A stretch of 30,327 nucleotides of DNA from a virus. The translations under genes were made by a program, and so were the position numbers. This document shows positions 1-30,327 of the stretch, piece after piece. The stretch covers positions 1-30,327 of the IMG/VR virus record IMGVR_UViG_3300007522_000045. One strand, written 5' to 3'. The notes below the pieces were generated by a model that worked only from the letters and a program-made list of their open reading frames with translations, was not told the DNA's origin and made no database searches. The number at the start of each line of letters is the position of its first letter. The stretch's first letter is position 1.

Positions 1-28
1 TAAAATTCACAAGAAGTGGGTCTTGCAG

Positions 29-70
29 TACGGTCACGAAATTCCCGCTAAAGGTAATTTCGTGACCGTA
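29..70. repeat. Perfect 15-bp inverted repeat at left edge
   Basis: Bases 29-43 (TACGGTCACGAAATT) are the exact reverse complement of 56-70, with a 12-base spacer. It lies outside the last phage gene and its terminator, in AT-richer DNA. There is no T-run on either side, so a simple intrinsic terminator is not the best fit. It could be a bidirectional host terminator, a recombinase or regulator site, or the base of a small structured RNA. The repeat is certain, its role is not. Confidence 0.85.
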
Positions 71-79
71 AAGGCAAAC

Positions 80-129
80 TATGTCGGAGTTCGACATATA
101 AATAGTTGGTGGACTGGGGAGGACCACCA
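80..129. repeat. Two further short inverted repeats
   Basis: TATGTCG (80-86) pairs with CGACATA (92-98) around a 5-base loop. TGGTGG (107-112) pairs with CCACCA (124-129). With the 15-bp repeat at 29-70 they form three hairpins in a row within 100 bases. The second resembles a tRNA acceptor end (TGGTGGAC), but no T-loop consensus precedes it, so no tRNA is called. No ORF with a ribosome binding site covers 1-260. Confidence 0.6.
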
Positions 130-222
130 CAACCGTTGATTTAAAACGATAAAACAGTGCAAACCGCAAACAGTCGACCCCATAAAAAACAATGCGTTAC
201 AAACCGACTGCAAACAGGATCC

Positions 223-254
223 GCGCGGGCGATGCCGTCAGGCACCGCCCGCGC
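223..254 (-). terminator. Hairpin ending the late operon
   Basis: GCGCGGGCG (223-231) pairs perfectly with CGCCCGCGC (246-254). After one mismatch TGCC (233-236) pairs with GGCA (241-244) around a GTCA loop. It lies just after the stop codon of the last late gene (261). The minus strand has no immediate U-run, only a TGTTT and a later T6 about 30 bases on, so terminator efficiency is uncertain. Confidence 0.6.
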
Positions 255-260
255 CGCACG

Positions 261-479
261 TCAGGTCGCGCCGCCACGCCGCGCCAGCCAGCGCGACCAT
301 GCAAATGTGCCCCCGGTGCCCGCCGCATAGATCACGGCCCCCAGCGCGACGCTGACAGCGTTGACGTCGACAGTCAGCAGCCCCGTCACCTTGTCGAAGT
401 CGACAAAACCAACCCACCCCGCCAGAAACCCGAAACCGGGATATAATAGCGCGATGCGCAAAATCAGTGCGATATCCAT
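261..479 (-). CDS. Small membrane protein of the lysis region
   Basis: 72 aa. Two hydrophobic stretches are visible: residues about 2-24 (ALILRIALLYPGFGFLAGW) and about 38-56. The C-terminus is basic (WSRWLARRGG). Size, hydrophobicity and position directly after the GH24 endolysin suit a holin or lysis-accessory protein, but no family motif was recognised. It starts 12 bases after the endolysin stop, with AAAGGG ahead of the ATG. It is the last gene of the late block, before the hairpin at 223-254. Confidence 0.7.
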   Translation of the reverse strand: MDIALILRIALLYPGFGFLAGWVGFVDFDKVTGLLTVDVNAVSVALGAVIYAAGTGGTFAWSRWLARRGGAT

Positions 480-491
480 AGTGTGCCCTTT

Positions 492-1202
492 CTAGGCTGT
501 TTGAATTTGTGAAAGCGCGACGCCGATCGCGTCCTGCGCCGCGACCAGCTGGTCCGCCAGATCCTGCGCTCGGCCTAGCGCCAGCGCTATTGGCGACATG
601 TCAACCATCTGCGGCAGCACGGCGGGCACTGGCTTGCCCTGCAGACGCTCTAGCAGCTCACCGCCCCTGATCGTCGTCAGGATGCCAGACAGCCGCCCTT
701 TGCCATCGGTGCGCCAGATCGCGATCGCGTCGCCGTTTGCGTCATAGTCCCCCGTTTCAAACAGGCGCATTTCAGCGGTGCGCCGCTTGCGGATTTCCGG
801 CGGTTTCAGCCAGCCCATAAAATGCCGCGCCGCGTCCGGGTCGCCAGCGTTGATCGCCTTAGTCAGCAACGCCCGATTGATCCCGCCAGTGTTAAGGTCA
901 AAGGATCCGACAGCGTCGAATTGATACTGCAGCAGCGGCACCGTGATCGCATTGCGCACCCGCGCCGCATAGCCAGCCGCATCGATGCGGAATTGCCCAA
1001 TCGCCAGATCGATCGCCGCGTCGACGTCGTCAGGCATCGCACGCGGCAGACGCGCCGGATAGGGCCCGCCAGCTGCCGCAGTGTGACCGACGCCCCACGT
1101 CCAGACGCCGACGCTGTCCAGATAAGGCGCAGGCACGATGCCCTCATGCTCTGCAATTTCCAGCAGCCCCCGATCGCTGAAATCCATTTCCGCAAGCTTC
1201 AT
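492..1202 (-). CDS. Endolysin, GH24 (T4-type) lysozyme
   Basis: 236 aa. It cuts the N-acetylmuramic acid-N-acetylglucosamine bond of peptidoglycan at the end of the lytic cycle. The N-terminal catalytic motif is clear: E20 in EHEG, D29 in PYLDS and T35 in VWTWGVGH, the same 9- and 6-residue spacing as E11/D20/T26 of T4 lysozyme. The lysozyme domain covers about 1-160. The C-terminal 70 residues are Ala/Gln/Leu-rich and possibly helical. There is no obvious N-terminal signal-anchor, so export would need a holin. Neighbours on both sides are membrane proteins, which fits a lysis cassette. Confidence 0.92.
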   Translation of the reverse strand: MKLAEMDFSDRGLLEIAEHEGIVPAPYLDSVGVWTWGVGHTAAAGGPYPARLPRAMPDDVDAAIDLAIGQFRIDAAGYAARVRNAITVPLLQYQFDAVGSFDLNTGGINRALLTKAINAGDPDAARHFMGWLKPPEIRKRRTAEMRLFETGDYDANGDAIAIWRTDGKGRLSGILTTIRGGELLERLQGKPVPAVLPQMVDMSPIALALGRAQDLADQLVAAQDAIGVALSQIQTA

Positions 1203-1258
1203 CCGTCACCCCCAAGGTGTTGCGTAGTTCTGTTATGTCGTGAAATTGCGCCGCCCGG

Positions 1259-1834
1259 TCAGGCAGGCGTCGCGTAATAGAAAACTGGTTTTGTCAGCTC
1301 GAAAATCGTTTCCTTGCCGCAGGTATATTCCAGCTGCAGCTGCACCCGCGTGCGCCCGGCGATCAGCCCGCCCGGCTGATCCAGCTGCAATTCAAGCCGC
1401 ACCACCTCCGGCCCCAGCTGGCGCGACGGCCTGCGCGGCTCACCCGCCCGCTGGACGTCGTTTTCGTCCGTGAAAGAAGGGATGACTTCGCGCAAAATGC
1501 ATCCCGTTCCGACGTCAGTGCGGCCAATAAAAAGCACCAATACGATCGGCGCAGCAACGGCGACAGGCTCGCGGACATATGACATTCCATCAGGCTGGCG
1601 GGTCACGCGTCCGTCGCCCGTTAGCTTCATTAGTGTTTCTGCAATTTCATCCAGCTTGTGATCCACTGCCGCTAGTTGATCTGGAGAATTCCAGATCGCT
1701 TTAAACTTAAACCCTACAGGCGTCAGCACCGTTAGTAGCGTCACAGTCAAACCGGCAAAAGTAGCCCGCGCGACCCACTTTTTTGCTTCATCCCTCATAA
1801 AGCCAGCAGCGGCAGACTTCACACCGTCAGACAT
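1259..1834 (-). CDS. Membrane-anchored protein of unknown function
   Basis: 191 aa from ATG 1834, chosen because AAGGGGG precedes it; a TTG at 1873 would add 13 residues. After a short basic amphipathic start there is one membrane segment (about residues 22-45, ATFAGLTVTLLTVLTPVGF). A helical, possibly coiled stretch with LAAVDHKLDEIAETLMKL follows. The C-terminal domain is rich in beta-forming residues (VVRLELQLDQPG, RVQLQLEYTCG). Its place directly upstream of the endolysin suggests a lysis role (holin or spanin-like), but this is positional. No family was recognised. Confidence 0.7.
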   Translation of the reverse strand: MSDGVKSAAAGFMRDEAKKWVARATFAGLTVTLLTVLTPVGFKFKAIWNSPDQLAAVDHKLDEIAETLMKLTGDGRVTRQPDGMSYVREPVAVAAPIVLVLFIGRTDVGTGCILREVIPSFTDENDVQRAGEPRRPSRQLGPEVVRLELQLDQPGGLIAGRTRVQLQLEYTCGKETIFELTKPVFYYATPA

Positions 1835-1887
1835 GACGCGACCCCCTTGCAAAATCGGGCACATTGCCCGCAATAGTTTATCGTCAT
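1819..1887 (-). CDS. Possible 22-aa cysteine-rich peptide
   Basis: An ATG at 1887 follows TAGGA at 7-base spacing, a better site than many neighbours have. The peptide would be MTINYCGQCARFCKGVASCL plus two residues, with four cysteines (C-x2-C-x3-C). It overlaps the start of the next gene by 16 bases, which could couple their translation. It may equally be a leader ORF or chance. Confidence 0.3.
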   Translation of the reverse strand: MTINYCGQCARFCKGVASCLTV

Positions 1888-1912
1888 GCTGATTTCCTAT
1901 GATCGGCGTGTA

Positions 1913-1979
1913 GGCTGGCGGGTTTGGATTGCACTCCTACCGCCAGCCGATTGCACTCCCCGGCTTTGCGCCGGAGAGT
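1913..1979 (-). terminator. Hairpin pair with direct repeat after the wzy-like gene
   Basis: GGCTGGCGG (1913-1921) pairs perfectly with CCGCCAGCC (1940-1948). A second hairpin has the stem CCGGC/GCCGG (about 1960-1974). GATTGCACTCC occurs twice, at 1927-1937 and 1949-1959. These lie in the 121-135-base gap between the Wzy-like gene and the lysis genes. On the minus strand TTGACA is present (about 1983-1988) without a convincing -10. The structure probably ends or attenuates transcription leaving the tailspike/Wzy cassette. Confidence 0.5.
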
Positions 1980-2008
1980 GGGTGTCAACGTCAGTTTAAG
2001 GGTGTGAC

Positions 2009-3244
2009 TTACGCGAATGCCCGCTGGGCAATCTGGTAACGCTGCGCATGACGGCGTCGGCGAATTTTTGTGCAGACGTAGATGCAGACGCCAAGGATCA
2101 GGCCGAAACCGAAGTGCTTATATGCGCCTTGAAACAGCCCGATGTAACAAAGCGTCAGGACTTCTGGCGAGTATAGAAGCAGCAGCCGGGGCCGTGACAT
2201 CATTGGCCACAGGCTAATGAATATGGCAGAGAATACGATCAGAAGGCCCACATATCCCATTTTTAGATAAAAGTAGCTGACGACGTTGTGTGTGTATCCC
2301 GTCACTGTTCCTGCGCCCTCAAGATACCCCCGCCCACCTAGCCCGGTTCCAAACAAGGCCCCCGCCGTAGTGGTGTCGCGGTCAAAGGTACCAAGAAATT
2401 CTTCAACTTTGCTGTTGCTGCCGACGGTGGTGAATTTGCGGTCAATCTTGGCGTATACGCTTGAGACGACCGGTGCCGCTTGGCTTCCCGCAAAAGCCAG
2501 AAGCGCCATCAGCATCAGCGCCCTAAATGGTCGCTTCCCCGTCCAACGCACTAGAAAGTAAGAAGCGGACGCCATGAACAGAAAGCCGCCGATAATCAAT
2601 GGCCCCCGATATGTGACCGCCACAAGGCCAACCGCTGACAAAACAAACAGGACGAGAAACAATACCGACGCCCATGTTTTTTCCGCGCGAAATACCATCA
2701 TGCCAGAATACGCAAAGGAGAACATGACCAGCGGTTCGGATGATAGGTATTCCAGATCGGCCCGAAGGTTTGAGACAAGTATCATTCTGAAATCAGGTTG
2801 ATTGATTACATACCGCACGGACAGCATTGCACCCGCGATTGCCATTATCAGCCGCAGCCGTTCAAGCGTGATCCATTGTTCGTCGTATTTCCACTTGGGC
2901 GCGATGATCGTTATGACAGACAGCGGCCCCAAAACAAGGAAAGCCAGGGATATGATGTCGCGGGCAAACTGGACGGCGTTCAGTTCGCCCGCCAAGGCAG
3001 GTAAAAGCCCCAAGAGTAACGCAGATGCAAACGCCCCAGCATACAGCGGCAGCGCCCTGACGCGCATCATTGCAAGAACGAAGAACGGCAGGGCAATTAA
3101 GCCATATACCAAGACGCCCAATGACGGGCTGTCCGGCGTGGGCTGCATGATCGCCCCATAGAGGAGGACGACCAAGACACCTAAATAGCTGACGAGTTTT
3201 TGCATGTTGACCATAACCATGCGGTATAACGCGCAATTCAGCAT
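2009..3244 (-). CDS. Wzy/WaaL-like O-antigen polymerase membrane protein
   Basis: 411 aa with about ten hydrophobic segments across the whole chain. A long polar loop at about 265-325 contains GTGLG (299-303) and the family's typical H319-N320 (YTHNVVSYFYLKMG) before a membrane segment. R213 lies in TYRGP. This pattern matches the O-antigen polymerase/ligase superfamily, which joins undecaprenyl-linked sugar units in the periplasm. It starts 2 bases after the tailspike stop. The best start is uncertain: ATG 3244 has only a distant GAGG, and ATGs at codons 9, 11 and 14 are possible. GC content and GATC density are lower than in the phage core. Probable role: serotype conversion of the lysogen. 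Confidence 0.75.
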   Translation of the reverse strand: MLNCALYRMVMVNMQKLVSYLGVLVVLLYGAIMQPTPDSPSLGVLVYGLIALPFFVLAMMRVRALPLYAGAFASALLLGLLPALAGELNAVQFARDIISLAFLVLGPLSVITIIAPKWKYDEQWITLERLRLIMAIAGAMLSVRYVINQPDFRMILVSNLRADLEYLSSEPLVMFSFAYSGMMVFRAEKTWASVLFLVLFVLSAVGLVAVTYRGPLIIGGFLFMASASYFLVRWTGKRPFRALMLMALLAFAGSQAAPVVSSVYAKIDRKFTTVGSNSKVEEFLGTFDRDTTTAGALFGTGLGGRGYLEGAGTVTGYTHNVVSYFYLKMGYVGLLIVFSAIFISLWPMMSRPRLLLLYSPEVLTLCYIGLFQGAYKHFGFGLILGVCIYVCTKIRRRRHAQRYQIAQRAFA

Positions 3245-3246
3245 GT

Positions 3247-5331
3247 CTATAGGTTCGCCCTCTTAGTCGCCGCCCATAGGTAGCTTTGCGTTGAACCCGT
3301 CCCATTCGTGGCGCGGATAACTCCAGAAGCATCAGAGACAGTGATGTTGCTGCTGCCATTACTCACGATCAACAAGGCCCCGCTTGCCGCCCGCATGATT
3401 GTTCCGAACCAGTATATCGTGGTCGATGTAGAATTTCGCGTGATCCACACGTCCCATATGTCGTCGTTTACAGGCGTGAACAGGTCAAATGTGCCACCCG
3501 AAACAACACTAGAGGCAGAGACGCCATCGTAATTATACATCCGGCCGCCGGAAATCATGGCGACAGACTGCGGCGACAAGTTAGTGATACCATCAGGCAC
3601 GAAATTCGCTGGGCCGATAACGCCAGTGTTGCTGACGTTGTCCTCAACGTAGATGCCTTTCACAAGATACCCGGCGTTGACGTTTATGGCGCTAAGCTCG
3701 AACCCACGCTGCTTGACAACATATATGCCGTAGTCGCTATTGGCCCCCTTCGTAAACCAGCCAGACACCTTCAAGCCGCCGCCGGGATCAACCTCCCCAA
3801 CCATCGCGGGATCAACAAGCATGTCAGCCCTAATAGCCGCGTCTTTAGTTTTGTGGTTGCTCTCGAAGTAAATTCCATCGAAACAAGTGCCGTTTACAAA
3901 TCCTAATATTAGGCCGTGCTGGGCGTTGCCCTCGAATGTGCAAGCATCGAACGTGCAGCCTTTTAGTCGTCCAGCGCGATAGCCCCAAGTGCAGTTATGA
4001 AACTCGCAACCAGTATATGCGTTTGCGTTTTGCAAGCCTTGAGCGCCACCGTTGGCCTTGCAAATGTCCATTCCGTAGCGAGCATTATAAGCATAAATGC
4101 TATCGAAATTGGTAAGGAATACATGGTTTCCCCGGATGGCATCGCCAGTCAAAACAACGGCTGCTTCCAATGGCGCAGGGGTTCCTCCGCGTCCACCAAC
4201 CACAATGTTTCGCAATCTGGAACGGGCAGTGTCGCCACCCTCCCCCAAGATCAGACAAGCCTTGTCTGACGCCATAGAGGCGCTGCCTCGCAAACGGAAG
4301 TCGCTGAATGTGATGTGACGCGCAGAAAGGTCTAACCCTTGGCTATCACCAACCACATCAAAGATCGTACCTGCCCCAGCGCCTTGGATATGTGTATTTG
4401 CGGCAGCGGCCATTGTGCCGGTCAGCAATGAAAAAGCAAATACGCCCGCACCAAACACCAGCTTTTTGCCAGCGGCGACAGTCAGCGCCTTCTGCCATTG
4501 CGATGTGCTTAGCGCACCGTATTTATCAATACCGAAAGCCTCACCTTGGTAGCACCCACCCACCTGACGGTATTTAAACTGAACACCACCCGCAGTTGTG
4601 TCATCAAAAGATGCCGCCTGCGCTAGATCGACCTCAACGGCATAGCCGTCGTAAGTCATTATAATTGTACCGCTGGGGCCATACACCGACCGCAGAAGCG
4701 CTATCGTGCGAGGATCAGCAGTGGCAAGGCCGGCGGCGTCTCTGGACGTGCTGACCGCCTGCCCCGCAATAGCATTCATATTTCGGATGATCTTTCCGTC
4801 AACCTTATCTGGCGCATATGTGCCCGCCGCCAAAATAGCCCACTCACCTTGACCCGGCACAGATACGCGCTGCCCAACCGTCACAAACGACAGCGCCAAC
4901 ATATCCGCAATAGTGTCAGCTGGCTGTACCGTTGCAGAAAGTAGGATTTCCGAATTGTCGCCCTTGATCCACTGCCCCACATATACCGATAAAGATGCGG
5001 CATCTATAATTGCGGTTAATGTGTCATTTTTTGAAAACGAAACGCCGTCAACAACGCCCGCCACGGCCACCCGGAATTGATCACCCGCCATGATAGGACG
5101 CGAGGCATCATCAATCATCACAGATGCCGGAAAACTGCCAAACGACGCGTCAAAGCTGCCCACCAGTCGCGGCACACCCAAATTTGCGATTAACGATCGC
5201 GCATCCCGGTCGCCCGCGTTTATCGCCTCGCGCTGCGGCAGGCTGACCGGCTTTTCAATGTCTGTCGTATTGTCGACACTGCCCAATCCAATTAAAGTGC
5301 GCGATACGACTGGCGTCTGAAATTCGACCAT
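3247..5331 (-). CDS. Tailspike with right-handed beta-helix
   Basis: 694 aa. Residues 1-270 look like a virion-attachment and linker part. From about 290 to 590 there are repeated short beta-strand turns typical of pectate-lyase-like helices (HITFSDFRLRG, FTNFDSIYAYNARYG, YTGCEFHNCTWGYR, GCTFDACTFEGNAQHG, NGTCFDGIYFESNH). The C-terminal 100 residues are beta-rich (STTIYWFGTIMRA). Such proteins bind and often cleave surface polysaccharide. Acidic residues are present but no catalytic set can be assigned. It is followed immediately by the Wzy-like gene, suggesting receptor recognition and receptor modification travel together. GATC density is about half that of the J-like gene upstream. Confidence 0.8.
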   Translation of the reverse strand: MVEFQTPVVSRTLIGLGSVDNTTDIEKPVSLPQREAINAGDRDARSLIANLGVPRLVGSFDASFGSFPASVMIDDASRPIMAGDQFRVAVAGVVDGVSFSKNDTLTAIIDAASLSVYVGQWIKGDNSEILLSATVQPADTIADMLALSFVTVGQRVSVPGQGEWAILAAGTYAPDKVDGKIIRNMNAIAGQAVSTSRDAAGLATADPRTIALLRSVYGPSGTIIMTYDGYAVEVDLAQAASFDDTTAGGVQFKYRQVGGCYQGEAFGIDKYGALSTSQWQKALTVAAGKKLVFGAGVFAFSLLTGTMAAAANTHIQGAGAGTIFDVVGDSQGLDLSARHITFSDFRLRGSASMASDKACLILGEGGDTARSRLRNIVVGGRGGTPAPLEAAVVLTGDAIRGNHVFLTNFDSIYAYNARYGMDICKANGGAQGLQNANAYTGCEFHNCTWGYRAGRLKGCTFDACTFEGNAQHGLILGFVNGTCFDGIYFESNHKTKDAAIRADMLVDPAMVGEVDPGGGLKVSGWFTKGANSDYGIYVVKQRGFELSAINVNAGYLVKGIYVEDNVSNTGVIGPANFVPDGITNLSPQSVAMISGGRMYNYDGVSASSVVSGGTFDLFTPVNDDIWDVWITRNSTSTTIYWFGTIMRAASGALLIVSNGSSNITVSDASGVIRATNGTGSTQSYLWAATKRANL

Positions 5332-5341
5332 TTTTTAGCCT

Positions 5342-7384
5342 TTACGTTATTGTTTGAGTTACAGGACCAGCGTCAGCAGTATTTGAAATACCGCTAACAT
5401 TCACCGACCGCGCTTTATACGTTGCCGCCCCGATGCCCGGTGTATCCACAAAAGATAGGGGCAGGTCAGGACCATGAAACAGCGTCGCGACAACAGTTCC
5501 GCCGCGTATGATTTGCGTTTTCCAAAGGCTTTCAGATACTGACGTGCGCAAACCTATGCGCGCCTCGCCGCCCCCCCGATCAGCGACAACTAAATCAGTC
5601 GGCGCAGCAGGCGGGTCACTAGCAGCCGTCGCGACAATACCATCAAAAACAATTGCCGCCGACGACGGCCCGTCCGTCGTCCCAAACCACAAGCGTAGAT
5701 CGTAGCCAGCGCCGTCTATCAGACCCGTGATCTGCGCCCGCGTTGTGGACGCCGACACCGGCCATTCTTCAAACTGACCAGACCCGGCCCGCGCATACTT
5801 TAGAACAGGCGACAGCGCTGGCGACGGTCGCGGATCCCAGACAACAACAATGCCCGCCGCATAGCCATTCTGCGCCGACCGGATCCCGGCACCCGCTGCG
5901 ATTGCATTTTCAGGCGCAGGCACCGGCAGCGATACGTCAGGTTCTGGCAATGTCTGCGCCTCACCTTCAAACGCGGGCGACCATTCCGGCGGATTGTAGG
6001 CCCGCAGCTGCAGCGTGACGCCCCCGGTCGCAAGGTCTAGCTGGCGACTTGCTACCCGCCAGAACGTCGACGGCAGTTCCGGCGCATTGATCTGAATATA
6101 ACGCTCGAATGCGGCCCGCCGCGCAGACGGCTTAAACCGCATCGTCAGCTGCATGACAGGATTGTCACGCTCGATCTGGATCTGCGCTAGCCTGCGCCCC
6201 TGCGTCGGCGACGGGCACATGCTTAGATCATACTCCGGCCCGATCGCCGCCTGACCGTTCTGGGCCTCGCGCACCGTATCGACCCAAGGATCGCCCGTCG
6301 TTGCCTGAAACGCCAGATCCGGGTCAACATAAGTGAAAGGCAGTTCGGTGTATCGATCCAGCTGATCCGGCCCGCCGTTCCAATCGTCAAAGCCGATAAT
6401 TTCCGACCGATCTATCGTGACCGTCGGCGCACGCCAGCGCCCGACATAAATCCCAATCCTACCAGACGGCAGCAGCTGCACATCGCCAGCACAAGCCCGC
6501 ATCATGCGCTTCAAAACCTCGCCCGGCTTTTCAGTCAGGGAATAGCTGCCCCAGATCCTATATCGGCTTTCCGTGCCGCCAGCCGCCAGCGCGATCTGAT
6601 CGTCGCAATCGTCAGCCGCCTGCGCCAGTAGATCCAGATCGATCTGCCCCGATAGGTTCAATCCGTCGGGATGCTGGATAAAATCAGCAATAATTAGCGC
6701 CGCATTGTCACTCCACTGCGTCACGCCGCTGCGCGGGTCATAGACCTTGCAGCACCGCCCGACCAGCTGCAGCGCTGGCTCATTGTGCGGATACACTTCG
6801 CGATAAGACTCTGCATCAACGCTTTCCGCGATCGTCAGCGTCGACCATAAGCCCGCCAGCCGGTGCGTCGCGTCATATTCAGGCCAGACGCCCGCGATCT
6901 GCGAAAAATAGCCCTGCCCAGCGGTGCCCGATCGATTAAAGATGCGGACCAAAGGCGACCCGCCAAGCCCGAACGTGCCTTCCGTTTGGTATTGGTCATC
7001 AGTCACCCAGCCGTCGACGTTTACGCTGACCGCGACACCGTCCAAAATATAGCTTTCGACCGCGTCGATAGGCCCTTCGCCATGCACTAGCACCCGGTAA
7101 AACTTGCCGCCCGACGTGCGGAAAAACACCCGCGTTCCGCCGACCCGCACCCGGCCATAGTGCCGCGTGCGATCGCCGATCGCCTGCTCAATTTCCAACT
7201 TGATATTATCCGGGTCGACACTTGGCGGCGCATTCAATGCCGCCACTGCCGTCGACAACAACAGCGACCCGCCGATGCTGGTCGCGATGCCCAGACCGGT
7301 CAGGCCGCCAGCCGCCGTAAACAGCGCAAAACTGCCGCCAGCACCGAACACGCCCGGCGCGACAAAAAGCAAAGCCTGCGGCAT
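5342..7384 (-). CDS. J-like tail tip / host specificity protein
   Basis: 680 aa. A hydrophobic Gly/Ala-rich N-terminal segment (about 1-50) is followed by a beta-rich 'tip' region (RTRHYGRVRVGGTRVFFRT; FYRVLVHGEGPIDAVESYILDG) and a central domain with CCKVYDPRSGVTQWSDNAAL and EKPGEVLKRMMRACAGDVQLLPSG. These are typical of proteins forming the baseplate hub in lambda-like tails. Residues about 480-680 resemble one or two fibronectin-III-like repeats (VVVWDPRPSPALSP..; PAAPTDLVVADRGG). It starts directly after the NlpC/P60 gene's TAA. It is much shorter than lambda J, so the separate tailspike probably does the receptor binding. Confidence 0.8.
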   Translation of the reverse strand: MPQALLFVAPGVFGAGGSFALFTAAGGLTGLGIATSIGGSLLLSTAVAALNAPPSVDPDNIKLEIEQAIGDRTRHYGRVRVGGTRVFFRTSGGKFYRVLVHGEGPIDAVESYILDGVAVSVNVDGWVTDDQYQTEGTFGLGGSPLVRIFNRSGTAGQGYFSQIAGVWPEYDATHRLAGLWSTLTIAESVDAESYREVYPHNEPALQLVGRCCKVYDPRSGVTQWSDNAALIIADFIQHPDGLNLSGQIDLDLLAQAADDCDDQIALAAGGTESRYRIWGSYSLTEKPGEVLKRMMRACAGDVQLLPSGRIGIYVGRWRAPTVTIDRSEIIGFDDWNGGPDQLDRYTELPFTYVDPDLAFQATTGDPWVDTVREAQNGQAAIGPEYDLSMCPSPTQGRRLAQIQIERDNPVMQLTMRFKPSARRAAFERYIQINAPELPSTFWRVASRQLDLATGGVTLQLRAYNPPEWSPAFEGEAQTLPEPDVSLPVPAPENAIAAGAGIRSAQNGYAAGIVVVWDPRPSPALSPVLKYARAGSGQFEEWPVSASTTRAQITGLIDGAGYDLRLWFGTTDGPSSAAIVFDGIVATAASDPPAAPTDLVVADRGGGEARIGLRTSVSESLWKTQIIRGGTVVATLFHGPDLPLSFVDTPGIGAATYKARSVNVSGISNTADAGPVTQTIT

Positions 7385-7759
7385 TTAAATTTCCCACTGT
7401 TCTAAGATTTCAAAGACAGACGGCGACACGACGCCGCCGTCAGATTTCAAAAAAAGTCGATCGGCAGACATGATGCCCGCCAGCTGCCGACCAGACACCC
7501 GCGCGACGCAGACCCCATCCCCCGCGCCGCCCGCCGCGTGACCGGCCATCAGCGCCCGTGACAGCGCCAATAGGCCACCCGACCGCAGCAGCAGCTGCCG
7601 ACAGGCAAAGGCTGTGCCGTAGGTGCCCCGCAGCGCCGCCGCAGGATCCCGGCCCGTCGTCGCCGCGACATAGGACGCCGACCACAGTGCGCAGTCATTC
7701 ACGCCCCAGCGCCAAGGATCCGCAGCAGTGCCACGAATGAAATCGGCAGCGCTCACCAT
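7385..7759 (-). CDS. NlpC/P60-like (DUF6950-type) tail protein
   Basis: About 124 aa from ATG 7759; GTG 7768 or GTG 7756 (a GTGA overlap with the upstream stop) are alternatives. WGVNDCALWSASYVAATTGRDP matches the Cys-nucleophile segment of small phage NlpC/P60 papain-like domains (W-x-x-x-D-C). The following GTYGTA is also usual. A later His/polar catalytic partner is not obvious: the expected GDG-x-V region reads GAGDGVCVARVSG. In lambda-like phages the equivalent (gpK) sits between the L- and J-type tip proteins, as here, and may trim peptidoglycan or act in tail-tip assembly. Confidence 0.75.
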   Translation of the reverse strand: MVSAADFIRGTAADPWRWGVNDCALWSASYVAATTGRDPAAALRGTYGTAFACRQLLLRSGGLLALSRALMAGHAAGGAGDGVCVARVSGRQLAGIMSADRLFLKSDGGVVSPSVFEILEQWEI

Positions 7760-8397
7760 TCCGTCCACACTGGATCGGTCGACATGACCTCCGGCACATA
7801 GCGCAGGCCCCGATCGCCCGGATATCGGCGCAGCTGATCGCGGTGCGTCAGCCGACCAAAGACCGGCGCACCGGCCCGCGCCAAAGCCCCTTCAACCGTC
7901 AGCGTCAAAACAGCAGCCGATGCATCAAACGACACCGACACCGTATCCATCACGCCGCGATGCAACGCGACCGGGTCGCCGACCGGCAGCGGCCTGCCAT
8001 GCACATCGCGTGCGGTTTCACTGAAAATCTGTTCCCACAAAACTGCCGGGCGATTGACATACTGCGCAGGATTTCCGACCAGTCGCGGAATAATGCCCAG
8101 CCCCTGCATGGCCCGCTGTTCTGCGGTCATTGCCTCCCACGGAATGCCCAGCGTATAGGACATGGACGGCGCAAGCGTATCGTCGCCCGACGACATCGTC
8201 GACGCCGCGACCAGATTGCCCATGCCCTGCCAAGTCCGACCCCACTTTCCATCGACAAACGGCACAGACCGGTTTGAAATATACGCGATACCCGTCGCGA
8301 ATTGCAGCTCTAGCAAAAGCGAAACTTGGATCACGTCGCGGTTTAGCGCTGCCGTGACCGCAGCAGGGTCCGACTGCCCAGACAGATAAACGCTCAT
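7753..8397 (-). CDS. Tail tip protein, lambda gpL-like position
   Basis: 214 aa. Contains VSLLLELQFATGIAYISNRSV, GKWGRTWQGMGNLVAAS and YTLGIPW, a mostly beta-structured protein like the DUF2163/minor-tail proteins found before the NlpC/P60 gene in these phages. It overlaps the upstream gene by an ATGA junction and the downstream one by a few bases. Gene order (tape measure, two tip proteins, peptidase, J-like) gives the assignment more weight than sequence motifs do. No Cys cluster for an iron-sulphur site is present, unlike lambda gpL. Confidence 0.65.
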   Translation of the reverse strand: MSVYLSGQSDPAAVTAALNRDVIQVSLLLELQFATGIAYISNRSVPFVDGKWGRTWQGMGNLVAASTMSSGDDTLAPSMSYTLGIPWEAMTAEQRAMQGLGIIPRLVGNPAQYVNRPAVLWEQIFSETARDVHGRPLPVGDPVALHRGVMDTVSVSFDASAAVLTLTVEGALARAGAPVFGRLTHRDQLRRYPGDRGLRYVPEVMSTDPVWTEW

Positions 8398-9068
8398 CTT
8401 TGAAACGCCTCGACTACGGTCAGCATATAGTCGCCCTGAAATGCCGAAAACTTATGCGCCGCCGCCGCCGCTTCATCATCTGGCAACCGCACGCGGATCT
8501 TTGGTGTGTTGACGCTTAATTTTGTGCCGATCGAAACCGGCGACCGCAAAGGCGGATTGAACGTCACCGCAGCGCCGCTGACCGACTGCACTCGGTAAAG
8601 ATAATCTGCCCACGAAAAGAACGATCCCGGCTGCAGCACCGCCGCACCGCCGCCCTGCGTCTGGATGATCTGCGCACCAGCTGGCGCAGCGACTGCGACC
8701 AGCAGATCAGCGTCGCCATTCAAAACCAAAGCGTTTGGCTGCCCATCCTCAAAAGCCATATTTGACGCATTGAATACAAACAGCGGCCCCGTCAGCCCAT
8801 ATCCGCCCCGGTTAAAGTTCGGCACCGGGATCGAAAACGTGCCAGCTGGCCCGCGCAGCTGATCCAGAAACGCCATATAAGCGCCAGACGATCCGCCCCA
8901 TTCCCACGCATCGTCGACGCGATAGGTGCAGGCCCAGCTGCGATTTTCCGTTGTTATGAATTGCTGCCAACCATCCAGACCCCTGCCCGGCGACCGGGTT
9001 TCCGTCACCAGCCGCCAGTTTTCCATCTGCCGCAGCGTTAAGCTGCCCGGCACTGCGATCGCTGCCAT
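8394..9068 (-). CDS. Distal tail / minor tail protein
   Basis: 224 aa, directly after the tape measure (TAATG overlap). Features include ENRSWACTYRVDDAWEWGG, FLDQLRGPAGTFSIPVPNFNR and a C-terminal TPKIRVRLPDD..FQGDYMLTVVEAF. The pattern fits the beta-sandwich distal tail or minor tail proteins (lambda gpM-like in position). These connect the tube to the tip complex. The specific family was not recognised with certainty. Confidence 0.65.
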   Translation of the reverse strand: MAAIAVPGSLTLRQMENWRLVTETRSPGRGLDGWQQFITTENRSWACTYRVDDAWEWGGSSGAYMAFLDQLRGPAGTFSIPVPNFNRGGYGLTGPLFVFNASNMAFEDGQPNALVLNGDADLLVAVAAPAGAQIIQTQGGGAAVLQPGSFFSWADYLYRVQSVSGAAVTFNPPLRSPVSIGTKLSVNTPKIRVRLPDDEAAAAAHKFSAFQGDYMLTVVEAFQR

Positions 9069-11101
9069 TAGGGTCGCCTTTGCTTTTCAATCAAATTTTG
9101 GTTATTTTTTTGCACGACCTGCACCGACACGTTTGCCGCCTCTTGCCGCACGTCCTGCAGCGTGACGCCCTCCGGGACATGCAAAAACAGATCGATCTGC
9201 CCGCCGCCCATATCGCCCAGACGGGTCGCGGGTATGATCTGCGACCCGCCCGGCAGGTTCACCAGTTCGCCGCCGCGCTCATTGATCCGGGTTAAACCGC
9301 CGCGCCAGTTTGGCGTGCCGTTTGCATTGGCCCCGATCGCAGGCACCGCCACCCCGCCAATGCCGCCGCCGATCGCGGACAGGCCAGCGCTCCAAAGCGC
9401 GTTATAGGCTTGGCTGGCCAGCATTTCAGCAAAGCCCGCCAGCACGCCCGCGATGCTTTCCGTTAGACTCTTTGCCCCGGTCACTAGACCCGTGAAAGCC
9501 TCTTTGCCCAGATCCTTGACACGGGTCATTTCCTCGCTAAGCTCCTCGACGGCCTCGTTGACCTTCTTGACCTTTTTCGCCGCTGCGCCGCTGCCAGACG
9601 CTGCGGATCCGCCGCCGCCAGCATCTGCAGCACCGCCGCCCCCGCCGCCATCGCCTGTGCCATCCAGTGCCGCTAGCTGCGCGGCCAGATCCGCCGCGCT
9701 ATCCGATGCCCCAGCTGTCGCGTCATCTGTCGCCGACATGGTATCGCGCAGCGCCTGCAGACTTCCCAGCGGCGCAGTCGCAGCCGCGACCAGCCCAGAC
9801 AAGGCCCCGGTCGCCGCGCCAGCTGCCGCATCTGCCGCAGCGGTCACGCGGTTCAATTCCGTCACCATGCCCGCGCCAAGCGGCTGCAGGTTCGTATTAA
9901 AAATGGCGTTTAAACCGTCCGTCACGTCCGCCGTGAAATCGACAAACGCCTGCGCCATCGCAGCCAGACCACCGATGAAAAACGCTTTCATCTTTGCGGA
10001 TCCGGCATTGAATGCCGCAGGCACGATCGCGAAACCGTCGCCGATCCGTTGAAAGACCTCGACCGCGACCGCCTTCAAAAGCGACAGCGCATTGCCAAAC
10101 CCGCCAGCCTTACTGACCAGACGCGCAAACCACTCGACCAGATAGCCCGCGCCGATAATCAGCGCCCCGAAACCCGTGCGCATGATCGCGCCGCGCAGCA
10201 GCGCCAGCCCGCCGGTCAGGCCCGTTGTGGCCCCCGCCGCCATGACGAAACCGGCCACCCACCGCACAGCCATAAAGGTGGCAAAGGATGCCGCGACGCT
10301 GGCGATCGTGCCAATGTTAGCCCCCAGCGCATCGATCACGACGCGTAGCCCGCCGCCCTCTTGCATCAGGGAAACGAACGCGACCGAAATCGCCTGCAGC
10401 GCTGGCGCGAATGCGATCGCCAAACGGTTTGACACGGCCTCGGTCACAAACCCCATGCGCGAAAACGCATCGTTTGCACTTTCGACCTTGGCGGCATCGA
10501 CGGCGCTGATCGATAGGCCCATCGCCTCAATTTCAGATCGTGCCGCGCGGATTGCATCGCCGCCCTGCATGACCAGCAGCGCCATGCTGGCATTTTTTAT
10601 GCCCAGCTCACCCAATAGCCCGGCAGTTTCCTGCGCCGACATGCCCAGCGATTTCGCCTTGTCAGCGATCGCGGCCAGACGTTCGTCGGCGTCCATTGTC
10701 AGCAGCTCACTCGCCGACAGACCGATCCGGTCCAGCGCGTCAGCGGCAGGCCCCCCGATCGATGCGGCGTCAGCCAGACGCCTGCCCAGCTTTTGCATCG
10801 CCGCGCCGACGTCATCAGCACCGACCCCGGCGTCGCCGCCCGCTTGCTGCAGCGCCCGCAGCCCGTCGATCGTGCCGTCGACAGATCGCGCCATCTTGGC
10901 CTGACTTTCGATAAATGACAGCCCGTCCTTTGTCATCTTTGCCGCCATGCCCGCCATCGCGGCGACCGCGACAGCTGCCGCGACTTTGGCCTTGGCTGCA
11001 AACTTTTGCAGACCGGACTGGCTTGATTTTAGCCCGCTTTGGAATTGCGCAGAATTCAGGCCCAGCTCGACCCGTAGCGCACCGATCACAGCACCTGACA
11101 T
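9068..11101 (-). CDS. Tail tape measure protein
   Basis: 677 aa. It begins with GALRVELGLNSAQFQSGLKSS, the usual tape-measure opening, followed by long Ala-rich helices (about 30-270). Hydrophobic segments lie at about 265-330 (FATFMAVRWVAGFVMAAG; GFGALIIGAGYLVEWFARL). A Gly/Asp/Ala-rich linker (about 485-520) precedes a Lys/Glu coiled region. The C-terminus has NERGGELVNLPGGSQIIPA, common in lambda-type tape measures. The length implies a siphovirus tail of about 100 nm (inference). AAGGGC lies 7 bases before the ATG. Confidence 0.92.
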   Translation of the reverse strand: MSGAVIGALRVELGLNSAQFQSGLKSSQSGLQKFAAKAKVAAAVAVAAMAGMAAKMTKDGLSFIESQAKMARSVDGTIDGLRALQQAGGDAGVGADDVGAAMQKLGRRLADAASIGGPAADALDRIGLSASELLTMDADERLAAIADKAKSLGMSAQETAGLLGELGIKNASMALLVMQGGDAIRAARSEIEAMGLSISAVDAAKVESANDAFSRMGFVTEAVSNRLAIAFAPALQAISVAFVSLMQEGGGLRVVIDALGANIGTIASVAASFATFMAVRWVAGFVMAAGATTGLTGGLALLRGAIMRTGFGALIIGAGYLVEWFARLVSKAGGFGNALSLLKAVAVEVFQRIGDGFAIVPAAFNAGSAKMKAFFIGGLAAMAQAFVDFTADVTDGLNAIFNTNLQPLGAGMVTELNRVTAAADAAAGAATGALSGLVAAATAPLGSLQALRDTMSATDDATAGASDSAADLAAQLAALDGTGDGGGGGGAADAGGGGSAASGSGAAAKKVKKVNEAVEELSEEMTRVKDLGKEAFTGLVTGAKSLTESIAGVLAGFAEMLASQAYNALWSAGLSAIGGGIGGVAVPAIGANANGTPNWRGGLTRINERGGELVNLPGGSQIIPATRLGDMGGGQIDLFLHVPEGVTLQDVRQEAANVSVQVVQKNNQNLIEKQRRP

Positions 11102-11105
11102 TTAT

Positions 11106-11767
11106 TCAGCCCTTATTAATTGCTTTATCCCAGCGCATTGCGATCGCCAGCATATCGTCCGCCGCCTGCGCCTTGGCGCGGGTCGGCTCGCCGATCATTG
11201 CGGCCAAACGGGGAATTTTCTTGACCCGGTGCAGACTTTCGATCGTGTGCGCCAGCTGCATTCTGTCGTGCAGCTCGCGCTTGATCCGCAGCCCCGCGCC
11301 CTGCATGTGCGCTACATATTCCCGCAAGGTTATGCGCCAGAATTCAGCCGGCACAAACCCTGCGGAAACGTAGTCAGCCAGCAGCGCCGGCCAATCTATT
11401 TTGTCCGTTTGGCCTTCGCTTTTTTTGCGCGGCCCGCCTCGCGACCGACTGCCGGTTCCGGCTCCGGCATCGACTGCGACACAGCTGCGCCTAGCTTTTC
11501 TGCCAGCACGTCCAAACCGACTTCATCGATCAGCCCGCCAGCCTCTTTCAGCGTCAGATTGTGATGATCCAGCAGGCCCGCCCATAGCAGCAACCGGATT
11601 GGCTTAATGCCCGGCGGGTTTTTCGGATCCTCAAGACTGGCCAAGAATTGCGGCGCAGGCATTCCTGCCGCCTCCTCAAGTTCGCACAGCGCGTTTGTCG
11701 TAAACGCCAGCGTGTAATCCACCGCGCCGATCGCCAGCGCCATTGTGCCGCGTGCTGCGTTTGCCAT
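11106..11767 (-). CDS. GT-type tail assembly chaperone made by -1 frameshift
   Basis: Predicted 220-aa fusion. It reads the 123-aa chaperone frame from 11767 to the A7 tract at 11426-11420, slips back one base, and continues in the second frame to 11106. The shifted reading gives SEGQTDKIDWPALLADYVSA then GFVPAEFWRITLREYVAHM, a continuous, conserved-looking T domain that begins upstream of any good start codon. The second frame's only starts (GTG 11354 or inside) lack a ribosome site. In lambda the GT form recruits tail tube protein to the tape measure. The frameshift itself is inferred. Confidence 0.75.
11396..11767 (-). CDS. G-type tail assembly chaperone
   Basis: 123 aa. It starts at the last base of the tail-tube stop (TAATG-type junction). 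Contains VDYTLAFTTNALCELEEAAG, QFLASLEDP and PIRLLLWAGLLDHH..TLKEAGGLIDEVGLDVL, the helical pattern of gene-transfer-agent/HK97 tail assembly chaperones. The basic tail RAKKAKAKRTK is encoded by the A-rich slippery segment. The unshifted product is expected in excess of the GT fusion. Confidence 0.85.
   Translation of the reverse strand: MANAARGTMALAIGAVDYTLAFTTNALCELEEAAGMPAPQFLASLEDPKNPPGIKPIRLLLWAGLLDHHNLTLKEAGGLIDEVGLDVLAEKLGAAVSQSMPEPEPAVGREAGRAKKAKAKRTK
11420..11426 (-). promoter_or_regulatory. Slippery heptamer A AAA AAA for -1 frameshifting
   Basis: On the minus strand the G frame reads GCA AAA AAA GCG, a perfect X XXY YYZ slippery site, 24 bases before the G stop codon. The -1 frame is open from here to 11106. 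Position and frame match the conserved G/GT arrangement of long-tailed phages. Confidence 0.75.
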
Positions 11768-12210
11768 TAGACCACCGGCCCCGGCACGCTGATATAGCTG
11801 GACGACAGCTTGAACGTGACCGCAGCAGTCATGCGATCGTCAAGCGGCACGGCGGGTTCGTAAGATGTCAGGAAACCCTTAAAGGTCCACGTCGCGCCGT
11901 TGGGATATGTGATGCGATAGCTGCCGATCTTTTTCGCCGTGCGCACCGCTTGGATCGCAGCGTCGTCGCCGACACCCGGCAGAAAATGAATGCCGAACGA
12001 ACATTCGCCCGGATCCGTCAGGCCCGGCATGAATTCTTTGGTTTGGTTCGGCGATGCCATGTGCGTCTTTTCGATCACGTCGACGGCATCCGACGGCGGC
12101 GCAATGTCGATCAGCTCTGCGATCGGGTCGAATGCCTCCGTTGCGGCTCCGTCACCAATTCCGAAAATTGTGCCGAAACCAATTTCTGCATCTGATTCCA
12201 CGTTAGTCAC
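11767..12210 (-). CDS. Major tail tube protein
   Basis: 147 aa. It has the usual features of lambda gpV/gene-transfer-agent-type tube proteins: an early acidic loop, HMASPNQTKEFMPGLTDPGE (residues about 50-70), then YRITYPNGATWTFKGFLTSYEPAVPLDDRMTAAVTFKLS. It lies between the DUF3168 tail-completion protein (ATGA overlap) and the tail chaperone, the standard place. Confidence 0.9.
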   Translation of the reverse strand: MTNVESDAEIGFGTIFGIGDGAATEAFDPIAELIDIAPPSDAVDVIEKTHMASPNQTKEFMPGLTDPGECSFGIHFLPGVGDDAAIQAVRTAKKIGSYRITYPNGATWTFKGFLTSYEPAVPLDDRMTAAVTFKLSSSYISVPGPVV

Positions 12211-12596
12211 TCCAAGTTTGAAAAGTTGATTTTGTAGTCCTGCGCGATGCCGTGCAGACGGTCAGGGTCATTCGACCCCGCGCTGCGCAGATCCCGCACG
12301 CCCTCCCGGAAAATACCCTGAAAGGCCCCGGCCCGATATCCAGACAGCAAGGCATTCACAGCCTGCGCCGTCTGGTCTGCGGCGTCATAGTCGACGGCGA
12401 AAACATCGATCTGGACCACGGCCCCGACATATCGCGACCGCCCGCCCATATGATAAACATCGCCGCCACTGATCAGCGACAGGCTGATCGCGGGCACCGC
12501 ATCGCCTTGCGGACGCCCGCCCCAATCCACGCGGCCCGCGACCAGCGCTGCGACCGCAGGATCCGACAGCAGCAGCTGCCGCATTGCACGTTTCAT
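12207..12596 (-). CDS. Tail completion protein, DUF3168 family
   Basis: 129 aa. MRQLLLSDPAVAALVAGRVDWGGRPQGDAVPAISL is split by the family's usual features: a short helical start followed by 'VY' and beta strands VQIDVFAVDYDAADQTAQAVN. DUF3168 (HK97 gp10/lambda gpU-like position) forms the ring ending the tail tube at the head. It lies 3 bases after the HK97-gp10-like gene. Confidence 0.85.
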   Translation of the reverse strand: MKRAMRQLLLSDPAVAALVAGRVDWGGRPQGDAVPAISLSLISGGDVYHMGGRSRYVGAVVQIDVFAVDYDAADQTAQAVNALLSGYRAGAFQGIFREGVRDLRSAGSNDPDRLHGIAQDYKINFSNLE

Positions 12597-12599
12597 CGC

Positions 12600-13058
12600 T
12601 TATCCTTTCGCCAGCTTTGCCGCCTTGCGTGCCGCTGTTTTCGCCGACTTTGCGATCGCCTCTGCAAGCCCGCTTTTGACGTCCGCCAGCACCTTGTCCT
12701 TGCCAGCTGACCATGCCGGGCGCAGATGCGGCTGCGGCGACTGATCGTCGTTTCCGAATTCGGTCTGGATTGCCTGCGACAGCGCCCCCGGCCCGGCGAA
12801 AACTTCGATCGCGGCTTTGCTGTCTTTCACCAGCTTGCGGTGCAGCTTGGCCTGCCGTTTCGACAGTTTTGTGCCGACGGCGTAACTGTCCTTTAGATCG
12901 CCTTGGCCCTTTGGCGCATTCGCCCGGCCCGCATCTGCGATCGGCGTCAGCGCCTTGATCCCGACCCGGCGCAGCAGCCCGCGCCCGGTCGACTTTTTCA
13001 TGCCCTCCATTGCCTTTTCCAGATCACGCAGGCCCGTGACCGTGACGCCCCGCGCCAT
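12600..13058 (-). CDS. HK97 gp10-like head-tail component
   Basis: 152 aa. Begins with VTVTGLRDLEKAMEGMKK, the typical opening (G-L-x-x-L-x-x-x-L). It continues with ALTPIADAGRANAPKGQGDLKDSYAVGT and ends with PHLRPAWSAGKDKVLADVKS. These elements are diagnostic of HK97 gp10/minor capsid-tail completion proteins. It starts at the last base of the upstream gene. Confidence 0.9.
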   Translation of the reverse strand: MARGVTVTGLRDLEKAMEGMKKSTGRGLLRRVGIKALTPIADAGRANAPKGQGDLKDSYAVGTKLSKRQAKLHRKLVKDSKAAIEVFAGPGALSQAIQTEFGNDDQSPQPHLRPAWSAGKDKVLADVKSGLAEAIAKSAKTAARKAAKLAKG

Positions 13059-13390
13059 CAGGTTTTGACCGCGTTTGCGGTCATCTCGAAACCGTCGAAC
13101 GGATCCAGCTGTTTAATGCCGGATATGTCATAGGTCACACCGTCAGACAGGATCTGATCAGCCGCCGTGATCCCTGCCGTGAAATCAGACAGTCGCACAG
13201 TAAACCGGGTTGTGACTTGGGCGCTGACCTGCGCCGCCGCGTATTTTTCGCCGTCCGAAATGTCGCGCCGCTTGGCCCAGACTGGCGACCCGATCGGCGC
13301 GAATGATTTCGGCGCGGACGTCAGCCCGTCGTCATTCGGCACGCCGCGCAGGAATTGCGCCCGGCGGTTTAACTCCCCCGCCCGGATCAT
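13058..13390 (-). CDS. Head closure protein, SPP1 gp16-like
   Basis: 110 aa from ATG 13390, chosen because it forms an ATGA overlap with the connector gene. The longer open frame upstream is a shadow. MIRAGELNRRAQFLRG and VWAKRRDISDGEKYAA..VTTRFTVRLSDFTAGITAADQI are typical of phage head-tail adaptors (PF05521). The protein seals the head connector and docks the tail. Confidence 0.88.
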   Translation of the reverse strand: MIRAGELNRRAQFLRGVPNDDGLTSAPKSFAPIGSPVWAKRRDISDGEKYAAAQVSAQVTTRFTVRLSDFTAGITAADQILSDGVTYDISGIKQLDPFDGFEMTANAVKT

Positions 13391-13920
13391 GGCTGACGCC
13401 AGATCAGCGGATCGATCAGACAGTCGACCGCAAACGGCAGCACCGACACCGACCCGGCGATCGTCGCTTCGCGATTTGTAAACCAATTCGCGACCAGCAT
13501 CATCACAGCGACCCGCACCGACGGCAGCGACGCCGCTGGCAGACCGCAGTCAAATTCGACCACGACCCGCGACACCGCACGACCGGACGCCGCGACATAG
13601 GATCCGCGCTGATCGGCGATCAGATCCGCAGACGTCGCAGCGACGTCGCCGCCGTCTGCGTCAAAGCCCGCGACCCGCACTGCAGACACGTCAGGCATCG
13701 CCAGCCGCAGATCGCCCCAGCTGTCGAATTCCTGCGACCACGTCTGCGGCATGATTGCCCGGCCCATGATCCCGCGCCAGCCGTCCAGCATCGCCAGCGC
13801 CGCCGCCCGGTAAACGTCGATCATCGCGTCCTGATCGGATCCGTCGACGTGCAGATGCGCCCGCAGATCGTCCGCCGTCACAAGCGGGTCAGACGGCGGC
13901 GTGACCAGTTTCAGCATCAT
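13387..13920 (-). CDS. Head-tail connector, HK97 gp6-like
   Basis: 177 aa. VTADDLRAHLHVDGSDQDAMIDVYRAAALAMLDGWRG is the helical start of the gp6/phiE125 gp8 connector family. It is followed by the beta part (WSQEFDSW) and the C-terminal RVAVMMLVANWFTNREA. The family forms a ring under the portal. ATGA overlaps occur at both ends. Confidence 0.9.
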   Translation of the reverse strand: MMLKLVTPPSDPLVTADDLRAHLHVDGSDQDAMIDVYRAAALAMLDGWRGIMGRAIMPQTWSQEFDSWGDLRLAMPDVSAVRVAGFDADGGDVAATSADLIADQRGSYVAASGRAVSRVVVEFDCGLPAASLPSVRVAVMMLVANWFTNREATIAGSVSVLPFAVDCLIDPLIWRQP

Positions 13921-14171
13921 TTCGTTTCCGGCACCTTCGCGCTGGCCTTATTGGTCGGCGCAGCCTTCACCTTGGCAGCAGCTGCAGCGTCAGCTGCGTC
14001 TGCGTCAGCCTGCGCCTTGGCGGCAGCTGCAGCGGTTTCAGGATCCGGCAGCGCCCCCAGCTCGACCGCAGCTGCGACCAGCTCCGGCGGGCAGATATCG
14101 CCCGGCGCAAAATGCTTTGGATAGACGGACCCGGCGGGCACGCCCTCAAAAGGTGCGGTGAAAGTATGCAT
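13917..14171 (-). CDS. Small structural-region protein with Ala-rich tail
   Basis: 84 aa. The N-terminal 45 residues (FTAPFEGVPAGSVYPKHFAPGDICPPEL) form a compact unit common downstream of HK97-type capsids. The rest is an Ala/Asp/Lys repeat-like helix. A strong site AAGGGG precedes the ATG. It is the first gene after the capsid terminator and overlaps the connector gene. Function unknown; head decoration or connector accessory is a guess. Confidence 0.7.
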   Translation of the reverse strand: MHTFTAPFEGVPAGSVYPKHFAPGDICPPELVAAAVELGALPDPETAAAAAKAQADADAADAAAAAKVKAAPTNKASAKVPETK

Positions 14172-14212
14172 ATCGGATCCCCTTGGGTTTGATTGAAAAG
14201 CCGTTCACTCAC

Positions 14213-14240
14213 AAAAACGGGCGCACCACCGGCACGCCCG
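14213..14240 (-). terminator. Intrinsic terminator after the capsid gene
   Basis: On the minus strand CGGGCG and CGCCCG (14235-14240 and 14218-14223) form a stem closing an 11-base loop, followed at once by TTTTTG. It lies 27 bases after the capsid stop. It would make capsid mRNA more abundant than the mRNA of downstream connector genes. Confidence 0.65.
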
Positions 14241-14266
14241 CTTGATCAGTCAACCGCAGATGCGGA

Positions 14267-15514
14267 TTAGGCGGCGATTTTCAGCAGCTTGATCGCGTTG
14301 CTGTCTTTGACCTTGCCCCCAAGGCGTTTGAACATCTGATAACGAATGTAACCGGCCTTGGTCACTTCATCTTTGACGACAGCCAGACCGGCGCGGTCGG
14401 CGATCAGATAACCCTTATTGAAATCACCGAACGCGATCGGCAGCGCATTGGCGGCGACGTCGGGCATATCTTCGGCGATCATCGCGTTATAGCCTTCGAT
14501 CGTCGACGGCACGCCAGCTGCGACGGCACGCTGCAGCAGGTAAACGCCGTTGGTGTCTTTCACCTTGGCCAGCTGCGCCAGCGTCAGGCTGTTCATCAGC
14601 CAATTTGCATTGGCGCGATAGCCAGATTTCAGGCCATAAACGACGCTTTTCGTCAGGTCGAACGGATTGGACCCCAGCGTCGCGGCGTTGCCGCTGGCGA
14701 CAAACTGCAGCACGCCAAAGGCGCGGGCTGCGTCGGCAGTCACGACTGGCGTGCCCGCCAGAATGCCGGTCGGCTTGTTCACGCCATTGCCCGAAATAAA
14801 CGCGACACCTTCGGCGACAGCCATCTGCTCGACTGCCGACATTGTCAGCCATGCCTCGACGTCGAAAAATAGATCCTCAAGGCTTTCGCGCGTCGTTTCA
14901 GGCTTGGCGACCAGCGACCCAAAGGTCGGCGCACACTCGCCCAGACCCGGCGTGTCCGTCTGGCTGCGCGTCACAGTTTCGCCGACCCATTCCGTGCCAA
15001 AGCCATTCAGGTCGACAAGCTCTTTATAGTCAGACGTGCCGACTTGCACGACGCGGGCGATCTGGCGGATTGGGCTGACGTCCTGCACCTGTTTGGCGAT
15101 ATCTGCAGCGATTTCCTGCGGCAGCGCAAAACCGCCAGACGCGCCGACATTCGTGCGCACGTCAGTCGCTTTTTTAGCCAGATCAAACAAGGCGTTTGCC
15201 CGGTTGTGATCGTTCGGGTTGCGGACGTAGTCGACAAACGCCGATTTGTATTCGTCAGCCTCTGCCGTCGACGCGCCGCCCTGACCGGGTCGCGCCGCCT
15301 TGGTTTCAATATCCGACAGCCGCTTTTCCAGCGCCGTTGCCTGCAGCTCTGCCGCCTGCTTTGCTGCCAGCGTGTCCGCCAAGCTGGACTCCATGCGGGC
15401 AATCTTTTGCGTCGTCACGACGTCGGCAGACTTCATGCCGTCGACTTCGCCGCGCAGCGCATCGATCGTTTTGTTACCGGCAACTACCAGCGCTTTAAGT
15501 TCTTCAGGGTCCAT
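14267..15514 (-). CDS. Major capsid protein, HK97 fold
   Basis: 415 aa from ATG 15514 (AAGGA at 9-base spacing; GTG 15520 is too close). Residues 1-100 form a charged coiled-coil delta/scaffold domain, normally cut off by the protease. The shell domain starts near ASGGFALPQEIAADIAKQVQDVSPIRQIARV. It contains GFGTEWVGET, the usual E-loop/A-domain signs, and ends with KDEVTKAGYIRYQMFKRLGGKVKDSNAIKLLK. It forms the icosahedral head. Confidence 0.95.
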   Translation of the reverse strand: MDPEELKALVVAGNKTIDALRGEVDGMKSADVVTTQKIARMESSLADTLAAKQAAELQATALEKRLSDIETKAARPGQGGASTAEADEYKSAFVDYVRNPNDHNRANALFDLAKKATDVRTNVGASGGFALPQEIAADIAKQVQDVSPIRQIARVVQVGTSDYKELVDLNGFGTEWVGETVTRSQTDTPGLGECAPTFGSLVAKPETTRESLEDLFFDVEAWLTMSAVEQMAVAEGVAFISGNGVNKPTGILAGTPVVTADAARAFGVLQFVASGNAATLGSNPFDLTKSVVYGLKSGYRANANWLMNSLTLAQLAKVKDTNGVYLLQRAVAAGVPSTIEGYNAMIAEDMPDVAANALPIAFGDFNKGYLIADRAGLAVVKDEVTKAGYIRYQMFKRLGGKVKDSNAIKLLKIAA

Positions 15515-15526
15515 GACCACTAATCC

Positions 15527-16243
15527 TTATTGATTTTCAGATTTGCAGCGGGCTTTCAGAAGCTCCACCAGCTCTAGATCGATGCCGCCGCCAGCGTCAT
15601 GCATGGCCTTAACTGCACCCAAACCCCCGCCCATCAGGGCGCGGGCGACCGAACGGGTAAACCCAGCGTCATGCGTGAGTTTCCGTTCAAATTCGACGCG
15701 GGTCAGTTCCGCCGCCTTGATCCCGTCAATCCGTGCCGTCACCAGCATCGGAAACGTGACAAGCGAAACCTCCCAGATTTCTAATTCCGTCAGCGACCGG
15801 ACACCCGCAGCGTCACGGGTCGCCTTGATTGTGCGATATCCGATCGACAGCCCGTCGATCGCGCCCGCCTCGACCAGCGCGATCGCCTCGCGCCCCTTTT
15901 CAACGTCAGACAGGATCCGGCCCTTTACCAGCAGGCCCCGGTCATCCTCGACCACTTCATCCCAGACGCCGATCGGCTTCGACGGGTCATGCTGCCACAG
16001 CATTTTGACCCGCGATTTACCGGCCTTTTTGGCCCGCAGAGACTTGGCAAAAGCCCCTTTGACGATCTGGTCGCCGCCCTGATCGGTCTGGCCAAACAGC
16101 GACGCATAGCCTTCGATCGCGCCGCCGCTGATCGACTTGATTTCGATCGGCACCGTTTTGCGTTCCAGCTGATCGACCATGTCGTCGCCTTTGCATTCCA
16201 GCGCCAGCGCAGCCAGCGCCGCCTGCATCATTCGATTATTCAT
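15527..16243 (-). CDS. Prohead protease, HK97 family (S78-type)
   Basis: 238 aa. Core motifs: IEGYASLFGQTDQGGDQIVKGAF, H85 in LWQHDPSKPIG, S133 in DGLSIGYR and E in LEIWEVSLVTFPM. These match the catalytic His/Ser/Glu of the herpes-protease-fold phage proteases. The first 21 residues may be spurious: ATG 16180 (MVDQLERKTV) has AAAGGCG ahead. It overlaps the portal gene by 8 bases. Confidence 0.93.
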   Translation of the reverse strand: MNNRMMQAALAALALECKGDDMVDQLERKTVPIEIKSISGGAIEGYASLFGQTDQGGDQIVKGAFAKSLRAKKAGKSRVKMLWQHDPSKPIGVWDEVVEDDRGLLVKGRILSDVEKGREAIALVEAGAIDGLSIGYRTIKATRDAAGVRSLTELEIWEVSLVTFPMLVTARIDGIKAAELTRVEFERKLTHDAGFTRSVARALMGGGLGAVKAMHDAGGGIDLELVELLKARCKSENQ

Positions 16244-17447
16244 CTTTCACCGGCTCCGCTGTTGGGTTCATTGCGCCGCGCGGCAGGACATTCGCCCACG
16301 CGGCAGGATCCGGCGGCAGCCCCGCATCGATCCGCACTTCGTTCGGCGTCATCCAGCCCGGCTGACCGCCAGCGCCGAGCGCCTTTGTGTAATAATCCGC
16401 CTGATCCTTGAAATCGCCCCGCGCTAATCCGCGTTCCTCAAGGTCGACCCGATACCCGGCGACGCCTGATAAAATGTCGCGTGCCGCCGCTTCTTCAAAG
16501 CGCACAAACCACGGCATCAGAGTATGCGTCAGATGCACCCGAAACATTTGTTCCGCGCTGCCAAAAGTCGCGGCCTTATCTTGCTGCATCAGCATGATCG
16601 GCTGCACCCGGAAGGCGCGGGCGATTTCCTCAATCTGAAACCGCCGGGTTTCCATGTGCTGCGCGTCGACGCTGGTCATGGTCATCGACTGAAAAGATGC
16701 GTCGCCGTCCAGAATTGCGATACCGCCTTCGCCGTTGATCCCGAACTTTTGCTGCCAAGTTTCTTGCAGCGCCTTTTTGGTTTCCGCGCCTAGCTTGTTT
16801 TTGAATGACAGCACCCCGGACGGCTTGCCGCCATTGCCTGCCAGCTTGGCCTGTTGCCGTTCCAGTGCCCGGCTTAATCCGATCGCCTCGCGGGCTTGGC
16901 GGATCGCGGGCAGACCGTCGAAACCGTCCAGCGACGGCCCGCGCAGGTAAAACACCTGATCGCGGGTAAAATATCCGTGCGTCTTATCGACATAATCGAC
17001 GCGAAACCGCAGCGACCAGTCGGGCATCTGCTCCACCGTCCAGGATCCTGCAGGCACCGGCAGCAATTCGCGCACTTCGCCGTTTACGACGTTCTTAATC
17101 GCGATCGCCCCGCGCCCGATCACGGCGTTAAAAACCATGCCTTCGCGGAATTCAAAGCTGGTTTGCCAGCCGTTCGGCTTCACCGACAGCAGCTTGTGCG
17201 CCCAATGCTCCCGCGCGACAGCGCTTGTGCGTTCGTCGCCGTTGTAGGTGTCCTGCAGGATCCGCACCGGTACCTGCGCGACGCCTTCGGCGATCACCCG
17301 CGCGGCGCAGAACACGGCAGGCACGTCGACGGCATTGTGCGACGTAACAGACAGACCCGACGCCGATGCCCAGCCGATCCAGCCTGCAAAGCCCGCCAGC
17401 TGGTCGACCGTATAGGTCGCGCTCTTGCGCAGAAAACCAAACATCAC
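16236..17447 (-). CDS. Portal protein, HK97 family
   Basis: 403 aa. Diagnostic segments include VPAVFCAARVIAEGVAQVPVRIL, HWAHKLLSVKPNGWQTSFEFREGM and PSGVLSFKN. Others are SMTMTSVDAQHMETRRFQIEEIARAFRVQP and the closing LPPDPAAWANVLP. It makes the dodecameric ring for packaging and tail attachment. It starts in a TGATG overlap with TerL. Confidence 0.95.
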   Translation of the reverse strand: MMFGFLRKSATYTVDQLAGFAGWIGWASASGLSVTSHNAVDVPAVFCAARVIAEGVAQVPVRILQDTYNGDERTSAVAREHWAHKLLSVKPNGWQTSFEFREGMVFNAVIGRGAIAIKNVVNGEVRELLPVPAGSWTVEQMPDWSLRFRVDYVDKTHGYFTRDQVFYLRGPSLDGFDGLPAIRQAREAIGLSRALERQQAKLAGNGGKPSGVLSFKNKLGAETKKALQETWQQKFGINGEGGIAILDGDASFQSMTMTSVDAQHMETRRFQIEEIARAFRVQPIMLMQQDKAATFGSAEQMFRVHLTHTLMPWFVRFEEAAARDILSGVAGYRVDLEERGLARGDFKDQADYYTKALGAGGQPGWMTPNEVRIDAGLPPDPAAWANVLPRGAMNPTAEPVKDE

Positions 17448-19156
17448 AGCACCAGCAATTCTGCATCGTCCAGATAGCTGCCGCCGGTCGCCGACGGGTT
17501 GCGTGACATCAGCATAAAACCATTTAGCCCCGCGATCAGCGGATCGATCTTAGCCTTGCCCGCCGTTTCTTTCGTAATGATCACAGCACTGCCCCTTTGT
17601 TCGGTCCGGGCATTGCCCAAAACCCAATCCATCATTGGCTGCCCCGCATGGCGCAGCGTTCCGTTTTTCAGCTTGCGCTCCATGCCCCAGATCGCAGGCG
17701 ACAGGCGCGACCCCTGCCCGATCGCGGCCATCTGTTCGTCCGAAATGCCCCGGAATGATAATTCGTCGACCAGCGCCGCGACACCGTAAGGATCCAGCCC
17801 GATCGCGCCTTCCTCTGGCAGCAGCCCGGCGATCAGCAAGCGCTCGACATAGTCCGCCACGCCGATGATATCTTGCGTCAGCTCGTCGTCTTTCAGGATC
17901 GTCAGGCACCCTGATCGCTCAAAATCCAGCAGGCGAGGCGCGATTTCCTTGCGCAGCTTCAACACCTCTGGATGCGCCCATGCATGAAACCATGCCAGCC
18001 AGTCGCGGGTTTCCTTGTCGCGCCCGATGATCGACAGGCCCAGAAGGTCATCCAGACCGCCGCCATCGATGCCGACGACAGCCACGTCGCAGCGATCGAT
18101 CAGGCTTTCCAGATCCAGCCCCGGCAGCGCGGCCTTGCCCCAGAATTGCGCTCCCATCCATGACGTCGCTTTCAGCCCGACGCCGATTTCGACGTTAAAA
18201 TGCTGCGACGCCAGCAGTGCCAACGCGGCAGACCCGTCGCGTTCTGCCGCCGTCAGCTGGTCCAGCAGAAACTGCGGATCGACAGACAGTCCAAAGTTCG
18301 GATTGACCAGCCCCCACGTTTTGGGATTTTTCCAGCCTTCTTTTTTCAGCAGATCCGGCGGCAGCTCATACAAAACCGCCAGCATCGGCAGATTGATTTC
18401 GCCGTCGCGCACGGCCCGCGCCTTGTCCAGCTCTTGACCGAACACACCCGACGGCGGCGTTTTAGACTGCGTCGTGATCTGCAGCAAAAACCCGTCGGTG
18501 CGCGATGCCAATGCGCCGCGCAGCTCGACAAAAACTTCGGACGCGCCCGACTTTTTTGCGAATTCGTGCGTTTCATCAATCAGCGTATAGGTCGCCTTGC
18601 CGCCCGTGATCGTGTCCGTGTCCGATGCCTTGATCGCGATTTCCGCAAGGCTGATCCGGTGCGTGATCGTTTTGGCGTGATCCTTCAAATGGAATAGATC
18701 GGTCAGCACTGGATCCAGCCGGATCATGCCCTTGATCGTTTTAAACGCGATGCCCGCGATTTTCATCGTCGGCGCGATCAGCAGTAATTCCGCCTCCGGC
18801 CTTTCATTCATAATCGCAGCGGTCAGGATGATGCCCGCCGCCATGCTCGACTTGCCGTTTTTCTTTGGCACCAGCAGGAAAAACTCGCGCAACATGCGCC
18901 GCCGGGTTTCCGGGTCATAGCTGCCGAACACGACGCGGACGAAATCAAACACCCAATCGGCGCAGACTTCGGCGTGCGTCGGCGTGCCGATCAGATCCGG
19001 CACCCGCAAGCGCTTGAAAATCCGCAGCGCCTTTTCCGCGACAGCATCAAACAGCGGCAGATCTGGCAGCAGTGACGCCCGCGCCTTGATCCGATCGGCC
19101 CAATCCGGCACCGCCGTGCCCCAATTTGAAAGGTCCGACGGATCCAGCAGCTGCAT
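17444..19156 (-). CDS. terL: Terminase large subunit
   Basis: 570 aa. The ATPase domain has a Walker A-type loop at about 96-103 (PKKNGKSS) and a Walker B/DETH at D194-E195 (TLIDETHEF). The nuclease domain begins near V361-GID364-GG, a typical first acidic residue, with further Asp residues downstream (DDLLGL, GLDPYGV). It matches the YmfN/HK97-type terminase family. GGGGG lies ahead of the ATG. Packages DNA into the prohead. Confidence 0.95.
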   Translation of the reverse strand: MQLLDPSDLSNWGTAVPDWADRIKARASLLPDLPLFDAVAEKALRIFKRLRVPDLIGTPTHAEVCADWVFDFVRVVFGSYDPETRRRMLREFFLLVPKKNGKSSMAAGIILTAAIMNERPEAELLLIAPTMKIAGIAFKTIKGMIRLDPVLTDLFHLKDHAKTITHRISLAEIAIKASDTDTITGGKATYTLIDETHEFAKKSGASEVFVELRGALASRTDGFLLQITTQSKTPPSGVFGQELDKARAVRDGEINLPMLAVLYELPPDLLKKEGWKNPKTWGLVNPNFGLSVDPQFLLDQLTAAERDGSAALALLASQHFNVEIGVGLKATSWMGAQFWGKAALPGLDLESLIDRCDVAVVGIDGGGLDDLLGLSIIGRDKETRDWLAWFHAWAHPEVLKLRKEIAPRLLDFERSGCLTILKDDELTQDIIGVADYVERLLIAGLLPEEGAIGLDPYGVAALVDELSFRGISDEQMAAIGQGSRLSPAIWGMERKLKNGTLRHAGQPMMDWVLGNARTEQRGSAVIITKETAGKAKIDPLIAGLNGFMLMSRNPSATGGSYLDDAELLVL

Positions 19157-19167
19157 TGTGTCGCCCC

Positions 19168-19638
19168 CTAATTGGTCGGCCCGTCAAATTTCAGATCATC
19201 GCCCCAATCCGGGCTAACCTCTGCGGCCTTTGCCGCCCGCGTCGCGGCCTCTTTCTTGCCGATCGCCTCCGGCTTGGCCTGATCTGACTTTTCGCGCTGC
19301 CCGGCCCGCGCCATCAGATCATTTCGATCGACCAACCGGCCCAGCTCTTTCAGCGCCGACACGTTGCCTTTGAATGCCAGATCCGCCGTGACCTCGACCC
19401 GCCGGGCTTCCAGCCTGTCGCGCATCTGGTCGCGGACTTTCAGATCGGCTCTAAAATGCCGCTTCAACGTCGCTGGCGACACGTCGCAGGCGTTTGCGAT
19501 GCGCGGATTAGACCAGCCAAGCGACAATAACAGCCTGACTTTATTGGATAATTCCGGCGTGACCTGAAACGCAGGTCTGCCGCGCTGGCCTTTTCCGGGC
19601 TGCGCCGGGTTGCCAAACAGGTCAAAATCTTCGGCCAT
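19168..19638 (-). CDS. terS: Terminase small subunit
   Basis: 156 aa. GRPAFQVTPELSNKVRLLLSLG followed by SNPRIANACDVSPATLKRHFRADL forms a helix-turn-helix typical of small terminases binding the packaging site. The C-terminal half is a charged helix. It lies 11 bases before terL. The ATG has no clear ribosome site (T-rich upstream). Confidence 0.88.
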   Translation of the reverse strand: MAEDFDLFGNPAQPGKGQRGRPAFQVTPELSNKVRLLLSLGWSNPRIANACDVSPATLKRHFRADLKVRDQMRDRLEARRVEVTADLAFKGNVSALKELGRLVDRNDLMARAGQREKSDQAKPEAIGKKEAATRAAKAAEVSPDWGDDLKFDGPTN

Positions 19639-19717
19639 CGGAAAAAATTCTCTGCGTGAGGGAACGCGGGTCTAGAGAAAATCGCCCGCCAAGGATGGAC
19701 CCACCCCCCCTTATTGG
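19639..19717 (-). other. Candidate cos/packaging region
   Basis: 79 non-coding bases between the HNH nuclease and TerS, the usual place of cos in HK97-like phages whose HNH protein works with terminase. It contains an A6 run, a GCGGG..CCCGC pairing (about 19666-19690) and a C6 run. No cohesive-end sequence can be read directly, so this is positional. Confidence 0.35.
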
Positions 19718-20062
19718 TCAGCGCCAAGCGTTGCTTTCTTCGCGTTGTTTGATTGCGTTGTGACAATGCTCGCACAGCGTCTGCACATTGCCCGGATCAA
19801 AGAACAGATCACGATCGCCCCGGTGCGCGATGATATGATCGCCGTGCAGCTTGGACGTGTCCGCTTCGACCTTGCCGCAGTTTTGGCAAGTGAACAGGTC
19901 GCGCACCAGACAAGACCAACGCAGCGCCTGCCACGTCGCCGTCCCGTACCAGCGCCGCCACCAGTTCCGCTGTCGCCGTTCGCCGTCACGGTTCGCCGCG
20001 ACGATCCCCAGACGCGGGCGCAGGCTGGCCAGACGCGGCGCGACTTGCTTCAACCGGCCCAT
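19718..20062 (-). CDS. HNH endonuclease of the packaging module
   Basis: 114 aa. Zinc ligands C59-x2-C62 (TCQNC) and C97-x2-C100-H (LCEHCHN) flank the nuclease core H73-G-D75-H76, with N92 in GNVQTL. This is the compact HNH protein found beside terS/terL in cos phages, needed for efficient terminase cutting in HK97. It overlaps the upstream gene (TGATG). Confidence 0.93.
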   Translation of the reverse strand: MGRLKQVAPRLASLRPRLGIVAANRDGERRQRNWWRRWYGTATWQALRWSCLVRDLFTCQNCGKVEADTSKLHGDHIIAHRGDRDLFFDPGNVQTLCEHCHNAIKQREESNAWR

Positions 20063-20301
20063 CAGTCGCGGCCCAGAACCACCGGCCCAACCGTAGGCCC
20101 GTCAGGCCAACGCACAAACTGGACCTGCCCGACGACCAGTTGCAGCTGCAGACTTTCACCATCATGCACCAGCTGACCGTCGGCGTCGCGGACATAGACC
20201 ACAGCAAAGCCCAGATCATCATCGCAGACGACCACGTCCTGCAGCTCGACACCGTCGCACAGCACATCGCCGAAATCAGCGCCCGCATTAAACCGTGTCA
20301 T
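20062..20301 (-). CDS. Small conserved first gene of the late operon
   Basis: 79 aa from ATG 20301 (GGGGG at 5-base spacing). MTRFNAGADFGDVLCDGVEL is followed by a beta-rich acidic chain (VVVCDDDLGFAVVYVRDADGQL). It is the first gene after the leader hairpin at 20321-20351 and coupled to the HNH gene. Function unknown. Confidence 0.7.
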   Translation of the reverse strand: MTRFNAGADFGDVLCDGVELQDVVVCDDDLGFAVVYVRDADGQLVHDGESLQLQLVVGQVQFVRWPDGPTVGPVVLGRD

Positions 20302-20320
20302 CGGATCCCCCAAACGCAAA

Positions 20321-20351
20321 GCGCCCGCGCGGCTTTCATACCGGCGGGCGC
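20321..20351 (-). terminator. GC hairpin in the late leader
   Basis: GCGCCCGC (20321-20328) pairs with GCGGGCGC (20344-20351), plus three more pairs across a one-base bulge; the loop is about 8 bases. The minus strand then reads TTTGCGTTT. It begins about 10 bases into a transcript from the promoter at 20367-20395, so it may act as an attenuator that must be overcome for late expression. Confidence 0.6.
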
Positions 20352-20366
20352 AAATCTGTCTTGTGT

Positions 20367-20395
20367 CTTATGGCAAGGGGTCTAGGTTTCGTCAA
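20367..20395 (-). promoter_or_regulatory. Candidate late promoter
   Basis: Minus-strand TTGACG (20395-20390) and CATAAG (20372-20367) are separated by exactly 17 bases. It is the only good sigma-70-like pair between the end of the early operon (20479) and the first late gene (20301). Confidence 0.55.
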
Positions 20396-20447
20396 ACTCT
20401 TTTTTACCGTCTGCGCGTCCGCTGCCGCCCTACTTTGCGCTGCAGCA

Positions 20448-20470
20448 CGCCTGCCAGCGCCCGGCAGGCG
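20448..20470 (-). terminator. Hairpin at end of the early operon
   Basis: CGCCTGCC (20448-20455) pairs perfectly with GGCAGGCG (20463-20470), loop of 7. It lies 8 bases after the stop of the last early ORF. There is no U-run, so Rho-independent termination is doubtful, but the position suits an early/late boundary. Confidence 0.45.
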
Positions 20471-20478
20471 CAACCGCG

Positions 20479-20556
20479 TCACAGCATTGCCAAAACCACC
20501 AAAGCCGACAGACGGCCCGCCACATAGCAGCACGCCAGCAAACCGATCCACCGCAT
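20479..20556 (-). CDS. 25-aa hydrophobic peptide
   Basis: MRWIGLLACCYVAGRLSALV then VLAML. A single membrane-like segment with two adjacent cysteines. Its ATG overlaps the upstream stop (TGATG), the coupling used throughout this operon. Real but very short; role unknown. Could be dismissed as chance if not conserved. Confidence 0.4.
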   Translation of the reverse strand: MRWIGLLACCYVAGRLSALVVLAML

Positions 20557-21236
20557 CACAACGCAGCGCCGATCGGCGCAGATGCCCAAGGCTTCATTGG
20601 CGGCATGGCGTCCGTGACCTTCCACGCCGACAGATCGCGGCCCAGCTGAAACGTCGTGCGCAATTCCAGCAGCGCCGACCAAAACTGCAGATAGCTGCGC
20701 CGCTTGGCTGCGACCGTCGCCGCCGTGCCGACGATCGTGACCGGGCAGTAAAGCACCGGATCCAGCGACACACCGCCGCGCCGCGTCCGACGCTCTGTCG
20801 CCGGCCATCCCGCCTTGCCCAGATCCTTTGCGTCTGCCGTATTGGAAAACAGGCCGTGACGGTTTTGCATGTAGCTGACCGGCACGATCGACACGTCGAC
20901 GCGCCAGTCTGGCAGGATGCCAGCCCGCGCCAGCTCGACAATCTGCAGTGCCATGCGGATCCCGCCGCAGCCCTCCGGCAGTACCGACAGCGCAGACGCG
21001 ACCAGATCCGCGTCGGGATGCGGCGACGACCGACCACCGCCGTCGATCTTGCAGCCGATGCGGCAGCGCTCCATCAGCATCGCCTCCATACTTAGACCGC
21101 CAGCTGGCGCGAATTCGTCCAGATCCAGCTGCGCAAATTCAGCCCGGAAGGCCCAGACGATCAGCTGCCAGATCCCGATTTCACGCGCCGCGCCGGTCGA
21201 CGCCCGTGGCAACGCCGCCAGATCCCGCGCCATCAT
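20556..21236 (-). CDS. Unknown early protein, last large gene before late promoter
   Basis: 226 aa from ATG 21236, which overlaps the upstream stop by one base; the longer open frame is not used. It contains IGIWQLIVWAFRAEFAQLDLDE, a middle part with SIVPVSYMQNRHGLF, and a C-terminal RSYLQFWSALLELRTTF followed by LSAWKVTDAMPPMKPW. Mixed alpha/beta, no membrane segment and no family recognised. The place is that of Q-type antiterminators in lambdoid phages, but sequence gives no support for or against. Confidence 0.75.
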   Translation of the reverse strand: MMARDLAALPRASTGAAREIGIWQLIVWAFRAEFAQLDLDEFAPAGGLSMEAMLMERCRIGCKIDGGGRSSPHPDADLVASALSVLPEGCGGIRMALQIVELARAGILPDWRVDVSIVPVSYMQNRHGLFSNTADAKDLGKAGWPATERRTRRGGVSLDPVLYCPVTIVGTAATVAAKRRSYLQFWSALLELRTTFQLGRDLSAWKVTDAMPPMKPWASAPIGAAL

Positions 21237-21889
21237 CACGCCGCAGCTCCGTCGCGTTTGCTTTGGCCTGCCGCCACGATCGCAGCGACAGCCTGCCGGT
21301 CGCGCTTGTAGGCTTCCAACCACTGCAGATCGACAGGATCAGCTGCGCCGCGCTCAATCCGCCCCCCGATCAGCAGGATCTGCCGCGCCGCATCCTCTGC
21401 CGCCTCCCTGATCAGGCGCAGATCATAGGCCAACGGCGGGCGACCATGCTTTGCAAGGTGCCGATATAGCTCGACCTCGAAACCGCCCGCGATCGCTGCA
21501 GGTCCTTCGATCGACGCAAGCCAGCTGGTCACGATCGGCAGCTGAAACACCGGCGGCGACTGCAGCGCGTGCGCGTGAGACAGGATCGACGTTTCAGGCC
21601 AGATCGTCGCCTTCGGCTTGGCAGCGCCCGCGCCGATCGCATTGGTCACGATCATATCAGCCAGCACGGCCAAAGCCTCCGGCCCCATATACGCCAGCCG
21701 ATCGCTGACCCGCTTGCGCATCGCGGCGTGCGCGTCGACGGTTTCGCCCTTGGCCCGCGTCATGCCAGCTTCATCGATACGATCCCACAGCAGCGCCTGC
21801 ACCCGCGCCCGGCCCTCTGCCCGATCTGCCGCACTGGCCTGCATTGCTCTGCCCTTGTCGCCTTGCCGTTCTGTCGCTGCCGTTTGCAT
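21236..21889 (-). CDS. Unknown helical early protein
   Basis: 217 aa. AAGAGGGG lies upstream of the ATG. An Ala/Arg-rich helical start (AADRAEGRARVQALLWDRI) is followed by MRKRVSDRLAYMGPEALAVLADMI and GFEVELYRHLAKHGRPPLAYDLRLIREAAEDAARQILLIGG. It is transcribed away from the phased boxes at 22033-22123 and is the first gene after them. No known domain recognised. Confidence 0.75.
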   Translation of the reverse strand: MQTAATERQGDKGRAMQASAADRAEGRARVQALLWDRIDEAGMTRAKGETVDAHAAMRKRVSDRLAYMGPEALAVLADMIVTNAIGAGAAKPKATIWPETSILSHAHALQSPPVFQLPIVTSWLASIEGPAAIAGGFEVELYRHLAKHGRPPLAYDLRLIREAAEDAARQILLIGGRIERGAADPVDLQWLEAYKRDRQAVAAIVAAGQSKRDGAAA

Positions 21890-21974
21890 GTCGTGCCCCT
21901 CTTATTTTCTAAGCCTGCCCGCTGTCGTTTTGCGGTGCCGGTGCGTTTGGTGCGTTGCGCCTATTATCTTTTCA

Positions 21975-22123
21975 TTTCTTTTCTTTTTCTTTCTTTTCAG
22001 CGGTCACAAAACTGCGCGAAAAAAAAAGAAAACCGTGCAAATTCCGTGAAATTCCGTGGCAGTTCTGTAAATTTCCGTAACTTTACTGTCGCATTCTGTA
22101 ACTGTCACAGAACCGAACAGAAC
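21975..22123. other. Candidate replication origin / phased iteron array
   Basis: CYGT boxes (mostly TTCCGTG or TTCTGTA) begin at 22033, 22044, 22054, 22065, 22075, 22086 and 22096. The alternating 11/10-base steps average 10.5, one helical turn. Two opposite copies (TTCTGT on the minus strand) follow at about 22107-22123. Next to them are an uninterrupted 24-base pyrimidine run (21975-21998) and a 15-base purine run (22018-22032). The array lies just after a replication-like gene. An origin with initiator iterons is the best explanation; an operator array for the 21889 gene is the alternative. Confidence 0.55.
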
Positions 22124-22124
22124 A

Positions 22125-22724
22125 TTACCGGCCCGTCGCTACCGCGTCGACGCCCTCACGGATTACCGCTTCCGTGCGATTTCCGGTGCAGTTCTGCGTG
22201 AGCCAATGATCAACACGTTCGACAAAAGTGCGATCAGATGCCTGCCGGGTCATGCCCATCGCAACCATCCTTTCGCCGAGATCCCTCAAAGCCTTGGCTG
22301 CGGATCTGCGCTGTCTCTCGACCTCGCGATCGCGGCGCGACCCGATCGCCTTTTCGGCCATTTCAGTCACGACGGGATGCATCAGGCGGACCTGATCGCC
22401 CGCCATGCACGGCACCCAGCCCCGTAGCGGCGACACGTCGCGGGCGCAGAACAGGTGCAGCTGGTCGACGGACATGCCCAGCATGGTCGCGATAAGCTTG
22501 GGATTTTGCGGCAGCGTGCCGACCGGCGTCTGGTCCTGCGAAATCATAATCAAATCGACCATGACTCCGCGCACGTCCCAATCAGCCAGTAGCCGCGCCT
22601 CTGAATTTAGCCAGCGACGGAAATGGAATTCGACAAAAAAATGAGACTGCAAACGCTCTGCGGCGTCGATCGGATAGATCGGCAGCTGGTCATTTGTGAC
22701 GACCTGGAAAACCGGCAGCGCCAT
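22125..22724 (-). CDS. Probable replication-initiation protein (DUF1376-like)
   Basis: 199 aa from ATG 22724 (TGATG overlap with the upstream stop). Residues 1-110 (LPIYPIDAAERLQSHFFVEFHFRRWLNSEARLLADWDVRG then VGTLPQNPKLIATMLGM..LHLFC) resemble the winged-helix region of phage replication proteins with 'V-G-x-L-P' and 'L-A-x-x-L-G' motifs. The C-terminus is basic and helical (RRDREVERQRRSAAKAL). The phased box array lies immediately after its stop. Assignment is by pattern and position. Confidence 0.6.
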   Translation of the reverse strand: MALPVFQVVTNDQLPIYPIDAAERLQSHFFVEFHFRRWLNSEARLLADWDVRGVMVDLIMISQDQTPVGTLPQNPKLIATMLGMSVDQLHLFCARDVSPLRGWVPCMAGDQVRLMHPVVTEMAEKAIGSRRDREVERQRRSAAKALRDLGERMVAMGMTRQASDRTFVERVDHWLTQNCTGNRTEAVIREGVDAVATGR

Positions 22725-23002
22725 CAGCTCGCACCCGGCGCAGCTGACTTGCGCGACCACGTCGCACAGTCTGCCGCGTCCGCTTCGCCGCGCACGTCGC
22801 AGCCCAGCTTGTCGCATGGCCCAACTGCGCGGATATTGTCGCCCCCGAAATGCGTGCAGACGCCGCAGATCCGGCGCAAGCCGATCGGGCAGTTTCCCAT
22901 TTTAGGATGCTTGTCGCTTGGGCGCATCTGCACTGTCGATCGAAACGCCTGCGCCGGGTCATAGATGAAACGCCCCGTCGTGTTTATCCGCGTGCCACTC
23001 AT
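22724..23002 (-). CDS. Small cysteine-rich (zinc-binding) early protein
   Basis: 92 aa. Cysteines in CPIGLRRICGVCTHFGG and GPCDKLGCDVRG plus a later C suggest one or two zinc sites. The N-terminus (GRFIYDPAQAFRST) is basic. It overlaps both neighbours (ATGA and TGATG). Likely DNA- or protein-binding; function unknown. Confidence 0.75.
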   Translation of the reverse strand: MSGTRINTTGRFIYDPAQAFRSTVQMRPSDKHPKMGNCPIGLRRICGVCTHFGGDNIRAVGPCDKLGCDVRGEADAADCATWSRKSAAPGAS

Positions 23003-23424
23003 GCCGCGCCCCCCTCTTTTGTTGTGGTGAATTCGTTAGAAGCTGCGCCGCGCGCCCATGCCGGGCACGGCACCAGACCGTCAGCCCGGCCTGCCAGCAT
23101 CGCGCCCCAGCGGTGCCCGTTCAAAGCCCGTGCCTCTGACCGCCAATCAGGCGACCGCGCATCAGCGTGCAGCACCAGCAGACCCAGCCTGCCGCAGATC
23201 GTCATGCAAAGATCGCGGCCCTGCACCTGCAGGATCTGCAGACTACCGGCGGCGACTTGCAGGATCCCATAAGCTTGGCTGGCGGCAGATACGCCCGGTA
23301 GCGCCAGCGCGACCGCCCACGCCTCGCGGCTGGCGGCAGCGGACGGCACGACGTAAATGACTGTTTGGCCCTCGCGTGCCAGCACGATCGCCCGCGCCAG
23401 ACAGGGCAAAATCACGCCGATCAT
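22999..23424 (-). CDS. Unknown early protein, 141 aa
   Basis: AREGQTVIYVVPSAAASREAWAVAL looks like a beta-alpha unit of a Rossmann-like fold. Hydrophobic strands (SLQILQVQGRDLCMTICGRLGLLVLHADA) and a polar C-terminus follow. No Walker motif is present. ATGA overlaps exist at both ends. No family recognised. Confidence 0.7.
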   Translation of the reverse strand: MIGVILPCLARAIVLAREGQTVIYVVPSAAASREAWAVALALPGVSAASQAYGILQVAAGSLQILQVQGRDLCMTICGRLGLLVLHADARSPDWRSEARALNGHRWGAMLAGRADGLVPCPAWARGAASNEFTTTKEGGAA

Positions 23425-23909
23425 GCGCCGCCACCGGCAGCAGCCCGACGCCGATCGCGATCAGCGGCCCATGCGGTTTGCACTTGCGTGATGTAGCGCC
23501 GCGCGGCGCGGCATAGATCAGCCTCTGGCGTGCCGGGCTTGGCCCGCTTGTATTGACGCCACGCCAGCAGCGCAGGCGCAATCTTGTGCCCGACGGCCCG
23601 CGCCTCATTCACGGCGCACCGACGGCACGCGCTGCAGCAATACTTTTGCCAAGGCGTCGACGGCGCGAATGCGGCGCTGCAGCCCGGATTATCGCAGACG
23701 CCAGCGACATGCATCGCGCAGGCGTTCAGCTCCGGCTCGCAGGCGGTTTCAAAAGGCTCGACGTCTAGGTGCAGTGTCACCGCATTTCCGGCAGGCATTG
23801 CTGCGCGGCAGTCGGTCGCGGCGCTGGCGTTACGCACCTCTGCGGCGTCGCTTTTTTGAAACGGCAACGCGCCGGAATAGGCGGCAGATCGAACAGCACT
23901 AGCCCGCAT
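23421..23909 (-). CDS. Zinc-finger early protein
   Basis: 162 aa from ATG 23909, which overlaps the upstream gene by 11 bases. The distinctive motif CDNPGCSAAFAPSTPWQKYC with CSACRR following (C-x4-C..C-C-x2-C) matches a small zinc finger common in phage and bacterial proteins (consensus GC-x-x-x-F-x-P..WQ-x-YC-S). The C-terminal part is a basic helix (RQYKRAKPG..RAARRYITQVQTAW). Likely nucleic-acid binding. Other N-terminal starts are possible. Confidence 0.72.
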   Translation of the reverse strand: MRASAVRSAAYSGALPFQKSDAAEVRNASAATDCRAAMPAGNAVTLHLDVEPFETACEPELNACAMHVAGVCDNPGCSAAFAPSTPWQKYCCSACRRCAVNEARAVGHKIAPALLAWRQYKRAKPGTPEADLCRAARRYITQVQTAWAADRDRRRAAAGGGA

Positions 23910-24162
23910 GACGCGACCCCGCGACCGGCTGGCGGATCTGGTAGCGCACGACGCGCAGGCCCTTCTTGCCGCGCGCGACAGGCGTGTCCGCCTTGCGACG
24001 CCATATCGCGCCCTGTGTCGTCGTGACCGTTGCCGTCCACAGCTTATCGATCGGCCCGACCTTATCAGACAGATGCGCCCGCACGATCGTGCCACGCGCC
24101 ACGGGCTGACCGGATCCGTCGTGATCGATCATTGGCCCCCACTCCATTGCGCAGTCAGACAT
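23899..24162 (-). CDS. First gene of the early operon, unknown
   Basis: 87 aa. GAGGGGG lies 5 bases ahead of the ATG, the strongest ribosome site in this operon. TPVARGKKGLRVVRYQIRQPVAG and GTIVRAHLSDKVGPIDKLWTATVTTT suggest a small beta-barrel-like basic protein. Function unknown. Confidence 0.72.
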   Translation of the reverse strand: MSDCAMEWGPMIDHDGSGQPVARGTIVRAHLSDKVGPIDKLWTATVTTTQGAIWRRKADTPVARGKKGLRVVRYQIRQPVAGSRHAG

Positions 24163-24520
24163 AAAGCCCCCTCAAGTAAGTCGGTGAAATTGAAGAAAGC
24201 GGCAGGACGGACCTGACCGGCGCGACCACCACAGCGCCCCGATCGATCCGCCCCGCCGCGCAGCAGGACCAGCGGGCGCACCCCAGATGCGCCGCCAGCC
24301 CCGCCGAAACCCCGCACCGCGTCAGCGGTCTGCAGGGTATCCAGTGCCGCTGCCGGAAAACTTTCCGACCTAGCAGCAAACTGATCAGTCAAAGCAAACA
24401 CAGCTCACTTCCGACCGGAAAGTTTTCCCAGACGACGGGCGGCAGAAGCCGCCCACCATCTGCCAAACGCCGCGACGTGCGACGCCGTCCAAAATTCAGC
24501 AACGAACAGCTTAAAACGCA
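24163..24520 (-). other. Early-operon leader without a confident gene
   Basis: 358 bases between the HTH gene and the early operon. Two overlapping minus frames (24129-24401 and 24155-24379) are open but Gly/Arg/Cys-rich, without ribosome sites, and look like high-GC chance frames. The region holds two GGAAAACTTTCC-type sites and a perfect GC hairpin (24437-24454). A minus-strand TTGACT lies between the two sites (about 24389-24394) without a good -10. Confidence 0.5.
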
Positions 24521-24764
24521 TTATCGACCACCGAACGCAGCGAGCGCCGCATCATGTGTGGAAGGGTCCGCCAGTGCGCGGGCGACGACCCAGCCTTGAG
24601 GTGCGTTAGAACCCTGCCACCAGTTTTCAGCAGTCGACGGGTCGACCCGAAAAACGAATGCGGCCTCCGTCGCACTCTCAAAGTTAGCGTGTATAAAGTC
24701 GCGCCATGTCGCGGCGAATTGCTGGCGATAGGTTAAGACGTCAGAACGTGCGGAAAACTTTCGG
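24353..24764. repeat. Three copies of a CGGAAAACTTTCCG operator-like site
   Basis: Copies: CCGGAAAACTTTCCG (24353-24367), CGGAAAGTTTTCC (24416-24428, opposite orientation, 13-base perfect inverted match to the first) and CGGAAAACTTTCGG (24751-24764, within codons 3-8 of the HTH gene). Each copy is itself nearly palindromic, as expected of a dimer-binding site. The HTH protein encoded at 24521-24772 is the obvious candidate ligand. Confidence 0.65.
24437..24454. terminator. Perfect 7-bp GC hairpin
   Basis: GGGCGGC (24437-24443) and GCCGCCC (24448-24454) enclose AGAA. It lies 67 bases after the HTH gene stop on the minus strand. No U-run; may be a weak terminator or antitermination element. 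Confidence 0.45.
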
Positions 24765-24772
24765 CAAGACAT
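24521..24772 (-). CDS. Small HTH regulator
   Basis: 83 aa from ATG 24772 (AAGGA at 9-base spacing). YRQQFAATWRDFIHANFESATEAAFVFRVDPSTAENWWQGSNAPQGWVVARAL, cited here as separate pieces in the family, has a helix-turn-helix pattern: 'EAAFVFRVD' helix, turn, 'TAENWWQG' recognition helix. It resembles the alphaproteobacterial 'NWW-x-G-x-x-x-P-x-G' proteins. Third gene-level regulator beside the Cro-like and repressor genes; a copy of its putative operator overlaps its own start. Confidence 0.72.
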   Translation of the reverse strand: MSCRKFSARSDVLTYRQQFAATWRDFIHANFESATEAAFVFRVDPSTAENWWQGSNAPQGWVVARALADPSTHDAALAAFGGR

Positions 24773-24843
24773 TGTTAAGGTTCCTTTCCTATGTCTGGTT
24801 TGTGGAACCGACATGGAAACAACAAAGGAAGGGACGGCGGCAG

Positions 24844-25059
24844 TCATGCCGCTGTCCCCGCTTGAGGCGCATCTTGAATTGGATTGTCCTGAATATAGGT
24901 CGACAGCTTTGCCGCGACCCGCAAGGTGCAGCCCTTGTCGCCAACAAGGTTCGCGTAAAGGCGGCTATTTCCGACGGCCTTGCCGCAAAGCGTAGCTGGC
25001 GCGATGCCAGCAGCCTCGCAGTAGGTTTCGATTTTCCTGATCAATTCCTTTTCGGTCAT
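24844..25059 (-). CDS. Cro-like regulator
   Basis: 71 aa from ATG 25059. MTEKELIRKIETYCEAAGIA then PATLCGKAVGNSRLYANLVG is a compact helix-turn-helix protein. The -10 of its promoter ends 7 bases before the ATG, so the mRNA is probably leaderless. An upstream TTG start (25095) would lie at the -35 and can be excluded. It is divergent from the repressor gene, as cro is from cI. Confidence 0.75.
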   Translation of the reverse strand: MTEKELIRKIETYCEAAGIAPATLCGKAVGNSRLYANLVGDKGCTLRVAAKLSTYIQDNPIQDAPQAGTAA

Positions 25060-25065
25060 GCAGAC

Positions 25066-25095
25066 CACATAGGGACAATTGTCCCCTATGGTCAA
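25066..25095 (-). promoter_or_regulatory. Cro/early promoter
   Basis: Minus-strand TTGACC (25095-25090) and TATGTG (25071-25066), spacer 18. Operator O1 fills the spacer and O2 abuts the -35. Transcription would begin at or next to the ATG at 25059. Confidence 0.65.
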
Positions 25096-25109
25096 GGGAC
25101 AATTGTCGC
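25072..25109. promoter_or_regulatory. Operators O1 and O2
   Basis: O1 GGGACAATTGTCCC (25072-25085) is a perfect 14-base palindrome. O2 GGGACAATTGTCGC (25096-25109) has one mismatch. Centres are 24 bases apart. The spacing and place between divergent repressor and Cro-like genes mark them as the lysis-lysogeny operators. Confidence 0.85.
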
Positions 25110-25145
25110 CTACCCGGAAAACCCGTTGTGGCCTACAAATTAGTC

Positions 25146-25472
25146 ATGGCAGAGACATTTAGAGAAGCATTCATACAAGCCCTAGAAAAGTCAGGCATGT
25201 CGATCGCTCGACTGTCTGAGCTGTCTAGCGTTTCCGTGGAACAGTTGAAAAAGCTGAAACAACGCGAAACCGCAAAAACTAACGTAGAGGACGCACGCAA
25301 AGTAGCGCACGCCTTTGGCCTATCGCTGGATGAATTTATTGATAGTCCGCGACTATCAGCCCAGCTTGAGATAATTGAGCTATGCAAAGCGCTACCTGCC
25401 GACCTTCAGCGGCAGTTACTGTCCTTCGGTAAAGGTCTCGCTGCAGCGCAGGATCGCGAAGATCCAGAATAG
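25146..25472 (+). CDS. Prophage repressor, short XRE-type
   Basis: 108 aa from ATG 25146; GTG 25128 would add six residues. FREAFIQALEKSGMSIARLSELSSVSVEQLKKLKQ is a standard HTH (helix 2 SIARLSELS, helix 3 SVEQLKKLK), followed by DARKVAHAFGLSLDEFI. The C-terminal 40 residues are helical (QLEIIELCKALPADLQRQLL), perhaps a dimer segment. No LexA/CI peptidase domain is present, so classic RecA-stimulated self-cleavage is not possible. A TACAAA box ends 6 bases before the ATG, suggesting a leaderless message as for lambda cI. Confidence 0.85.
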   Translation: MAETFREAFIQALEKSGMSIARLSELSSVSVEQLKKLKQRETAKTNVEDARKVAHAFGLSLDEFIDSPRLSAQLEIIELCKALPADLQRQLLSFGKGLAAAQDREDPE

Positions 25473-25521
25473 CTAATAATTTCAACTTAGTATCATCTAA
25501 AAACATATAACGACCGCCTAC

Positions 25522-25540
25522 CTTATGTTAAGAACATAAG
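25522..25540. promoter_or_regulatory. Perfect 19-base palindrome before the lipoprotein gene
   Basis: CTTATGTT (25522-25529) pairs with AACATAAG (25533-25540), spacer AAG. It touches the ribosome site AGGA of the lipoprotein gene. It differs from the GGGAC operators, so it may bind another regulator or form a hairpin controlling translation. Confidence 0.65.
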
Positions 25541-25553
25541 AGGAACTCTTGCC

Positions 25554-25898
25554 TTGAGTCTATCGAAAATAGCGACCCAAGGGCCGAACATCGCAGCACT
25601 CCACACTACTTTAGCGGTCGCAGCCCTGTTTTTATCAGCCTGCACTGGCAACACAGACATGCGGCCAATTACAGATACTTTAGTCGACGGTCGAATGATC
25701 ACGGTGTCACAGTCAACCACCGACAAGAACATATGGTCAGCGTTTGGCTCAAGTATGCGCGACCGCGCATCAGTGACGACAGAGTACCTACGGCGCAATG
25801 TCCGCGCGATTGAGGCTCTATCAGGCTGCAAAGTGAACGCAGCGACGACTAACCACGTCATAGTCACCACCATTACCTCCGTCGACTGGTTGCAGTAG
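25554..25898 (+). CDS. Prophage lipoprotein (candidate exclusion protein)
   Basis: 114 aa from a TTG start 9 bases after AGGA; no ATG option keeps the signal peptide. Residues 17-30 (HTTLAVAALFLSAC) form a signal peptide with lipobox LSAC, so Cys30 would be lipidated. The mature part is polar with one more Cys and no known domain. It lies downstream of the repressor on the same strand, in low-GC DNA, where lysogen-expressed genes sit. Superinfection exclusion through the outer membrane is plausible but unproven. Confidence 0.72.
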   Translation: MSLSKIATQGPNIAALHTTLAVAALFLSACTGNTDMRPITDTLVDGRMITVSQSTTDKNIWSAFGSSMRDRASVTTEYLRRNVRAIEALSGCKVNAATTNHVIVTTITSVDWLQ

Positions 25899-25940
25899 GG
25901 GACTATAGTCCCTTAATTTCTTGACAGGGACTTTTGTCCT
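25899..25940. promoter_or_regulatory. Operators O3 and O4
   Basis: O3 GGGACTATAGTCCC (25899-25912) is a perfect palindrome. O4 GGGACTTTTGTCCT (25927-25940) is imperfect. Both share the GGGAC..GTCC arms with O1/O2 800 bases away. O4 lies in the promoter spacer and O3 upstream of the -35, the same layout as O1/O2 at the Cro promoter. Confidence 0.8.
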
Positions 25941-25948
25941 CATGTAAT
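25921..25948 (+). promoter_or_regulatory. Strong repressed promoter of the plus-strand operon
   Basis: Consensus TTGACA (25921-25926), 16-base spacer, TGTAAT (25943-25948). Start expected near 25955. It drives the genes from 25967 to the integrase and is overlaid by operator O4. Confidence 0.8.
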
Positions 25949-25966
25949 GGTTTTTCATCGCAGCCG

Positions 25967-26242
25967 ATGGAGAACCAAAATGCACACCAAACCCCCAACA
26001 CGTCGTCGCACTTCGGTGCGCACATGATCCCCGGCAGCATCGGCGATGCCGCCGGGCTTTTCTTCTTTTTGGCAAGTTTCAGCTGCGCCGCGATCGGTAT
26101 CAAATTCGCCATGCGCGGCGTCGCCGAAATCATTGTTAGCACCCGCTCGCGCACCCCGATCGAAAGCGACAGCGGCACCGTCGCCGTGCTGTTTGCCGGT
26201 GCGTTTGTGCTGGTCATGCTTGGCAAGGTCGCCGTCGCATGA
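25967..26242 (+). CDS. Small two-segment membrane protein
   Basis: 91 aa from ATG 25967; 72 aa if ATG 26024 is used. Hydrophobic segments: AAGLFFFLASFSCAAIGIKF and TVAVLFAGAFVLVMLGKVAVA. Neither start has a clear ribosome site, but ATG 26024 overlaps the stop of a 15-codon ORF that has one. First gene after the repressed promoter. Function unknown. Confidence 0.65.
   Translation: MENQNAHQTPNTSSHFGAHMIPGSIGDAAGLFFFLASFSCAAIGIKFAMRGVAEIIVSTRSRTPIESDSGTVAVLFAGAFVLVMLGKVAVA
25980..26027 (+). CDS. Possible 15-aa leader peptide
   Basis: ATG 25980 follows GGAG at 7-base spacing. The peptide MHTKPPTRRRTSVRT ends in TGA that overlaps the ATG at 26024 (ATGA). It could couple translation of the membrane protein. 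It may be chance. Confidence 0.3.
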   Translation: MHTKPPTRRRTSVRT

Positions 26243-26412
26243 TCCACATTTATATTATCGCGGCAGCGCAGCTGTCGATCGTCGGCTTAATGATCGCCCA
26301 CCCCGGCATCGGCTGCGTCTGGTCATTGGCCTATGTCGCCCCGGCTTGGACAGCCGCGCACGGAGCAGCCATCGCGATCGCGGTGCAAGCTGCCGCTCAG
26401 GCAGCGCAGTGA
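26239..26412 (+). CDS. 57-aa hydrophobic protein
   Basis: MIHIYIIAAAQLSIVGLMIA followed by a Gly/Cys/Trp turn and a second Ala-rich hydrophobic segment (AAHGAAIAIAVQAAAQ). ATGA overlap upstream and GTGA overlap downstream support it as a real operon member. Function unknown. Confidence 0.6.
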   Translation: MIHIYIIAAAQLSIVGLMIAHPGIGCVWSLAYVAPAWTAAHGAAIAIAVQAAAQAAQ

Positions 26413-26717
26413 CCGTCGCACCGGATCCAGCGCAGACACTGACGATCACGGCGTTTTGCAGCCTGATCGATCGGCAGCTTTGCAACGACACCAGCCCGGT
26501 CGCCACCAGTGCAGCCCGCCAGCTGATCGCCGAGCTGGTCACATCGACCATCGCCAACCACCGGCAGACCTCGATGCCCGATCGCAGCTTGCTGCAGACG
26601 CTGACCATGTGCGGCGTGCGCGTCGAAATCAGAACGCATTCAGCGCTGACCTTGCTGCGCCACTGGCAGCGCCAAGCGCTGCAGCAGATCCGCAAAGCCC
26701 CAAAGGATAAACCATGA
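26409..26717 (+). CDS. Unknown helical protein, 102 aa
   Basis: GTG start at 26409 overlapping the upstream TGA. TLTITAFCSLIDRQLCNDTS and RQLIAELVTSTIANHRQTS suggest alpha helices. The C-terminus is basic (RHWQRQALQQIRKAPKDK). Ends in an ATGA overlap with the GapR-like gene. Size and charge would allow an excisionase or other DNA-binding accessory role, but no motif is diagnostic. Confidence 0.65.
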   Translation: MTVAPDPAQTLTITAFCSLIDRQLCNDTSPVATSAARQLIAELVTSTIANHRQTSMPDRSLLQTLTMCGVRVEIRTHSALTLLRHWQRQALQQIRKAPKDKP

Positions 26718-27097
26718 CCGACAAACCCGCGCAGGCCCTGTCGCCAGCGGCGCAGAAATACGCTGACGAACAGCGCAGCAAAAAACCGATGAAAGAGGAT
26801 TCGGCAGACGTCGCCGTGCGCGAAAACGCCTTTGCCATCACGGGCGACGAAGTAATCGCGTTTATCGAACGGCACGAAAGGCTGATCGCCGAAATCGCGC
26901 AGCGCCGCGACGATCGCAAACAGATCACAGCCGAAAGCAAGTCGCGCGGATACAACCCGGCGATCATTGCCCGACTGATCAAGCTGCGATCGATCGACGC
27001 CGCCGGTCACACCCGCCTGCGCGAGTTCGATGCCGAGCTTGAATTGTATCAAGCCGCGATCGGCATGGATTTCAGCGCACACGGCGACGACGACTAA
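26714..27097 (+). CDS. GapR-like (DUF2312) nucleoid protein
   Basis: 127 aa. Residues about 42-120 match the GapR/DUF2312 pattern: ITGDEVIAFIERHERLIAEI, then ESKSRGYNPAIIARLIKLR, ending ELELYQAAIGMD. The family, known from Caulobacter, binds over-twisted AT-rich DNA and assists topoisomerases during replication. This copy has a 40-residue N-terminal extension. A phage GapR in the integrase operon could act in replication, integration or packaging (inference). Confidence 0.8.
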   Translation: MTDKPAQALSPAAQKYADEQRSKKPMKEDSADVAVRENAFAITGDEVIAFIERHERLIAEIAQRRDDRKQITAESKSRGYNPAIIARLIKLRSIDAAGHTRLREFDAELELYQAAIGMDFSAHGDDD

Positions 27098-27099
27098 AC

Positions 27100-27133
27100 C
27101 CGCGCCGCGATCATCCGGCGCGGCAGCTGCCGC
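27100..27133. repeat. GC hairpin and 14-base palindrome
   Basis: CCGCGCCG (27100-27107) pairs with CGGCGCGG (27116-27123). It overlaps the perfect palindrome GCGGCAGCTGCCGC (27120-27133). The two structures are mutually exclusive. They follow the GapR-like stop and may slow or end transcription before the last two genes. Confidence 0.5.
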
Positions 27134-27172
27134 CCCGGCCACACCCTCGACCAGACCACAGGACGCCCCGTC

Positions 27173-27385
27173 ATGCCGATGCCTAGATCCACAGAAGCCC
27201 TGATCGGGCGCACGATCCGCGCCTGCCAAAGCGCAGGCATGAAGATCGGCAGCGTCGAAGTGATGCCAGACGGCACGATCAAGGTGTTTGACCTGCAGGC
27301 CCCGAACCCGGTAACGTCCGCCGCACCACCACACGCGGACACCGCCACATGCGACCAGCTATTCGGCACCAGCCAAAGCGTCTAA
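27173..27385 (+). CDS. Small conserved phage protein
   Basis: 70 aa. AGGA lies 8 bases ahead of the ATG. ALIGRTIRACQSAGMKIGSV followed by EVMPDGTIKVFDL is a small helix-strand-strand unit seen next to integrases in alphaproteobacterial prophages. The tail is disordered. Overlaps the integrase frame. Confidence 0.68.
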   Translation: MPMPRSTEALIGRTIRACQSAGMKIGSVEVMPDGTIKVFDLQAPNPVTSAAPPHADTATCDQLFGTSQSV

Positions 27386-28443
27386 AATATCTTATGCCCG
27401 GCAAAGGCGCTGGCGGCGTAACTTATTGGTATTTTGCACGCGATCGGAAAAACCTGATCCGACTGCCCGATGCCCCCCACGATCACCCCGATTTTCTGAC
27501 CGCCTACGCCGCAGCGCTTGCCGCCTCCGGCCCGGTCAAAGGCGACACCCCTGCCAGATCCGGCACTGTCGCGGCGCTGATCATTGCTGCCGAAACCAGT
27601 CCAGCATTTCGCGCCGTATCGCCCGGTTATCGCGCCGCCCTGACTGCACATTTCGCCGAGCTGACCGCGACCGTCGGCGCGGCCCCCTTTCGACAGATCA
27701 GCGCCGCGCATATCCGCAAGAATGTCGGCGACGCCAGCAACCCCACCATGCGCCGCAAGGTCTGGCGGTTTCTGTTTGCCTTCGGCATCGATGCCGGACT
27801 GTTGACCGCAGACCCGTCTGCCAGCGTTGCGCCGCCAAAGCGGGCAACAAAATCCGTCAGTCACCCGCCATGGACCGCCGACGAAATCGCCGCCTACCGT
27901 GCTCGCTTTCCGATCGGCACGTCAGCACGCGGCGCAATGGAATTGCTGCATTTCACAGCGGCCAGGATTTCGGACGCCGTGCGCATTGGCCCCGGCATGG
28001 TCGGCAGCGACGGCGTGCTGGCGTTCGTGCAAAAGAAAACTGGCGATCAGGCGTTCGTGCCTTGGACCTGCCAGCTGCCAGCGCACGCCGCCAGCAGCGA
28101 CGCAGACCGCGCCACCATGCACAAGGCGCTGGCGGCAATGTCGACCGGTCAGTCGACCTATCTGGCGACCAGCACGGGCAAACCACGATCATCCGTCGGG
28201 CTTGGCAACCTGATCAGGGAAAGCGCGGCAGCTGCCGGGTTTGATAAATCAGCGCACGGCTTGCGGGCGACCCGCGCGATCGCACTGGCTGAAAACGGCG
28301 CGTCGACGCACCAGATCGGCGCTTGGACCGGGCACAAAAGCCTTAAAGAAATCGAACACTACACCACTGCCACCAACCGGCGACGCGCGGTCATGGGCGC
28401 GGCTTGCGCGATTAAAGATCCGGCGGACCCGGCGGCAAACTGA
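27349..28443 (+). CDS. int: Tyrosine integrase
   Basis: 364 aa from ATG 27349; ATG 27394 (MPGKGAGGVTYWYF) is an alternative and neither has a clear ribosome site. Catalytic set visible: R206 in FTAARISDAVRI, K in FVQKKTGDQ, H303-x-x-R306 in HGLRATR, H329 in TGHKS and Y338 in EHYTT. The N-terminal half holds the arm/core-binding region. Last gene of the operon under the O3/O4 promoter, so integrase is itself repressor-controlled. The likely attachment site lies to its right. Confidence 0.93.
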   Translation: MRPAIRHQPKRLKYLMPGKGAGGVTYWYFARDRKNLIRLPDAPHDHPDFLTAYAAALAASGPVKGDTPARSGTVAALIIAAETSPAFRAVSPGYRAALTAHFAELTATVGAAPFRQISAAHIRKNVGDASNPTMRRKVWRFLFAFGIDAGLLTADPSASVAPPKRATKSVSHPPWTADEIAAYRARFPIGTSARGAMELLHFTAARISDAVRIGPGMVGSDGVLAFVQKKTGDQAFVPWTCQLPAHAASSDADRATMHKALAAMSTGQSTYLATSTGKPRSSVGLGNLIRESAAAAGFDKSAHGLRATRAIALAENGASTHQIGAWTGHKSLKEIEHYTTATNRRRAVMGAACAIKDPADPAAN

Positions 28444-28660
28444 CGCCCTCGACCGCAGATCGATCGCCCGGTCGCTGAAAAACAATTCTATATTGCCATA
28501 CCGGAGCGCTGCAGTCACGGCAGCGATACCGTGCCAGTACATCATCCGTTGTGGCGCACCCTGCCTCGATTGCATCCGATACAGGCAGCGGCAAGGCATC
28601 GCGCCCGCATTCAAATTCCAGCCACAGGACGTGATCTGGAATTTCGCGCAGCTTGGTCAT
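28412..28660 (-). CDS. Zinc-ribbon-like small protein
   Basis: 82 aa, convergent with the integrase and overlapping its last 32 bases. HVLWLEFECGRDALPLP, then ATTDDVLARYRCRDCSAP contains C-R-x-C and an upstream Cys, like the small 'C-x-C..LRC-x-x-CG' proteins common in alphaproteobacteria and their prophages. No strong ribosome site. GC content is phage-like, so it is probably the last phage gene. Confidence 0.65.
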   Translation of the reverse strand: MTKLREIPDHVLWLEFECGRDALPLPVSDAIEAGCATTDDVLARYRCRDCSAPVWQYRIVFQRPGDRSAVEGVSLPPGPPDL

Positions 28661-28686
28661 TTTGCTAGGCTTGTATTGTAAAATAT

Positions 28687-28733
28687 GGGGGCAGCCACCT
28701 TATCAGGTGCACATATGAAAGGTGTCCGCCCCC
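28687..28733. repeat. Long imperfect inverted repeat at right phage edge
   Basis: GGGGGCAGCCACCTT (28687-28701) pairs with AAGGTGTCCGCCCCC (28719-28733), 13 of 15 positions. The spacer contains CAGGTGCACATATG. It lies where GC content falls from phage-like to lower. Either a terminator between converging units or part of the attachment region. Confidence 0.6.
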
Positions 28734-28800
28734 ACATCTAAGTGCAGGAATTCACTGCAAAATGCCGACACGTACGGAAAAATGCGTTTCGACCGCCATA

Positions 28801-28986
28801 TTAGGCTGGTTGAATATCTGTGACACAAGCCCGAGACGTTTTCGAAACCTCCTCATCTCTTGGTCCGTTAAGACGGACCCTTTTGACGAACTCTCTGTAT
28901 TCCCGCCTGTAATCAACAGATCCACGACGAGGGTCATCTGCAGGCCGGTCTTCCGTAGACCAATTAAATTCGCTTATAGCTGTCAT
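28801..28986 (-). CDS. Unknown 61-aa protein
   Basis: GGGAGG lies 5 bases before the ATG, so it is likely real. TAISEFNWSTEDRPADDPRR and YRREYREFVKRVRLNGP are hydrophilic. It follows the proteasome-like gene by 27 bases and could be its partner. Probably host DNA. No domain recognised. Confidence 0.6.
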   Translation of the reverse strand: MTAISEFNWSTEDRPADDPRRGSVDYRREYREFVKRVRLNGPRDEEVSKTSRACVTDIQPA

Positions 28987-29013
28987 ATGTGCCTCCCACG
29001 GCTCAAAGTCAGG

Positions 29014-30177
29014 TTAAACTGGGTTCTGCAGCCTACGCAAGTAGCGCTGGTTCAAGGCCGCGTCAAAAAAATGTTTCCGCTTCTTCCACACGAGACCTTC
29101 GTTCTTCGTGATGATAGCGACATCCACCGGACCACCGACTGTCTCACTTGGTCTTGTCACTTTTTCTTTAAGAGACTGTAAGTCGACCATCGTAGCGGCC
29201 AATTCAGCCATTTCCTCCACTGGAAGCATAGATATAACTCGCTCCAATGGTTCTCCATGCTCTTGGCGTGATTCTGCCATAATGTCCCCGCCGACTGCGC
29301 TCAAGGCAGCCTTTAGCAGCTTTTTAGCGGTAGCTTCATCAACGACGACTTGCCCGTCAGCACCCTCCAAACGAACCCCGCTGTCGGTTTCCACAAAGCG
29401 AGCACCGAGCGCCTCAACGAACGGTGCCATAACCTTTGGAAGTGCCCTCTCCTGAACTTTGTTGATCGTTTGGTAAACCTGAGCATCGAACCCAATTATA
29501 AACGTGTCGGCCATCGATGATTGAGCAAAACCTGAGATGTAGGAGTTATTCTCTTGAGTTATTTCAAACGCATCTGATTTGTTCATCACTATTTGCCGAG
29601 CGACAAATCCCGTGTCTTTGGCGACATAAATTTCCGGATAAACTGATTGCTCGCCGAAACCAGCAAAGACCAGCCCAGTGGGGCTTCCCGGAAGCTCCCT
29701 AGCCTTTATTGAGATTGAAACCGCAATGATTTTTAATAGATCTTCATCAGTTCGCTCTCCGATGCAATGGGAGTAATAGCTGTCAGGATCACTTCGCAGC
29801 CTTCGCAGTATTTGCTGAGGCCAATGTCCTTGCAAATATTTTTCGAAATCACCGTCAAGGCCATTTTGAAAATCCTGAGCCGCAATCAGTTGGGCAACGT
29901 GATCGAGGCGCGCGCCTTCATCGAACGCCTCATTCTCCCCTGCCGTCTTACTGAAGTCCCTGCACGTTAAAGCAACGTCTAGTTCAAGCGCATCGCCAAA
30001 ATTCTTATCTCGAAGAACGTCAGGAAAAAACTGCTGATTGTCGTTTAGAAACTGTTCGAACGCCCGAGCGTACCCGGTAATAGTATCGAAAGCGCTTGCA
30101 TTAAGATGTCTCCTAAAAGCTTTGATTGTCAGCTCCCACGGAACTCCAAGGATCTCAGCATTTCCGTAAATCATCAA
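29014..30177 (-). CDS. Proteasome-like (Ntn-hydrolase) family protein, probably 5'-truncated
   Basis: 387 aa from TTG 30177 (ATG 30174 next). MIYGNAEILGVPWELTIKAF, FDTITGYARAFEQFL and the C-terminal ETVGGPVDVAIITKNEGLVW..KRKHFFDAALNQR resemble a bacterial Ntn-hydrolase/proteasome-beta-like family I recall by pattern. Family-like residues (SIFQLSDNHPVGL) continue in frame upstream of any start codon until a TGA at 30250-30252. No ribosome site is present. The N-terminal segment that should carry the catalytic residue and AADS-type motif is missing. Low GC; probably host DNA and possibly a pseudogene. Confidence 0.6.
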   Translation of the reverse strand: MMIYGNAEILGVPWELTIKAFRRHLNASAFDTITGYARAFEQFLNDNQQFFPDVLRDKNFGDALELDVALTCRDFSKTAGENEAFDEGARLDHVAQLIAAQDFQNGLDGDFEKYLQGHWPQQILRRLRSDPDSYYSHCIGERTDEDLLKIIAVSISIKARELPGSPTGLVFAGFGEQSVYPEIYVAKDTGFVARQIVMNKSDAFEITQENNSYISGFAQSSMADTFIIGFDAQVYQTINKVQERALPKVMAPFVEALGARFVETDSGVRLEGADGQVVVDEATAKKLLKAALSAVGGDIMAESRQEHGEPLERVISMLPVEEMAELAATMVDLQSLKEKVTRPSETVGGPVDVAIITKNEGLVWKKRKHFFDAALNQRYLRRLQNPV

Positions 30178-30244
30178 TCCAACTGGGTGATTGTCAGAAA
30201 GTTGAAATATACTCCTGCGCCTGAATTGACCTGAGGGTTTACCC

Positions 30245-30327
30245 TCAAATCACTTTGTATTCCTTGAGTGATACGACGCGGAAGTTGTCGGTGACGGTAT
30301 TGCGCAACTCGGGCCATTTTGCTGGCA
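30245..30327 (-). CDS. C-terminal end of a gene entering from the right
   Basis: Partial, 26 residues to the TGA at 30245-30247: PAKWPELRNTVTDNFRVVSL followed by KEYKVI. Amino-acid composition looks like a real protein end. The gene is too short here to identify. It ends right where the truncated proteasome-like frame opens, which suggests a deletion or recombination joint. Confidence 0.45.
   Translation of the reverse strand, partial: PAKWPELRNTVTDNFRVVSLKEYKVI

Follow-up and report, generated by a model that had tools for sequence, protein, structure and literature searches.

A helically phased array of short boxes beside a Rep-like gene as a probable replication origin in a family of Rhodobacterales prophages

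What is the role of a row of short boxes, set one helical turn apart, in the gap between two genes of a virus? The question is raised by the window studied here (the whole 30,327-nucleotide stretch of IMG/VR record IMGVR_UViG_3300007522_000045), in which a preliminary description had seen seven or more CYGT cores phased at 10.5 bp and had proposed a candidate phage origin. Re-reading the window sequence, we find the same seven core starts (22033, 22044, 22054, 22065, 22075, 22086 and 22096), together with the 24-base pyrimidine run (21975-21998) and the 15-base purine run (22018-22032) that had been noted next to them. The two inverted copies that were said to follow the array also exist (ACAG cores at 22107 and 22117), but all genes in this area run leftward (minus strand), so that in gene sense these copies come first, beside the Rep stop codon. 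Read in gene sense, the Rep-like gene (22125-22724) is succeeded by two reversed boxes (GTTCTGT), about seven forward boxes, a T-run, one more reversed box, a purine-rich A-tract and the gene at 21236-21889:

22125..22724, minus strand: Rep-like initiator of 199 aa (phrog_22470 profile, AF2 model and Foldseek)
22104..22123, plus strand: reversed boxes, ACAGAAC on the plus strand and GTTCTGT in gene sense, adjoining the Rep stop codon (read from the sequence)
22030..22103, minus strand: main array of 7 boxes, gene sense TTACRGAA / CACGGAA, at alternating 10 and 11 bp (read from the sequence)
22018..22032, minus strand: gene-sense T-run (the 15-base purine run of the plus strand), separating the array from the last reversed box
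about 22000..22012, plus strand: single reversed box against the purine tract, gene sense TTTTGTGACCG / TTTTGTGACCGCTGAAAAG, absent from the preliminary description
21961..21998, minus strand: purine-rich A-tract, gene sense GAAAAGAAAGAAAAAGAAAAGAAATGAAAAGATAATA, a candidate unwinding element and the least stable 40 bp of the gap
21236..21889, minus strand: conserved partner gene for an all-helical protein, directly downstream of the array

Among all 4-mers with one two-fold position, CYGT gives the longest chain at 10/11-base spacing in the window. Local shuffles of the whole window yielded chains of at most 2-3 for CYGT and of 4-5 across all such 4-mer patterns, and shuffles of the gap alone (n=60) reached at most 4; these shuffles, with the conservation in relatives, rule out a chance repeat. 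We also discarded the idea that the array is coding sequence, as it sits between two minus-strand genes and the overlapping opposite-strand ORFs are unsupported.

Searching with an alignment of the Rep protein recovered 80 loci in bacterial genomes (nearly all Rhodobacterales) and 80 in viral contigs, which clustering at 85% Rep identity reduced to 91 clusters, and in nearly all of these an array of words lies directly past the Rep stop. The gaps keep the architecture of the window and are written in other words (TTACGGAA, GGACAGTC, CTGAAATC, GGAAGGAA, GGAACAG, GGACGAAA). The layout of the main array recurs in L006, L011, L065 and others, reversed boxes at the Rep-stop end are common, relatives with the same box type have CCCTTTTTTT runs akin to the T-run of the window, and the reversed box adjoining the tract is kept as TTCTGTGACCGCTGAAAGG. 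The Paracoccus phages Psul1 and Pben1, both reported as active (PMC6536676), have the gene order of the window and different gap words. A further relative, pP66_i of Phaeobacter inhibens (L214, NZ_CP010714.1), is a 33.8-kb circular "plasmid" that is in fact a phage genome, likely a phage-plasmid or an excised phage; its annotation names no replication gene besides this Rep.

The preliminary description had suggested aligning the gap with related prophages, and this comparison upholds the spacing: over 89 non-redundant relatives from public genomes (nearly all Rhodobacterales prophages, and the basis of the period counts) the 10.5-bp step is kept while words and flanks vary. In the first 130 bases past the Rep stop of these 89 loci, identical 5-mers recur 462 times at a lag of 10 (20 expected), 312 times at lag 11 and 344 times at lag 21 (z >50 at all three lags), with further peaks at lags 31-32, 42, 52-53 and 62-63; a control region farther downstream has no such lag peaks. 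When the analysis is confined to the array, the first seven harmonics have centroids that correspond to 10.45-10.55 bp per turn; phase coherence is highest for periods of 10.4-10.5 bp, and 9.5 or 12 fit poorly. Neighbouring boxes are 10 or 11 bp apart in 185 + 67 = 252 cases (2 in the shuffled set). The signal is individually significant (p<0.05) in 79 of the 89 loci; exact 5-mers give no individually significant 10.5-bp signal in the other 10. The plasmid pP66_i scores low on this exact-5-mer measure, yet its boxes are readable by eye.

Is the box itself the unit? One might prefer a 21-bp iteron made of two half-sites for Rep dimers, 10.5 bp being then the half-site spacing. This is a variant that overlaps our preferred explanation rather than opposing it, and we regard it as rather unlikely, although not negligible. 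It would fit the alternation of 10 and 11, which yields exact 21-bp repeats, and the precedent of the lambda iterons, to which O binds as dimers (PMC5043065). The pooled second-neighbour counts, however, are those that arrays of single units predict (about 510 against 650), runs of 10+10 and 11+11 exist, and the number of boxes is not limited to even values.

What reads these words? The similarity of array words between loci tracks the identity of the C-terminal half of Rep (residues 125-198) with a beta of 0.62 (p 0.002, a value that is optimistic, like all Mantel-type or permutation values for related sequences), against 0.09 for the N-terminal half and -0.02 for the downstream gene. The best predictor within the C-half is the long helix (125-156), and the effect persists when the commonest array type is left out. 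Individual pairs say the same. Between the Reps of L023 and L024, identity is 87% over the N-half, drops abruptly around residue 124 and amounts to 26% over the C-half; their array words (GGAAGGA and GGAACAGT) are unrelated. L024 and L030, whose C-halves are 84% identical, use the same words; in L157 and L031 the downstream proteins are 96% identical and both C-halves and arrays differ, and L016/L020 and L017/L018 behave alike. The array words thus follow the Rep C-half, and neither the winged-helix N-half nor the downstream gene. Natural domain swaps, in which the words change along with the C-half, show this directly. As the C-half is encoded beside the array, linkage could contribute to this covariation; we reject simple linkage as its cause, since the downstream gene, which is about equally near, shows no effect. 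In L016 versus L020 and L017 versus L018, Rep and array seem to have moved between phages as one unit, the downstream genes being closely similar, and in the first of these pairs homology picks up again at about the DnaA box.

The protein itself is predicted with high confidence (AlphaFold, pLDDT 95) to consist of a winged-helix domain (about 49-116), a long basic helix of 39 residues (117-155) and C-terminal helices. The phrog_22470 "replication protein" profile matches it (E 2.8e-5), as it does 73 of 85 family members. The gene before the array had been called DUF1376/initiator-like, and this holds as a distant homology by fold, Foldseek placing Rep with viral DUF1376 proteins (E about 1e-5, probability 1.0). 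It does not hold as a Pfam assignment: the window Rep has no Pfam match and does not reach the gathering score of DUF1376 (PF07120), for which 18 of 85 relatives give weak matches (best E 1.6e-4) that are under the curated cut-off. Fold matches in the PDB are weak and include TubR; N-domains of plasmid initiators lead, at E 0.26-1.4, which bears on a possible kinship with RepA_N / pSK41 RepA. A sequence search of the PDB with the Rep profile returned non-significant matches only, to ribosomal proteins and one designed protein. The publication on Psul1 recognised no known replication protein (PMC6536676). In that phage (L007) the gene before Rep, psul1_p21 (3513-4627), which had earlier been proposed as the replication protein, is HTH/NUMOD1-like, and the member of the Rep family is the next gene, psul1_p22; in Pben1 the homologue is Pben1_p32.

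Beyond the array lie further elements of the kind found at origins. Of 88 loci, 52 have a perfect DnaA box (TGTGGATAA) at most 330 bases from the Rep stop, where 0.2 would be expected, and in 51 of these 52 it has the same orientation. Over the whole record, exact TTATCCACA sites are confined to this gap in the complete phage-type replicons Psul1 (1), Pben1 (1) and pP66_i (2). The gap of the window, unlike that of most relatives, contains no recognisable DnaA box, and the opening of its origin may rely on Rep alone or on another host factor. The purine tract is conserved among relatives, and its composition follows the N-half of Rep (beta 0.26, p 0.002), a suggestive link in which relatedness is partly controlled. 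The gaps also hold very unstable 40-bp stretches, which stand out in the window, Pben1 and pP66_i; Psul1 shows this less clearly. Three properties by which iteron-type theta origins are recognised are present here: repeated sites beside an initiator gene, helical phasing of these sites (10.45-10.55 bp), and an adjacent region of low stability (lower stability than that of the tract is seen at only 0.05% of window positions). GC skew was set aside as evidence for an origin, since one-sided transcription makes it uninformative and its extremes lie at or near the record ends.

Two proteins of the phage deserve mention here. Homologues of the partner gene lie downstream in nearly all relatives (158 matches in a profile search); its product is predicted to be all-helical (AF2, pLDDT 92), has no convincing match in Pfam, PHROG or the PDB, and is a candidate helicase loader or Rep partner. 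The GapR-like protein, which had been suggested as a possible ligand of the array, is indeed encoded by the phage (26714-27097, plus strand; PF10073, E 1.7e-15) and adjoins the integrase gene. Nothing connects it to the array, and we have dropped the idea of its binding there.

We think that the gap 21890-22124 is very probably a theta-type replication origin of the phage, with the C-half of Rep on the phased boxes, because a Rep-like neighbour, a low-stability tract, a conserved DnaA box and covariation of array and Rep come together here. The proposal of a candidate phage origin is accordingly strengthened, with a DnaA box that is often unique in the genome, the function being deduced from sequence comparison. 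As to mechanism, Rep would contact the boxes with its C-terminal half, chiefly with the long basic helix, each box taking up roughly one subunit. Since the boxes are one helical turn apart, the subunits would be aligned along a single face of the helix, and neighbours that touch would bind cooperatively. The complex would point at the purine-rich low-stability tract and destabilise it, the reversed box and the tract marking the side to open. In most relatives host DnaA, at the perfect box beyond the tract, would help. Helicase loading would come next, perhaps through the conserved all-helical partner. What is observed is the array with its conserved 10.5-bp period, the architecture of the gap and the agreement of array words with the Rep C-half; that Rep binds, in what number and how cooperatively, that the tract melts and that the gap acts as an origin are all presumed in this scheme. 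An initiator that forms a filament on the array, already suggested in the preliminary description, would be a possible extension of it.

Could the array instead be mainly a transcriptional operator, through which a Rep-like repressor or activator controls the conserved downstream gene? It does lie directly upstream of the gene at 21236-21889, its words track a predicted DNA-binding protein, and phased sites are bound by many regulators. We nevertheless consider this improbable: what comes after the array is a tract of low stability and, as a rule, a consensus DnaA box (often unique in the genome), 73 of 85 family members match a phage "replication protein" profile, and at least seven boxes are too many, even if origin and operator roles may coexist. 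Least credible, to the point that we hardly entertain it, is a role in partition, as a ParR/parC- or TubR/tubC-like centromere by which a phage-plasmid would be maintained, for although ParR-type centromeres typically have direct repeats of about 11 bp, TubR is among the weak fold matches and pP66_i is circular and phage-like, the annotations of pP66_i, Psul1 and Pben1 (in which many genes are unannotated) name no ParM or TubZ, all three carry integrase genes, and the DnaA box and tract suit an origin better.

How does an origin of this kind compare with known ones? Iteron plasmids (P1, F, RK2, R6K, pSC101) likewise have direct, helically phased initiator sites, an A+T-rich region and DnaA boxes; their iterons exceed these boxes in length and are spaced at about two turns, whereas the period here is one turn and the protein combines one winged helix with a basic helix that varies in sequence along with the site. 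The low-affinity DnaA sites of E. coli oriC, spaced about one turn, are likewise tightly packed and guide an oligomer to the unwinding element, but the protein is a different one (no AAA+ domain is predicted in Rep) and the words of our arrays vary with the phage protein. Phage DUF1376 proteins (Rac YdaU, the primosomal protein of Pseudomonas phage Alize) match the N-domain structurally; here, by contrast, the array is outside the gene and no ATPase loader is recognised next door. Lambda, with ori and O, also has a repeat array for a phage initiator by an A+T-rich element, in or beside the initiator gene. Its iterons, inverted repeats of 19 bp to which dimers bind, are located within gene O (PMC5043065), whereas the window has boxes of about 8 bp at 10.5 bp, mostly in one direction and downstream of the gene, and thus lacks the inverted iterons of about 19 bp within an initiator gene that mark the lambda O type. 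The repeats of pMV158 for RepB are direct and one turn apart as well (three tandem 11-bp repeats; PMC4753449), in a short array for an unrelated protein that is a rolling-circle nickase. Phased initiator sites with A+T-rich elements are in themselves an established plan in lambda and iteron plasmids (PMC5043065); we found no earlier description of the arrays studied here in the open-access papers searched.

A replication protein and a probable origin can now be assigned across an entire family of Rhodobacterales prophages. It is conceivable, and we propose it tentatively, that this is a large family of phage origins defined by a one-box-per-turn array, a swappable basic-helix C-module, a constant winged-helix DUF1376-like N-domain with a coupling to the unwinding tract, and a protein filament assembled in phase along duplex DNA. 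If true, this would be a distinct design of initiator and origin, possibly with an in-gene form in the DUF1376 initiators of other Pseudomonadota. Across the relatives the helical phase stays fixed and the site words change in step with the protein module; such a natural series makes two matters testable: by what means a phage initiator shifts its specificity for an origin, and whether Rep-type initiators form filaments, for which one account finds "no evidence" (PMC10797057). A wider sample of DUF1376 proteins (30 loci, found in 28 of the 398 genomes that were sampled from the phylum) shows repeats at 11, 22, 33 and 44 bp enriched about 2.5- to 5-fold past the DUF1376 domain, a signal that comes from a minority of the 30 loci and is mostly in-gene; E. 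coli Rac ydaU has no clear 10.5-bp array. Because of this enrichment, one-turn arrays may be an older trait of the DUF1376 initiator group, with the array in the gene as in lambda. In-gene 11-bp arrays just past the DUF1376 domain are seen in other Pseudomonadota at L189, L184, L187, L188, L192, L208 and L209.
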